Below the pieces are notes generated by a model. It was not told where the DNA came from. It did no database searches and saw only the letters and a list, made by a program, of their open reading frames with translations. Source: Rhodocyclales bacterium (GTDB taxonomy: Bacteria; Pseudomonadota; Gammaproteobacteria; Burkholderiales; Rhodocyclaceae). Taken from it: a DNA stretch of 64,000 nucleotides. Where the stretch lies: positions 1-64,000 of the forward strand of contig JACOUN010000008.1 of assembly GCA_016177805.1 (NCBI GenBank). Direction: 5' to 3'. Positions 1-64,000 of this stretch are shown here, piece by piece; the stretch's first letter is position 1, and every line of letters starts with the position of its first letter. A program made the translations under genes and the position numbers.

Positions 1-221
1 CTCATCTGCGGTCGCCTCTCAATGCGCGTGACGCGTCGGCTGATCTTCCTCTTGAGCATGTCCGTCCCGATCTGTTCGATACCGGTGCAATCGTAGCCTA
101 CCCGGCCAGCGCAGGGGGTTTTGCGACACCCTCTGAAGCCCCAAAAGCGTTGCGTGTTCGCGGCTGAAGCCGATCTACGAGACCCTGACCGCCCGGTTCA
201 ATGGCTCATCCAATCGCCCAG
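1..221. other. Left window edge, no confident gene
   Basis: I see no gene I can defend here. One plus-strand frame is open from the left edge to a stop at 165-167, and one minus-strand frame is open across most of the stretch and rich in basic residues. Either could be the end of a gene lying outside the window, but neither shows a motif I recognise, and codon use does not decide between them. Confidence 0.3.
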
Positions 222-605
222 CTACTGTATGCCCGCCTTGCGCTGCTGCATGCGCACATAGGCGGTGATGTGCGCCACGTCATCGGGCGTCACCCCCGGT
301 ACGGGCGGCATGTCGCCAAAGTTCCAGTGATGAGCGCGGGCACCGTTCTTCGCCGCCATCTGAAACGCCGCGTCGCCGTGGTGCGACGGTACATAAATCC
401 TGTTCAGGAAGGTCGGCCCCTTGTCGGTTCCACTCAGATCCACGCCGTGACACGAGGCACAGTTGTTCTCGAACAGGGGTTTGCCGAGATTGGGGTTGGG
501 CATCAGCCCGCGTGAGGGTTCAGGCACCTCCCACTTCTGGGCCGATGCCCCCGCCGAGAGGACGGCCAGCAGGCACAGGGTTGCGATACGTGCGGGTCTT
601 CTCAT
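222..605 (-). CDS. Small periplasmic c-type cytochrome
   Basis: Encodes 127 residues: a signal peptide (about residues 1-22, ending ASA) and a single class I cytochrome c domain. The haem attachment motif CASCH lies at residues 49-53, and a likely axial Met is in FGDMPPVPG near residue 99. It should carry electrons in the periplasm. The start at 605 was chosen because it gives a clean signal peptide; a longer upstream reading in the same frame lacks one. It is the last gene of the copper-response island and is followed by no clear terminator. A link to copper handling is inferred from the neighbours only; the electron donor and acceptor cannot be told from sequence. Confidence 0.85.
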   Translation of the reverse strand: MRRPARIATLCLLAVLSAGASAQKWEVPEPSRGLMPNPNLGKPLFENNCASCHGVDLSGTDKGPTFLNRIYVPSHHGDAAFQMAAKNGARAHHWNFGDMPPVPGVTPDDVAHITAYVRMQQRKAGIQ

Positions 606-774
606 TGGGGTTTCCTTGCAGACGACGGATTGCGGTGACCCGCGCCGGGCGGCGGGGCCGAGCAGCATGAGTGGGGTCTGGCTTCGGCGTGTGCCTTGGC
701 GTTGGCCGCCATCCAGCGGCGCAGGCCGGATATCAGTTTGTTCAACCATTGCATGTCGATAGCTCCCGTGGCGC

Positions 775-801
775 GGGCAGCACGACGATGTCACGCTGCC
801 C
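775..801. terminator. Hairpin downstream of Met-rich gene
   Basis: GGGCAGC (775-781) and GCTGCCC (795-801) form a perfect 7-bp stem with a 13-nt loop, ten bases after the stop of the Met-rich gene. No U tract follows, so it may only protect or pause the transcript rather than terminate it. Confidence 0.3.
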
Positions 802-810
802 TGGCCGAAT

Positions 811-1290
811 TCACTTGGGCATCTGCATCGGCGCACCGCCGGCACCCGCCGGTCCGGCCATGCGCTGCATCATCATCTGCATCATGTCCATACGCTGTTC
901 CATGCTGTGCATGCGGGCTCCCAGGTCACCGGTCGTGGCACCCCCACCCATCATGCCCATCATGCCCATTCCCGCCCCCATGCCGCCCTGCATCATCGGA
1001 CAGTTCATCATGCCGCCCTGCATGCCCAGCGCCATACCCATGCTTTCGCGCATGGTCTGCATGTGCTCGGTCATGGCCTGCCGCCGTTCTTCGTCAGTCT
1101 TCGCCTCGGCGGCGCGCTGAAGCTGTCCCTGCATGATCTTGAGGTTGTCCTGCATGCGCTCGAACGTAGGCGCGGCCTGCTCATCAATCGCTGCCGCCCC
1201 GGCTTGCTCCGGATGGTGGGTTTGCTCGGCAAACGCTGGCGCGACCAGCAACATCGACATTGTCAATAACGTAGTGGCGAAGGTTTTCAT
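811..1290 (-). CDS. Methionine-rich exported protein, likely Cu(I) binding
   Basis: Encodes 159 residues with a signal peptide (about 1-21, ending AFA). The N-terminal half contains a His pair (HHPE) and a charged, probably helical stretch (residues about 40-85). From residue about 70 on, the protein is extremely methionine rich: about 27 Met in the last 90 residues, in runs such as GMGMMGMMGGG and MMQMMM, with one Cys (NCPMM). Clustered Met in an exported protein is the usual signature of Cu(I)/Ag(I) binding. I do not recognise a named family. The gene sits between a cytochrome c and a cupredoxin, and a perfect CusR-type dyad lies 71-85 bp upstream of its start. A copper-buffering or chaperone role is inferred, not shown. 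Confidence 0.75.
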   Translation of the reverse strand: MKTFATTLLTMSMLLVAPAFAEQTHHPEQAGAAAIDEQAAPTFERMQDNLKIMQGQLQRAAEAKTDEERRQAMTEHMQTMRESMGMALGMQGGMMNCPMMQGGMGAGMGMMGMMGGGATTGDLGARMHSMEQRMDMMQMMMQRMAGPAGAGGAPMQMPK

Positions 1291-1342
1291 GATGAGTCTC
1301 CGGTTGAATGTCCAGCTCCCAAACTACGCCGCCCACCCCCAC

Positions 1343-1392
1343 GGGAAGCTGACTCCAAGATGACATTACTGTCATCCTGGGGTCAGCTTCCC
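1343..1392. promoter_or_regulatory. Nested dyad operator (CusR/CopR-type box)
   Basis: A 50-bp perfectly centred nested dyad. The inner arms GATGACA (1359-1365) and TGTCATC (1370-1376) flank TTAC, so the core TGACATTACTGTCA (1361-1374) matches the TGACA-N4-TGTCA layout of the CusR box. The outer arms GGGAAGCTGAC (1343-1353) and GTCAGCTTCCC (1382-1392) sit 5 bp away on each side. It lies 53-102 bp upstream of the Met-rich gene. Given the response regulator at 2459, this is most likely its binding site. The symmetry could also form a hairpin, but no U tract follows. Confidence 0.7.
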
Positions 1393-1578
1393 GCCTGCCT
1401 GACTTGAGCGATCGTGATGAGCCACGTGGGAAAGCGAGCGCAGTGGTTCCATGCAACGAAAACGAAGTTTCGCCGCAGCCAAAAACCGGGCAAATATCGA
1501 CCGCTATTCCCATTGGCGCAATAGATCAGTCTCAAGCCCGACAGGCTGCCAGGGCGCACCACGGGAAATGGGAGGGAG

Positions 1579-2103
1579 TTACTCGGTCACCGTGACCTGG
1601 GCAATCATCCCGACTTCCATGTGTCCGGGAATCAGGCAGGCAAAGTCCACCTTGCCCGGTTTGTCGAACTTCCATACCAGGCCACCCCGCTGGCCCGGTT
1701 TGAGCGTGAGCATGTTGGGCTCTTCGTGCTCCATGCCGGGAAACTTGTGCATCATTTCGGCATGCGCCTTGAGGTCTGCCATCGAGCCAATCACCATCTC
1801 GTGGGTCATCGTGCCGGTGTTGCGTGCAAAAAAGCGGATCGTTTCACCCGCCTTGACGACGACGCTGTCGGGCACGAAGCGCATGCTGTCATCCATCGTG
1901 ACCTCGACGGCGCGCGTGACCTCGTCCGGATTGCCGGGGACACCAACGTTGCCCGCGTGGCCGCCACCTCGGGGCGCATCATGCATGTATCCAGGCTTCT
2001 CGCTGCGCCCGGGCATGGCGTGGTGCTGACCGCCGTGGTTGCCTCCGCCCAGGGCGAGCGTCGGCAGCAGGCTAATAGCAATCAGCGTCAGGGTGGTCTT
2101 CAT
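1579..2103 (-). CDS. Periplasmic cupredoxin (CopI-like)
   Basis: Encodes 174 residues: a signal peptide (about 1-19), a His/Met/Gly-rich linker (NHGGQHHAMPG and onward, to about residue 55) and a C-terminal plastocyanin-like domain. Type 1 copper ligands are all visible: His101 in MTHEM, then Cys156, His161 and Met166 in CLIPGHMEVGM. The layout of a metal-binding N terminus plus a cupredoxin domain resembles CopI proteins of photosynthetic and denitrifying proteobacteria, which confer copper tolerance. The start at 2103 gives the signal peptide, whereas the frame upstream of it does not look like an export signal. It is divergent from the two-component system at 2459, which probably controls it. 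Confidence 0.88.
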   Translation of the reverse strand: MKTTLTLIAISLLPTLALGGGNHGGQHHAMPGRSEKPGYMHDAPRGGGHAGNVGVPGNPDEVTRAVEVTMDDSMRFVPDSVVVKAGETIRFFARNTGTMTHEMVIGSMADLKAHAEMMHKFPGMEHEEPNMLTLKPGQRGGLVWKFDKPGKVDFACLIPGHMEVGMIAQVTVTE

Positions 2104-2257
2104 TTCTTGTTTCTCCGGGGTTGGGGGGTGTTGCCAGAAAATCGTCCGGGTCGGCTCGCCTTCGGCACGTGCAAGGCGGGGTGAAATCTCGCATCTCAAA
2201 CGCAGGCATGCCGGCCGATAGTCAGCGGTTCAGCGCGGCCACTGTTCCTGTTGGGAG

Positions 2258-2277
2258 AATACGTACGAATACGTACG
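2258..2277. repeat. Tandem 10-bp repeat AATACGTACG x2
   Basis: AATACGTACG occurs twice in direct tandem (2258-2267 and 2268-2277). Each unit contains the self-complementary cores TACGTA and CGTACG. A 10-bp period places the two copies on the same helix face. It lies 155-174 bp upstream of the cupredoxin start and could be a protein-binding site. No known regulator motif is recognised. Confidence 0.5.
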
Positions 2278-2367
2278 GACATGATGACTCCTGTGGGTCG
2301 GCGACGTAGACTTCCGCGGGTCTTGGCGCATGGAGGCGCCAGTCTGAGCATCGCGCCCCGTCAACCG

Positions 2368-2394
2368 GCTGACTTTACCATTACATCTTCGTCA
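2368..2394. promoter_or_regulatory. Second, degenerate CusR/CopR-type box
   Basis: GCTGACT (2368-2374) is followed, at the same spacing as in the dyad at 1348-1374, by TTACA-TCTT-CGTCA (2381-2394), a two-mismatch version of TGACA-N4-TGTCA. It ends 64 bp before the response regulator start, a fitting place for autoregulation. The shared GCTGACT half site at identical spacing supports a common composite operator. Confidence 0.55.
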
Positions 2395-2458
2395 CTTTGG
2401 CCAGATCGGATACGGACACTGGCACACTAGTCCGGTGGAGCATCCGGAGCATGCGGCA

Positions 2459-3142
2459 ATGAAAATACTCATCGTTGAAGACGAGGCCAAGACCGGCGAC
2501 TATCTGCGCCAGGGGCTGAGCGAAGCCGGTTTCACCACCGATCTGGCCCGCAATGGCATGGACGGGCTGCATCTGGCGCTCACCGGAGACCACGACCTGA
2601 TCATCCTCGACGTGATGCTGCCCGGCCTGGACGGATGGCAGGTGCTGGAGACGATACGGCGCAGTGGCAAGGAGATGCCGGTGCTGTTCCTGACCGCGAA
2701 AGACCAGGTCGAAGATCGCGTCAAGGGACTGGAACTGGGGGCCGATGACTACCTCGTCAAACCGTTTGCCTTTTCCGAGTTGCTGGCAAGAGTCCGCACC
2801 ATTTTGCGCCGTGGGCGAAACGGTACCGAACCGACCACGCTGGCCCTGGCCGACCTTGAACTCGATCTGCTGCGGCGCCGTGTCACTCGTTCGGGCAAAC
2901 GGATAGAGCTGACCGCCAAGGAATTCGCCTTGCTTGAGCTACTGCTGCGGCGGCACGGCGAAGTGCTGCCGCGCTCGCTGATTGCCTCGCAGGTGTGGGA
3001 CATGAATTTCGACAGCGACACCAACGTCATCGAGGTCGCGGTGCGCCGCCTGCGCAACAAGGTCGATGAGCCGTTCGAACCCAAGCTGATACGCACCGTG
3101 CGCGGCATGGGCTACGTCCTCGAAGAGCCGGAGGGCGATTGA
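2459..3142 (+). CDS. Heavy-metal response regulator, OmpR family (CusR/CopR-like)
   Basis: Encodes 227 residues. The N-terminal receiver domain has the acidic pair E7-D8, the phosphoacceptor Asp51 in LDVMLPG, and Lys in LVKPF near residue 101. The C-terminal winged-helix DNA-binding domain (about 130-225) carries [19 protein letters not shown] and the [11 protein letters not shown] ending typical of the CusR/CopR/SilR subfamily. The start at 2459 has GGAG ten bases upstream and removes eight residues that precede the conserved MKILIVEDE start. It overlaps the downstream kinase gene by 4 bp, so the two are translationally coupled. It is expected to activate the copper genes at 222-2103 through the dyads described here. 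That it senses copper rather than silver is inferred from neighbours. Confidence 0.92.
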
Positions 3143-4533
3143 AGTCCAAGTGGTCGATAACGACCCGCCTCACGCTGCTGTTCGCAATCGTGTCGAGCGG
3201 GGTGCTGCTCGCGTTCAGCGGCATCGTGATTTCGGCCATTGAAAAGCACTTCGTCGAACAGGACACGGACGCCCTGCATGGCAAGATGGTCCTGGTCGAA
3301 AGCGCGGTTGCGCGCGTCCGCGCGCCGCAAGAGCTGCAGGCGCTGGGCCAATTGCTACACGACGCGTTCGTGGGGCATGACGATCTGGTGATGCTGGCCC
3401 TGGCGCCGGATGGAACCACGCTTCACGCCTCGGCCGGCATCGACTTTCCCCTCGACCAGATACGGCGGATCGCCTCGGCGGGGCGCGTCGACACCTTCGA
3501 CTGGCAGGCCGGCAAGCAAGCCTATCGCGGGCTGGTGAAGACGATACGCAGCAGCATCCCGCCCGCCGCCGGCAGCAGCAGCATCGTCGTGGCGATCGCC
3601 ATAGACATCGACCATCACGCGACCTTCATGGCCCGCTTCGGCAAAACGCTGTCGGCGTTGGCCGCGGCGGCCGCGCTGACCTGCGGCCTGCTGGGATGGC
3701 TGATCGCGCACCGCAGCCTCGCGCCGCTACGCCAGATGAAAGAGCAAGCCTCGGCGGTAACCGCCAATCGTCTGGATACCCGCCTGCCGGAAGCGTCGAT
3801 TCCGGTGGAACTGGCCGGCCTGGCCGAAACGCTCAACCAGATGCTGGAACGGCTGGAGGATGCATTCAAGCGATTGTCGGACTTTTCCTCCGATCTCGCG
3901 CACGAACTGCGAACCCCGATCACCAACCTCACGACGCAGACCCAGGTCGCGCTCTCCATCCCGCGCGACGCGCAATCCTATCGGGAAACGCTCGGCTCGA
4001 ACGCGGAGGAGTTCGAGCACCTGTCCCGCATGATCTCCGACATGCTGTTCCTCGCCAAAGCCGACCACGGCCTGATGCTGCCGTCGTCGACAAGCATAGG
4101 GATCGAACAGGAGGTCGTGGAACTGTTCGACTTCTACGATGCGCTGGCGGAGGAACGCCAGGTCACCCTGAGCGTAGACGGTGACGGACAAATCACCGGC
4201 GATCGGCTGATGTTCCGGCGCGCAATCAGCAATCTGCTGTCCAACGCGCTGCGCCACACCCCTATGAAAGGACGGATCTCGGTCCACATTCAGAGCGCCG
4301 GCTCGCAAACCAGCGTCACCGTCGAAAACACCGGCCAGGCCATTGCCGCCGAAGACCTGCCCTACCTGTTCGACCGCTTCTATCGCGCCGACAAGGCCCG
4401 CACCCACACCTCATCGGAAGGCACCGGCCTGGGTCTGGCGATCACCAAGGCCATCGTCACCGCGCATCGCGGTCGGGTGGAAGTCACCTCGGATTCGAGC
4501 GGCACCCGCTTCACGCTGATCTTCCCGCGATAG
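3139..4533 (+). CDS. Heavy-metal sensor histidine kinase (CusS/CopS-like)
   Basis: Encodes 464 residues starting from TTG that overlaps the regulator's TGA (TTGA). Two membrane segments (about 10-33 and 169-191) bracket a periplasmic sensor of roughly 135 residues containing several His ([20 protein letters not shown]). A HAMP linker follows. The HisKA H box is [15 protein letters not shown] with His255, then the N box [15 protein letters not shown], the F/G boxes [13 protein letters not shown] and [11 protein letters not shown]. It autophosphorylates and donates to the regulator encoded just upstream. Length and motif order match the CusS/SilS family (about 460-490 residues). Periplasmic Cu(I)/Ag(I) as signal is inferred. 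Confidence 0.92.
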
Positions 4534-4657
4534 CCGGATAAGCTCCGGCGCGCTGGTGTCACTGAGGCCGGTCCACCGGTGCGGCACTGCCCGGGGCACG
4601 ATGCGGTTACCATGCGGTTACGATCGCCGTGTTCCCGTCCCCTCCGAATATCACCAC

Positions 4658-5890
4658 ATGACTCGCTCCATGACACACCCCATGCCTGACCGCTCCCAGC
4701 CGCCCGTTCGATTGCGCCGCCGCGCGGCGTTTGCCTTGTGCGCGATGCTCGCCGCCGTGCCGGCGCGCGCCGCCGACTGGCTGATGGCGACCGCCGAACC
4801 ACGGGTGGTGCCGGGCCAACGCTTCGAAGTGGTGCTGATCGGGCCGGGCGACGCGGCTCAGTGGCCGCCCCGCCTGGCCGCGCGCATCGAGCTGCCGGGC
4901 AGCGGCGCACAGGTCGAACTCGAACTGGCGGCGATCGGCGCGCTCGAACCCGGCGCCCGGCAGCGCCACTACTGGGCGGACTGGCCCGGCGAGATCACCG
5001 GCGTGGTCGGCCTGACGCTGCCCGGTCAACCGGGCGCGCACCTGCTGCTCGAAGCGCGCGCGAGCGCCCCCGCCACGCACGCGACGGCAAACACCGAGAC
5101 CACCGCGCCCCGGCGCGACCCGCAAATCGAGGCAATCGCGCCGCGCGCGGTGCTGCCGGTCGCGGCCAAACCGGTGGCGCCGACCGCGATCTCCTTTCAC
5201 GAACCGATGTACTTTCTGATCGGCGGCAAGGACCCGGTGTCGGCGCGCTTCCAGTTCAGCTTCAAGTACCGCATCTTCGACGACCACGGAGTGGTGGCCG
5301 AGACCGTGCCGATCGTGCGTGGCCTGTATTTCGGCTTCACCCAGACCTCCCTGTGGGATCTGGAATCTGCCTCCAAGCCGTTCCGCGATTCGAGCTTCCG
5401 GCCGACCCTGTTCTACCGCTGGCTGGCGTCCGATCCGGCCGAACGCGGCTCACTCGGGCTGTCGCTGGGCTACGAACACGAGTCCAACGGCAAGGAAGAC
5501 ACCCCCTCGCGCAGCATCGACACGCTATTCGTGCGCGCCGAAGGGCGCTACGTGCTGCCCAGCGGCACCTACATCGGCATCGCGCCCAAGCTGTGGACCT
5601 ACCTCGACCGCGAAGACAACCCCGACATCGCGCGCTATCGCGGCTACGGCGAACTGGGCCTGCGCATCGGACGCGACGACGGGTTGATGCTCAGTTCGCT
5701 GATCCGGCGCGGCACCTCGGGCAAGACCGGGGTCCAGCTCGACCTGTCCTATCCGCTACGCACCAGCGTGTTCTCGGGGGTCGGCACGTTCGTCCATCTG
5801 CAAGCCTTCAAGGGCTACGGCGAAACCCTGCTCGAATACGACATCAAGCGCGACACACAACTCAGGATAGGAGTCTCACTGGTGCGCTGA
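4658..5890 (+). CDS. pldA: Outer-membrane phospholipase A (OMPLA) with N-terminal extension
   Basis: Encodes 410 residues. After a signal peptide (RRRAAFALCAMLAAVPARA), an extra beta-rich domain of roughly 140 residues with an Ala/Thr/Pro linker precedes the OMPLA barrel. The barrel shows the family markers GYEHESNGKEDTPSRS, YLDREDNPDIARYRGYGEL and FKGYGETLLEYD. The catalytic His and Ser of the H-x-S-N-G motif are present, but the residue at the position of E. coli Asn156 is Asp (SRSID). The enzyme hydrolyses outer-membrane phospholipids when the membrane is disturbed and needs calcium and dimerisation. The start at 4658 was chosen because it lies closest to the signal peptide; ATG codons at 4670 and 4682 are alternatives. 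The gene ends convergently, overlapping the next gene by 15 bp. Confidence 0.88.
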   Translation: MTRSMTHPMPDRSQPPVRLRRRAAFALCAMLAAVPARAADWLMATAEPRVVPGQRFEVVLIGPGDAAQWPPRLAARIELPGSGAQVELELAAIGALEPGARQRHYWADWPGEITGVVGLTLPGQPGAHLLLEARASAPATHATANTETTAPRRDPQIEAIAPRAVLPVAAKPVAPTAISFHEPMYFLIGGKDPVSARFQFSFKYRIFDDHGVVAETVPIVRGLYFGFTQTSLWDLESASKPFRDSSFRPTLFYRWLASDPAERGSLGLSLGYEHESNGKEDTPSRSIDTLFVRAEGRYVLPSGTYIGIAPKLWTYLDREDNPDIARYRGYGELGLRIGRDDGLMLSSLIRRGTSGKTGVQLDLSYPLRTSVFSGVGTFVHLQAFKGYGETLLEYDIKRDTQLRIGVSLVR

Positions 5891-6877
5891 CCCGCCCGCC
5901 GACGGCGCCATCGACACCACCACGCTGCCGCGCTTGCAGCCCGCATCAACGCGCGCGTGCGCGCCGGGCAGATCGGCAAAGGCGAACACCGAATCAACGA
6001 GCGGGTGGAATTCCCCGGCCCGCGCCAGCGCCGCCAGCTCCACCACGTCCTCGATGCGTTCGGCGGCCATGCCCGCGATCGAACGCCGGCTGCCCAACGG
6101 CCGCGCGAACATGTCCCGCAGCCCGGCCGCGATCGCCAGATAACGGCCATGCTCGGCCAGCAGCGGAGCAAACTGCCTGAACCGCCCAGCGTAGGTATCG
6201 GCGACAACGTCATAGCCTGGTCGCTGCGCCGCCGGATCGAAGCCCGCCGCGTCGATCACCACCGCCGCGCCGAGATCCCGCGCGAGATCATGCTTGTCGG
6301 CACCCGTCACGGCGGTCACCTCGGCACCCATCTGGCGCGCGATCTGGATCATCGCGCTGCCGACCGTGCCGCAAGCCCCCACGACCAACACCCGCTCGCC
6401 CGCCCGCAGGCGCGCGCGGCGCAGGAAATGCAATGCGGTGGTGCCGCCGAAGCACAGCGCCGCAGCGCTCTCGAAGGTGATCCGCTCCGGTTTGGGTACG
6501 ATGATGGCGCCCATCGGCAGCACCACGTGCCGCGCATGCGCCCCCATCCGCACACCGGTGAAGGCAATCACGGCATCACCCACCCCGAACTGCCGGCAGC
6601 GCTCGCCAACGGCGACCACCACCCCGGCAAGCTCGGTCCCCAGCACCGCCCGGCGCGGCCGGCGAAAACCCAGCGCAAACCGCCCCAACACCCCGAACCC
6701 GGCCGGCAAATCCAGCGCGCGCACCCGCCGGTCACCGGACGAAACCGTCGTGGCCCTCACCTCGATCAGCACCTCACCCGGCCCCGGCGCGCGCAGCGGC
6801 AGCTCCTGCAGTTCAAGCACCTCGGGGCCGCCGTAAGCGCGGACGGTCCAGGCCTGTGTCGTCGGTGGCAGTTGCAT
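5876..6877 (-). CDS. NAD(P)-dependent MDR oxidoreductase (quinone oxidoreductase type)
   Basis: Encodes 333 residues of the medium-chain dehydrogenase/reductase superfamily. The N-terminal GroES-like domain has APGPGEVLIEVRATTVSSGD and VLGTELAGVVVAVGE. The Rossmann domain has VLVVGACGTVGSAMIQIARQMGAEVTAV. The zinc-binding Cys cluster is absent, so this is a quinone-oxidoreductase/zeta-crystallin-like enzyme rather than a zinc alcohol dehydrogenase. The substrate cannot be told. It is divergent from a TetR regulator with two palindromic operators in between and is therefore probably the repressed target, induced by a reactive or hydrophobic compound. Confidence 0.88.
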   Translation of the reverse strand: MQLPPTTQAWTVRAYGGPEVLELQELPLRAPGPGEVLIEVRATTVSSGDRRVRALDLPAGFGVLGRFALGFRRPRRAVLGTELAGVVVAVGERCRQFGVGDAVIAFTGVRMGAHARHVVLPMGAIIVPKPERITFESAAALCFGGTTALHFLRRARLRAGERVLVVGACGTVGSAMIQIARQMGAEVTAVTGADKHDLARDLGAAVVIDAAGFDPAAQRPGYDVVADTYAGRFRQFAPLLAEHGRYLAIAAGLRDMFARPLGSRRSIAGMAAERIEDVVELAALARAGEFHPLVDSVFAFADLPGAHARVDAGCKRGSVVVSMAPSAGGSAHQ

Positions 6878-6919
6878 CGCGCGTCTCCGTGGAGAACCAA
6901 ACAGAATGGTCAGAACGGG

Positions 6920-6932
6920 CTTACGCAGTAAG
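6920..6932. promoter_or_regulatory. TetR-type operator 1 (CTTACGCAGTAAG)
   Basis: The near-perfect palindrome CTTAC-GCA-GTAAG lies in the 108-bp divergent region between the MDR gene and the TetR gene. Its centre is 32 bp from that of the second site, about three helical turns, so two dimers could bind the same helix face. Confidence 0.65.
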
Positions 6933-6950
6933 CACGCCGCGGAACGATAT

Positions 6951-6965
6951 ACTTACGCCGTAAGT
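6951..6965. promoter_or_regulatory. TetR-type operator 2 (ACTTACGCCGTAAGT)
   Basis: The palindrome ACTTAC-GCC-GTAAGT shares the CTTAC/GTAAG half sites with the copy at 6920-6932. It ends 20 bp before the TetR start codon at 6986, a position fit for autorepression. Confidence 0.65.
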
Positions 6966-6985
6966 CCGTCAAACGTGGAGTGAAA

Positions 6986-7651
6986 ATGTCCCGCACAACT
7001 GGCAGTGATGACACGCCACGCCGCCCCTTGAGCCGCGAACGCATACTGGCCGAAGCGCTGCTCCTGGCTGACCGCCAGGGCAACGCGGGCCTGACGATGC
7101 GCGCGCTGGCCCGCGCGCTCGGAGTGGAGGCCATGTCGCTCTACAACCACATCGCCAGCAAGGACGACCTGATCGACGGCATGGTCGAGTCGGTCGTCGC
7201 CTCGATCGCCTTGCCGGCACCGCGCGGCGACTGGCAAGCCGAGATGCGCAAACGGGCCCTCTCGATGCGCGCGGCCTTCCTCACCCACCCATGGGCAGCG
7301 CCGCTGATGGTGTCAAGAATCAATATCGGCCCCAACATGCTGTCGCTCATCGACGCCACGCTGGGCTGCCTGCACGCGGCCGGCTTCGACCACGCCACGG
7401 CCGACCACGTATGGAACGCGCTTGACAGCCACATCTACGGCTTTCACCTGCTCGAACGGAGCTTTCCGCTGCAACCCGGACAATACGCCGAAGCCGCACG
7501 CCAATTCCTGCCCAACCTCCCCCCCGACCGCTACCCGCACATGCACACCCTCGCGCTGATGGTCGCCAAAGGCCGGCACACCGGCACACACGACTTCGAG
7601 TTCGGACTGGACCTGCTGCTGACCGCACTGGCAACCATGCGTAGCGGGTAA
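6986..7651 (+). CDS. TetR family transcriptional regulator
   Basis: Encodes 221 residues. The N-terminal helix-turn-helix is LTMRALARALGVEAMSLYNHIASKDDLIDGM (about residues 30-60), classic TetR form. The C-terminal effector-binding region is helical and resembles the TetR_C class found in regulators of hydrophobic-compound responses. The ATG at 6986 has GGAG at 6977-6980 at good spacing, whereas the GTG at 6980 would overlap that ribosome site. It is divergent from an MDR oxidoreductase and the region between carries two matched palindromes, so autorepression and repression of the oxidoreductase are likely. The ligand is unknown. Confidence 0.9.
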   Translation: MSRTTGSDDTPRRPLSRERILAEALLLADRQGNAGLTMRALARALGVEAMSLYNHIASKDDLIDGMVESVVASIALPAPRGDWQAEMRKRALSMRAAFLTHPWAAPLMVSRINIGPNMLSLIDATLGCLHAAGFDHATADHVWNALDSHIYGFHLLERSFPLQPGQYAEAARQFLPNLPPDRYPHMHTLALMVAKGRHTGTHDFEFGLDLLLTALATMRSG

Positions 7652-7715
7652 GCACGCCGCTGCTCGAAGCGGCTCAGGCAGATCGACTGCTATTGCTGCG
7701 TCCAATGGATACTGT

Positions 7716-7733
7716 GGCGTGGTTTCCCACGCC
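7716..7733. terminator. Hairpin between convergent tetR and glmS
   Basis: GGCGTGG (7716-7722) and CCACGCC (7727-7733) form a 7-bp stem with a TTTC loop between the ends of two convergent genes. No U tract follows on either side, so it is at best a weak bidirectional terminator. Confidence 0.4.
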
Positions 7734-7798
7734 GTATTGAATAGCGCCAGCCCTTGTTCTTATTGTTGCTTATCAAATGACGCCCGGCCCTGCGCCCC

Positions 7799-9631
<1,833 letters not shown>

Positions 9632-9647
9632 GGGGGTTCTCCGGCGA

Positions 9648-11006
9648 CTACTGCTTTTTGAGCGGGCGTTTCCAGCCCGGAATGCTGACCTGTTTGGCGC
9701 GCGAGGCGGTGAGCTGATCGGGCGGCGCGTCGCGGGTCAGGGTGGTGCCGGCCGCGAGCGTGGCGCCGCGCCCGACACGCACCGGCGCGACGAGCTGGGT
9801 GTCGGAGCCGATGAAGGCTTCGTCCTCGATGGTGGTGCGGTGCTTGTTCACCCCGTCGTAGTTGCAGGTGATGGTGCCGGCGCCGACGTTGACGCCACGC
9901 CCGATGTCGGCATCGCCCAGGTAGGTGAGGTGGTTGGCCTTGGAGCCGTCGGCGACGTTGCAGTTCTTGACCTCGACGAAGTTGCCGATGTGCACGGCTT
10001 CGCCCAGCACGGTGCCGGGGCGCAGGCGCGCGTAGGGGCCGATCACGCAGGCCGCGCCGGTGCTGGCCTGGTCGATGTGGGTATAGGCTTCAATGCGGGT
10101 TCCGGCGCCGATCACGGCATTGCGCAGCACGCAGTGGGGGCCGACGCGCACGCCCTCGCCTAGCTCCACCCGCCCTTCGAAGACGCAGTTGATGTCGATC
10201 TCGACATCGCGCCCGCATTGCAGCTCACCGCGCACGTCGATGCGGGCTGGGTCTATAAGGGTGATGCCATCGTCCATCAGGCGCTGCGCGATGTTGCGCT
10301 GGCAGATGCGCTCCAGTTGCGCGAGCTGCGCCTTGCTGTTCACGCCCAGCGTTTCCCACGCCGCGTCCGGCTGCACGGTGGCGATCGCCACCCCGTCCGC
10401 GACTGCCAACGCGACGATGTCGGTGAGGTAGTACTCGCCCTGGGCATTGCCGTTGCCCACGCGCGACAGCCAGTCCGTCAGGCGTGCGGCTGGCGCGACG
10501 AGGATGCCGGTGTTGACCTCGCATACCTTCAGTTCGTCGGCGTTGGCGTCCTTGTGTTCGACGATGCGGGTGACGCGCCCGCTGGCGTCGCGCAGGATGC
10601 GGCCGTAGCCGGCGGGATCGTCGAGCGTGACGGTGAGCAACGCGAGGGCGTCACCGCCGGCCGCTGCCTGCAGCCGGCGCAGCGTGCCCGCGCCTATCAG
10701 CGGCACGTCGCCGTACAGCACCATGATCCGGTCCGCATCGGGGAGCTGCGGCAGCGCGACCTGGACCGCGTGCCCGGTGCCGAGCTGGGGTTCCTGCAGC
10801 ACGCTGAGCAGCCCGCTGTCACCCAGTTGCGCCGCGACCGCCTCGCCACCGTGGCCGACCACCACGCACACGCGCCGCGCGTCGAGCGCGCGCGCGGTGT
10901 CGATGACATGCGCCAGCATGGGCCGCCCGGCCAGCGGTTGCAGCACCTTGGGCAGCGCCGAGCGCATGCGCGTCCCTTTGCCAGCAGCGAGAATCACGAC
11001 ATCCAT
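9648..11006 (-). CDS. glmU: Bifunctional GlcNAc-1-P uridyltransferase / GlcN-1-P acetyltransferase
   Basis: Encodes 452 residues. The N-terminal pyrophosphorylase domain has [17 protein letters not shown] (about 6-23) and LYGDVPLI. The C-terminal left-handed beta-helix hexapeptide domain runs from about residue 250, with [16 protein letters not shown] and [15 protein letters not shown] holding the acetyltransferase residues. It makes UDP-GlcNAc from glucosamine 1-phosphate. The start at 11006 fits the conserved MDVVILAAG beginning; the frame upstream is open but not conserved-looking. It is followed by glmS and is divergent from the MaoC-Pta gene. Confidence 0.97.
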
Positions 11007-11181
11007 GCGCACTCCGGTGCAGTTCGAACCGGCGCCGATTTTAGCATGCGGGCCGGGCGCACCCTGGCGGACAAGGTTGATCACGGACATTGTTGCGACA
11101 TCATGGAATGCGCACAATGGCAGGCATATCCATGACGTTGAGTTGGGCGACCGGATTTGCGCGGCACGACCAGAATTGTAA

Positions 11182-11194
11182 TGTTGCATTGCAC
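11182..11194 (+). promoter_or_regulatory. PhaR/PhbF-like site upstream of MaoC-Pta
   Basis: TG-T-TGC-ATT-GCA-C matches the betaproteobacterial PhaR/PhbF consensus TG-N-TGC-N3-GCAA except for the last base. It lies within a larger imperfect dyad TGTAATG-TTG-CATTGCA (11178-11194) about 12 bp before the ATG at 11206. The assignment is inferred from motif likeness and from the acyl-CoA function of the downstream gene. Confidence 0.4.
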
Positions 11195-11205
11195 AGAGAG
11201 TATCC

Positions 11206-12618
11206 ATGGACAAGGCACCCACCCCCTACATCGAGAACCGCACCTTTGACGAGATCCAGGTTGGCGATCAGGCGCGCCTGCTGCGCACCCTGCGCCCCGA
11301 CGACATCCATCTGTTCGCGGCCATGTCGGGCGACGTAAACCCGTCGCATGTCGATGTCGAATACGCGCGCTCCAGCCAGTTCCGCGAGATCGTCGGGCAC
11401 AGCATGTGGGGCAGCACGCTGATCTCGGCGGTGCTGGGCACCGAGTTTCCGGGGCCGGGCACGGTGTATCTGTCGCAGAGCCTGAACTTTTCGCGCCCGG
11501 TGGCGATCGGCGACACGCTCACCATCACGGTCACCTGCCGCGAGAAGTACCCGCGCACCCATCACATCGTGTTCGATTGCGTCGCGCTCAACCAGGACGG
11601 GCTCAAGGTCATCGACGGCACCGCCGAGGTGCTGGCACCGCTGGAAAAGATCAAGCGCCCGCGCGTGCAGTTGCCCGAGGTCACGATCTCGAATCGCGAG
11701 CTGCGCTACGGCGATCTGCTGTCGATCGCCGCCGGGCTGGCGCCGATTCCGATGGCGGTAGCCCATCCGTGCGATGCGCCGTCGCTGCAGGGGGCGATAC
11801 AGGCCGCCGAGAAGGGGTTGATCGAGCCGATACTGGTCGGACCGGAAGGCCGGATACGCGCGCTGGCGGAGGAACTGGACATCGACCTGCGCCCGTTCCG
11901 CCTCGTCGATGTGCCGCACAGCCATGCGGCGGCGGAGGCGGCGGTGGAATTGTGCCGTGAAGGCGAGGTCGAGGCGTTGATGAAAGGCTCGCTGCACACC
12001 GACGAGTTGATGAGCGCGGTGGTCTCCAAAGCCGGCGGGTTGCGCACCGAGCGACGCATCTCACATGTGTTCGTCGCGGATGTGCCGACCTATCCGCACC
12101 CGCTGATGATTACCGACGCGGCGATCAATATCGAGCCCACCCTGGAGGACAAGGTCGACATCATTCAGAACGCCATCGATCTGGCGCTGATGATGGGCAT
12201 GGTCCAACCCAAGGTGGCGATTTTGTCGGCGGTCGAGATGGTCACCTCGAAACTGCGCTCGACCATAGACGCCGCTTGTCTGTGCAAGATGGCGGATCGG
12301 GGGCAGATACGCGGCGGGCTGCTCGACGGCCCGCTCGCCTTCGACAACGCGATCTCGCTGGTCGCGGCCAAGACCAAGGGCATCGTGTCGGCGGTGGCGG
12401 GCAGTGCCGACATCCTGGTGGTGCCAGACATCGAGTCCGGCAACATGCTTGCCAAGCAGCTTGAGTATCTTGCCAATGCGCTGATGGCCGGGGTGGTGCT
12501 GGGGGCGCGGGTGCCCATTGTGTTGACCAGCCGCGCCGATACCGCCGAAACACGGGCGGCGTCGTGCGCCGTCGCGCAGTTGATGGCGCACCGCCGGCGT
12601 GCGGCGTTGCGCGCATGA
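11206..12618 (+). CDS. Bifunctional MaoC-like enoyl-CoA hydratase / phosphate acetyltransferase
   Basis: Encodes 470 residues joining two enzymes. Residues about 10-150 are a MaoC/hot-dog domain with the hydratase motif region [20 protein letters not shown] and GHSMWGSTL. Residues about 165-470 are a phosphate acetyl/butyryltransferase domain ([30 protein letters not shown]-like segment, [15 protein letters not shown]). The fusion could hydrate an enoyl-CoA and convert acyl-CoA to acyl phosphate. The overlap ATGA with ackA completes a path from acyl-CoA to acid plus ATP. This fusion is known from many proteobacteria, often near polyhydroxyalkanoate genes. Acetyl-CoA is the likely phosphotransacetylase substrate, but a longer acyl group cannot be excluded. 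Confidence 0.92.
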
Positions 12619-13802
12619 AAGCCATCCTGGTATTGAACGCGGGCTCCAGCAGCCTGAAGTTCGCGCTGTATCCGTTGCCCCTGCCTGCCGCGCCGTGGCT
12701 GTCCGGACAGGTGGAAGGCATCGGCGGCCAACCCCGTTTGCACGCCCGCGCCGCAGACGGAGTGCGTCACGAAGCGCTGCTCGATGCCAGCGGCGAACAC
12801 GGTGAGCAGCATCGCTATGCGCTGGGCTATCTGTTTGCCTGGCTGTCGGCGCGGCACCCGACGCTGGAGATTGTCTCGGCCGGGCACCGCATCGTGCATG
12901 GCGGCGAGCGCTACGCCGAGCCGGTCCGGCTCGGCGATGCGGTGCTGGCCGAACTCGACGCGCTGGTGCCGCTCGCGCCGCTGCATCAGCCGCACAACCT
13001 GCGCGCGGTGCGGGCAGTGTCCGCGCTGCTGCCGCAAGTGCCGCAGGTAGGGTGCTTCGACACCGCCTTCCACCGCACCCAAGCGGCACTGGCCCAGGCT
13101 TACGCGCTACCGCGCGCGCTGTCCGCGCGTGGGATCAAGCGCTACGGCTTCCATGGTCTGTCCTACGATTACGTGTCGCGCCAGTTGTCCGCCGTGGTCG
13201 GCGAACGTGGATCGGGCGCGGTCGTGATCGCGCATCTGGGTAACGGCGCGTCAATGTGCGCGCTGCGCGAGGGGCGCAGCGTCGCAACCACGATGGGCTT
13301 CACCGCGCTGGAAGGGCTAATGATGGGCACCCGCGCCGGCGCGCTGGACCCCGGCGTGCTGCTCTACCTGCTGGAGCACGACCGCATGGACGTGGCGGCG
13401 CTGACGCGGTTGCTGTACAAGGAATCCGGCCTGCTTGGCGTCTCCGGCATCAGCCAGGACATGCGCACCCTGCTGGCCAGTACCGCCCCCGAAGCACGCG
13501 AGGCGGTCGAGCTGTTCTGTTACCGCATCGCGCGCGAACTGGGTTCGCTGGCAGCGGCGGCCGGCGGGCTGGATGCGCTGGTATTCACGGGCGGCATAGG
13601 CGAACACGCCGCCCCGGTGCGCGCGCGGGTCGCGGCGCTGTCGGCGTGGCTGGGGGTGCGCGTCGATGAGCGCGCCAATGCTGAAGCGGGAACAGTGGCA
13701 CGGCGCGTAGACGCGGCCGACAGCCGGGTCGCGGTCGCGGTCATTCCGACCGACGAGGAAGGCATGATTGCGCGCTACAGCGCGGAACTGCTGGGGATGT
13801 GA
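12615..13802 (+). CDS. ackA: Acetate (propionate) kinase
   Basis: Encodes 395 residues of the ASKHA kinase fold. The start [15 protein letters not shown] (residues 4-18), FDTAFHRT, the GFHGLSY segment, [10 protein letters not shown] and TGGIGEHA are family signatures. It interconverts acetyl phosphate and acetate with ADP/ATP. The start codon overlaps the stop of the upstream MaoC-Pta gene (ATGA), showing coupled expression. The unusually long upstream partner suggests this kinase may serve acyl phosphates from fatty-acid or polyester turnover as well as acetate. Confidence 0.96.
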
Positions 13803-13805
13803 AAC

Positions 13806-13840
13806 CTGCGGGGCGCCACTGCAAGCGCGGCGCCCCGCAG
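13806..13840. terminator. 12-bp GC hairpin between ackA and gltD
   Basis: CTGCGGGGCGCC (13806-13817) and GGCGCCCCGCAG (13829-13840) pair perfectly over 12 bp with an 11-nt loop, four bases after the ackA stop and 11 bp from the convergent gltD stop. It is long enough to act as a bidirectional terminator, though only a short GTTT follows on the minus strand and no U tract on the plus strand. Confidence 0.6.
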
Positions 13841-13851
13841 CAGGGCATGCA

Positions 13852-15315
13852 TCAACGCGGCAGCAGGCTCTCGCCCATCAGGAACTCATCCACCGCGCGC
13901 GCGCACTGCCGCCCTTCGCGTATCGCCCACACCACCAGCGACTGGCCACGCCGTACGTCACCGGCGGCATACACCTTCGGCACATTGGTGGCGTAGCAGC
14001 CATCACCGTCGGTGGTGGCATTGGCGTTGCCGCGCTTGTCCTTGTCCACGCCGAAGGCCTCCAGCACGCTGCCGACCGGGTTGGTAAAGCCCATCGCGAG
14101 GAGCACCAGGTCGGCCTTGATCTGGAACTCGGAGCCAGGCACCTCGCTCATGCGCCCGTCCTTCCAGTCGAGACGCACGCCCTTGAGCGCGGTGACCCTG
14201 CCGTTGTTGCCGATCAGGGCCTTGGTTGCGACCGCGAAATCGCGCTCGCAGCCTTCTTCGTGCGAGCTGGAGGTGCGCAGCTTGATCGGCCAGTATGGCC
14301 AGGTCAGCGCCTTGTCCTCTTCCTTGGGCGGCATCGGCAGCAGTTCGAACTGGGTCACCGAAGCTGCGCCATGGCGGTTGGAAGTGCCGACGCAGTCCGA
14401 GCCGGTGTCACCACCGCCGATCACCACCACGTGCTTGCCCTTGGCCGAAATCGGGTTGCGCGCGCCGCCCGCGACTTCCTTGTTCTGCGGAATCAGGAAT
14501 TCCAGCGCGAAATGCACGCCCGCCAGCTCGCGCCCCGGCACCGGCAGATCACGCGGCACTTCCGCGCCGCCGCACAGCACCACCGCGTCGAAATCCGCCA
14601 GCAGCGTTTCGGCGCTGACCACTTCGGTAGCGTCGTTGGTGATGCCAGTGGGAATATCCTTGCTCCCGACCAGCACGCCGGTACGAAAGCGCACGCCTTC
14701 ATCCTGCATCTGCTCGACGCGGCGGTCGATCAAGCGCTTTTCCATCTTGAAATCGGGAATACCGAAACGCAGCAGACCACCGACGCGCTCGTTCTTCTCG
14801 AACACCGTCACATCGTGACCGGCGCGCGCGAGTTGCTGCGCGGCGGCCATGCCGGCCGGTCCGGAGCCGACGACGGCCACGCTCTTGCCGGTCTTGCGCG
14901 TCGGCGGCTGGGGGTGCACCCAGCCTTCTTCCCAGCCCTTGTCGATGATCGCGTGCTCGATCGACTTGATACCGACCGGAGCGTTGTCAATGTTGAGGGT
15001 ACAGGCCGCCTCGCACGGCGCCGGGCAGATGCGGCCGGTGAACTCCGGGAAGTTGTTGGTCGACTGCAGCACCGCCAGCGCTTCGCGCCACTGGTTGCGA
15101 TAAACAAGATCGTTCCAGTCCGGAATGATGTTGTTCACCGGGCAACCGTTGTTGCAGAACGGGATGCCGCAATCCATGCAGCGCGCGCCCTGAACGGCGG
15201 TCTGTTCATCGGTCAGCCGCACGATGAACTCACGGTAGTTCTTCAAGCGTTGCGCAACGGGCTGATAGCTCTCGGACAGACGCTGATATTCAAGAAATCC
15301 GGTGGGCTTGCCCAT
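13852..15315 (-). CDS. gltD: Glutamate synthase small (beta) subunit
   Basis: Encodes 487 residues. The N terminus carries the Cys clusters [17 protein letters not shown] and CPAPCEAAC for [4Fe-4S] centres. Two dinucleotide-binding folds follow: [21 protein letters not shown] for FAD and [13 protein letters not shown] for NADPH. It passes electrons from NADPH to the large subunit for glutamate synthesis from glutamine and 2-oxoglutarate. The start lies 2 bp after the gltB stop, so both subunits are co-translated. Confidence 0.97.
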
Positions 15316-15317
15316 TT

Positions 15318-19991
<4,674 letters not shown>

Positions 19992-20089
19992 CACGCTCTT
20001 CCTCAACACAACTTGTTGACCAGACGGTGCAGCCACGGGACATGCGGCAATCACCGCAAGCAAAAACCGCACCGAAACAGTGCGCGCGC

Positions 20090-20132
20090 AAAAAAAACCG
20101 GGGCTGCCTCGTCCGGCGGCAACCTACCGGTT
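20090..20132 (-). terminator. Strong intrinsic terminator in gltB leader
   Basis: Read on the minus strand, AACCGG-TA-GGTTGCC, a 9-nt loop, then GGCAGCC-CCGGTT form a long stem with a 2-nt bulge, directly followed by eight T (20097-20090). This is the best intrinsic terminator in the window. It lies 103 bp past the dgt stop and 98 bp before the gltB start, and downstream of the sigma70-like promoter at 20174-20202. Confidence 0.8.
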
Positions 20133-20173
20133 CGCTATTGCGGCCACAGTCTTTAGTTTTGGGCGGGTTGACG

Positions 20174-20202
20174 AATATACCTGTGTAAAACCAGCGATTC
20201 AA
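20174..20202 (-). promoter_or_regulatory. Sigma70-like promoter upstream of gltB
   Basis: On the minus strand, TTGAAT (20202-20197) and TATATT (20179-20174) are separated by exactly 17 bp. Four of six and five of six bases match the sigma70 consensus. Transcription would start near 20167 and meet the terminator at 20132-20090 before reaching gltB. I see no comparable promoter between that terminator and gltB. Confidence 0.65.
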
Positions 20203-20235
20203 GATTTTTTTGCAGTGCGGCAAGTATATGATGAA

Positions 20236-21360
20236 TCAATGGTTTTCGCTTACTTCGAAGAGCCGGCGGTACTCTTTGGTCGCGTATCTATCGGTCATGC
20301 CGGCGATGTAGTCAGCGACGCTGCGCGGCTTGTCGATGTTTGCGCGACGCTGATACTGCGGCGGCAACAGACGCGGATCCGAGAGGAAGGCGCCGAAAAG
20401 TTCAGCAATAATGCGCCGCGCCTTGCTGGTCATGCGCACGACCTGGTAGTGGCGATACAGGTTCTCGTGCAAGAAGTGCTTCAACTCGCGCATGTCCCGC
20501 GCAAAGCCGTCGGAGTGCGTTACCAGGCGCGGTGCCTGACGCACATCCGCGAGAGTTTCGATTCCGGCCGAGGCGATGTTGGCGCGAGTCTGTTCGATAA
20601 GATCGAGCGCCATCGCATTGATCATGCCGCGCACGGTTTCGTGAATCAGGCGCCGCCCGCTCACGCCCGCCCAGCGTGTTTCGACCCCCCGCCGCGCGGC
20701 GGAAAAAATCGCGACGTTCTCCAGTTGCTCTAGCGTCAACAAGCCCGAACGCAAGCCATCGTCGATGTCGTGGTTGTCGTAGGCGACTTCGTCGGCTAGA
20801 TTCGTCAGCTGCGCCTCAAGCGTCGGCTGCCCACCCTCGATGAAACGCCGTCCCAGCTCACCGAGGCGTTCGGCATTCGCCCGCGAGCAGTGCTTGAGTA
20901 TCCCCTCGCGCGCCTCGTGAGTCAGGTTCAAGCCGTCGAAAGCCGCGTAATGCTCCTCGAGTTCATCCACGGTGCGCAATGACTGGATGTTGTGTTCAAA
21001 CCCGCCAAAATCCTTCATGCAGGCGTTGAGCGCATCCTGTCCGGCGTGCCCGAACGGCGTATGACCGACATCATGGGCCAGCGCGATGGCCTCAGCCAGA
21101 TCTTCATTGAGATTCAGTGCCCTGGCGATGCTGCGGGAAATCTGCGCGACTTCGATGGTGTGCGTGAGCCGGGTACGAAACAGATCGCCTTCATGATTGA
21201 CGAACACCTGGGTCTTGTACTCCAGCCGTCTGAATGCGGTGGAGTGCACGATGCGGTCACGATCGCGCTGATACTCACCTCTGGACTGCGGCGGGGACTC
21301 CTCATGGCGGCGTCCCAGCGACTGGGTCTCATGCGCCGCATAGGTCGCGAGCGCACTCAT
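20236..21360 (-). CDS. dgt: Deoxyguanosinetriphosphate triphosphohydrolase-like protein
   Basis: Encodes 374 residues of the HD phosphohydrolase superfamily. The metal-binding HD motif is visible as [11 protein letters not shown] with [16 protein letters not shown]. Arg-rich N-terminal segments ([28 protein letters not shown]) match the type-2 Dgt family, which cleaves dNTPs to deoxynucleosides and triphosphate. Its start overlaps the aroB stop by ATGA, and it ends the pil-aro run. Confidence 0.94.
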
Positions 21361-22439
21361 TTCCTGCGCATGTCTATCGCCGCCTGGATATCTCCAGCGC
21401 CGATGCTGCCCTCTACCACTGCGTGCCCGATGCCTCGCGGCAGCACCAGCCTCATATCGCCCGCTTCAACCTTTTTGTCGTGCGCCATCAATCGCAGATA
21501 GTCTGCCGACGCAAGGTCCGGCCCATGCACCGGCAACCCTGCCTTGACGAACAATGCTTCGATGCGCGCCACATCGCGCTCCGACAACCAACCCAACCGA
21601 TGCGAAAGCGCCGCTGCCATCATCGTTCCGGCGGCAACTGCCTCGCCATGCAACCATACGCCGTAGCCGAGGGCGGTCTCTATGGCATGACCGAAGGTAT
21701 GCCCGAGGTTGAGCAGGGCCCGTACCCCTTGCTCGGTTTCATCCGCCGCGACGATATCAGCCTTGTTGCGGCAAGACCTTTGAATCGCAAACATCAGCGC
21801 ATCGGTGTCGCGCCCCACCAGGCGCTCCATGTTGGCCTCCAGCCAGACCAGAAACTCCCCGTCGCGGATCAAACCGTACTTGATCACTTCCGCCAGGCCT
21901 GCCTTCAACTCGCGATCAGGCAGCGTGCGCAGCGTCGATACGTCCGCAAGCACCATGCGTGGCTGATAGAACGCGCCGATCATATTTTTGCCTAGCGGAT
22001 GGTTGATCGCCGTCTTGCCACCCACCGACGAGTCGACCTGCGCGAGCAGGGTAGTCGGCACCTGTATGAACGGCATCCCGCGCTGGTAGGTTGCCGCAGC
22101 GAAACCACCCATATCGCCTACGACGCCGCCTCCCAACGCCACCAAGGTGGTCGATCGCTCACAGCGCGATTCGAGCAGTGCGTCAAATACCTGCATCAAG
22201 GTTGCCCAGTTCTTGTACTGCTCGCCATCGGGCAGGACCACGCCATCAACCTGAATACCCGCTGCCACCAGTGACTGGGTGAGGGGATCGAGATACAAGG
22301 GCCCTACCGTGTCGTTGGTCACTATCATGACGCGGCGGGATCGGAGCACCTGAGAAAACGGCGCTGCGTCGCCGATCAGACCCTGTCCGATGTGTATCGG
22401 GTAGCTACGCTCACCCAGCGCCACGTTCAGCGTATGCAT
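21357..22439 (-). CDS. aroB: 3-dehydroquinate synthase
   Basis: Encodes 360 residues. It turns DAHP into 3-dehydroquinate, the second shikimate step, using NAD and a metal ion. [19 protein letters not shown], the segment [20 protein letters not shown] and [13 protein letters not shown] are diagnostic. The start at 22439 matches the conserved beginning and overlaps the shikimate kinase gene by 29 bp. Expression is coupled with aroK upstream and dgt downstream. Confidence 0.96.
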
Positions 22440-22989
22440 GCTTCTTCCTGAATTGGTCAACCGCCCTGTCAACGAGTCGGACCATACCGCTGGGATTGCC
22501 GCGGCCACCATCCACAATGATGTCGGCCACTTCGCGATACAAAGGATCGCGCTGCGAGTACAGCGCCTCGATGCGTTCCCGCGGGTTGGGCACCTGCAGC
22601 AGGGGGCGGTTCTTGTCGTTGCGGGTGCGTTCCCACAGTATTTGCGCCGGAACGTTAAGGTAGACCACGATACCCCGCTCGCGCAATATGGCCCTGTTGT
22701 CAGGGGAGAGGACGATACCTCCCCCGGTCGCAAGGACCAGACCTGGCTCCACGGTCAACTCGTCCAGCAACTGCGCTTCACGACGACGAAAACCACCTTC
22801 ACCCTCGATCTCGAAGATGGTCGCGACGCTGACGCCGGTGCGCGCCTCCAGCTCATGGTCACAATCGACAAAACGCAAACCGTGCCGCCGCGCATACTCA
22901 CGCCCGACGGTCGTCTTGCCGGCTCCCATCATGCCAACGAGGACCACCACTGCCGTCGGGGCGCCCTTTTTCAGGACGACCACAGTCAT
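22411..22989 (-). CDS. aroK: Shikimate kinase
   Basis: Encodes 192 residues. The Walker A motif [11 protein letters not shown] (about 19-29), the shikimate-binding FVDCDHELE and ATGGGIVL, and the lid segment RNDKNRPLL are all present. It phosphorylates shikimate in aromatic amino acid synthesis. It overlaps pilQ by 4 bp upstream and aroB by 29 bp downstream. The pilQ-aroK-aroB order is common in gamma- and betaproteobacteria. Confidence 0.96.
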
Positions 22990-25163
22990 TTGTTCAACGT
23001 GAGCTCTTCTGATGCGATGCGCGGGGTGATGAAGATCATGAGTTCGCGCTGCTCGGTCATGCGCTGAGTTTGACGGAACAGGTGTCTAATACCCGGAATT
23101 TCGCCCAATAGCGGCACACGGCTCTCGCTATTCTCTTCCTGATCTTCAAAGATACCACCCAGCACTACCGTCCCGCCATTTTCCACTATGACTTCGGTTT
23201 CCACACTCTTGGTATCGATGGGTGGCTGACCGAGCACCGACCTCGTAAAGTCGGGCTTGTCCTTGTTCACCTTGACCTTGAGCTGTATCCGGCCGTCGGG
23301 GGTGATGTTCGGCACAACATTGAGGCTCAACACCGCCTTGCGGAACATCACTGTACGTGTGCCATCGACGATGATGATGTACGGGATCTCCATACCCTGC
23401 TCGATATTGGCTTCCCGGTTGTTTGCCGTGAGCACGCGCGGACTCGATACGATGCGCCCCCGCCCATCCGACTCAAGCGCGCTCAACTCGAGGTTGAGGA
23501 AACGTGTGGCATCGTTGTTCCAAAGTATCATCGACAACGCACTCGCGATTCCACTTGTCGGGTTGGCGGCAAGATCGACGTTGATGCCGCGTGGCAGATT
23601 CCCCTCCTCATCACTAGACGCGCCGACCATCTGCCCGGCAAAGGCCGAAGTATTCTGCAGATCACCGCCGAAAGTCCCCTGACGTATGGGCCTTCCAGCC
23701 GAGTCAAACCCGACGGTACGCCCGACCGCACCCCCAACGCCAAGACGTGCACCGAGATCGCGCCCAAATCCCTTGGTCGCTTCCACGATGCGTGCCTCGA
23801 TGAGCACCTGGCGCGGCGAAACATCAATCTCTTTAATAATGCGCCGTATCGATTCAAGCCTGGCACCAACGTCGGTGATGAACAGTTTGTTGCTGCGCGA
23901 GTCCGACACCACCGATCCGCGCTCGGACAGGGCCGTCTGATCCTTGTCCTTCAGAAATTCGAATATCTCTTCGGCCTTGTGGTAATTGATCTGAAATATC
24001 TCGGTCTGCAGCGGCTCCAGGTCCGCCCTTTGCGCTTGAGCTTCGAGCAACAACTTCTCGCGAGTCGCCAGTTCATCGGCCGGCGCGATCCAGATCACGC
24101 TACCACTTTTGCGCATATCCAGACCCTTCGCCTGCAGGATGATGTCCAGCGCCTGATCCCACGGCACATCCTTGAGACGTAGCGTCAAGTTACCCTGCAC
24201 CGAGTCGCTGGTAACAATATTGAAGTCGGTAAAATCGGCAATGACCTGCAGCACCGACCGTATATCGACGTTCTGGAAATTGAGCGACAGCTTGTCACCC
24301 TGGTAATCACCGCGCGCCGCCCCCTGCACCAGACTACCCGGATCTTCCACAAAACGACGCACCTCCACAACAAACTCGTTGTCGCTCTGGTAAGCAACGT
24401 GCTCCCAGGAACCCGTTGGGGTCACTGATAGCCGCACACCCTCACCCTGCGGCTGGGCGGTCATTGCGACCACCGGAGTCCCGAAATCCGTTACATCGGA
24501 GCGGCGGTGCAGATGCTCGGGAAGTTTGGTGCCAAGAAAATCGACCACCAAGTTGGCGCCCTGGCGCCTGACGTCGATCGCCGTATCCGGACGGGACAAC
24601 TTTACGACTATCCGCCCCTCACCATCCTTGCCGCGACGAAACCGTATATCCCTGACACTACGCTCGCCTACCGCTGCGTCCTGGCTGGAAATCGAGAACG
24701 TTGCCATCGCCTCCGATATCGCGGTTGGTGCTGCTCCGTCACTCCCACGCGTAGCCAGCTCTATGACGAGATCCCGCCCTTCCATGCGCGTGTGATAAGG
24801 CATGACGCGCGCGACGTCAAGCACTACGCGAGTGCGGTCGCCCACCTGGACTACATTGACACCATGCAAGTCCCCTTGCCTGACGTCCTCATGGGTGCGG
24901 CCCAGTGCATTCGTGGTATTGGGGAAATCGAACGCAATTCGCGCGGGATCGGCAACACTGAAGCTTGCCGGCGGATTGTCCAGCGCATCCGCTAGCGACA
25001 GCCGAACGTATACCACGCCCCCCTGTTCGGCAACCCTCAGGTCTGTGATGCGATTACCCACTTCCTGCACTGCGGGCGCAGGGGCTTGCGCATGCACTGC
25101 GGAGACTGGCACGGCATGTAGTACTACAGCCGCCAGAAGCGCCATCATGGTTTCACGTTTCAT
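22986..25163 (-). CDS. pilQ: Type IV pilus secretin
   Basis: Encodes 725 residues. A signal peptide (about 1-24) leads into two AMIN domains (about 30-270), a secretin/TonB short N-terminal domain (KLSLNFQNVDIRSVLQVIADFTDFNIV), an NolW-like domain, and the C-terminal secretin core with VPLLGEIPGIRHLFR. It forms the outer-membrane gate for the pilus and DNA uptake. The start at 25163 (MKRETMM) gives the signal peptide; the longer frame overlaps pilP. It is the last pil gene and is coupled to aroK by a 4-bp overlap. Confidence 0.96.
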   Translation of the reverse strand: MKRETMMALLAAVVLHAVPVSAVHAQAPAPAVQEVGNRITDLRVAEQGGVVYVRLSLADALDNPPASFSVADPARIAFDFPNTTNALGRTHEDVRQGDLHGVNVVQVGDRTRVVLDVARVMPYHTRMEGRDLVIELATRGSDGAAPTAISEAMATFSISSQDAAVGERSVRDIRFRRGKDGEGRIVVKLSRPDTAIDVRRQGANLVVDFLGTKLPEHLHRRSDVTDFGTPVVAMTAQPQGEGVRLSVTPTGSWEHVAYQSDNEFVVEVRRFVEDPGSLVQGAARGDYQGDKLSLNFQNVDIRSVLQVIADFTDFNIVTSDSVQGNLTLRLKDVPWDQALDIILQAKGLDMRKSGSVIWIAPADELATREKLLLEAQAQRADLEPLQTEIFQINYHKAEEIFEFLKDKDQTALSERGSVVSDSRSNKLFITDVGARLESIRRIIKEIDVSPRQVLIEARIVEATKGFGRDLGARLGVGGAVGRTVGFDSAGRPIRQGTFGGDLQNTSAFAGQMVGASSDEEGNLPRGINVDLAANPTSGIASALSMILWNNDATRFLNLELSALESDGRGRIVSSPRVLTANNREANIEQGMEIPYIIIVDGTRTVMFRKAVLSLNVVPNITPDGRIQLKVKVNKDKPDFTRSVLGQPPIDTKSVETEVIVENGGTVVLGGIFEDQEENSESRVPLLGEIPGIRHLFRQTQRMTEQRELMIFITPRIASEELTLNK

Positions 25164-25167
25164 TGGT

Positions 25168-25680
25168 TCACTCCTGCTGCTCCCGCAATAGCAACGTCCT
25201 GGTGCGCTCCACCCAGTCGCCATTAGTGTCTTCTACGAGTTCCTTGAGGGCCACTTCGGTTTCGGTGATACCCGTAACAACACCGAAGTCCTGACCCATG
25301 TAGTTGCCTGCCCTGACTTGATGCAAAACATTGTCGACGCTGATCAACGCCTGGACGATATCGCCCTGCATCAGCACCCCAACCATGGAAAGAGACTCAA
25401 GCGGATATGCTTCGAGTGGCTCACGACGACGGGTGTAGTCAGGACCACCGGTGGTCTGCGCACGAGCGGCAGGTGCGATCCTTGAAGCGGCGAACGGATC
25501 GACCAGCCCTTCGGCATCATAGGAAACAACCGGAAAAGTCTTCATCTCCGGCAGCGGCTTGACAGCGCCGACCATACCCTTTTCCTGGTCGGCCATCCAC
25601 GCCTGTATGTCTTCCTGGTCGTCCGAACAGGCAGCCAGGATCAGACATCCGCTTATCATCAGTAGGCGCGTCAGACCCAT
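25168..25680 (-). CDS. pilP: Type IV pilus assembly lipoprotein
   Basis: Encodes 170 residues: a lipoprotein signal (ISGCLILAACS, Cys near residue 18) and a PilP domain with FPVVSYDAEGLVDPF and LESLSMVGVLMQGDIVQALI. It joins the inner-membrane PilMNO complex to the PilQ secretin. The ATG at 25680 shares one base with the pilO stop (TGATG); a GTG three bases upstream is possible. Confidence 0.93.
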   Translation of the reverse strand: MGLTRLLMISGCLILAACSDDQEDIQAWMADQEKGMVGAVKPLPEMKTFPVVSYDAEGLVDPFAASRIAPAARAQTTGGPDYTRRREPLEAYPLESLSMVGVLMQGDIVQALISVDNVLHQVRAGNYMGQDFGVVTGITETEVALKELVEDTNGDWVERTRTLLLREQQE

Positions 25681-26357
25681 CACTTGGCTCCCTGCCCTTT
25701 CGCCGCAGCTGCACGTTTCTGCTGAGCTTGCTCATCGTCGTCAAGATAGCGATAGGTGATCGCCGACGCCTGTAGCGTAAGCACCCCACTCTCGCCATCC
25801 TTGCTGACGAGGTCAAGATCGGTCAGCGTTACAATACGCGGCATGCGGGCGACATCACTCGCGAACTGCCCCAGATCGTGATACGTACCCACGATGCTGA
25901 CCGCGATGGGCATCTCGGCATAGAAATCCTTGACCGCTTCCGAGCCGGGTTTGAACAGCTCGAACTGCAACCCTCTTCCCAACCCCGCCTGGTTGATATC
26001 CGACAGCAGCGAATCCATCTCGGCCTTGTTCGGCAGTTGCTTGAGCAAGGCACCAAACTGACGGTCAGCTTCACCGAGTTGGCGTTTGTACTCGTCCTTG
26101 TTCAGAGCGAGGCGCTTTTTTGCCATCCAGTTTTCACGCAGCTGGACTTCCTGAGCCTGACGCGTTTCAAGCAACTCCACCTGATCATTCCAGACCAGCC
26201 ACCACGCCAACGCGACGGTCACAGCCAGCAGGGCAAGAAAAACCGCCACTCTCGGCGCAAGAGGCCACGACCCCGGATCATTCTGATCAAGGTTCCTGAA
26301 GTCCTGTGCAAAGCGTTCGAAATCGATGCCACGCAGACTCACCTGGGTGCCCTTCAT
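25680..26357 (-). CDS. pilO: Type IV pilus alignment protein
   Basis: Encodes 225 residues: a short cytoplasmic N terminus, one membrane segment (about 35-55), a coiled coil (about 60-110) and a ferredoxin-like C-terminal domain (MPIAVSIVGTYHDLGQF). It pairs with PilN in the inner-membrane alignment complex. Its start overlaps the pilN stop by 4 bp. Confidence 0.94.
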   Translation of the reverse strand: MKGTQVSLRGIDFERFAQDFRNLDQNDPGSWPLAPRVAVFLALLAVTVALAWWLVWNDQVELLETRQAQEVQLRENWMAKKRLALNKDEYKRQLGEADRQFGALLKQLPNKAEMDSLLSDINQAGLGRGLQFELFKPGSEAVKDFYAEMPIAVSIVGTYHDLGQFASDVARMPRIVTLTDLDLVSKDGESGVLTLQASAITYRYLDDDEQAQQKRAAAAKGQGAK

Positions 26358-26926
26358 TTTGGCGCCCCCTCACCATCAACGGTCTTGGCGCGCTCAATGT
26401 TGATATTCAGGGTGAAGTCACTCAGCCTGCGATCTTCCTTGATCGCAGACTTCACCTCAACCAGATCCGGCAGCTCGAGCTGCGGCGATTCATCAAGCCC
26501 CCGCATCAGATGCGAAACCCGTGAGTTCGACTGCGCGTACCCACTGAGCGCCACCCGCGTACCAGTCTGCTTCAACCCCCGCAGGTACACCCCCTCGGGC
26601 ATGCGACGCACCAGCTCATTGAAGACATGCACTGCCTCAGCTCGATTGCCCTGCAATGATTCGATGACCTGCTTACGCGCCACCAATGCGTCAATTTGCT
26701 CGCGCAGCCGGTTTATCTCCGCAATTTCCTTGTCCAGGCTGGCAATCTCGGACTCGAAAATCGCATTCTTCCGTTCCTGACGCTCGATGTTGCCGGCCAT
26801 ATAGGTATGGCCGAGCAAACCCACTGCGGCCCCCATGGCCACCATCAAGGCAGAAACCACGAAGAACTGCTGGCGACGTTGCTTGCGTTTTTCCTCCCGG
26901 TGAGGGAGTAGATTAATCCGGATCAT
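26354..26926 (-). CDS. pilN: Type IV pilus alignment protein
   Basis: Encodes 190 residues beginning with the conserved MIRINLLPHREEKR, which docks onto PilM. One membrane segment (about 20-42), a coiled coil and a small C-terminal domain follow. The start at 26926 is set by that conserved motif and by the 4-bp overlap with pilM. Confidence 0.95.
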   Translation of the reverse strand: MIRINLLPHREEKRKQRRQQFFVVSALMVAMGAAVGLLGHTYMAGNIERQERKNAIFESEIASLDKEIAEINRLREQIDALVARKQVIESLQGNRAEAVHVFNELVRRMPEGVYLRGLKQTGTRVALSGYAQSNSRVSHLMRGLDESPQLELPDLVEVKSAIKEDRRLSDFTLNINIERAKTVDGEGAPK

Positions 26927-27999
26927 GGGTCGAATCTCCTGAGCGCCAAGCCACATGCAACCATGAGGCTGGGCGCATCTGCGAGCAGATTCTTGGGCCG
27001 GATGCGGGACGCCAACGCCATGCCCGCAAACGGATTCGCAACCACCGTCTGCACTTGGACGCGCCCCGCGATAACCTCGGCCAGGCCTGGCATGACGGCA
27101 CACCCTCCCGCGAGAACAACGTAATCGACCTCATTGAACTGGGTCGAGGTGAAGAAAAACTGCAAGGCTCGTGATACTTCCAGCGCGAGACTGTCGAGAA
27201 ATGGGCGCATCAGATCGCGTTCGTAGTCGTCCGGAAGGCTGCCTGCCTTCTTCGCGACTTCGGCCTCGTCCACACCCATTCCGTACTGTCGCGCCACTTC
27301 CTGGGTAAGTTTGTTGCCACCAATGGATTGCTCACGCGCATAGAGCTGCTTGCCATCCCGCAGCATCGTGACACTCATGGCGCTCGCTCCAATATCCACC
27401 AGGGCAACGATCTTTCCCTTGGCCCCATCGGGCAGCGTGCGATTGACGAGCTCAAATGCCGCCTCGGACGCAAACGATTCGACATCCATGATCACCGCTT
27501 TCAGCCCGGCCGCCTCAGCGACCGCGACGCGATCCTCGACTTTCTCCTTGCGTGACGCCGCAATCAGCACCTCGACGTCATCCTGACCGCCCGGCGCGGG
27601 CCCAATCAGCTGGAAATCGAGATTCACCTCGTCGATGGCGAACGGAATGTACTGGTTGGCTTCGGACTCGACCTGGATCTCCATCTCCTGCTCGCGCAAA
27701 CCCGCCTGAAGTAGAATTTTCTTCGTGATTACGGCGGATGCCGGCAGCGCGACGGCGACGTTCTTGATCCCGCTCCCCATACGGCGCGTGGCCCGTCGAA
27801 CTGCCTCGCCGACCGCTTCCAGGTTGGTGATGTTGCCATCGACGACCGCATCGCGAGGCAGCGCCTCGATCGCATAGCGTTCGATGCGGTACCCCTCCTT
27901 CTCGCCACCCGACAACTCGACCAACTTCACCGATGAAGATGAAATATCGAGCCCGGCCAACTGGCTTGCCTTGGAACCGAACATCTGAAAGTCGATCAC
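26923..27999 (-). CDS. pilM: Type IV pilus actin-like ATPase
   Basis: Encodes 358 residues with an actin/FtsA fold: LAGLDISSSSVKLVEL (phosphate 1), VALVDIGASAMSVTMLRDG (phosphate 2) and YVVLAGGCAVMPGLAEV (adenosine). It is the cytoplasmic anchor of the PilMNOP complex. The GTG at 27999 is chosen because AAGGA lies about eight bases upstream; the ATG at 27984 better matches some homologues but has no ribosome site. First gene of the pil-aro-dgt run, divergent from PBP1A. Confidence 0.94.
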   Translation of the reverse strand: MIDFQMFGSKASQLAGLDISSSSVKLVELSGGEKEGYRIERYAIEALPRDAVVDGNITNLEAVGEAVRRATRRMGSGIKNVAVALPASAVITKKILLQAGLREQEMEIQVESEANQYIPFAIDEVNLDFQLIGPAPGGQDDVEVLIAASRKEKVEDRVAVAEAAGLKAVIMDVESFASEAAFELVNRTLPDGAKGKIVALVDIGASAMSVTMLRDGKQLYAREQSIGGNKLTQEVARQYGMGVDEAEVAKKAGSLPDDYERDLMRPFLDSLALEVSRALQFFFTSTQFNEVDYVVLAGGCAVMPGLAEVIAGRVQVQTVVANPFAGMALASRIRPKNLLADAPSLMVACGLALRRFDP

Positions 28000-28055
28000 A
28001 AAGAAAATCCTTAAATTTCTTTATGTTAGACGGAACACCTAACCCGTTACTTCAA

Positions 28056-28085
28056 ATCCTAGCAACAAACAAGGGAAACTGTAAA
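28056..28085 (-). promoter_or_regulatory. Candidate promoter of the pil operon
   Basis: On the minus strand TTTACA (28085-28080) and TAGGAT (28061-28056) lie 18 bp apart in the AT-rich divergent region. They match five and four of six sigma70 consensus bases and point at pilM. Confidence 0.4.
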
Positions 28086-28131
28086 GCAAAATGCTTAAGA
28101 TATTTGACTGGAGTACCCATCCGCCCGTCCG

Positions 28132-28137
28132 TATAAT
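28132..28137 (+). promoter_or_regulatory. Perfect -10 box upstream of PBP1A gene
   Basis: TATAAT lies 31 bp before the start codon. No good -35 box stands 17 bp upstream (TGGAGT, three of six); the TTGACT further up is 22 bp away. An activator or weak promoter is possible. Confidence 0.45.
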
Positions 28138-28167
28138 CCCCGTTTCCTTCGATTTTGTGGATTCCTG

Positions 28168-30543
28168 ATGCGCTGGGTCGTCTACCCGCTGGTATTTATG
28201 CTCACGGCAACTATACTCGGGTTCGCCACGCTTGGCACGGCGATCGCGCTTGCCTGGCCCAAACTTCCCTCGCTTGAGTCACTTACCGACTATCGCCCGA
28301 GAATTCCGCTTCGAGTATACACGTCAGATGGATATTTGCTCGGTGAATTTGGCGAGGAGCGGCGCGCCTTCGTCAATATCGACCAAGTCCCGGAAAAACT
28401 CAAGAACGCGATACTGGCAGCCGAGGATGAACGCTTTTATGAGCATCCCGGCGTCGACCCGATCGGCATTGCGCGAGCAGCACTGGCCAATATCGTCTCC
28501 GGCGGCCGTGGCCAGGGCGCATCGACCATCACGATGCAGGTCGCGCGCAACTTCTTTCTGTCGCGGGAAAAAACGTACAACCGCAAGCTGTACGAGATCC
28601 TGCTGGCGATCAAAATAGAACGCAACCTTGGCAAGGATCAGATCCTTGAAATTTACTTCAACCAGATTTTCCTTGGCCATCGTGCGTATGGATTTGCCGC
28701 TGCCGCACGTACTTACTTTGACAAGGCGATTGATGAACTGACCCTCGCCGAAGCGGCGATGCTCGCGGGACTGCCGAAAGCGCCCTCTGCATACAATCCA
28801 ATTTCGAATCTTGCGCGCGCCACCAGCCGCCAACACTATGTACTTCGCCGGATGCTGGACGCTGGATTCATCGACGCCAAGTCATACGAGGCCGCGGTGG
28901 CGGATGCGGTCAAACCAACCACGGCGAGATCGGCCTCCCGCCCCGAAAGTGCCGACTTTGTCGCCGAGATGGCGCGACAGATCGCGGTCGAGCAGTTCGG
29001 AGAAGACGCCTACCAGCTTGGCATCAAGATCATCACCACCGTATCAAGCGCCGAGCAGGCTGCGGCGCAACTGGCATTGCGGCGCGGAGCGCTCGCCTAT
29101 GATCAAAGGCATGGCTATCGGGGACCCGAGGCGTTCGTTGAACTTGGCTCCGCGAGTCTGACCAGCGCCGATGAGCTTTCGGATCAACTGGAGGAATATC
29201 CAGGCTATGGCGACCTGCTTTCGGCGATCGTGCTTGAAGCGTCGCCTAAGAGTGTTCGCGTTTTCACCAACAATGGAACACTGACGATAACCGGTAGCGG
29301 ACTGGCGTTCGCCGCCCCGATGCTTGACGAGCGCGCTCCTCAAGCACGGCGAGTCCGACCTGGAGCGGTCATCCGCATACGCCGGACAGATGACGAGAAC
29401 TGGGAGATCCTGCAGCTCCCCGAGATTGAAGCAGCGCTTGTTTCCATTGATGCCAACACCGGCGCTGTGCGGGCTCTGGTCGGCGGCTTCGACTTCAATC
29501 GCAACAAGTTCAATCACGCCACCCAGGCTTACCGACAACCGGGCTCGAGCTTCAAACCGTTCATCTACTCGGCCGCCCTGGAACGGGGCTACTCACCAGC
29601 CAGCTATGTCGACGACGCGCCGCTCTATTTCCCTGCCGAAGTCACCGGCAGCAAGGCCTGGGAGCCACAGAACTACGACAACAAGTTCGACGGACCGATG
29701 ACCTTGCGCGACGCGCTGACCCGTTCCAAGAACATGGTATCGATCCGTTTGCTGCAGTCCATCACACCGGAGTACGCGCAGGATTACATCGCGCGCTTCG
29801 GTTTCGAGCCGTCGCGTCATCCTGCATTCCTGACCATGGCGCTGGGAGCGGGAGCGGTAACACCCTGGCAGTTGGCCGCCGGATACGCGGTATTCGCGAA
29901 TGGCGGCTACAAGGTGGAACCCTATATCGTCAAGGAGATCATCGACGGCCAGGGCCGCACCGTCGCCCGGGTCGATCCGCCGGTCGCGGGCAAAAGCGCG
30001 CCTCGCGTGATCGATCCGCGCAATGCCTGGCTAATCGACTCCATGCTGCAGAACGTCGTGTCTCGCGGCACCGCCACGCGGGCGAAGGCACTCGGGCGTC
30101 ATGACCTCGCCGGCAAGACGGGAACCACCAATGACTACGTGGACGCCTGGTTCGCCGGATACAACCCCGACATCGTCGCGGTGAGCTGGATCGGCCATGG
30201 TCAGCCGCGCAATCTGGGGCGCGGCGAAACCGGCGGACGGGCGGCGCTGCCGATATGGATCGACTACATGCGCAGCGCGCTCAAGGATGTCCCTGAGAAA
30301 TCTCGTACTCTTCCTTCCGGACTTGTGCCGGCCCAAGTGCCAGGAAAAGCGTACACCGACTATCACTACGCGGAGTACCCGCCTCCCGAACCGCCGCAGG
30401 AGGAACTGCCCGACATTCCGGAGCTGCGTTATTTCATGCCGGAACAGGTTCCGTCGCAGAACGGCACGTCGAATGCAGTTCCGGCGCGACGGAGCGCCCC
30501 CGCGCCAGTCGAGGAACGCACCTTGCCGCCGATCCGGCCGTAG
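28168..30543 (+). CDS. mrcA: Penicillin-binding protein 1A (bifunctional)
   Basis: Encodes 791 residues. An N-terminal membrane anchor (about 8-30) precedes a GT51 glycosyltransferase domain (ILAAEDERFYEHPGVD, GASTITMQVARNFFLS, YFNQIFLGHRAYGF) and a transpeptidase domain with SSFK, SKN and KTGTT. It polymerises and cross-links peptidoglycan in the periplasm. It is divergent from pilM, the standard arrangement in these bacteria (also called ponA). The C-terminal tail is Pro rich and variable. Confidence 0.96.
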   Translation: MRWVVYPLVFMLTATILGFATLGTAIALAWPKLPSLESLTDYRPRIPLRVYTSDGYLLGEFGEERRAFVNIDQVPEKLKNAILAAEDERFYEHPGVDPIGIARAALANIVSGGRGQGASTITMQVARNFFLSREKTYNRKLYEILLAIKIERNLGKDQILEIYFNQIFLGHRAYGFAAAARTYFDKAIDELTLAEAAMLAGLPKAPSAYNPISNLARATSRQHYVLRRMLDAGFIDAKSYEAAVADAVKPTTARSASRPESADFVAEMARQIAVEQFGEDAYQLGIKIITTVSSAEQAAAQLALRRGALAYDQRHGYRGPEAFVELGSASLTSADELSDQLEEYPGYGDLLSAIVLEASPKSVRVFTNNGTLTITGSGLAFAAPMLDERAPQARRVRPGAVIRIRRTDDENWEILQLPEIEAALVSIDANTGAVRALVGGFDFNRNKFNHATQAYRQPGSSFKPFIYSAALERGYSPASYVDDAPLYFPAEVTGSKAWEPQNYDNKFDGPMTLRDALTRSKNMVSIRLLQSITPEYAQDYIARFGFEPSRHPAFLTMALGAGAVTPWQLAAGYAVFANGGYKVEPYIVKEIIDGQGRTVARVDPPVAGKSAPRVIDPRNAWLIDSMLQNVVSRGTATRAKALGRHDLAGKTGTTNDYVDAWFAGYNPDIVAVSWIGHGQPRNLGRGETGGRAALPIWIDYMRSALKDVPEKSRTLPSGLVPAQVPGKAYTDYHYAEYPPPEPPQEELPDIPELRYFMPEQVPSQNGTSNAVPARRSAPAPVEERTLPPIRP

Positions 30544-30580
30544 CGGACTGAGTCCACGATAACGCGCGGGTCAGTCTTGA

Positions 30581-30901
30581 TTACGGTCGGATACGAACGG
30601 CGGAGCCGGATTGCTCGCTGACCGTTTTGGTCAGGGTTGCGTACAATTCGGCCCCATCGCGCCCGGCGATCCACACCCCCTCACACAGGCGGAAGTGAAA
30701 TCCCCCACTACGTGCGGCGACCCATATTTCCCGCGCCGCACTATGGCGATTGATGATGATCTTGGTGCCGTTCTCGAACTCGAGCTCAAGTATCCCTCCG
30801 GGTTTGATTTCGATATCAATCTCGGCGCCACAAGCCTCAAGCGCGGCTTCCATGCGCAGCAACTCGGCATCCGCCAGTGCGTTGAATGCAGACTCTTCCA
30901 T
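30581..30901 (-). CDS. cyaY: Iron-sulfur assembly protein, frataxin family
   Basis: Encodes 106 residues with the bacterial frataxin fold. An acidic first helix (DAELLRMEAALEACGAEIDIE) and the sheet ILELEFENGTKIIINRH, EIWVAA and GFHFR are family features. It tunes cysteine desulfurase activity in Fe-S cluster building. The start at 30901 gives the usual length. It is divergent from lptM-lysA, a common setting for this gene. Confidence 0.94.
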   Translation of the reverse strand: MEESAFNALADAELLRMEAALEACGAEIDIEIKPGGILELEFENGTKIIINRHSAAREIWVAARSGGFHFRLCEGVWIAGRDGAELYATLTKTVSEQSGSAVRIRP

Positions 30902-30950
30902 GCTTACTCCTTCTGTTAGGATTTCACCTTTACGCTCATGCGGGGACTCG

Positions 30951-31109
30951 ATGCAACTCAGGTTATCGATGATCGCAATCGGCTGCGCGATCGCGCTGTC
31001 AGCTTGTGGCATCAAGGGGCCGCTGTATCTGCCCGATATCCCGCCAGCACCGGCCCAGACCCAACCCGCGACCGGTGGCGATCATAGCAAGCAACCCTCG
31101 GCAAATTGA
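30951..31109 (+). CDS. lptM: Small LptM/YifL-like lipoprotein
   Basis: Encodes 52 residues: a lipoprotein signal with lipobox LSAC (Cys19) directly followed by GIKGPLYLP, the hallmark of LptM, then a Pro/Gln-rich tail. LptM stabilises the LptDE lipopolysaccharide translocon in E. coli. The position between cyaY and lysA is conserved. The stop lies two bases before the lysA ATG. Confidence 0.88.
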   Translation: MQLRLSMIAIGCAIALSACGIKGPLYLPDIPPAPAQTQPATGGDHSKQPSAN

Positions 31110-31111
31110 AC

Positions 31112-32380
31112 ATGAATTCTGAACTCACCATTCCTACCCTCGGCTACGGCACAGCCGGACTACAGATCGAGGGCGTCCCGCTTGCCGAAATCGCATCGCG
31201 CTTCGGTACCCCCGTCTTCGTCTATTCGCTTGGCGCCATGACGGCGGCGTTCAACGCTTACCGCAATGCCCTGACGCGGCACAAGGCCCAGGTTTTCTAT
31301 GCGGTCAAAGCCAACGCCAACCTTGGGGTACTATCCGCGTTTGCACGTATGGGGTCCGGATTCGACATCGTTTCGGGCGGAGAACTGACCCGTGTTATTG
31401 CTGCCGGTGGTCACGCGAGCAAAGTCGTGTTCTCCGGCGTGGGCAAGAGTTCGCAGGAGATGCGGCAGGCGCTGGACGCCGGGATACGTTGTTTCAATGT
31501 CGAATCGAGGTCTGAGCTGGAACGGCTCAATCGCGTTGCGGGCGAAACGTGCAAAGCCGCACCCATCGCGTTGCGCGTCAATCCGGATGTCGACCCCAAG
31601 ACCCACCCCTACATCTCGACCGGCCTCAGAAACAACAAGTTCGGCGTGGCGTTCAACGAAGCGCTCGCGCTATATCGGCTCGCCGCCAGCCTTCCCAACG
31701 TCAAGGTCAGCGGCATTGCCTGTCATATCGGATCACAACTGGTGGACTCCGCCCCCATCGTCGAGGCTGCGGAGAAACTGCTTGGGCTTGTGAACCAGTT
31801 GTCCGCTGAAGGGATGGCACTGGACCATATCGATCTGGGCGGTGGTCTCGGCATCCGCTACCAGGACGAAACGCCACCCGACACAGCGGACTACCTGGCT
31901 CCGGTATTGCGGGTATTTGAAGGGCGACACGAGGAACTCTGTTTCGAGCCGGGTCGTTCCCTGATAGGCAACGCGGGATTGCTGCTGACCCGCATCGAAT
32001 ACCTGAAGCCGGGTGCGGAAAAGAGCTTCGCCATCGTGGACGCCGCCATGAACGATCTGGCCCGGCCGGCGCTCTACGACGCCTACCACGAGGTGGTCGC
32101 GGTCACACCACGTGACGACAAGCCCCAGCGCTATGAAATAGTCGGCCCGATCTGCGAGAGCGGCGACTTCCTGGCCCACGATCGCGCACTCGCGGTGCGT
32201 GAAGGCGACCTGCTCGCGCTACTGTCTGCCGGAGCCTATGGGATGACGATGAGTTCGAACTACAACACCCGCCCGCGCGCGGCTGAAGTCATCGTCAACG
32301 GTGACCAGCTTCATCTGGTCCGTGCACGTGAGCCGATCGAATCGTTGTTCGCGCTGGAATCGCTGTTACCCGAAACGTAA
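31112..32380 (+). CDS. lysA: Diaminopimelate decarboxylase
   Basis: Encodes 422 residues of the PLP-dependent fold III family. The PLP lysine lies in FYAVKANANLGVL, the glycine loop in HIDLGGGLGIRY, and CESGDFLA and SAGAYGMTMSSNYN hold active-site residues from the partner subunit. It makes lysine from meso-diaminopimelate. A TTG six bases upstream in frame is a less likely start. Confidence 0.96.
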   Translation: MNSELTIPTLGYGTAGLQIEGVPLAEIASRFGTPVFVYSLGAMTAAFNAYRNALTRHKAQVFYAVKANANLGVLSAFARMGSGFDIVSGGELTRVIAAGGHASKVVFSGVGKSSQEMRQALDAGIRCFNVESRSELERLNRVAGETCKAAPIALRVNPDVDPKTHPYISTGLRNNKFGVAFNEALALYRLAASLPNVKVSGIACHIGSQLVDSAPIVEAAEKLLGLVNQLSAEGMALDHIDLGGGLGIRYQDETPPDTADYLAPVLRVFEGRHEELCFEPGRSLIGNAGLLLTRIEYLKPGAEKSFAIVDAAMNDLARPALYDAYHEVVAVTPRDDKPQRYEIVGPICESGDFLAHDRALAVREGDLLALLSAGAYGMTMSSNYNTRPRAAEVIVNGDQLHLVRAREPIESLFALESLLPET

Positions 32381-32387
32381 ACTCCCG

Positions 32388-33284
32388 CTAATTCTCGCCG
32401 ATTTCCTCCAGGCAGCGCGCCAGTGCATCCCGCCAGGGGGGCAATCGGATCCCGAAGCGGCTCGCCAGACGGCTACAATCAAGACGGGAATTGGCTGGGC
32501 GACGCGCAGACGTGGGGTATTCCGACGACGGTATCGGCTCCACCGCCCGCACCCGCAACACCGCGCCCGGCCGCTGCCGCCCGAATTCAGCATAGATTTC
32601 GGTCGCAAAACCATGCCACGAAGTTTGGCCTTGCGATGCGAGATGCAGCACCTCCGAGGCAAATCGCCCTTCCGCGCGTTCACGCTGCACTGCCATGACG
32701 ACATGGGCACTGGCATCGGCGATGTTGCGTGCCCAGGTCGGAGCGCCGAACTGATCGGCCACGACTTTCAGCGTTTCCCGCTCACGCCCCAGACGCAGCA
32801 TGGTCCGAACGAAATTGGCGCCGCGCGCGGCAAATACCCACGTCGTCCTGAGGATGATGAAATCCGCGCCCGATGCCATGATCGCCCGCTCTCCCGCCAG
32901 TTTGCTTCGCCCATAGGCATTTAGAGGCGACACCGGGTCAGTCTCGTCCCAGGGGGTGTCCTTGTCGCCATCAAACACGTAGTCGGTCGAGTAGTGCAAC
33001 AGCAGCGCGCCCACGCTACGCGCGGCGAGCGCCAGCGCCCTCGGCGCCTCGCCGTTGATGCGGGTTGCAAGGTCTTCTTCGCTTTCGGCACGATCGACCG
33101 CAGTGTAGGCCGCCGCGTTGACGATCACATCCGGCTTGTGCGCACCGATCGCGCGCGCGATCGCCTCGGGCCGGGTCAGATCGCAATCGCCGCGCGTGAG
33201 CGCGACGACCTCCCCCAACGGCATCAGACTGCGCACCAGCTCGTAGCCGACCTGGCCATTCGCTCCGGTCACAAGCAATTTCAC
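32388..33284 (-). CDS. rfbD: dTDP-4-dehydrorhamnose reductase
   Basis: Encodes 298 residues of the SDR family: TGANGQVGYEL for NADPH, STDYVFDGD, and the catalytic YGRSK. It performs the last step of dTDP-L-rhamnose synthesis. The GTG start at 33284 overlaps the rfbC stop (GTGA) and begins with the conserved MKLLVTGANGQ; earlier starts would sit inside rfbC. Last gene of rfbBACD. Confidence 0.95.
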   Translation of the reverse strand: MKLLVTGANGQVGYELVRSLMPLGEVVALTRGDCDLTRPEAIARAIGAHKPDVIVNAAAYTAVDRAESEEDLATRINGEAPRALALAARSVGALLLHYSTDYVFDGDKDTPWDETDPVSPLNAYGRSKLAGERAIMASGADFIILRTTWVFAARGANFVRTMLRLGRERETLKVVADQFGAPTWARNIADASAHVVMAVQRERAEGRFASEVLHLASQGQTSWHGFATEIYAEFGRQRPGAVLRVRAVEPIPSSEYPTSARRPANSRLDCSRLASRFGIRLPPWRDALARCLEEIGEN

Positions 33285-33826
33285 TCGAACGCCTCGCACT
33301 CGTCGAGTGCCGCGCCGATCCTGTCCTTGCCCGACAACAGCGGCTCACCGGTCAATGGCCAATCCACCGCGACAGTCAGATCGTTCCACGCCAGACAGCG
33401 TTCATGCTCGGGCGCGTAGTAGTCCGTCGTCTTGTACAGAAAATCCGCCAATTCGCTCAGGACCAGAAAGCCATGCGCGAACCCCGGTGGTATCCAGAAC
33501 TGGCGATGGTTGTCCTCGGTCAGCTCACACCCGGTCCAACGGCCAAAAGTCGGTGACGACTTGCGCATATCGACCGCAACATCAAACACCGCCCCCCGCA
33601 CGACACGCACCAGCTTTCCCTGGGGCTGACGGATCTGGTAGTGCAGACCACGCAGCACGCCCCGTGCCGAACGCGAATGGTTATCCTGTACAAAAGCGGC
33701 GTCCAGACCCACCCGCTCGGCAAAAGTCCTGACGTTGTAACTTTCGAAGAAGAAGCCGCGGCTATCGCCAAATACTTTGGGCTCTATGATCAACGGACCC
33801 GCCAGTTGCGTTTCGACCACCTCCAT
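33281..33826 (-). CDS. rfbC: dTDP-4-dehydrorhamnose 3,5-epimerase
   Basis: Encodes 181 residues of the RmlC cupin family. FVQDNHSRSARGVLRGLHYQ carries the catalytic His; FWIPPGFAHGFLVLSE is a second signature. It epimerises the dehydrated sugar nucleotide in dTDP-rhamnose synthesis. Start and stop overlap its neighbours (TGATG with rfbA, GTGA with rfbD). Confidence 0.96.
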   Translation of the reverse strand: MEVVETQLAGPLIIEPKVFGDSRGFFFESYNVRTFAERVGLDAAFVQDNHSRSARGVLRGLHYQIRQPQGKLVRVVRGAVFDVAVDMRKSSPTFGRWTGCELTEDNHRQFWIPPGFAHGFLVLSELADFLYKTTDYYAPEHERCLAWNDLTVAVDWPLTGEPLLSGKDRIGAALDECEAFE

Positions 33827-34710
33827 CAAAACACCCTGTCGTCGATCAAGCTGGCGAGGTAATGGCCATATCCGTTCTTGCTCAGCGGTCGCGCCAGAGC
33901 ACGCAACTGCTCCGCATCGATCCACCCCGCCCGCCACGCAATCTCTTCCGGGCACGCGATCTTCAGCCCCTGGCGCTTTTCTATGGTCTGTATGAACAGC
34001 CCCGCCTCAAGCAGGCTCTCATGGGTACCGGTATCCAACCAGGCGTGACCGCGCCCCATGACCTGGACGTCCAGATCACCCCACTCGAGATACTGGCGAT
34101 TGACGTCGGTGATCTCGAGTTCGCCGCGCGGACTGGGCTTGAGGGCGCGCGCGACGTCGACCACGCGCGCATCGTAGTAGTACAGACCGGTAACCGCATA
34201 GCGACTCTTGGGTTTGGCCGGCTTCTCTTCCAGACTCACCGCGCGCCCCGACGGGTCGAACTCCACGACGCCATAACGTTCCGGGTCATGCACCGGGTAG
34301 GCGAACACCGTGGCGCCGTCGATGCGTTCCCCCGCCTTGCGCAAGCTGGTGGAAAACTCGTGGCCGTAGAACAGGTTGTCGCCCAGCACCAGCGCCGACG
34401 GACTCCCCGACAGAAACTCCTCGCCGATCAGAAAGGCTTGCGCCAGCCCGTCTGGACTCGGCTGGACCGCATACTGGAAGTTCACCCCCCAGCGACTGCC
34501 GTCTCCCAGCAACTGCTCGAAACGCGGGGTATCCTGCGGCGTCGAAATGATCAGGATGTCGCGTATCCCCGACAGCATCAAGGTGCTGACCGGGTAGTAG
34601 ATCATCGGCTTGTCATAAACAGGCAGCAGTTGCTTGGATACCGCGAGCGTTGCCGGGTGCAGCCGGGTGCCGGAGCCCCCCGCGAGGATGATGCCTTTGC
34701 GTTGCGTCAC
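33826..34710 (-). CDS. rfbA: Glucose-1-phosphate thymidylyltransferase
   Basis: Encodes 294 residues. [16 protein letters not shown] binds the nucleotide, and [17 protein letters not shown] and [12 protein letters not shown] are diagnostic. It makes dTDP-glucose, the first step to dTDP-rhamnose. The start is GTG at 34710 with GAGGG upstream. It lies 12 bp after rfbB. Confidence 0.96.
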
Positions 34711-34722
34711 GTATTCCCTCGT

Positions 34723-35781
34723 TCAGCGATGTTCGTAGTTGGCCGCGACCCATTCGCGGTAGGCGCCACTTTGTACGTTTGCGACCCAGTCCTGGTTGAA
34801 CAAGTACCAGGCGACGGTCTTGCGTATGCCCGACTCGAAGGTTTCCGCCGGTCGCCACCCCAGTTCCCGCTCTATCTTGCGTGCATCGATGGCATAGCGC
34901 CGGTCGTGGCCGGGGCGGTCGGTCACGTAGGTGATGAGTCGCGCATACGAACCGGCCGGATCAGGCCGGAGTTCATCGAGCAGCGCACAGACGGTGTGGA
35001 CGATCTCGATGTTCGGCTTCTCGTTCCAGCCGCCGATGTTGTAGGTCTCGCCCGGCACCCCGGTTGCGAGCACCCGACGTAGCGCATTGCAGTGATCACC
35101 GACGTACAACCAGTCGCGCACATTGGAGCCGTCACCATAGATTGGCAACGCCCTGCCAGCCAGCGCATTGGCGATCATCAGCGGGATCAGCTTTTCCGGG
35201 AACTGGTACGGCCCGTAGTTGTTCGAGCAATTAGTGGTCAACACCGGCAACCCGTAAGTGTGGTGCCAGGCGCGAACCAGATGGTCAGATGCTGCCTTGC
35301 TCGCCGAATACGGACTGTTCGGCTCGTAGGTCTTGGTCTCGGCGAAAGGCGGATCCTCGGGACCCAGTGACCCGTAGACTTCGTCGGTCGAAACATGCAG
35401 AAAGCGGAACGTCTCCCGCTCGGAGGATGGCAGCGTGGCCCAGAAGGCACGCACCGCCTCCAGCAAGGTGAACGTGCCTTCGATATTGGTGCGGACGAAT
35501 GCGGCCGGCCCGTGGATGGAGCGATCGACGTGGCTTTCGGCAGCGAAGTGCAGCACCGCGCGCGGCCGGTGCTCGGCCAGTACCGCGTCAACCAGCGCAC
35601 GATCGCAAATGTCGCCGTGCGCGAATACGTGCCGCACATCGTTGCCCAGCGATGCGAAATTCTCGGGATTGCCCGCATAGGTGAGGGCATCAAGATTGAC
35701 CACCGGCTCGCCGGTTTCATGCAACCAGTCGAGCACGAAGTTGGCGCCGATGAAGCCCGCGCCGCCTGTTACCAGTATCAT
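34723..35781 (-). CDS. rfbB: dTDP-glucose 4,6-dehydratase
   Basis: Encodes 352 residues of the extended SDR family: [16 protein letters not shown], the [13 protein letters not shown]-like segment, and the catalytic YSASK. It is the second step of dTDP-rhamnose synthesis, written first in the operon rfbBACD. AGGAG eight bases before the ATG at 35781 sets the start. Rhamnose would go to O antigen, exopolysaccharide or glycolipid; no glycosyltransferase is in the window. Confidence 0.97.
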
Positions 35782-35839
35782 CAAACCACTCCTGCCCAAG
35801 CACGGGCGCCTGCGGATTCAAACTGCCACCACGCGATAC

Positions 35840-35854
35840 TCCGCCCACGGCGGA
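35840..35854. promoter_or_regulatory. Perfect dyad between rfbB and dacB
   Basis: TCCGCC-CAC-GGCGGA, extended outward by an offset GCGA/TCGC pair, lies in the 145-bp divergent region. It could be an operator for rfbB, dacB or both. No known regulator is recognised. Confidence 0.4.
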
Positions 35855-35926
35855 TCGCGAATCAGGCGCTATTGTATCCTGTCCGGATTTCAAACACCCG
35901 CCGCGCGGCATACGCTGCGAACTCAC

Positions 35927-37360
35927 ATGCACACACTCATCCAGCTTCTTGGGGCACTTCTTTTCGCTTTGGGCGTATGTAGCGCGTCGTTGGCAACTAC
36001 ACCCGCGACGATGCCGGAGACGGTCGCGCGCGCCCTGGCGAATGCGGGCATTGCCGAATCACATGCAAGCATATGGGTCCAGCAGGTGGACGGCGCCGCA
36101 CCGACCCTTGCGCTCAACGACCGGCAGGCAATGAATCCCGCGTCGGTGATGAAGCTGGTGACAAGCTTCGCGGCACTCGAAACGCTCGGCCCGGCACACA
36201 CGTGGACCACCCGCGTCGCAACGCATGGGCTACGAGCAGGCCAGGTGTTGCATGGCGATCTGTACCTGGTGGGTGGCGGGGACCCCATCCTGAGCTATGA
36301 ACGCTTATGGAAGATGCTGCGCAAAATCCGCGAAATGGGGATAACCACGATCGACGGCGACATCGTCCTCGATGGCTCCGCACTGCGACTTCCCGAGCAT
36401 GATCCATACGCATTTGACGGCAAGGGGCTACGCCCCTACAACAGCGGACCTCACGGACTGCTGCTGCACTTCAGTACGCTGCACCTGCCCCTGACCCCCC
36501 CCGCGAGCGCCAACCTCCCGATAACGGTGACGCCACACCCGCCGCTGAAGGGGCTCGCGGTACAGAGCACCATCCGAGCCACCAGCGGTGCCTGCGGCAT
36601 CTGGTACAACGGCCTGGATGCCGCACTGGAACCATCTCCGGAAGGGACAAAACTGGTGTTGGCCGGCACACTGCCGATCAGTTGCGGCCCGCGCGAATGG
36701 GCGGCCTCCCCGTTGTCGGCGGAAAATTTTGGTGTCGCGCTGGTCGCCGCACTCTGGGATGAGCTGGGCGGCCACGTGAGCGGAAGAGTCCGAAGCGGCA
36801 CCACCCCGGCAGAGGCCGCGACACTCCTTACGGAGACCTCTCCAGCGCTGGGCGAAATCGTGCGCGAGATGAACAAGTGGTCGAGCAACATCATCGCGCG
36901 GCAACTGCTCGCGGTTCTCGGCGCCGACTCGCCTGCGTCGGACGCAGTCGCGGCGGGGGTGGCGGCAGCGACTGCGCGACTGGCCAGCGCCGGCATCCCG
37001 ACCGACGGTCTGGTCATCGACAACGGGTCTGGATTGTCACGCATCGCGCGCATCCGCGCCGCCAGCCTGGGAAAACTACTGCTCACTGCCTGGCAAAGAC
37101 CCTACATGCCCGAGTTCATCGCCTCACTGCCCATCGCCGGGATCGATGGAACAGCGCGGGGACGGCTGAGTACCAGCCCTGCCAACGGATACGCCCACAT
37201 CAAGACCGGAACCATCAACGATGTTCGCGCCATGGCCGGCTACGTGCTCGACCGCAACGGGCGGCGACACGCTGTAGTGATGATGGTGAACGACCCCGCC
37301 GCCAGCGCCAGCAAGGACGCCCAGGACGCGCTGCTTGAATGGATATGGCAAGCGCGATGA
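35927..37360 (+). CDS. dacB: D-alanyl-D-alanine carboxypeptidase/endopeptidase (PBP4)
   Basis: Encodes 477 residues. After a signal peptide (about 1-25), the class C low-molecular-weight PBP motifs appear in order: SVMK (nucleophile Ser), SSN in KWSSNIIAR, and KTGT near the C terminus. A large insertion domain between SxxK and SxN is typical of DacB. It trims peptides and opens cross-links in the periplasm. The start at 35927 gives the signal peptide. Confidence 0.94.
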   Translation: MHTLIQLLGALLFALGVCSASLATTPATMPETVARALANAGIAESHASIWVQQVDGAAPTLALNDRQAMNPASVMKLVTSFAALETLGPAHTWTTRVATHGLRAGQVLHGDLYLVGGGDPILSYERLWKMLRKIREMGITTIDGDIVLDGSALRLPEHDPYAFDGKGLRPYNSGPHGLLLHFSTLHLPLTPPASANLPITVTPHPPLKGLAVQSTIRATSGACGIWYNGLDAALEPSPEGTKLVLAGTLPISCGPREWAASPLSAENFGVALVAALWDELGGHVSGRVRSGTTPAEAATLLTETSPALGEIVREMNKWSSNIIARQLLAVLGADSPASDAVAAGVAAATARLASAGIPTDGLVIDNGSGLSRIARIRAASLGKLLLTAWQRPYMPEFIASLPIAGIDGTARGRLSTSPANGYAHIKTGTINDVRAMAGYVLDRNGRRHAVVMMVNDPAASASKDAQDALLEWIWQAR

Positions 37361-37363
37361 GGT

Positions 37364-37795
37364 TCAGAGTGTCTCGCGAGGCATGGGCATCATGGTTCGC
37401 CGCGACAGACTCCACCACCCCCGCGCGACACGGTAGAACACCCACAATCCCACCACCAGCACGATGAGCAACGCGAGAGGCACGCCGACTAGTGATAGCA
37501 CCATCAGCACGGCCACTCCCACCCACAGCAGCGCAAACCAGAAGGTTCTGATTTGCCAGCGAAAATGGCTCTCCAGCCAGATCCCCCTGGCCTCCGCGCG
37601 CTTAAGGTAGTTGAGAATGACCGCCACGATGGAAGGCACACTGGCGACAAAACTGCCGACGATCGTCGCCGAACCCAACACCCCGGAGACGACCGCAATC
37701 GCGTGCAGGGCATAGACAAGGTGCGCCAAGGCGACCAGGCTTTCCATGGAGGCGGTCCGGGGCACCAGCGGTGCGGCCCCTTCGTCATCAGCCAT
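37364..37795 (-). CDS. Small inner-membrane protein of unknown function
   Basis: Encodes 143 residues with about three hydrophobic segments (about 18-40, 45-62, 85-120) and the recognisable stretch YLKRAEARGIWLESHFRWQIRTFW. That layout fits the conserved COG3671-type predicted membrane proteins of proteobacteria. The start at 37795 has a GAGGAGG ribosome site. It follows ubiD closely on the same strand and ends 3 bp from dacB, convergently. No function can be given. Confidence 0.85.
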   Translation of the reverse strand: MADDEGAAPLVPRTASMESLVALAHLVYALHAIAVVSGVLGSATIVGSFVASVPSIVAVILNYLKRAEARGIWLESHFRWQIRTFWFALLWVGVAVLMVLSLVGVPLALLIVLVVGLWVFYRVARGWWSLSRRTMMPMPRETL

Positions 37796-37814
37796 ACCCC
37801 CTCCTCGAACCCTG

Positions 37815-39308
37815 CTACAACCCCAGATCATCCCACATCGCGTCGACGCGCTGTTTGACCGCCTCGTCCATCACTATGGTGCGCCCCCATTCGCGCATCG
37901 TCTCACCCGGCCATTTGTTGGTCGCATCCAGTCCCATCTTGCTGCCCAGCCCGGCAACCGGGCTGGCAAAGTCCAGATAGTCGATCGGGGTGTTGTCGAC
38001 CAGCACGCAATCGCGGCTCGCATCAACGCGCGTGGTCATGGCCCACACCACCTCCTTCCAGTCACGCACGTCGACATCGTCGTCGACCACGATGATGAAC
38101 TTGGTGTACATGAACTGGCGCAGAAAACTCCAGATCCCGAACATCACGCGTTTGGCGTGACCCGGATACTGCTTGCGCATGCTCACGATCGCCAGACGAT
38201 ACGAGCAGCCCTCGGGCGGGAGATAGAAATCGACGATTTCCGGAAACTGCCTTTGCAGCAGCGGCACGAATACCTCGTTCAGCGCCACCCCCAGCATCGC
38301 CGGTTCGTCGGGCGGCTTGCCGGTATAGGTGGAGTGGTAGATCGCATCGCGGCGCATCGTGATGCGCTCTATCGTCAGCACCGGAAACTCGGAGACTTCG
38401 TTGTAGTAGCCGGTATGGTCGCCGTACGGCCCCTCGGGCGCCATGTCGCCCGGATGGATGACACCTTCGAGGATGATCTCGCTGGACGCCGGCACCTGCA
38501 GATCAGAGCCCATGCACTTCACCAACTCGGTCTTGGCGCCGCGCAGCAGCCCGGCAAACTGGTATTCGGACAGCGTGTCCGGCACCGGCGTGACCGCCGC
38601 GAGTATCGTCGCCGGGTCGCACCCCAGCACCACCGCGACCGGAAACGGCTCGCCCGGATGGCGCTGCTGATGCTCGCGAAAATCCAGCGCCCCGCCGCGA
38701 TGCGCGAGCCAGCGCATGATGACGCGCTTGGGCCCCAATACCTGCTGCCGGTAGATGCCGAGGTTCTGCCGCGCCCTGTCCGGCCCGCGCGTCACCACCA
38801 GCCCCCACGTGATCAGCGGCGCCACATCGCCCGGCCAGCAATGCTGGATCGGCAGACGTGACAGATCGACTTCGGCACCCTCAAGAACCACCTCCTGGCA
38901 CGGACCGGAACGCACGACCTTGGGCGACATATTCAGCACCTGCCTGAACACCGGCAGTTTTTCCCACGCATCCTTGAGCCCACGCGGCGGCTCCGGCTCC
39001 TTCAGGAACGCCAGCAAACGGCCGACCTCGCGCAGCGGCGCGCGCCAGTCACCCCCCTCGCCCAGATCCTCACCCATGCCCAGCACCACGCGCTCGGGTG
39101 TGCCAAACAAATTTGCCAACACCGGCATCGCCAGGCGCTGGCCATTGCGCACCGGATGCTCGAACAACAACGCCGGCCCGCTGGCGCGCAATACGCGGTC
39201 AGCGATCTCGGTCATTTCGAGATGGGTATCCACCGGAACGGAGATGCGCTTGAGCTCGCCGCGTCGCTCCAGTTGGGCGAGAAAATCGCGCAAGTTTCGG
39301 TGCTGCAT
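37815..39308 (-). CDS. ubiD: 4-hydroxy-3-polyprenylbenzoate decarboxylase
   Basis: Encodes 497 residues of the UbiD family. The C-terminal half (GGGSY-type segment replaced by [42 protein letters not shown]) is strongly conserved. The enzyme uses prenylated FMN from UbiX to decarboxylate the ubiquinone precursor. ubiX is not in the window; ubiC and ubiA are 3-4 kb away. Confidence 0.95.
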
Positions 39309-39410
39309 CTGTTACTCGCTCATAAGCACTACACACCTGCCCCATCCACGTATCGCGACTACCGAACTGAACTACTGGCATAGCAATACCAAACGCCACT
39401 TCATCGGTGA

Positions 39411-39448
39411 AAACAAACAGGCCCCGCGAAGCATCGTGGGGCCTGTTT
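39411..39448 (-). terminator. Intrinsic terminator after Ig-like lipoprotein gene
   Basis: AAACAGGCCCC (39415-39425) and GGGGCCTGTTT (39438-39448) pair over 11 bp with a 12-nt loop. On the minus strand the stem ends in TGTTTGTTTTC, a good U tract. It lies 29 bp past the stop of the lipoprotein gene. Confidence 0.85.
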
Positions 39449-39476
39449 ATCATCAATCGAGGCCTGATCTAGATGG

Positions 39477-40991
39477 TCATGCTGCAACTGTGATGCTCAG
39501 CAGCACCGTCACTGAAAGACCATTTGCATCTGTAACCGTAAATGCCGCAGAGAACGTCCCTACCGCTGTCGGCGTCCCCGACAGCACCCCACCCACACTC
39601 ATCGTCAGGCCGGGAGCCGGCGCTGCGGGCACTACTGTCCATGTGTAAGGTGCCTTGCCCCCCGAGGCCAACATGACGGCTGAATACGGCACTCCGATCT
39701 TGCCACCCGGAAGCGCGGTAGTCACAACTGCCGGCCCAGCACCACCAGTCGCGTTTACTTTGAGTTCGAAACTCTTCTCCTTCACCGCGCCCGATGCATC
39801 GGTGACCTGCACGATGAACTGGAACTTGTCGCCGGAAACGATCGGGCTTCCAGAAATAACCCCATCAGTTGACAGACTCAATCCGGCCGGAAGAGTGCTA
39901 CCGCTTCGAAGCGTCCAGGTGTAAGGCGTGTGTCCACCCGACGCTGCGAGGAACTGAGCATACGGGGTTCCGAGATACGCTTCGGGCAGCGTTGCGCTGG
40001 TAATCGCCAAAGGCGAGCTCGGAGTTCCGAACACCGTTGCCGGAACTCCAGTCGCGTTGTATACCAATTGCGTGATTCCGTTCGACACATTGTTATCAGT
40101 GCGATCAGAGTAGAACTCAACGCAAATTAGCCCGGCCGCTGTGCCGCTGACGATGGTGAACTGCGCCTGCCCGTTGATCGAACTCGTCATCACTGACTTT
40201 CCAGACGACGCGCCGGAACGCAACTCCGCACTGACTCCAGCAGCACACTGCGTGGTACCAGTAACAATGGACGCAAGCAGGTTGTTCGTACCAGTTGTTG
40301 GGTTGGGAACCGCCTGCCCGGCTTCGTCAACTACGTTCGCCTGAACAACCAGCTGGGTCGGTTCATTGACGCCCTGCACAAACAACTCATTCGGAGCCTG
40401 ATGCTTCAACACGACCTGCGACGGACGTCCGGTACTCACCGCGCCGATCTGAACGACCACGGTACCCTTGTATTTGACGCCATTGGAAACGACGGAATAC
40501 TCGATTTCCGCAGTACCTACCTTGTCACGCGAATGCAGGTGCATGGTCGCACCGTTACCGGCGGCATCAAGGGTTCCAAAACGGAAAGCGGCCGGTACCT
40601 TGATCGTCTTACTGGGGTCGTTGGGATCCTCTACTTCTACTTCATGATCTTCGTCCCCGTCCAGATAGTAGAGCTGTGCCGACTCGAAACCGCGCACGAA
40701 GTTAAACGAGAACAGATCTTCTCCACTTAACATGCTACCGTCCGCCGCACGCGCGGTGACATACAGGGTCGTAGTGTAGACCCCGCCAATCCGCGGCCCT
40801 TCACCAGTGATGTTTAACGGCAACGTACTGGCGTCCGCACGAACCTCGACCTTGATGGCATTCACTCCGTTCGGGCCACCCGGAAGACCGCCGCCGCCGC
40901 CCCCACCACCACCACCGCCACACGCAACAAGCACCAGCGTGGATGCACCCAGGATCAGGCCCCTGAGCATGCCAATAGCAGAAAAACGCAC
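39477..40991 (-). CDS. Large lipoprotein with putative Ig-like domains
   Basis: Encodes 504 residues. A lipoprotein signal ends LVLVAC (Cys near residue 25), at once followed by 11 Gly. The middle (about 45-330) is an unrecognised beta-rich region with one big-2-like stretch. The C terminus has two repeats of a putative Ig/cadherin-like domain (LPEAYLGTPYAQFLAASGGHTPYTWTL and LPGGKIGVPYSAVMLASGGKAPYTWTV), each ending in LPAGLSLS- or PAPGLTMS-like strands. The GTG at 40991 has AAGGGGA upstream and is preferred to an inner ATG. It is probably surface anchored with an adhesion or matrix role (inferred). Confidence 0.82.
   Translation of the reverse strand: MRFSAIGMLRGLILGASTLVLVACGGGGGGGGGGGLPGGPNGVNAIKVEVRADASTLPLNITGEGPRIGGVYTTTLYVTARAADGSMLSGEDLFSFNFVRGFESAQLYYLDGDEDHEVEVEDPNDPSKTIKVPAAFRFGTLDAAGNGATMHLHSRDKVGTAEIEYSVVSNGVKYKGTVVVQIGAVSTGRPSQVVLKHQAPNELFVQGVNEPTQLVVQANVVDEAGQAVPNPTTGTNNLLASIVTGTTQCAAGVSAELRSGASSGKSVMTSSINGQAQFTIVSGTAAGLICVEFYSDRTDNNVSNGITQLVYNATGVPATVFGTPSSPLAITSATLPEAYLGTPYAQFLAASGGHTPYTWTLRSGSTLPAGLSLSTDGVISGSPIVSGDKFQFIVQVTDASGAVKEKSFELKVNATGGAGPAVVTTALPGGKIGVPYSAVMLASGGKAPYTWTVVPAAPAPGLTMSVGGVLSGTPTAVGTFSAAFTVTDANGLSVTVLLSITVAA
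40887..40919 (-). repeat. Run of 11 glycine codons after the lipobox
   Basis: Eleven consecutive Gly codons (GGC, four GGT, GGG, four GGC, GGT) directly follow the lipobox Cys codon. The near-repeats could slip without shifting the frame, changing the length of the tether. Confidence 0.8.
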
Positions 40992-41024
40992 TGATATCCC
41001 CTTTTCAGTATGGCTTCCGATAAT

Positions 41025-41049
41025 CACGGAAATTCGTAACACGGAAATT
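41025..41049. repeat. Direct repeat CACGGAAATT, 15-bp period
   Basis: CACGGAAATT occurs at 41025-41034 and 41040-41049, 34-58 bp upstream of the lipoprotein start. It may be a regulator site; no known motif matches. Confidence 0.45.
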
Positions 41050-41141
41050 GGACCGCATATTACGCCTAATTGCAACCTGCGCGATAGTGCGGTGACCGCT
41101 CAGAACTCGCTTCACGCCCGCAACCTCGCCCAGGATACGGC

Positions 41142-41957
41142 TCAGCGGCAGGCGTTGATTGCGTCCCGCGTTGCCACCGCGGCGCTTCGGGCCGAGATGG
41201 CAAAGTCCTCTTCACTGCCTGCATACAGGATCGCACGCGACGAGCTTATCATCAGTCCGCCCCCGTCGGCGGCGCGTCCGGCCTGCACCGTGGCCTTAAT
41301 ATCGCCTCCCTGTGCCCCTATGCCCGGCACCAGCAGCGGCATGTCGCCCACGATGTCGCGCACCCGCGCGATCTCTTGCGGAAACGTCGCCCCCACCACC
41401 AGCGCGCAATTACCGCTGTCGTTCCATTGCTCGGCGACCAGTCGCGCGACGCGCTGGTAGAGGCGCTCGCCACCGCCGACGTCAAGAAACTGCAGGTCAC
41501 TGCCACCCAGGTTGGAGGTACGGCACAGCAGGATCACGCCCTTGTCGGCGCGGGCCAGGTAAGGTTCCACCGAGTCACGCCCCATGTACGGGTTCACTGT
41601 GACCGCATCCGCGCGGTAGCGCTCGAACGCCTCGACCGCGTATTGCTCGGCAGTGCTGCCGACATCGCCGCGCTTGGCGTCGAGGATTACCGGGATGCCG
41701 GGATGGCGGTCGTGGATGTGGGCGATCAGCGCTTCAAGCTGGTCCTCGCCGCGATGTGCGGCGAAATAGGCGATCTGCGGTTTGAAGCAGCACACGAGAT
41801 CGGCGGTCGCATCGACAATGGCGCGACAGAACTCGAATATCGCTTGCGGCCGTCCTTGCAGATGCGCCGGGAAACGCGCCGGATCAGGATCGAGGCCGAC
41901 GCACAGCAAGCTGTCGTGCTGCTGCCAGGCGGCCCGAAGGGCGGTCATGAAATGCAT
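41142..41957 (-). CDS. pyrF: Orotidine 5'-phosphate decarboxylase, type 2
   Basis: Encodes 271 residues. The active-site segment [18 protein letters not shown] and [10 protein letters not shown] place it in the longer type 2 family, not the short enterobacterial type (DxKxxDI). It makes UMP from OMP. AGGAA seven bases before the ATG at 41957 supports the start; an inner ATG is at 41948. Confidence 0.94.
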
Positions 41958-41992
41958 GGATCGTTCCTGTGGGGTACGCCGGGCATGATAGC

Positions 41993-42859
41993 TCACAGTC
42001 GGTCGAGCGCGAGCCCGGCAAAGATGCAGCATCCTATCCAGTTGTTGTGCAGGAACGCCTTGAAACAGCGCGCCCGGTCGCGGGTACGGATCAGGGTGTA
42101 GTGATGGCCGGCGATGCCGGCCGCAACGACCAGCCCCGCGAAGTAGAACGGCCCGAGTGCGCTCATCAGCCCCGCCAGCGCGAGCAACCCCAGCGCCAGC
42201 GCGTAACACAGCATCACGGCCGCCACGTCCATGCGGCCGAAGGTGATCGCCGCGCTGCGAATGCCTATCTTCAGGTCATCCGGGCGATCGACCATCGCGT
42301 ACTCGGTGTCGTAGGCGACTGCCCAGAACACGTTGGCAAGCAGCATCACCCATGCCACGTCCGGCACGCGCCCGTGCACCGCTGCGAAGGCCATGGGGAT
42401 GCCGAAGCCGAACGCGATCCCGAGATAAGCCTGCGGAATGGCGAAGAATCGCTTGGTGTATGGGTAGCTCGCAGCGAGAAACAGCGCCGGCAGCGCCAGC
42501 CACAGCACCAGAGTGTTCATCGGCAGCACCAGCAGCAGCGCCAACACGCTCAGCGTGCCGGCAAGCCAGATCGCCTCGCGCGTGGTCACGACGCCGGTGG
42601 CGAGCGGGCGGGCGCGGGTGCGCTCGACCCTGCCGTCGAAGTCGCGGTCGGCATAGTCGTTGATGACGCACCCGGCGGAGCGCATCAGCACCGTGCCGAG
42701 GACGAAGACGAACAGGACGTAGGGCGGTGGCAGCCCGTCGGCAGCCACCCACAGCCCCCACAGCGTCGGCCACAGCAGCAGCAGGATGCCGATGGGCTTG
42801 TCCAGGCGCATCAGGCGCAGATAGTGAGGCAGGCGTCGGGGCGTCGGGTCGAGGGTCAT
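41993..42859 (-). CDS. ubiA: 4-hydroxybenzoate polyprenyltransferase
   Basis: Encodes 288 residues with about eight membrane segments. The two Asp-rich metal sites are visible: [15 protein letters not shown] and [19 protein letters not shown]. It prenylates 4-hydroxybenzoate in ubiquinone synthesis. The start overlaps the ubiC stop (ATGA). Confidence 0.96.
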
Positions 42860-43428
42860 GCGCGCAACTTTTGTATGGCCGGGAGGAATACTTCGGTGAC
42901 CAGCAGCGGCCTGCCACGCAGGCGAAACACCGAGCGGCGCGCCCACAGACAGCGTGGGGCCGACGGGAGGCCGGTCACTTCGATGGCGCGATGATACCGC
43001 GCATCGCGTGCATCCAGACACGCCGCCGCCAGCGGCAGGCGTGCAATGCGCGGATCGGCGAACAGGGCTGCCCCGAGCGGGCGCGACCCCACGCCGTGAA
43101 ACAGATACCAGGCACCGCGCACATGGCGGCGCGACACCACCGAACGCGCAAACACCACCGGCACACCGTCGGCAACGAGCAACACTTCGCGCACCCACAC
43201 CCGCTCATGCGTGCGCAGCCCGAGCAACGTCGTCTCATCCCGCATTGCACGCCCTGGCGCTTGACGCACCACCGCTACGCTGAAGGCACCGCAACGCACG
43301 CGGATGCGCGCCGTGAGCGAATCCGGGTCGGTAAGCCACGGGCGCAGCGCGGCGGGCGTTCCCGAGCGCTCAGGGCGCGCATGCCAGCGCGGCAGTGCGG
43401 ATCGGGCCAGCGGATTATCCCGGCTCAC
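42856..43428 (-). CDS. ubiC: Chorismate lyase
   Basis: Encodes 190 residues, right for the family. [25 protein letters not shown] and the C-terminal [20 protein letters not shown] fit UbiC. It makes 4-hydroxybenzoate and pyruvate from chorismate, the substrate for UbiA encoded next. The GTG start overlaps the stop of an RND pump gene (GTGA), which is unusual company. Confidence 0.92.
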
Positions 43429-46400
43429 GTAGCCCCCAACCCAACACAGACCTTGAAGGACTCGATCACCGAAAGCAGCGCCGGAATGAAGAACAACACC
43501 AGCGCCGCCGAGAAACCCAGCCCAAAAGCGATCGAGGCCGCCATCGGGATGAGGAATTGCGCCTGCAGCGAGGTTTCAAACATCAGCGGAATCAGGCCAC
43601 CTATGGTGGTCAGCGACGTCAGCAGCACCGCACGCAGCCGCCCGCACGCGGCCCCGACCAACGCCTCATCGATTCCCTGGCCTTGGGCACGCAATTCCTT
43701 GAACAGACTGACCAGGATGATTGCATTGTTGACCACGATACCGGCCAGCGCGAACAGGCCGAACAGCGACAATATGGTCAGATTCAGCCCCATGGCCCAG
43801 TGGCCGAAGATAGCCCCGGCCAGCCCCAGCGGGATCGCGGCCATCACCACGACGGGCCAGCTCCACGAAGCAAATGCCCACACCAGCGTCAGGTAGATAA
43901 GCCCCAGTCCGAGCACCAGCCCGGCCTGCATGTCGCCCAGCGTTTCACGCTGGTCGGCGGCCTGGCCTTCCAGGCTGTAGTCGACGGCGTAACGCGTGGC
44001 AAGCCATGGCAAGGTCGTGCGCGCCAATTCGGCCTGGATCTGGTTGGCGTTGCCGATGCTGCTGTCGACGCTGGCCGACACCTCCACCGCCAGCCGTCCG
44101 TCGGCATGACGCAACGCCTCGAAGCCGCGCCGGGATTCCCAGCTCGCGACCGTGGCCAGCGGCACGAAGCCCTGCGCCGGGGTCTCGATCACGATGCGCT
44201 CGAACACATCCAGGCGCTCACGTTCGTCGCGCGGCAGCAGCACCCGTACTTCCAGCTCGTCGCGACCGTGCTGCACAAGCTGGGCGAGCGTGCCGTCGAA
44301 GGCCGCGCGCAACTGCCGGCCGAGGCTGTCGGTGGACAGCCCCAGCGCACTGCCGGCCGGGGTCAGGCGGTAGATCAACTGCTCGCGCCCGAACGGCATG
44401 TCGTCTTCGGTGTCAGTGACGCCGGCCACGCCTTTCAAGGTCTCGGACAAGTCGAGCGCGGCGGCCTTGAGCGCATCGGCGTCGTCGCCGGTGAGGCGTA
44501 TCGTCAGATCGCGCCCCTGCGGACCGGACTGGCGCGGCTTGAAGCTCAGGCTTTCAAGGCCGGGCGCCAGTGCGGTACGCGCGCGCCACGCCGCGAGAAA
44601 CTGCTCGTTGCGCACGCTGCGCCGGTCCGACGGCACCAGCTCCACCATCACCGACAGCAACTGGTCGCCGCGTGCCACGCCACCCCCCGCGCCCCCGCCC
44701 GATCCGCCCAGACGTGATACCGCAATCCTGACCAGCCCGCCTCCCAGTTCGCGCTCGGTCTGAGCCAGCGCACGCTCCAGCTCGCGCAGGAAGGCTTCGC
44801 TGTGGGCACGCGGGGTACCCGCGACGAAACCGGCGTTGGCAAACACCACCGGACCTTCGGGCGTCGGAAAGAACACGAACTTGAGGCGCTCCCCCGCGAT
44901 CAGCCCGACCGCCACGATCATGGTCGCCAGCGTGATGGCGATGGTCGTGCCACGCCACGCCAGCGCCCGGATCACCAGCGAACGAAAGGCGTGGTCGCGC
45001 AAGCGCTCGAACATCGCGTCGAGGCACCGGCGCACGCGCGACCCATGCTGCCCGGCCTGCCCCCGCAGCGCCAGCTTGAGGTGGGCCGGCAGGATCAGGA
45101 AGCTCTCCAGCAGCGATGCCATGATCACCATGATCATCACGAACGGGATGTCGAACATGATGTTGCCGATGATCCCGCCCACCAGCATCAGCGGGATGAA
45201 CGCCGCCACCGTGGTCAGCGACGCCGCGACCACCGGCCAGAACATGCGCCGGGCGCCACCCAGCACCGCCTGCTCGGGGGCTTCGCCGCGCCTGCGATGG
45301 GTGTCGGCATCCTCGCTGACCACGATCGCATCGTCGACGATGATGCCCAGCGCCATGATCAACGCGAACAGACTGATCATGTTGATGGTACCGCCGAACA
45401 TGAACATCAGCCCCAGGGTAGCGAGAAACGCGGTCGGTATCCCGGCCATGACCCAGAACGCGACCCGCGCCGGCAAAAACGCGTAAAGCACCGCCACCAC
45501 CACCAGCAGCCCGCTCAAGCCGTTCTTCACCAGCAACTGGATGCGGTCGCGGATCAGCTCCCACTGGGTGTCGTACACCTCCAGCGCGATCGTCGGCGGC
45601 AGCGTCGGGCGGGTCGCCTCCAGCCACTCGTCGAAGACGCGCGCGCCCTTGAGCGAATGGCCGCGCTCGCTGCGTTGCAGGGTCAGTTCCACCACCGCGT
45701 CACCGGCTTCGCTCAGTGCCACGTTGCCCGGTCGCGCCTCGCGACTGATGGTGGCGATGTCGCCCAGTCTCACCAACCCGCGCGCGTCGCTGACCACCTC
45801 CAGCGACTCGAACCCGCGCGGCGTGCGACGCTGTTCCAGGCCACGGACCTCGCGCGCCCCATCACGCGCGCCGGCCACCCCGGCCGGCACATCGCGTGCC
45901 CGCGCCGCGACCCGTTCGCCGATCTCGAGCAGCGACAGGTCGAGGGTTTGCAGCGCCGCCGACGGCACTTCGATCGCGATGCGCTCTTCAGGCATGCCGG
46001 CGATATCGATCTTGTCGATGCCCGCCGCCAGCAACTCGCTCTCGAAGCGACGCGCCCACGGGCGCAGCGCCTCAACGCTCTCGCCGCGCACCACCAGCCG
46101 CGCAATCGGCTCATAGCGCGAAATGCGGCTGATCTGGGGTGTCTCGGCGTCGCGCGGCAGGTTGCGGAACTCGTCCACGCGCTGGCGTGCCTGATCGAGC
46201 GCCAGCAGCGGGTCGGTGCGCTCTTCCAGTTCCAGCGTGATGCTCGACACCCCCTGGGCCGAGGTCGAGGTCATGCGCTTGAGCCCGTCCAGGGTTTTCA
46301 GCCGCTCCTCCAGCGGCGTCGTGATGCCGTTTTCCACGTCCTCGGCCGACGCCCCGCTCCACACCACCCGCACGCTGATGATGTCCAGCTCGAAATCCGG

Positions 46401-46517
46401 CAGGAACTGCACATTCATGCGCAACACCGCGACCACTCCAGCGATCAGCGCAAGCAGCATCAACACGTTGGCGGCGACGCGGTGGCGCAGCAGCGCCGGA
46501 ATCACGCCACGGCTCAC
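43425..46517 (-). CDS. RND efflux pump inner-membrane transporter (HAE1 type)
   Basis: Encodes 1030 residues with the twofold RND layout: one membrane helix, a large periplasmic loop, a helix bundle (ALIMALGIIVDDAIVVSEDAD), a second helix and loop, and a second bundle (VNNAIILVSLFKELRAQG). It should use the proton gradient to export a hydrophobic compound. The GTG start overlaps the adaptor gene stop and its own stop overlaps ubiC. No outer-membrane channel gene is near, so a TolC-like partner would be encoded elsewhere. The substrate is unknown. Confidence 0.93.
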   Translation of the reverse strand: MSRGVIPALLRHRVAANVLMLLALIAGVVAVLRMNVQFLPDFELDIISVRVVWSGASAEDVENGITTPLEERLKTLDGLKRMTSTSAQGVSSITLELEERTDPLLALDQARQRVDEFRNLPRDAETPQISRISRYEPIARLVVRGESVEALRPWARRFESELLAAGIDKIDIAGMPEERIAIEVPSAALQTLDLSLLEIGERVAARARDVPAGVAGARDGAREVRGLEQRRTPRGFESLEVVSDARGLVRLGDIATISREARPGNVALSEAGDAVVELTLQRSERGHSLKGARVFDEWLEATRPTLPPTIALEVYDTQWELIRDRIQLLVKNGLSGLLVVVAVLYAFLPARVAFWVMAGIPTAFLATLGLMFMFGGTINMISLFALIMALGIIVDDAIVVSEDADTHRRRGEAPEQAVLGGARRMFWPVVAASLTTVAAFIPLMLVGGIIGNIMFDIPFVMIMVIMASLLESFLILPAHLKLALRGQAGQHGSRVRRCLDAMFERLRDHAFRSLVIRALAWRGTTIAITLATMIVAVGLIAGERLKFVFFPTPEGPVVFANAGFVAGTPRAHSEAFLRELERALAQTERELGGGLVRIAVSRLGGSGGGAGGGVARGDQLLSVMVELVPSDRRSVRNEQFLAAWRARTALAPGLESLSFKPRQSGPQGRDLTIRLTGDDADALKAAALDLSETLKGVAGVTDTEDDMPFGREQLIYRLTPAGSALGLSTDSLGRQLRAAFDGTLAQLVQHGRDELEVRVLLPRDERERLDVFERIVIETPAQGFVPLATVASWESRRGFEALRHADGRLAVEVSASVDSSIGNANQIQAELARTTLPWLATRYAVDYSLEGQAADQRETLGDMQAGLVLGLGLIYLTLVWAFASWSWPVVVMAAIPLGLAGAIFGHWAMGLNLTILSLFGLFALAGIVVNNAIILVSLFKELRAQGQGIDEALVGAACGRLRAVLLTSLTTIGGLIPLMFETSLQAQFLIPMAASIAFGLGFSAALVLFFIPALLSVIESFKVCVGLGAT

Positions 46518-47686
46518 TCCTTGGCCTCTACCGCCAGGCCGTCGATCGCGTTGGGCAGATGGGTGACCATCACCGCCCCCCCCGCCTCGAAGTCCGCCAC
46601 CCGTACCAGCATGTGCGGCTCGCCCGCGACCCTGTGCTCGCCGACCCGTTCTATCGTCCGCGCGACGAGGCGCCCGTCACGCACCTGGTAGATGCGATCC
46701 CCGCCATGCAGCGCGGAAAACGGCAGCGACAGCACCCCGTGCAGCGCGGGCCGGGCCAGGGTTGCGCTGACGAAGGCGCCAAGCGGCACATCATGCGTGC
46801 GTGGCAGGCGCAGCAACACATCCACGCCCCGCGCGTCGGCCTCGCCGCCTATGCGTTCCAGCTCGGCGCCGAGCGTAGCCGCACCGAAGGCAATGGTGGC
46901 GCGCAGGCGGGTCTCGTTCGCCAGCGCGGCGCGCAGTTCGGCGACGTACAGGGCTGGCAGTTTCGCGCGCACGTAGACGGGGTCATCCGCATACAGCGAC
47001 AACAGCGCCTGCCCCGGCTGCACCTGGTCGCCGGCCGCCACCTCGACCTTGGCGATGCGCGCGGCAAACGGCGCCACGACCGCGCCGCGCTCGACATCCC
47101 GGCGTGCCTCGTCCACACGCGCTTGCGCCTGCGCCACTCGCAGCGGTTGTTCGGCGATCGCCTGCTCGCGCTGCCCGATGGCCAGACGCACGCGGGCGAT
47201 CTCCTCGCGTACCTGATCGACGGCATTGACCGCGCCGGCGCGGGCGCTGTAGAGCTTCTCCAGGCGCACGCGCCGCGCCTCGGCCAGCGCCAGCAGCGCA
47301 CGCTCCTGCTCCAGCGCCGCGCGGTCATGGCGCAGACGGATGGCTTCGCGCTCCAGCTCGGTGCGCGCCAGTTCCAGGCGCGGGCGCAGATCGCGCGGAT
47401 CGAGGCGTGCCAGCGCCTGACCGGCCGTCACCCGCTCGCCGTCACGCACCGCCACCTCCAGCACCCGCCCGGCCACCGGGGAGGCCGCGCGCACCTGGTC
47501 GGGAGCCTCGATCCGACCGTACAGGGTCAGTTCCGGGGAAAGCGTGGCGGGCTGCGCCTGGGTGGTTTCGACACGCCAAACCCGCTCGCGCACCTCCACC
47601 CTGGGCGCGGCGGGACGGGTGGCCTTGAGCGCCATGAAGACGCCGACGGCGAGAGCGATGATCACGAGGGCCAGGACGCGGCGCAT
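46514..47686 (-). CDS. RND efflux periplasmic adaptor (MFP)
   Basis: Encodes 390 residues: an N-terminal membrane anchor (about 3-20), a split lipoyl domain (SPVAGRVLEVAVRDGERVTAGQALARLD, GAVVAPFAARIAKVEVAAGDQVQPGQ), a long coiled-coil hairpin rich in Ala, Arg, Glu (about 100-185), and beta-barrel and proximal domains. It bridges the RND transporter to an outer-membrane channel. It is the first gene of the run MFP-RND-ubiC-ubiA. Confidence 0.93.
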   Translation of the reverse strand: MRRVLALVIIALAVGVFMALKATRPAAPRVEVRERVWRVETTQAQPATLSPELTLYGRIEAPDQVRAASPVAGRVLEVAVRDGERVTAGQALARLDPRDLRPRLELARTELEREAIRLRHDRAALEQERALLALAEARRVRLEKLYSARAGAVNAVDQVREEIARVRLAIGQREQAIAEQPLRVAQAQARVDEARRDVERGAVVAPFAARIAKVEVAAGDQVQPGQALLSLYADDPVYVRAKLPALYVAELRAALANETRLRATIAFGAATLGAELERIGGEADARGVDVLLRLPRTHDVPLGAFVSATLARPALHGVLSLPFSALHGGDRIYQVRDGRLVARTIERVGEHRVAGEPHMLVRVADFEAGGAVMVTHLPNAIDGLAVEAKE

Positions 47687-47735
47687 GGCGGGTATCCGGA
47701 TCAGGGGGATCGAACTACGGTGGGCCGGGCCGCCC

Positions 47736-47759
47736 GTATATCAGGGCCGAATGATACAC
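47736..47759. promoter_or_regulatory. Dyad upstream of the efflux operon
   Basis: GTATATCA (47736-47743), 8 bp, TGATACAC (47752-47759): seven of eight bases pair. It lies 50-73 bp before the adaptor gene start and could be the operator of the efflux-ubiCA operon. No cognate regulator is adjacent. Confidence 0.45.
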
Positions 47760-47771
47760 GCGGGCGCCACG

Positions 47772-49859
47772 TCACGCCCGCAACAGCCCCTCGCATCCCC
47801 CCAGCCAGCGCTCGATCAAACACGTCGCGATCTCTGGCGCCGTGGCGAGCAACTGCTCGGCCAGCGCGCGCGCCGGCGCGATCAAGTCCGCATCGGTTTG
47901 CAGATCCGCGTAGCGCAGCAACGGCACCCCGCTCTGGCGCGCGCCGACGAACTCCCCAGGACCACGGATGCGCAAATCCTCCTGGGCGATCACGAATCCG
48001 TCGGTGTTGCCGTAGATCACCTTGAGGCGCGCGCGCGCGGTCTCCGACAACGGTTGTGAATACAGCAGGATGCAGGCCGATGCGGCACTGCCGCGCCCGA
48101 CCCGGCCGCGCAACTGGTGCAACTGCGCCAAGCCGAAGCGCTCGGCGTGCTCGATCACCATCAGACTCGCGTTGGGCACATCGACGCCGACCTCGATCAC
48201 GGTGGTCGCCACCAGCACGTGCAACTCGCCCGCCGCAAAAGCGGTCATGGTTTCCGACTTGAGCGCCGGCTTGAGCCGCCCGTGCACCAACCCGACATGC
48301 AACTCCGGCAATGCCGCCACCAGCGCATCAAAGGTCTCCTGCGCGGTCTTGAGCTGCAGCGCCTCCGACTCCTCGATCAGCGGACAGACCCAGTAGGCCT
48401 GTCGCCCGGCACGACAAGCCTCGCGCACCCGCGCCACCACCTCGTCGCGTCGCGCATCCGACGCCAGGCGGGTCAGGACCGGCGTGCGACCCGGAGGCAA
48501 TTCGTCGAGCATGGACACGTCCAGATCCGCGTAGAGGGTCATCGCGAGCGTGCGCGGGATGGGGGTTGCCGACATCATCAGCATGTGCGGACTGACCCCG
48601 GCCGCCGCCTTGTCGCGTAGCGCCAGGCGCTGGCGCACGCCGAAGCGGTGCTGTTCATCCACCACCGCCAGCCCCAGACGCGGCAGGTTCACCGGGTCCT
48701 CGATCAAGGCATGGGTGCCGACCGCCAACAGCGCCTCGCCCTCGCGCAGGCGCGCCAGCGCCGCCTCGCGCTGACGCTTGGAGCGGCTGCCGGACATCCA
48801 CACCACTTCGATGCCCAGCGGTGCCAGCCATGCGTCCAGTTTGAGAAAATGCTGCTCGGCAAGAATCTCGGTCGGGGCCATCAGCACCGCCTGATAGCCA
48901 TTCTCAGCAGCCTGCAACATCGCCAACGCGGCGACGATGGTCTTGCCGCTGCCCACATCCCCCTGCAACAGCCGCTGCATCGGATGCGCGGCTTGCAGGT
49001 CGCGCGAGATCTCGCCGACCACGCGTTGCTGGGCGCCAGTCAAGGCAAACGGCAGCGCGTCCAGCAACGCCCCGGTCAATTGCCCGCGCGCGCGCATCAC
49101 CGGCGCCGTTCTGGCGCGACGGGCGTTGTAGGCGCGGCGCAGCGACAACTGCTGCACCAGCAGTTCCTCGAAACGGATGCGCCGCCACGCCCGGTGGTCA
49201 CGGTCCTCCAGACACGCGACCCCGAGTTCCGGCGGGGGGCGATGCAGCAGCCGCACGGCCTCGCCGAATCCGGGCAGATCGAGTTGCTCCACCACCGATG
49301 CCGGCAGCCACTCCGCGTGGTCGCGCAAGGCGTCCAGCTCGCGCCCGATCAGCTTGCGCAATGCAGACTGGGCGAGTCCGGCGGTGGTCGGATAGACCGG
49401 GGTCAGCGCAGCGGGCAGCGCATCGTCTGCGCTAACCGCGTGCACGCGCGGATGCACCATCTCGTCACCGAAGAAGCCGCCGCGCACCTCGCCGTACAGG
49501 CGCAGCCGGGTACCTGGCGCGAGCAGTTTCTGCAGTGACGGATAGAAATTGAGCCAGCGCGCCACCAGGAAGCCGGTGGTGTCACTCAGGCGCGCCACCA
49601 ACTGGCGACGGGGGCGCTGCACGACTTCGCAATCCACCACCTCGCCCTCGATCTGGGCCAGCCCGCCGGGTCGGACCCGCGCGATCGGCGTCAGTCGCGT
49701 TTCGTCCTCGTAGCGCAGCGGCAGGTGCAACAGCAGATCGGCGGGGCGGTAGATGCCCAGCTTGCCCAGATGGGCGGCGAGCCGTGACCCCATCCCGGCC
49801 CAACCCCGCCCGCCCGCCGAAGACGGCGCGCGCTCAGGCGTGGCGTGTTTCCCGGACAA
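47772..49859 (-). CDS. recG: ATP-dependent DNA helicase RecG
   Basis: Encodes 695 residues: an N-terminal wedge/OB domain, then helicase domains with Walker A GDVGSGKT, DEQHRFG (motif II) and the RecG C-terminal signature QLRGRVGRG. It remodels stalled replication forks. The TTG at 49859 is taken as start because homologues need residues before the GLG-like motif (here GWAGMGSRLA); the ATG at 49793 is the alternative. The hairpin GCGGGCG/CGCCCGC at 47760-47781 spans its stop. Confidence 0.94.
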   Translation of the reverse strand: MSGKHATPERAPSSAGGRGWAGMGSRLAAHLGKLGIYRPADLLLHLPLRYEDETRLTPIARVRPGGLAQIEGEVVDCEVVQRPRRQLVARLSDTTGFLVARWLNFYPSLQKLLAPGTRLRLYGEVRGGFFGDEMVHPRVHAVSADDALPAALTPVYPTTAGLAQSALRKLIGRELDALRDHAEWLPASVVEQLDLPGFGEAVRLLHRPPPELGVACLEDRDHRAWRRIRFEELLVQQLSLRRAYNARRARTAPVMRARGQLTGALLDALPFALTGAQQRVVGEISRDLQAAHPMQRLLQGDVGSGKTIVAALAMLQAAENGYQAVLMAPTEILAEQHFLKLDAWLAPLGIEVVWMSGSRSKRQREAALARLREGEALLAVGTHALIEDPVNLPRLGLAVVDEQHRFGVRQRLALRDKAAAGVSPHMLMMSATPIPRTLAMTLYADLDVSMLDELPPGRTPVLTRLASDARRDEVVARVREACRAGRQAYWVCPLIEESEALQLKTAQETFDALVAALPELHVGLVHGRLKPALKSETMTAFAAGELHVLVATTVIEVGVDVPNASLMVIEHAERFGLAQLHQLRGRVGRGSAASACILLYSQPLSETARARLKVIYGNTDGFVIAQEDLRIRGPGEFVGARQSGVPLLRYADLQTDADLIAPARALAEQLLATAPEIATCLIERWLGGCEGLLRA

Positions 49860-49883
49860 CAGCGGCGGCGGGCAACAATGGAA

Positions 49884-50264
49884 TCAGGACAGCACCAGGA
49901 CCGCGTCGGCCTCGACCAGCGCCCCCTTGGGCAACTCCTTGACGCCCACTGCGGCGCGGGCGGGAAAGGGCTCGGCAAAGTACCGCGCCATGATTTCGTT
50001 GACCTTGCCGAAGTTGGCCAGATCGGTGAGATAGATGGTCAGCTTGACCGCGTCGCCCAGCGAGCCTCCCGCCGCCGCCGCAACCGCCTTCAGGTTCTCG
50101 AACACCCGCACGGTCTGCGCCTCGAAGCCATCGACCATGGTCATGGTGGCTGGATCGAGGCCGATCTGGCCCGACATATAAACGGTGTCGCCAGTCCTGA
50201 CGGCTTGCGAATAGGTGCCGATCGCGGCCGGCGCATTGGGGGTGGAGATGATGGTGCGACTCAT
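49884..50264 (-). CDS. ridA: Reactive intermediate deaminase RidA
   Basis: Encodes 126 residues of the YjgF/RidA family. [29 protein letters not shown] and [19 protein letters not shown] (with the catalytic Arg) are diagnostic. It hydrolyses enamines from PLP enzymes, such as 2-aminoacrylate. It lies 24 bp upstream of recG. Confidence 0.95.
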
Positions 50265-50373
50265 GGTGACAGTCCCTGCCTTGCCTGGATGAATGAAAGT
50301 GTTCGAGCAGCGCGCGACGCCATCCGGCCACGCGTTGCATAAAAAAGTGTTGCGCTACTCCGCCAGCCGAGTA

Positions 50374-50817
50374 TCAGCTCACCGCACGCAGCGTCACTTC
50401 GCAGCCCGCCTTGTTGATGATCTTCTGCAGGCCCCGGCGCGCGGCGACGTTGATGACCAGGGGCGCCATGAAGTTGCCGCGCATGCCGGCACTCCCCGCC
50501 GGCGCGCCCTCGCCCTGGTCCTTGCTCAGGATCACCGCGACCACGACATCCTCGGGCTTGTCCATCTGCAGGGTCGCGACCTCGTCGTCGCTCAGGGAGA
50601 ACTCATAATTCACGCGCAGGTTTTCCGGCCCGGTGACCGACAGCACCAGGGTCGGATCGTCGACGCTTTGCAGCATGAACAACCCCGAACTCGCAACCGT
50701 GTCGTGCAACAGCGCAAAGCGCTTGCACCCTTCCAGTCCGGGCAGGCCGGCCGGAAACTCGATGACCTTGTCTTCAGCGATCTCGATCGCCCCAAGCACT
50801 GGACTCTGTATGTTCAT
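50374..50817 (-). CDS. fliW: Flagellar assembly factor FliW
   Basis: Encodes 147 residues with VIEFPAGLPGLEGCKRFALL and VLSVTGPENLRVNYEF. FliW binds CsrA and flagellin and links filament export to flagellin translation. GGAGAA before the ATG at 50817 supports the start. No other flagellar gene or csrA is in the window. Confidence 0.93.
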   Translation of the reverse strand: MNIQSPVLGAIEIAEDKVIEFPAGLPGLEGCKRFALLHDTVASSGLFMLQSVDDPTLVLSVTGPENLRVNYEFSLSDDEVATLQMDKPEDVVVAVILSKDQGEGAPAGSAGMRGNFMAPLVINVAARRGLQKIINKAGCEVTLRAVS

Positions 50818-50903
50818 GTTGTTCTCCGCATCAGTCACTTACTAGCGATAAAAGGATATGCCGGGTAGGCGGCATCGACAGGTGCAGCTTCGTGCGCCGC
50901 TGG

Positions 50904-51824
50904 TCACGACGCCGGCATGATCACCACGCCTTCCAGGGTACGCTCGCGCTGCAGCCTCCGCAGCGCAGCCTGCGCCGACTGCTGATCGGGGTAGGGCCCG
51001 ACCACGACCCGCGCGTGTAGCCGGGTCGCGTAACCCCAGGCATTCACGCGCGCCGCCAGTTCATCGGCATTGCGCTGCTCGGCGAACACGCCCAGTTGTA
51101 CGATCAGCCCCTTGCCCGACGGCGGCGCGACGATGAGCCCCCCCAGACCGCGCTCACGGCGCATCTTTGCCAGCGCGCTTTCGGCGGCCTTGCGCTGCTC
51201 ATAGGGCCCGACCCCGACCCTGACCTGCAAGCGGGCGGCGTAGCCCTGGCGCGACAACGTATCACGCAACGCGGTGGCGCTACGCATGTCGGCAAACTGT
51301 CCGAGCTGAACGCGAAAGCCTTCCGGTGCGGCGGAAGCATCCGTCGCCGCCGTCGCCGTGGTGTCTGGCACGGGATCCGCCTTCGCCGTAGCGGGTTCAG
51401 CGGGCGCCGGCGCTGGCTCCTTGAGCGCGCCGGGATAGGCCAGTGCGGCTTTCGGCACGACCGATGCATCCGCGGCGTGAGCCGACTCGACTATCACGGG
51501 CGTGCTGGTCGCCACCGTTTCCGAAGCAGCCGGCGCGGGGTAACCCTGCTCCAGCGAAGCGACCGGGCCGGCATACTCCGGTTGCGGCTTTTCGTCGCTA
51601 TCGAACGGCGCCACCGGCGCCTGGCGCAGCGCGACGGGCGGCAAGGCGATGCCCGGCGCCGGCGCTTCGCCCGCTGGCGCGGCGGCATCATCTTCCAGCA
51701 ACAGGCCCGCGAGCAGCGCGCTCATGAGCGCGAGCGCCAACGCGGCGCGGTACAGGCTCGCCCTGCGCGCCTTGGCGGCAAGCGCATCTTGATCGAGCAC
51801 GATATCCCCGTTACGCGGTATCAC
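50904..51824 (-). CDS. Membrane-anchored protein with two SPOR domains
   Basis: Encodes 306 residues: one membrane segment (about 24-44), a long Ala/Pro-rich linker (about 45-170), then two SPOR-like repeats (FRVQLGQFADMRSATALRDTL and LIVQLGVFAEQRNADELAARV). SPOR domains bind denuded glycan at the septum, so a role at the division site is likely. The GTG start overlaps the upstream gene's stop (GTGA). Confidence 0.88.
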   Translation of the reverse strand: MIPRNGDIVLDQDALAAKARRASLYRAALALALMSALLAGLLLEDDAAAPAGEAPAPGIALPPVALRQAPVAPFDSDEKPQPEYAGPVASLEQGYPAPAASETVATSTPVIVESAHAADASVVPKAALAYPGALKEPAPAPAEPATAKADPVPDTTATAATDASAAPEGFRVQLGQFADMRSATALRDTLSRQGYAARLQVRVGVGPYEQRKAAESALAKMRRERGLGGLIVAPPSGKGLIVQLGVFAEQRNADELAARVNAWGYATRLHARVVVGPYPDQQSAQAALRRLQRERTLEGVVIMPAS

Positions 51825-52399
51825 TCGCCTTCCTCCTGTCCGCGCTCGCCGTCGCGCCGTTGCGCCAGCGCATGCACCAGTTCGGCTTCGGAACGCGAGA
51901 TCCCGCAGCGCTCGGCGATCGTATCGACGTCAAGTCCGCGCCGGGCGAACACCAGCGCTTCGTTGTACTCCGGTGAAATGCTCTGACTGACCGCCGCGGC
52001 TTCCATCTGGGCCTTCAGCGCGCGGACCTCGTCCACCACCTCGTCCATGTCGCGCCGCTGCCCGGCCAGTACGGCCTGCAACTGGGCGATTTCACGCCGC
52101 ACCTGCTCGATTTCCAACGTCGATTTGAACGTATCCGGCGGCGCGGAGGCCGGCGCGGGGGCGTCACTCCAGGGCGACGCTTCCTTGCCGCCGACATCGC
52201 CCGCACCGCGCTCGTCGTGATCGGCATAGGCGCGCTCGATGACGAAACGATTCAGCTCGTCCTCACTGGGCGCGAACCCGCCAGCCTGGTCGCGTGCCGC
52301 GCGCTCCGTCCCGATCGCACCGCCACGCAATCCGCGATACAACTCGAACACGGCATAGACGAACAGCAAGGCCACGATGATCCACACGATGCCGCGCAT
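51821..52399 (-). CDS. DUF2802 membrane protein
   Basis: Encodes 192 residues: one N-terminal membrane segment (about 4-20), an acidic linker, a coiled coil (about 105-145) and a C-terminal helix-turn-helix-like DUF2802 domain (YNEALVFARRGLDVDTIAERCGISRSEAELVHAL). GGGAG sits eight bases before the ATG at 52399 but directly abuts the GTG at 52408, so the ATG is chosen. Function unknown; coupled to the SPOR gene. Confidence 0.85.
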   Translation of the reverse strand: MRGIVWIIVALLFVYAVFELYRGLRGGAIGTERAARDQAGGFAPSEDELNRFVIERAYADHDERGAGDVGGKEASPWSDAPAPASAPPDTFKSTLEIEQVRREIAQLQAVLAGQRRDMDEVVDEVRALKAQMEAAAVSQSISPEYNEALVFARRGLDVDTIAERCGISRSEAELVHALAQRRDGERGQEEGE

Positions 52400-52411
52400 G
52401 TCGGTCACTCC

Positions 52412-52427
52412 CGGCGCCCTGGCGCCG
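52412..52427. promoter_or_regulatory. Near-perfect GC palindrome beside DUF2802 ribosome site
   Basis: CGGCGCC-CT-GGCGCCG lies directly upstream of the GGGAG ribosome site of the DUF2802 gene. In the transcript a 5-bp stem could form there and limit initiation; as DNA it could be an operator. Confidence 0.35.
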
Positions 52428-52621
52428 ACGCGCCCGGCGTCACACCATGCGGATACGCTGCTGCAATGCCGAAACGGTAGTCGGGCATGGGGGCTACGCG
52501 GCCGAATCCGGTCGCGGCTGTTGGATTGTCATGGATAATACCCGCTGCGCGGCCTCACGGACAATCGGTATGCCGTTGCGCCGCTTTCCGCTTCGGCCAT
52601 GGACGCACCTCAAGGTACAGA

Positions 52622-52951
52622 ATGAGCGAAACCATCATCGTGCTGACCAACCTGCCCGATGCCCCGTCCGCGCAAGCGCTGGCCACGGCACTGGTCACGC
52701 AGCGGCTCGCCGCATGCGTGAATATTCTCGCCCCCTGTCACTCGGTATACCGCTGGGAGGGCGAAATCGAGACTACCCAGGAGATCCCGCTGTTGATCAA
52801 GAGCAGCCGTGGCCGATATCCCGCGTTGCAGGCCGCGATCCGCGCCAACCATCCGTACGAACTTCCCGAGATCGTCGCGGTCCCTGTGGAACTGGGTCTG
52901 GCCGGCTACCTCGACTGGGTGGCGGCCGAAAGCCGGGACATACCAGGCTGA
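52622..52951 (+). CDS. cutA: Divalent-cation tolerance protein CutA
   Basis: Encodes 109 residues with the trimeric ferredoxin-like fold: RLAACVNILAPCHSVYRWEGEIETTQEIPLLIKS and HPYELPEIVAVPV. It is linked genetically to copper tolerance and sits upstream of dsbD, as in E. coli. Its exact activity is unsettled. Confidence 0.95.
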   Translation: MSETIIVLTNLPDAPSAQALATALVTQRLAACVNILAPCHSVYRWEGEIETTQEIPLLIKSSRGRYPALQAAIRANHPYELPEIVAVPVELGLAGYLDWVAAESRDIPG

Positions 52952-53020
52952 CGCGTCCAGCTTGCCCGTACGCCCAACCATCCACCTGCCGCCCATCCGC
53001 CCATCCCACGGACCATCACC

Positions 53021-54820
53021 ATGCGCCGCTTCCTTACGACGACACTCGCCCTGCTGGCTTGCATGGCCGGCGTGCTCGCCACCTTCCCCGCGTGGGCCGA
53101 CCCGGTCGAACCCGAACGCGCCTATCAATTCTCGGCGCGCATGCTCAACGCGCAAACGATCGAAGCCACCTACAAGATCCGCAAGGACTACTACCTCTAC
53201 GACAACAAGCTGCGCTTCAGCGCCACGCCCGAGACGGTCACCCTGGGCACGTCCGAACGCCCACCGGGCAAAATCTACAAGGATGAGTTCTTCGGCGAAA
53301 CCACGATCCATCGCGGCACCATCAGCATCCTCATTCCGGTCACCGCCGCGCCCGGCCTCACACGCTTCACGCTGACCGCGCAAAGCCAGGGGTGCTGGGA
53401 CGGCGGCATCTGTTATCCGCCGCTGACCCATACCGCCGAACTCGCCATTGCCGCACCGGCGGCCGGCGGGGCTATCGAGCGCAGCGCAGCGCCGCCGGCA
53501 TCCGGCAACGGCGCGATTGCTTCCGGCGGCGACGAGAGCGGGCGCATTGCCCGTCTGCTCAAGGGCTCCGGGCCGTTGCTGGTGCTGGCGAGCTTCTTCG
53601 GCTTCGGCCTGCTGCTCGCATTCACGCCGTGCACGTTTCCGATGATCCCCATCCTGTCCGGCATCATCATCGGCCACGGACACAACATCACGCGCACCCG
53701 CTCGCTGGTGCTGTCCGGCGCCTACGTCATGGGCATGGCGGTCACCTACGCAATCGCGGGGGTCGCGGCCGGCATGTCCGGCACGCTGCTGTCGGCGGCG
53801 CTGCAAAACGCATGGGTGCTGGGGGCGTTCGCGCTGCTGTTCGTCGCCCTGTCGCTGTCGATGTTCGGTTTTTACGAACTGCAGATGCCCAGCGCGCTGC
53901 AAAGCCGGTTGTCGTCCACCGCCAGCCACCAGCACGGCGGCAGCCTGGGGGGAGTGATCGTGATGGGGGTGCTGTCGGCGCTGATCGTCGGCCCGTGCGT
54001 GGCCGCGCCGCTGGCCGGCGCGCTGCTGTACATCGCGCAGACCGGGGATGCGGCCTTCGGCGGCCTCGCGCTGTTCGTCATGGCCCTGGGCATGGGGGCG
54101 CCGCTGATGGCGGTCGGGGTCGGCACCCGCTCGATGCTGCCCAAGGTTGGACCGTGGATGGAGGGGGTGAAGAAGGCCTTCGGCGTGATGCTGCTGGCGG
54201 TTGCGATCTGGATGCTGAATCCGGTGGTACCGGCGCTGTGGTCGATGCTGGCGTGGGCGGCGTTGCTGCTGTTCTCCGCCATCTTCCTGCATGCGCTCGA
54301 TCCGTTGCCGAGCCATGCGAAAGGGTGGCAGCGCTTCTGGAAGGGGGTCGGCGTGGTGTTGTTGATCGGTGGCGCGGCAATGCTGATCGGCGCGCTCGCG
54401 GGTTCGCGCGACCCGCTGCAACCGCTGGCAGTCCTGCGCGGCGGCAGCGCTGCCGAAGTCGCCCCGCCACACTTCGAGAACGTACGCTCGGTCGCCGAAC
54501 TGGACGCCAGGATCAAGACCGCCGATCGACCGGTGATGCTCGATTTCTACGCCGACTGGTGTGTGTCGTGCAAGGAGATGGAGCGCTTCACCTTCTCCGA
54601 CCCCGAGGTGGCGGCGCGCATGGGCCGCATGTTGCTGCTCAAGGCCGATGTCACGGAAAACAACGACGCCGACAAGGCGCTGCTCAAGCGCTTCAACCTG
54701 TTCGGCCCGCCCGGCATCATCTTCTTCGACGCGCGGGGACGCGAGCGCGATGATTTGCGCGTGGTCGGGTTCATGCCCAGTGCGGAGTTCGGAGCGATAC
54801 TGGACCGCGCACTGCGCTGA
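53021..54820 (+). CDS. dsbD: Thiol:disulfide interchange protein DsbD
   Basis: Encodes 599 residues: a signal peptide, an N-terminal alpha domain with the pair in CWDGGIC, a membrane domain of eight helices with Cys in TPCTFP and GPCVAAP, and a C-terminal thioredoxin domain with WCVSC. It moves reducing power from cytoplasmic thioredoxin to periplasmic DsbC and cytochrome maturation factors. All six catalytic Cys are present. It may serve the cytochrome and copper proteins elsewhere in the window. Confidence 0.97.
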   Translation: MRRFLTTTLALLACMAGVLATFPAWADPVEPERAYQFSARMLNAQTIEATYKIRKDYYLYDNKLRFSATPETVTLGTSERPPGKIYKDEFFGETTIHRGTISILIPVTAAPGLTRFTLTAQSQGCWDGGICYPPLTHTAELAIAAPAAGGAIERSAAPPASGNGAIASGGDESGRIARLLKGSGPLLVLASFFGFGLLLAFTPCTFPMIPILSGIIIGHGHNITRTRSLVLSGAYVMGMAVTYAIAGVAAGMSGTLLSAALQNAWVLGAFALLFVALSLSMFGFYELQMPSALQSRLSSTASHQHGGSLGGVIVMGVLSALIVGPCVAAPLAGALLYIAQTGDAAFGGLALFVMALGMGAPLMAVGVGTRSMLPKVGPWMEGVKKAFGVMLLAVAIWMLNPVVPALWSMLAWAALLLFSAIFLHALDPLPSHAKGWQRFWKGVGVVLLIGGAAMLIGALAGSRDPLQPLAVLRGGSAAEVAPPHFENVRSVAELDARIKTADRPVMLDFYADWCVSCKEMERFTFSDPEVAARMGRMLLLKADVTENNDADKALLKRFNLFGPPGIIFFDARGRERDDLRVVGFMPSAEFGAILDRALR

Positions 54821-54905
54821 ATCGCTGCAATTGACCGGTTGTTGGCGGCTTATTGACCCACTTTTGACCTACAATTGCGCCTTCCAACCTTTCCGAACCC
54901 CTCCC

Positions 54906-55511
54906 ATGTTTTCAGGAATCATTGCCGCGTGCGGCCGGATCGAAGCCATCACTCCCCTTGAAGACGGCGTCCGCCTGAGCGTCGACGTCGCCGATCTCGA
55001 CCTCTCGGACGTGCGCATCGGCGACAGCATCGCCAACAGCGGCGTGTGCCTCACGGTGGTCGAACTGGCGGGCCGCATCGCCAGGTTCGACGTCTCGCGC
55101 GAAACCCTGAACTGCACCAGCGGCCTGGACGCGGTCGGCACCGAAGTCAATCTGGAGAAGGCGCTGTGCCTGTCCGACCGGCTGGGCGGGCACATGGTGA
55201 CCGGCCACGTCGACGGCGTCGGCGAAGTGTTGCGCATGACGCCGGTGGGCGAGAGCCATGAACTGGTGATACGCGCCCCCGCTGCGATCGCCGGCTATAT
55301 CGCGCGCAAGGGCTCGGTCACCGTCAATGGCGTCAGCCTTACGGTCAACCGCGTGGAGGGCACCGACTTCTCCATCAACCTGATCCCGCACACGGTGGCA
55401 GTGACCAACCTCAAGCGGCTGGCCGCCGGCAGTCGCGTCAACCTCGAGATCGACCTTATCGCACGCTACGTCGAGCGCATGCTGGCGTGGCGCGAGGAGT
55501 CCGCAGCATGA
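54906..55511 (+). CDS. ribE: Riboflavin synthase alpha chain
   Basis: Encodes 201 residues made of two homologous lumazine-binding barrels, each with a [14 protein letters not shown]- or [13 protein letters not shown]-type segment. It starts with MFSGII. It dismutates two lumazines to riboflavin. TACAAT lies about 33 bp upstream as a possible -10 box, but no FMN riboswitch fits in the 85-bp gap. Confidence 0.96.
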
Positions 55512-56596
55512 CCGCCCTGTCGCCCATTACCGAAATCATCGAAGAAATGCGCGCCGGGCGCATGGTCGTGCTGGTGGACGAAGAGGATCGCGAGAACGAG
55601 GGCGACTTGGTGCTCGCCGCCGAACACGTCACCCCGCAGGCGATCAACTTCATGGCCCGCCACGGCCGCGGCCTGATCTGCATGACGCTGACCGAAGCGC
55701 GCTGTCGCCAGCTCGACCTGCAACTGATGGTGCGCGACAACCGCTCGCCGCACGGCACCGCGTTCACCACCTCGATCGAAGCCGCCACTGGCGTCACCAC
55801 CGGCATCTCGGTGCAGGATCGCTCGCGCACGGTCGAAGCGGCCGTCGCGCGTCACGCCAAACCTTCCGACATCGTCCAGCCGGGTCACATCTTCCCGCTG
55901 ATGGCGCAAAAGGGCGGGGTGCTGATCCGCGCCGGCCACACCGAAGCGGGCTGCGACCTCGCGATGCTCGCGGGCCTGGAGCCGGCGGCGGTGATCTGCG
56001 AAATTCTCAAGGACGACGGCACCATGGCACGCCTGCCGGATCTGGTGCCGTTTGCGCAGGAGCACGGACTCAAGATCGGCGCGATCCGCGACCTGATCGA
56101 ATACCGCTCCGCCACCGAGCGCCTGATCGAGCGCGTCGCGGAAAAGGACGTGCGCATCAATGACGCCACCTTCCGTCTCGCGGCCTTCGAAGACAAGACC
56201 TCGGGTGACGTACATTTCGCCCTGAGCCACGGCGACATCACCCCCGACAACGAGACCCTGGTGCGGGTGCATGAACCGATCTCGGTGGTCGACTTCCTCG
56301 ACCCGCAGGGCGGCCAGCACAGCTTCCCGATCAACGCATCCCTGAGCCGCATCACCGAGGCCGGACGCGGGGTGATCGTGATGCTGTATCGCCCGCAGTC
56401 CGGCCACGACCTGCTGGCCAATCTGCGTGGCGACCGCACTCAGGCGCCCAAGTGGGATGCCCGCCTGTTCGGTGTCGGCGCGCAAATCCTGCGCGACCTC
56501 AACGTCGGCAAGATGCGCATCATGGCCAGCCCGCGCAAGATCCCGAGCATGACCGGTTTCGGCCTCGAAATCACCGGTTTCCTCGATCAGGACTGA
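55508..56596 (+). CDS. ribBA: DHBP synthase with vestigial GTP cyclohydrolase II domain (RibBX)
   Basis: Encodes 362 residues. Residues about 1-205 are a complete 3,4-dihydroxy-2-butanone-4-phosphate synthase ([39 protein letters not shown]). The C-terminal part has the outline of GTP cyclohydrolase II but lacks the three zinc-binding Cys (the HSEC...RCDCG region reads [19 protein letters not shown]) and the catalytic core. This matches the RibBX class described in proteobacteria, so a separate ribA is expected. The start overlaps the ribE stop (ATGA). Confidence 0.93.
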
Positions 56597-56633
56597 TCGC
56601 CACCCGCGTCCCCCTTTCAACAACAGAGACATC

Positions 56634-57104
56634 ATGGCCCGCTTCGACAACATCAACGAAATTGAAACCGACCTGACCGGCCACAACCTGCGCATCGGCA
56701 TCGTCATGAGCCGCTTCAACCAGGACATCTGTGAAGGCCTGCTGTCGGCCTGCACCGCCGAGCTGCTACGCCTGGGCGTAGCGTCCGAGCGCATGCTGAT
56801 CGCGACCGTGCCCGGCGCGCTCGAAATTCCGCTGACCCTGCAAACCATGGCACGCAGCGGTCGCTACGATGCGCTGGTGGCGCTGGGCGCGGTGGTGCGC
56901 GGCGAAACCTACCATTTCGAACTGGTCTCGAACGAGATGGGCAGCGGCATCACACGCATCACGCTGGATACCGGAGTGCCGGTCGCCAACGGGGTACTGA
57001 CCACCGAGGACGACGACCAGGCGCTGGCGCGCATGAACGAAAAGGGTACCGATTGCGCCCAGGCCGCCGTGGAAATGGCCAACCTGCTGCGGGCCCTGAA
57101 ATGA
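56634..57104 (+). CDS. ribH: 6,7-dimethyl-8-ribityllumazine synthase
   Basis: Encodes 156 residues. [29 protein letters not shown] and [19 protein letters not shown] (with the catalytic His) are diagnostic. It condenses the RibB product with the aminouracil to form lumazine. It overlaps nusB by ATGA. Confidence 0.97.
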
Positions 57105-57550
57105 GCAGCAAGGCATCGCGCCGGCGCGCGCGTGAATTCGCGCTGCAAGGCATCTACCAGTGGCTGCTGTCGGGCAACAGCCTGACCGGCATCGAAGAGC
57201 ACATCGCGCAAAGCACCGGCTACGACAAGGCCGACCACGCGTTGCTCACCACCTTGCTGCGCGGCGTTCTGGGCAACGCGGCGGATCTGGAAAACGAATT
57301 CGCCGCCTACATCCATCGCGAAGTACGCGAGTTGTCGCCCGTCGAACGCTCCATCCTGCTGCTCGGCACCTACGAACTCAAGCACAGCCTGGAGACCCCC
57401 TACCGCGTCATCATCAACGAGGCGATAGAGCTGGCCAAGAGCTTTGGCGGCACCGACGGCCACCGCTTCGTGAACGGCGTGCTGGACAAACTCGCGGGCC
57501 AGTTGCGCAAAGCGGAAATCGACGCCGCGCAGGCCGAGCGTCCGGAGTGA
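57101..57550 (+). CDS. nusB: Transcription antitermination factor NusB
   Basis: Encodes 149 residues, all helical: [34 protein letters not shown] and [27 protein letters not shown]. It binds boxA RNA with NusE for rRNA antitermination. The ribH-nusB order is widely conserved. Confidence 0.97.
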
Positions 57551-57555
57551 GCGGC

Positions 57556-57693
57556 TTAGTCCGTCACGCCGTCCGCCACGACGCTGAATTCCTTGATCTG
57601 GACGAAGTTCATGTAGCGATACGCGCTGACAGCTGCGTACTCGGCACCATTGTCGGTGGTCAGATCCTCCGGTAGCGGAAGGAAAAATGCCAT
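57556..57693 (-). CDS. Possible small protein, unrecognised
   Basis: A 45-codon frame in the 412-bp gap between nusB and the LysR gene (57551-57962), reading MAFFLPLPEDLTTDNGAEYA onward and ending QIKEFSVVADGVTD. Composition is protein-like rather than antisense-like and there is no gene opposite it. No ribosome site is clear. It may be a real small protein or the remnant of a longer gene. The rest of the gap shows nothing I can name. Confidence 0.3.
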   Translation of the reverse strand: MAFFLPLPEDLTTDNGAEYAAVSAYRYMNFVQIKEFSVVADGVTD

Positions 57694-57962
57694 CAAGCTA
57701 CCTGACCCGCGCGACATTGAGCACGCCGAGCCACGGAGCAGAAGCACTCCGTGACGTCTGCCTTGGGTAGCTGAACAACTCCAGCCTCAAGGCAACAGGC
57801 AGGTACGCGAAGCTACGGCAATCACGGCGAACAAGGAGTACGGTAGCGGATGCTCTCCCGCCCGCAGGGCCGCCGCACCCGTCGTTGCCAGCGAGAAAAG
57901 CGCCATAATCTGTACAAATAGGTGAAACGACCACTGCCAAGTCCTGAACATTCCTTGTCCTG

Positions 57963-58898
57963 ATGACCCTTCCTCCCGACAACCGCAACCTCCGACTACC
58001 GCCGCTCGCGGCGATCCGCGCGCTTGAAGCGGCAGTCCGACTCGGTTCGTTCGAGCGCGCCAGCGCGGAACTCAACATCACGCCAAGCGCGATCAGCAAG
58101 CGGGTTGCAGGTCTTGAGCAGTTCGTCGGCGTACGCCTTCTCGACCGTCTGCGAGGCGGCGTGCACGCCACCACCGCCGGACTCGAATACATCACGCAGG
58201 TTCGTCAGGCGCTCGCACTCCTGTCGTCGGTAGGTTTGCACCAGCGCCCTGAACGGCCGTTTCGTTCCCTGCGGATATGCGTCCCGCCAACATTCGCCCG
58301 GAATATCCTGATCCCTGGCCTCGCCGACTTCGAGGATCGGTACCCCGACATCGAACTCGACATCGTGCTTTCCGTCCCCTATCTCGACATACGGCCTCCC
58401 GGGGCGCACGTCGAGATACTTGCCAACCGCCACCCCGAACGCGGCGCCGAGATTCTCGGTGATGAACAGATGCGCGCGGTGTGTACGCCCGCCTATGCCG
58501 ACCACCTGGAACTTGCATCGCCGGTCGATCTGCGTCGCGCCACCCTGATCCGCTGCCCGCTGGAACCTTGGTCCCCCTGGCTCGACGCCGCCGGCCTGGC
58601 CTGGCCCGAGCCCGCGCACGGCATCCGTTTCGTCGATGCGGGTATGAGCATATCGGCGGCGGCCAGCGGCCTCGGCGTCGTGCTCACCCGTCCGAGCCTG
58701 TGCGCTCCGCTGCTGCAGCGCGGCGAACTGGTCTCGCCTTTCCTCATCCGCTCGCGTCCCACCACGCGCTACTCACAGCAGATCAACAACAGCGCCGTCG
58801 ACCGCGACCGGATCGGCGACGCCGCGATCGTCTTCGGTATCTGGCTGAGCGAACGGTGCCGGCACGCGCTTACCGAAGCGGCGGCGCAAGGCGCTTGA
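57963..58898 (+). CDS. LysR family transcriptional regulator (GcvA-like)
   Basis: Encodes 311 residues. The N-terminal winged helix (LPPLAAIRALEAAVRLGSFERASAELNITPSAISKRVAGLEQFVG) is the GcvA/AmpR subgroup form. A periplasmic-binding-protein-like effector domain follows. It points the same way as the downstream signalling genes, with a 57-bp gap, and may control them. The effector is unknown. Confidence 0.9.
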   Translation: MTLPPDNRNLRLPPLAAIRALEAAVRLGSFERASAELNITPSAISKRVAGLEQFVGVRLLDRLRGGVHATTAGLEYITQVRQALALLSSVGLHQRPERPFRSLRICVPPTFARNILIPGLADFEDRYPDIELDIVLSVPYLDIRPPGAHVEILANRHPERGAEILGDEQMRAVCTPAYADHLELASPVDLRRATLIRCPLEPWSPWLDAAGLAWPEPAHGIRFVDAGMSISAAASGLGVVLTRPSLCAPLLQRGELVSPFLIRSRPTTRYSQQINNSAVDRDRIGDAAIVFGIWLSERCRHALTEAAAQGA

Positions 58899-58955
58899 TC
58901 TGACCGGAAAGTTTCTCCGGGCAAACAGGAAAAGACCTCCGCCCGCATCGGCTGC

Positions 58956-61109
58956 ATGACGCTTATGATCGGGCGTCCTTTCATCCGGTCTGCCATGCAC
59001 GTTCCCAAGCACCTCGATGGTCCGCTCGATTGCGCGCCGGTCATCTACGCACTCACGCCAGAGAATCACGCGCATGCGGAGCAAGAACTGCGGCGCCACA
59101 AGCAGCGTCTGGAAGCAGCGCTGAAAGCCACCGGCATCGGCATTTTCGAAGTCGACGCACGCACCGGCGCCGCCGAAGTCAGCGACAGCTATGCCGCCAT
59201 CTTCGGCTACGCCGACAGCAAGGAAATGGATCTCTCGCTGGTCGGGCGCTTTTCCCGCATGCACGAGGCCGACCGTCCACGCGTGGAGGCGGCCTATCGC
59301 GAATTGGCCGACGGGCGGCGCGGCGAAGTTCAGATGGAATATCGTGCACGCTCCGCCGACGGCGCGTTCCAGTGGTTTCGGGTTGACGGGCACGTCGCCG
59401 AGCGCGATCCGCACGGGTGTCCCACCCATCTGATCGGGATCATCCAGAACATCGAGCGTTTTCGCCTCGCCCAAGAGCAGGCGCGGCTCTCCCAAGTGGT
59501 ATTCGACAACACCCATGACGGGATCATCATCACAGATACGGACGGGCGCATCCTTGCGGCCAATCCCGCCTTCACCGCGATTACCGGATACACGGCACCG
59601 GAAGTGCTCGGGCAAACCCCCCGACTACTCAAGTCCGGGCGCCACGATGCCAAGTTCTACCAGCAGATGTGGCGCTCGCTGTTACGCGATGGCGCTTGGC
59701 AGGGCGAGATCTGGGACCGGAAAAAATCCGGCGTGGTGTACCCGGAGTGGCTGTCGATCTCGGCTGTCGGCGACACGGATAGCGTTACGCCGACGCACTT
59801 CGTCGCGACGTTTTCCGACCTCACAGAGATCAAGACAGCGCGTGCGCAGATCGATCACGTACTGCGTCACGATCCGCTGACCGGCCTGCCGAACGAAAAA
59901 ACGCTTGCGGAACTGCCGGAAACAAGATTGTGGGGGAGCTATTCTCTTGTTCTCATCGACATCGACCACTTCAAGCTGATCAACGATGCGCACGGCCACG
60001 ACGTCGGCGATCTTGCGCTGGTCGCCGTCGCCGAGCGCCTGCGCGCAAACCTGTGCCAAGGCGAACTTCTCGCGCGTCATGGCAGCGACGAGTTCATCAT
60101 CGCCGGACGGACGCCTGTCAGCGACCGGGCAAGCGCGCTGCTCGGCCTCTTCGAATCGCCGTTCCGCGTTGCCGGCACGGAGTTATCCCTGACCGTCAGC
60201 ATCGGCGGTTGCAGTTATCCGGATGATGGTGGAGATTTCTACACGCTGCTCTATCGCGCCGAATCGGCCGCACGCGCCGCGAAATCCAGCGGGCGAAACA
60301 CCTTCCGCTCCTACAGGGCGCCACTCGACGCCGGCGCCTCCCGCCGACTATCCATCCTCGACGGCTTACGCCGCGCCATGCACGGCGAAGGACTCGTACT
60401 TCACTTTCAGCCACAGGTCGATCTTGGCAGCGGCGCGGTAGTCGGCTTCGAGGCCTTGATGCGCTGGCGGCATCCGGTACTGGGCAGTGTGAGTCCCTGC
60501 GAATTCATACCGTTCGCCGAGGAAAGCGGAACGATCGTCGCTCTCGGCGCCTGGGCACTCACCAACGCATGCCGACAACTGGCCACCTGGCAGCGCAGCG
60601 GTTTTGCCGGAACGATCGCAGTCAACGTCTCGTCCGTGCAGATACATCGGGGTGCCCTGTTGGAACAGGTTTTCCGGGCACTGACGGAGAGCGCCTGCGA
60701 TCCAGCTGGGCTTCGGCTGGAAATCACCGAATCGGTCGTCCTTGAGGCGCCGCAGGCCGTACTCGACATGCTGTTAGCCCTCAAGCGCCTCGGCATCTCG
60801 CTCGCCATCGACGATTTCGGCACCGGTTATTCCAACCTCGTCTATCTATGCCGACTGAACGTCGACGAAATCAAGATCGACCGAGCGTTCGTCGCCAATC
60901 TGTCCAGCGGGGAAGCCGACGTGGCGATCGTCCGTGCCATCATCCAGATGGCCAACGCCATCGGCGCCGGCGTGATCGCGGAAGGCATCGAGAATGCGAA
61001 CGCCGCCGATCGCCTTGCGGCGCTGGGCTGCCGGCGCGGCCAGGGGTATTTCTTCGGGCATCCGGTCGCGGCCGAAGAGATACCGATACCGAAAACGCCG
61101 TCCAGATGA
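58956..61109 (+). CDS. PAS-PAS-GGDEF(degenerate)-EAL signalling protein
   Basis: Encodes up to 717 residues (ATGs at 58965 and 58995 are possible starts). Two PAS domains (about 50-165 and 172-290) precede a GGDEF domain whose signature reads GSDEF near residue 375 with no RxxD inhibitory site before it, so cyclase activity is doubtful. The EAL domain (about 460-710) keeps the key residues: [34 protein letters not shown] and AEGIEN. It is probably a c-di-GMP phosphodiesterase tuned by PAS sensing. No membrane segment is visible. It overlaps the chemoreceptor gene by ATGA. Confidence 0.9.
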
Positions 61110-62899
61110 ACGCCTGGAACACCTTCCTGGACTGGTTCGAACGAACCTGCTGGAACTCCATCGGCAAAAAACTGGGCAGTTTTCTGCTGCTTTACCTGTT
61201 CAACCTTGGGCATCTGCTCGTCTACATCGAGCAAAAAAACCAGATTGCGGAGGCGCTCGCCAGTCCCCAGGTTCCTCCGAAAATCGCCATCAGCATCAAT
61301 GCCTTGCTCGATGGCGGCCTGCTGCTCTCGAGCGCGCTCGCGGTGCTCGGAGCCCTGTGGGCGATCGGACAACTGCTTTATCTGCGCCGCCTGTTTTTGC
61401 GGCCGGTGCGATCGGTCATCGCCACCTTCGATGAAATTGCCCACGGCACCGGCGATTTTTCCCGCGATCTCCCCGCCCTCTCGCACGACGAGTTCCACGA
61501 TCTGGCCAATAGCTACAACGGTTTCGCCGGCAAGATGCGCCAGGTGATCGGTGAAGTCCGCAAGCTAAGCATAGGCATTGCGCGGGAGGCCGTCCTGGTC
61601 AAACAGCGCGTCGGCGAAACGGTCGAAAGCGCGCGGCAACAGGTGGCAATCACCGACACGGTGTTCGCCGCCAGTACCGAAGCCACCGCCGCCATGGACG
61701 AGGTTTCACGCAGCGCGCAGATCATCACCGACTCGACCAGCGCCAACTTTGACAGCGCCCGCACCTCACTGCGCGAGATGCAGGATATCTCGCTGAAAAT
61801 CAACGCCGTGGGGGAAAAGGTGCTGCGCTTCAACCAGACCGTCGACGACCTTTCCCGGCGCTCGGAGAGCATCAACGCAATCGCCAAACTGATCCGCGAG
61901 GTAGCCGATCAAACCAACCTGCTCGCCCTCAATGCCGCCATCGAGGCGGCGCGCGCCGGCGAGGCCGGGCGTGGCTTCGCTGTCGTCGCCGACGAAGTGC
62001 GCAAGCTTGCGGAGCGAGTCAACGGCGCCTCCGCAGAGATTTCCCGCAACATCGCGACGATGCTTTCGCAGGTCGACAACACGCGCGCCGAGAACGAGGA
62101 GATCAACGCCGACGTCCAGCAGACGCGCGAAGTCGTCGCGCGATCGGCAGCGCAGTTCGAGCAGATGGTCGGCGAATTCGAGCACACCAGCGAGCAGCTC
62201 CGGCACATCGCGGGCGCCATGGAACGGCTGTCGACGACGAACCGCCGGGTGCACGACAACGTCTCAAACATCCATGCGCTGTCCGGCGAGGTGTCGCGCC
62301 ATATGACCGACTCGGAAGCGCGCACCAGCGAGCTGTCGATGACCACCGAGTCGATTCAAGAATTGGCCTCGCGTCTCAAGATCGGCCATGGCACGCTCGA
62401 TCTCGCCGTCGACCGCATGCGCGAACTGCGCGACGCAATGCAGGCCGAACTGGAGGCGATACAGCGCGGTGGCATCGACGTCTTCGATCACAACTACCGG
62501 CGCTTCGGCAAGACGACCCCGCCCAAGTACAAGCTCGCCTGGAGCGACGAATATACGCGCCGCGTCCAGGCGCACCAGGAGACCTGCCTCGGAGCCATTC
62601 CCGGCTGCACCTACGCGGTCGGGGTAAACACCGACGGCTATCTGTGCGCGCACAACCTCAAATTCTCCAAGCCCCTAACCGGCGACGATGCCGTCGACCT
62701 GATCGGCAACCGCAGCCACCGCAAGTTCGACAACCCCGGCGAGCTGCGCGCCGCCGGGAACACCTCGCCGCTGCTCGTGCGCACCTACCTGCGCGACACC
62801 GGTGAACTGCTCTGCGACCTGGCCATGCCGATCCACGTCAACGGCAGGCATTGGGGCAACATCCGCGTCGGCTGCAGCGCCGATGCGCTGATGCAGTAG
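61106..62899 (+). CDS. Methyl-accepting chemotaxis protein with C-terminal sensor domain
   Basis: Encodes 597 residues. Two membrane segments (about 24-41 and 70-92) enclose only some 28 periplasmic residues, too few for a ligand domain. A HAMP region and the signalling coiled coil follow, with the conserved tip around residues 258-300 ([39 protein letters not shown]). Residues about 455-597 form an extra globular domain ([46 protein letters not shown]) resembling PAS/Cache-like sensors found at MCP C termini. Sensing is therefore probably cytoplasmic. No CheR/CheB tether is seen. Confidence 0.92.
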
Positions 62900-62911
62900 G
62901 CGCATCCTGGA

Positions 62912-63835
62912 ATGGGAAATTTCATCCTGCTGACCGCCTGCTTCATCCTCGGCATGATCCTGCCCCGCCTCGGCCGGATGCCCGCCGATGCCAGCCGCAG
63001 CCTCAACGCCTTCATCATCAACGTTTCACTGCCCGCGCTGGCGCTGCACTACATCCACGGCATCGGTTTCGAATCAGGTTTGCTCTTCCCTGCCGCGATG
63101 CCGGCGCTGATCTTCGCCGGCAGCCTGGTCTTTGCGCTGGCCGGCGCGAAACTCTTTCGCCTGGATCGCGCGACCACCGGCTGCCTGATCGTCGTCGGCG
63201 GCGTCAGCAACACGACGATCGTCGGCCTGCCGATGATCGAGTCCTGGTACGGTGCCGAGCGTTTCGGCGCGGCCATCGTCGCCGACCAGGCCAGCTTCGT
63301 GGTGCTGTGCACGGTCGGGATCGTCATCGCCTGCATCTATTCGGACACCGCCGCCTCGCCGCGCGCGATCGTGCGCAAGATCGCCCTGTTTCCACCGGTG
63401 CTGGCGGCATTCGTCGCCCTGCTGCTGCGCCCGCTTCCCTTTCCGGCGGAGCTGACGGCAGTCCTTCTCAAGGTGGGCGGCACCCTGACGCCGCTGGCCA
63501 TGGTCTCCGCCGGAACGCTGTTCAGCCTCGGCAGCCTGCGCAGCCTGTTGCGCGATTTCGCCTGGGGGATGGCCTACAAGCTGCTGCTCGCGCCGGCGCT
63601 GGTCTACGGGCTCTTCGTGCTGGCGCTCGGCGCCCGCGGCGAGGCCGTACAGATCGCCGTCTTCGAAGCGGCGATGCCGTCGATGATCACCGCCGGAATC
63701 ATCGCCATCGAGCACCGGCTCAACCCGCCGCTGGCCACGCTGCTGGTCGGCGCCGCGATTCCATTCTCGTTTGCAACCCTCGCCGGTTGGTGGTGGCTGC
63801 TGCGCGATGTCGGCGTTGCGGTCGCGACGCGGTAA
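62912..63835 (+). CDS. AEC family transporter
   Basis: Encodes 307 residues with about ten membrane segments in two halves (LNAFIINVSLPALALHYI, VVGGVSNTTIVGLPMIESWYG, AMPSMITAGIIAIEHRLNP). It belongs to the auxin efflux carrier/malonate transporter group, which moves small carboxylates. It lies 12 bp after the chemoreceptor gene, so transporter and receptor may share a ligand (inferred). Confidence 0.9.
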   Translation: MGNFILLTACFILGMILPRLGRMPADASRSLNAFIINVSLPALALHYIHGIGFESGLLFPAAMPALIFAGSLVFALAGAKLFRLDRATTGCLIVVGGVSNTTIVGLPMIESWYGAERFGAAIVADQASFVVLCTVGIVIACIYSDTAASPRAIVRKIALFPPVLAAFVALLLRPLPFPAELTAVLLKVGGTLTPLAMVSAGTLFSLGSLRSLLRDFAWGMAYKLLLAPALVYGLFVLALGARGEAVQIAVFEAAMPSMITAGIIAIEHRLNPPLATLLVGAAIPFSFATLAGWWWLLRDVGVAVATR

Positions 63836-63910
63836 GTCCTCGGCGTCCGTTTCAATCATGTCCGCAAACGACGAACCTGCCTCTCGCTGCGACTACTTTC
63901 CCAAGGAAAC

Positions 63911-64000
63911 ATGATGAACATCCTGACAGCAGACAGTGTAACCACGCTTGACGAGCGGCACTGCGGGACAGTCGTAGTGGCCGGCTCGCACGGCGGCATC
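63911..64000 (+). CDS. 5' end of a gene cut by the window edge
   Basis: The first 30 codons of a gene that continues past the window: MMNILTADSVTTLDERH, then CGTVVVAGSHGGI. AAGGA lies five bases before the tandem ATG. The V-V-V-A-G-S-H-G-G stretch looks like a nucleotide or phosphate-binding turn, but too little is present for a call. Confidence 0.6.
   Translation, partial: MMNILTADSVTTLDERHCGTVVVAGSHGGI

Follow-up and report, generated by a model that had tools for sequence, protein, structure and literature searches.

A predicted directional promoter layout at two copper-type operator sites of a Rhodocyclales bacterium

Background

A contig of a Rhodocyclales bacterium (JACOUN010000008.1, assembly GCA_016177805.1; we refer to its first 64,000 nucleotides, the whole stretch of DNA analyzed here, as the window) carries the genes of a copper-type two-component system next to a cupredoxin gene and a gene for a Met-rich exported protein (Table 1), together with two intergenic sites built around an inverted repeat of the CusR/CopR type. 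The question raised by this locus is which gene each of these palindromic sites serves, in which direction, and what the additional half-sites around the core contribute.

Results

The locus and its two sites

The first site lies between the cupredoxin stop codon and the start of the Met-rich gene, and the second in the intergenic region from which the cupredoxin and regulator genes diverge; the cognate heavy-metal OmpR-family regulator and its CusS-type kinase thus adjoin the copper box. A cytochrome c protein gene (Pfam PF00034; 222-605, reverse strand) lies just 3' of the Met-rich gene. No relative of the Met-rich protein was found encoded among plasmid records.

At the first site GCTGAC-N7-TGACA-N4-TGTCA is exact at 1348-1374 on the forward strand, as an earlier note on this DNA had reported, and again at 1361-1387 on the reverse strand (number expected in shuffled sequence, 0); the shorter TGAC-N7-TGACA-N4-TGTCA, at 1350-1374, falls within the dyad. 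That dyad, described in the same note as 50 bp long and nested with an 11-bp outer arm, is indeed present, at a measured length of 52 bp (1342-1393) with an outer arm perfect over 12 bp, and it is self-complementary at 46 of its 52 positions. The second copy, at 2368-2394 (2370-2394 in the TGAC-N7 form), is one-sided, and both its two core mismatches and its 18 of 29 bases identical to the first copy were reproduced as previously given. Relative to the inverted repeat TKACA-N4-TGTMA, which the first site matches exactly, the second core reads TTACA-N5-GTCA, with the right half one letter short.

We did not accept letter identity between the two copies as evidence in itself, since two unrelated 27-mers in the window also reach 17/27 identity; cores with at most two mismatches are no commoner in the window than chance (13 found versus 18 expected). 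It is the arrangement, not letter identity, that raises the pair of sites above chance, because a genome-wide scan found the exact core only once in the 3.48-Mb genome and the whole-promoter pattern described below gave eight matches, at up to two mismatches, versus none for the control.

Table 1. Features of the two sites and of the genes around them (positions in the window; offsets are counted from the start of the core)
Feature	Position	Strand	Basis
Met-rich exported protein gene, 159 aa	811..1290	-	ORF/translation; no Pfam family
Predicted -10 TAGTTT of Met-rich gene, +48 to +53	1321..1326	-	YAnnnT at +48 in 68/87 sites
Third tandem repeat CGTGGG, +31 to +36	1338..1343	-	G at +32 in 95% and at +36 in 83% of 87 sites
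Nested dyad, 52 bp, four TGAC-type half-sites around TGACATTACTGTCA	1342..1393	.	24-nt arms, 92% complementary
Promoter-proximal half-site GTCAGCTT, +21 to +28	1346..1353	-	11 bp from core, conserved
Core inverted repeat, AgrR/CusR/CopR-type box, Met-rich promoter	1361..1374	-	Full-promoter matrix 50.0
Promoter-distal mirror half-site GTCAGCTT	1382..1389	+	Matrix 29.1 versus 50.0; CGATCG at +48 there, no -10
Cupredoxin gene, CopI-like	1579..2103	-	Pfam Copper-bind; NCBIfam CopI 91-95 bits, under cut-off
Predicted -10 CAGACT of cupredoxin gene	2341..2346	-	Exact whole-promoter pattern match
Third tandem repeat TGACGG	2358..2363	-	Alignment and whole-promoter pattern
Half-site GTCAGCCG, directed at cupredoxin gene	2366..2373	-	Alignment and whole-promoter pattern
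Core of second site, TGACGAAGATGTAA	2381..2394	-	Full-promoter matrix 44.2
Candidate -10 CACACT of response regulator, +42 from core, armless side	2423..2428	+	Relatives' +42 peak; weak
OmpR-family response regulator gene, CusR/CopR/SilR group	2459..3142	+	TIGR01387, 360.6 bits, above cut-off
Sensor kinase gene, CusS sensor domain	3139..4533	+	TIGR01386, 476 bits, above cut-off; Pfam CusS

Conservation of the outer half-site

We sampled 80 loci around the closest homologues of the regulator and took every TKAC-N6-GTMA in them, giving 118 cores. An outer TGAC/GTCA half-site stands exactly 11 bp outward of 79 of these cores (on the left only in 66, on the right only in 5, on both sides in 8), and 39 have no exact outer half-site; five Markov shuffles yielded 79 cores, one of them with an outer half-site. 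Counted by offset, 87 half-sites fall at 11 bp and at most four at any other distance.

In a search made independently of the regulator, the extended pattern gave 63 matches in 44 of 250 genomes of the order, versus one match for the reversed control (the window's own genome gives four of the 63, the dyad being counted on both strands), and 24 of 30 loci fetched from these matches have a regulator or kinase homologue within a 3-kb stretch. The gene targeted by the arm, picked by a simple longest-ORF rule in 31 cases, encodes an outer-membrane efflux protein in nine, a DUF411 protein in two and a metal ATPase in one; the simple gene caller performs poorly in GC-rich DNA, and regulator positions were therefore taken from tblastn. 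A sparse sample of 369 genomes across the class held the extended pattern in only 14 (6 of 16 matches have an N6 gap), and with so few matches the main tests were made on the order and on the regulator's relatives. The proposal that the site is extended by an extra half element is thus borne out, and the outer GCTGAC arm, whose lack of conservation in relatives would have spoken against it, is conserved there.

A shared promoter layout

Two-armed sites were set aside, and we aligned 102 one-sided sites with the arm oriented after the core; 87 were kept after the removal of sites cut by contig ends and sites at least 80% alike. The core (0-14) and GTCA (21-24) were selected for in building this alignment, and three further features emerged unselected: a GCTT-like stretch at 25-28 that completes the arm, TGTCGG-like letters around +32 (two G positions stand out; Table 1) and a YAnnnT at +48. 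The resulting layout consists of an inverted core, GTCAG at +21, a TGTCGG-like repeat at +32 and a -10 element YAnnnT at +48. This -10 is present at 48 of the 61 sites taken from regulator loci and at 20 of the 26 taken from the pattern search, with at most 6 at unrelated offsets; the +32 repeat is weaker than the other elements (GTC[GA]G in 10/61 and 2/26). Leaving out Pseudomonas (76 sites) changed little.

The -10 at +48 lies on the arm side in 68 of the 87 sites and on the opposite side in 2. A regulator site that overlaps the -35 region, with a -10 at a fixed distance and no -35 consensus, is the arrangement of a class-II activator promoter, and the extra repeat keeps a conserved 11-bp register; a consensus scan of 700-2600 found no sigma-70-like promoter. 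The site as first described was incomplete: it left out the +32 tandem repeat, third of the series, and the -10 at +48. Three half-sites that point in one direction at intervals of 11 bp hint at added monomers or a tandem array no less than at the second dimer then envisaged. In the pho box of PhoB, tandem TGTCA half-sites likewise stand 11 bp apart, about 11 bp before the -10 and with no -35; it differs from the copper site in having no inverted core and in belonging to another branch of regulators.

These numbers bear on one alternative, a plain CusR box whose function rests on the inverted core alone, with outer arms owed to chance or flanking composition. The published CusR/CopR site does consist of the core by itself, and a third of the sampled cores (39/118) go without an exact arm, but the exact 11-bp register (87 versus at most 4), the genome matches (63 versus 1) and the coupling of arm to -10 (68 versus 2) all run against such a reading. 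So does the AgrR operator of Cupriavidus metallidurans, at which mutation of the promoter-proximal flanking repeat largely affected activation (PMC7380067, in the portion available to us). We consider the plain box highly improbable and retain the extended layout.

A promoter matrix built from the 87 sites, none of which comes from the window's genome, gives the first site a score of 50.0 when read toward the Met-rich gene and 29.1 when read the opposite way, and the second site a score of 44.2 when read toward the cupredoxin gene; the best score in the window outside both sites (5001-64000) is -11.1. Within the genome, the three exact matches to the whole-promoter pattern are the two window sites and a site before an efflux-protein gene on contig C105, and the one match with a single mismatch precedes an efflux-protein gene on C9. 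Among the four matches with two mismatches are the window dyad read in reverse, the divergent partner of the C9 site together with its shifted reading, and a C22 site in reverse. Read forward, the C22 site (matrix score 18.7) precedes a CopK gene (PF11525, 91.7 bits; L004 1581-1901) as a weaker copy of the promoter. The same promoter is thus found before other copper genes of this genome, as in a copper regulon (C105 and C9, and more weakly at CopK on C22). On C9 (locus L116), two sites stand about 43 bp apart between divergent genes for an efflux protein and a DUF2933/metal-transport protein.

Shorter or looser patterns were less informative genome-wide. The four-half-site pattern at three mismatches gave one promising place, the CopK site on C22, plus C67:116416, and the short pattern at one mismatch was not above its reversed control in this genome (20 versus 25). 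An exact short-pattern match on C86, inside a coding region, was dropped (matrix score -9.7).

Direction of the two promoters

Among 75 regulator-adjacent sites, the arm points away from the regulator in 70 and to both sides in 5, and never toward the regulator alone, which assigns the arm to the divergent effector gene. On the evidence of the -10, found on the arm side and hardly ever opposite, and of the fit of Escherichia coli cusC (see below), the genes driven by the arms are predicted to be the Met-rich gene (first site) and the cupredoxin gene (second site), not the regulator gene. The operator had earlier been assigned jointly to the Met-rich gene and the response regulator; the first assignment stands, and the second does not, the arm of the second site being directed at the cupredoxin gene. 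The regulator's own promoter seems to lie on the bare side of the core, where relatives have a weaker -10 signal (regulator-ward YAnnnT peaking at +42, 17/64).

One could also read the outer GCTGAC as a -35-like element, belonging to a promoter directed across the core at the regulator, given its resemblance to TTGACA and its place upstream of the regulator in 70 of 70 one-sided regulator-adjacent sites. The arm, however, also stands between core and target where no regulator lies behind it, as before the Met-rich gene and the C105 efflux gene; 68/87 sites have their -10 on the arm side; and the -10 signal in the regulator's direction is highest at +42, counted from the core start. Together these make a -35 role scarcely credible. 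The promoter points at the homologue in 3 of 11 Met-rich homologue loci outside the window's own genome, including the two closest, which have it in the same direction with scores of 40.9 and 52.9. Cupredoxin-homologue loci have the promoter in 9 of 29 cases, and none was found within 1.5 kb of the three closest cupredoxin homologues (L007-L009).

The predicted leader of the cupredoxin (CopI) message is unusually long, at about 230 nt. Within it lies an ORF of 28 codons (2196-2282, reverse strand) that has an AGGAG ribosome site and may encode a leader peptide. Also inside it is a perfect head-to-tail duplication of GAATACGTAC (2257-2276).

The mirror arm of the first site

The palindromy of the window dyad (23/26 per arm) exceeds that of all 110 other sites (best 20, median 11), and its second arm is missing at both closest Met-rich homologues. 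Eight of the 118 sites carry both arms. Six of these look bidirectional because they have a -10 on both sides (two of the six, L075 and L076, are near-identical); the remaining two, L072 and L080, have a single -10 and perfectly palindromic spacers between core and arm, and the window's spacers are nearly so. Over 88 sites, spacers are palindromic beyond re-paired controls (reached in 0 of 2000 shuffles), with 7/7 pairing in four sites versus 0.2 expected. This excess suggests palindrome-forming mutation at copper operators, and we infer template switching at the inverted repeat as its origin.

In another reading, close to the second dimer of the earlier note, the second arm is functional, accommodating an extra subunit or dimer and raising affinity; both arms do occur in 8 of 118 sites. 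We regard this as doubtful: six of the eight look bidirectional and the other two are near-perfect palindromes with one -10, the arm is missing at the two closest Met-rich homologues, and spacers form palindromes although their sequences differ, as fits a mutational origin. The second arm of the first site is instead probably an accidental mirror copy that lies outside the shared element, judging from its lack of a -10 and its absence from those two homologues. The four perfectly palindromic core-to-arm spacers, which differ in sequence, are at L072 1057, L080 3755, L062 3916 and L041 3122.

The dyad might also act as RNA, terminating the cupredoxin message or stabilizing its end as a hairpin; the reverse-strand RNA folds at -51.6 kcal/mol (z -7.5), and the dyad lies about 190 nt past the cupredoxin stop. 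No intrinsic terminator (a stem followed by a T run) was detected at the dyad, an Rfam search of the region returned only matches below the gathering score, and the dyad holds a core and an arm in promoter register. We therefore give an RNA role very little credence and treat the dyad as a promoter element with a mirror copy.

Relation to known operators

The window site is a known kind of operator, because flanking half-repeats have been published for AgrR, so that the outer half-site is already known from a related regulator: direct repeats flank the AgrR core, in phase with it, on one or both sides (PMC7380067). The likeness extends to a 16-bp inverted core (ATKACANNNNTGTMAT), a repeat that contributes to activation, a class-II position and an OmpR-family metal regulator. 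AgrR differs in concerning silver rather than copper, and its repeats are described as imperfect and present at some operators; the portion of the AgrR text available to us mentions neither a fixed offset nor a rule of direction, and neither a +32 repeat nor a -10 tied to the site. The footprints it reports reach only to between -26 and -40 relative to the start sites, mostly short of the +32 repeat (PMC7380067).

The CusR box of E. coli cusC (NC_000913.3) has the core, GTCA at +21 and TAAAGT, a YAnnnT, at +48, with spacing identical to that of the window sites, and scores 35.2 with our matrix; unlike the window's first site it has no G at +32 and no regulator-side arm, and it is not a 52-bp dyad. 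The earlier recognition of TGACA-N4-TGTCA as a CusR/CopR-type box was correct.

Pseudomonas CopR sites share the TGACA-type core, and the available portions of two reports give no spacing rule for them (PMC12428095, PMC11195947). In P. putida, the regions protected by CopR span 27-47 bp and are attributed to several TGACA-like motifs; the authors saw no usual -10 or -35 at the cop promoters and proposed an unknown sigma factor or mechanism (PMC12428095). Protection at copA1 (-89 to -43, start at -20) extends to about +37 in the present numbering, past the +32 repeat; at copA2 and copR1 the mapped starts are about 100 bp or more downstream of the protected regions, a distance that the layout leaves unexplained (PMC12428095). 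In P. paraeruginosa, one palindrome has different outcomes at two divergent genes (PMC11195947). As far as the accessible text of the literature on extended or directional copper boxes goes, we found no fixed layout in print, and nothing on such boxes beyond AgrR and the P. putida remark.

Discussion

We consider it likely, from these comparisons, that the regulator encoded at 2459-3142 (of the CusR/CopR/AgrR type) acts on both sites as copper-inducible class-II promoters, each directed by its arm, and that the mirror arm is accidental. The regulator would bind the inverted core TKACA-N4-TGTMAT; which way transcription runs would depend on the outer arm, making the Met-rich gene the target of the first site and the cupredoxin gene that of the second; the promoter of the regulator gene itself would fire from the bare side of the second core; and the symmetric second arm of the first site would most likely be a mirror copy without a part in this. 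Layout, conservation and direction are shown by the aligned sequences themselves; occupancy of each half-site, contact with polymerase and induction by copper are inferred.

The element is real and conserved, and its kind is known; the useful addition is the shared code and its tie to direction. On balance we lean toward the view that copper-type regulators of beta- and gammaproteobacteria use such a directional code (an inverted core followed by two half-sites of the same direction, one at +21 and one at +32, with a -10 at +48). If so, a single outer half-site makes a divergent palindromic core into a strong, one-way promoter and two make it two-way, which would explain the absence of a -35 and the different outcomes of the same palindrome at divergent copper genes; the direction rule could account in this way for the divergent outcomes in P. 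paraeruginosa (PMC11195947, as far as its available text describes them). The layout also offers an alternative to the unknown sigma factor suggested for the cop promoters of P. putida, and it makes the combination of inverted with tandem half-sites by OmpR-family regulators simple to test. Should it hold, copper-responsive promoters and their direction would be readable from sequence alone, including those of divergent gene pairs that share a palindrome.

Follow-up and report, generated by a model that had tools for sequence, protein, structure and literature searches.

A promoter and an intrinsic terminator conserved ahead of gltB in Rhodocyclaceae suggest control of glutamate synthase by premature termination

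We analysed a 64,000-nucleotide stretch of DNA (the window) from a Rhodocyclales bacterium, which belongs to the MAG-rich part of the GTDB family containing Azoarcus, Thauera, Aromatoleum, and Zoogloea. On the minus strand of the window, the genes aroK, aroB, dgt, gltB, and gltD follow one another in this order. The features of the region are as follows.

13852..15315, minus strand: gltD, small subunit, in the same operon as gltB and adjacent to it on the same strand; taken by us to be gltD from knowledge of the family
15318..19991, minus strand: gltB, large subunit of glutamate synthase and the presumed target of the regulation; starts with ATG at 19991; its N-terminus shares up to 90% identity with homologues from named Rhodocyclaceae/Zoogloeaceae
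19998..20004, minus strand: gltB ribosome binding site GAGGAAG, of which GAGGA is conserved in most relatives
20059..20073, minus strand: putative sigma54-like element GGTGCGGTTTTTGCT (GG-N10-GC), overlapping the dyad and conserved in near relatives
20068..20084, minus strand: NtrC-type dyad CGCACTGTTTCGGTGCG, which can alternatively be read as a second, weak hairpin resembling a terminator, with TTTTT after it
20090..20132, minus strand: intrinsic terminator with outer helix AACCGG/CCGGTT, inner helix GGTTGCC/GGCAGCC, and eight T; position conserved in relatives
20133..20168, minus strand: untranslated leader ahead of the terminator; site of the covarying hairpin P1 in many relatives, weak or absent in the window
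20174..20179, minus strand: -10 hexamer TATATT, with the transcription start predicted at about 20168-20167
20197..20202, minus strand: -35 hexamer TTGAAT of the gltB promoter; the same motif at 16-18 nt spacing recurs in relatives
20236..21360, minus strand: dgt-like gene upstream, ending 34 nt before the -35 hexamer

A 1607-aa open frame also lies antisense to gltB on the plus strand (15333-20156); it is very probably a codon-bias shadow.

The original prediction for this locus placed a promoter, TTGAAT-N17-TATATT, at 20202-20174 of the minus strand and a long-stem terminator with eight T at 20132-20090, with a gap of 98 nt between the end of the T-run and the gltB ATG. All of these were found exactly as described. 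In the outer helix of the terminator, AACCGG (20132-20127) pairs with CCGGTT (20101-20096), and the T-run occupies 20097-20090. The hairpin had a folding energy of -21.8 kcal/mol (z -3.2), and none of 200 shuffled sequences was equally stable. A simple terminator scan of the window did not list it, and the automatic search picked a weaker second hairpin (20084-20068) as the terminator of the window; the first hairpin was established by separate folding. The terminated RNA is expected to be about 75-80 nt long. As for the promoter, two matches were observed in 12 kb of window sequence and 2.5 +/- 1.5 in shuffled sequence, which is not beyond chance. Since the promoter is unremarkable in the window by itself, the matter was decided by comparison with relatives.

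For this comparison, 80 named gltB loci were used, and more upstream regions were extracted from other genomes of the family, order, and class; the family corresponds to Rhodocyclaceae/Zoogloeaceae in the named records. Requiring ten or more of the 12 positions to match TTGAAT/TATATT, we found the promoter in 99 of the 112 family gltB upstream regions, as against a mean of 2.4 in ten rounds of dinucleotide shuffling; the consensus was derived from the same dataset, and the margin over the shuffles is very large. In L031, TATATT is unchanged and the spacer is mostly different. The promoter together with a downstream intrinsic terminator was found in 91/112 (shuffle mean 0.0), and the other 21 failed the combined test, some of them through the strictness of the stem search. 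These results indicate that the predicted promoter and terminator are both real. Directly downstream of the T-run, the sequence is rich in GC and shows moderate conservation; it could tune termination. The distance from the end of the T-run to the gltB start codon is 28-50 nt in 13 relatives.

The order-level sample of 67 gltB upstream regions, which contains a few family members, gave the promoter in 11 and the promoter with the terminator in one; in L227 and perhaps L225, a terminator overlooked by the strict search was visible by eye. The class-wide search beyond the order yielded no convincing case among 27 readable gltB upstream regions. In other Burkholderiales (L267, L268, L270, and L287), the promoter is recognisable and the terminator is absent, and most of these begin with a TTCGCC-like sequence. 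Because the promoter occurs there without the terminator, the promoter probably came first, and the terminator was added later within the lineage. Some of these four leaders could fold a different hairpin in the place of the terminator.

The immediate upstream neighbour of the pair is dgt in most relatives, and the original prediction offered the alternative that the terminator merely closes the dgt operon, here the aroK-aroB-dgt unit, and that the promoter match arose by chance. The common strand, the distance of only 34 nt from the dgt stop to the -35 hexamer, and the chance-level promoter count in the window all agree with such an origin. However, the promoter is conserved in relatives at the frequency given above, and the pair is retained where dgt is not. 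In the Thauera loci L049 and L058-L060, it stays near gltB, with dgt either hundreds of bases further away or not present within 1.5 kb; in L059 and other Thauera, it is kept despite extra DNA separating dgt from the promoter. Six further family members (L190, L192, L200, L207, L208, and L212) keep the promoter and terminator with no dgt match within 500 nt upstream. Furthermore, GltB of Tolumonas (Aeromonadaceae) nests inside Burkholderiales, and its gene is preceded by TTGAAT-N17-TATATT and a terminator with no dgt match upstream. Synteny and promoter conservation thus refute the alternative, which we regard as highly improbable. The tree position of the Tolumonas protein and the upstream sequence suggest that gltB and the leader were acquired by horizontal transfer, and as the leader is present there without dgt, it appears to travel, and to have moved, together with gltB. 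Burkholderiales-type gltB plus the leader was seen at the Tolumonas loci L101, L102, L106, and L109.

A covariance model (R1) built on the transcribed portion was searched against 121 family genomes, and strong matches were obtained only 5' of gltB. Weak matches away from gltB, where inspected, had no promoter and look like ordinary terminators, and this search revealed no promoter-bearing or extra copy apart from gltB. The restriction of strong matches to gltB favours a cis-acting leader.

The structure of the leader RNA was then considered. Alignment of 34 leaders with MAFFT and RNAalifold recovered only the terminator helix and misaligned P1, and was replaced by an 18-sequence subset. In these 18 relatives, the P1 hairpin covaries: five of its seven pairs were changed on both sides (25 cells, compared with 9.4 in shuffles). 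The leaders are also more stable than shuffled ones (-14.9 vs -12.5 kcal/mol). Their sequence is weakly conserved except for a C-rich stretch near the start, and the 5'-end sequence UUCGCCC/UCCGCC occurs in families without the terminator as well. The window itself shows no evident P1 and is not detected by R1 at E 0.01; it is accordingly assigned to the leader family by position, promoter, terminator, and similarity to its nearest relative (72% at the DNA level over 245 nt).

We looked for the parts of a switch. CCGG motifs lie in the window at 20130-20127 and 20116-20113, as had been predicted, and their mutual pairing had been proposed as a competing structure. When transcripts cut before the 3' arm were folded, the 5' arm of the terminator paired upstream in 52 of 84 leaders, compared with 59 expected from shuffled leaders. 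Since this is below the shuffle expectation, the CCGG/CCGG pairing is not supported as a conserved feature, and a classical attenuator with mutually exclusive hairpins was rejected on the same count. ATG open frames that might encode a leader peptide were scattered, clade-dependent, and absent from many leaders, the test covering ATG starts. Rfam was searched at its gathering cut-offs and also permissively, and neither the window nor 13 relatives gave a match; the best weak hit was che1 (E 0.23), far under its cut-off.

The original prediction saw no better promoter between the terminator and gltB. This statement has to be qualified, as a dyad and sigma54-like element at 20084-20060 had been missed. 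In the window, CGCAC-N7-GTGCG (20084-20068) overlaps GG-N10-GC (20073-20060), and the same overlap just past the terminator is found in 13 relatives. Among 187 gltB upstream regions, YGCAC-N7-GTGCR dyads occur in 33 (0.45 expected) and GG-N10-GC elements in 20 (0.95 expected). The dyad and GG-N10-GC beside the gltB leader resemble NtrC/sigma54 promoters, and the genome of the window encodes rpoN and ntrC. The GG-N10-GC spacing is kept at the gltB element; its -24 reads CGGTGC, unlike the TGGCAC at glnA and glnK of the same genome. At the glnA, glnK, and nitrite-reductase-like genes of this genome, the dyad or dyads lie about 95-180 nt before TGGCAC, whereas at gltB the two overlap. No separate upstream NtrC dyad was found in the 1.5 kb upstream of the window gltB, where the sole dyad overlaps the -24. 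Because of this -24 and the lack of a separate dyad, a working sigma54 promoter at gltB is uncertain, and the site could equally well be an operator or roadblock for NtrC.

Classical pairs of an NtrC dyad and TGGCAC were seen in the same genome at L317 7121/6943 (minus strand), L318 3374/3486 (plus strand), and L319 872 and 904/1000 (plus strand); they precede the glnA-, glnK-, and nitrite-reductase-like genes, identified by eye from translations. At 14 Thauera-type loci (L040, L041, L045, L048, L049, L051, L054, L057-L060, L089, L091, and L100), strong dyads (TGCACC-N5-GGTGCA and close variants) lie between the promoter and the terminator, about 126-160 nt before gltB.

Taken together, the comparative genomics supports an attenuation reading: the promoter and terminator are conserved jointly, they are tied to gltB rather than dgt, and in a number of relatives there is little space for a second promoter. 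We consider it probable, at roughly 0.7, that a native (ancestral) gltB promoter and an intrinsic terminator in the leader exert premature-termination control of gltBD. RNA polymerase would start near 20168, and a large share of polymerases would stop at about 20091 and release the short RNA of 75-80 nt; the gltBD mRNA would come only from those that read through. With 28-50 nt after the T-run in the 13 relatives, there is little or no room for a promoter and a ribosome site, so that the simplest view is transcription of gltB by read-through of the terminator. Glutamate synthase thus appears to be made only when polymerase passes the terminator, which would set, and probably regulate, its output. 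Regulated read-through, with its controller, is the part of the proposal that we infer. With neither a conserved antiterminator nor a conserved leader peptide nor a riboswitch of Rfam found, the candidates for control of read-through would be an elongation factor, an RNA-binding factor, or a fixed termination rate. When nitrogen is limiting, the dyad and sigma54-like element that follow the terminator in the clade of the window may serve to circumvent or adjust this step.

The original prediction also allowed for a separate RNA of about 75-80 nt. If the pair encoded a trans-acting small RNA of this size, most gltB expression would come from the gene's own sigma54-like promoter downstream of the pair, for which the 98 nt past the terminator in the window could provide room. 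A compact RNA bounded by a promoter and an intrinsic terminator of its own would suit such a role, as would the covariation of P1 in many relatives, the excess stability of the leaders, an upstream pairing that does not block the terminator, and the sigma54-like element in the clade of the window. Yet no copy with the promoter turned up elsewhere than at gltB, the 13 relatives leave at most 50 nt from the terminator to gltB, the same promoter precedes gltB in terminator-less Burkholderiales such as L267 and L268, and sigma54-like sites are confined to few lineages (the 20 of 187 above). Under both readings a terminated RNA would be produced; the element, however, invariably accompanies gltB, and we judge a separate small-RNA gene to be unlikely. 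Both functions might be combined, with the terminator attenuating gltB and the released leader acting in trans as a 5'UTR-derived small RNA. This would follow if termination is efficient, and the covariation of P1 suggests that more of the RNA than the terminator is under selection; however, UUCGCCC/UCCGCC near the 5' end also occurs in the terminator-less families, and its conservation need not mean action in trans. Such dual use seems rather improbable. More tentatively still than premature termination itself, the leader may represent a family-wide undescribed RNA element, in which termination is regulated without an antiterminator, leader peptide, or known aptamer, the released leader serves additionally as a small RNA linked to nitrogen, and the same leader is modulated through an NtrC site; we hold this to be possible but doubtful.

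By class, the gltB leader is filed here as a putative premature-termination leader. With the attenuators and premature-termination leaders of biosynthetic operons, it shares a promoter, a short leader, an intrinsic terminator before the start codon, and the cognate gene downstream; it differs from them in that no leader peptide, mutually exclusive antiterminator helix, or known aptamer was found. The gltD (SRC-18-1) motif, a candidate cis-regulatory RNA reported only in Selenomonadales and Veillonellales, likewise lies directly 5' of a glutamate synthase gene and often has a promoter in front (PMC8632094). Compared by description only, that motif belongs to other orders, precedes gltD, and forms a hairpin over the ribosome site, whereas the leader described here precedes gltB and ends in an intrinsic terminator. 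The glutamine riboswitches (glnA RNA and Downstream-peptide) are also short RNAs tied to glutamine/glutamate metabolism and occur occasionally at glutamate synthase genes (PMC8632094); unlike them, the gltB leader is weakly conserved in sequence and had no Rfam match in the window or 13 relatives. In Escherichia coli, gltBDF is reported to be controlled by Lrp, IHF, Crp, and ArgR, which are DNA-binding proteins acting at the promoter, and attenuation is nowhere mentioned in the text of that paper (PMC1784095). The operon is the same, with control by promoter-bound proteins described there and a leader terminator here.

Our literature search, which mostly left subscription papers outside its range, found no report describing an attenuator or a leader RNA at gltB of Rhodocyclaceae. 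Glutamate synthase constitutes half of the main ammonia-assimilation cycle, and members of the family (Azoarcus, Thauera, Zoogloea, and Aromatoleum) are important in wastewater treatment and aromatic degradation. The retention of a terminator between the gltB promoter and its gene across the family points to a layer of nitrogen control different from that of E. coli.
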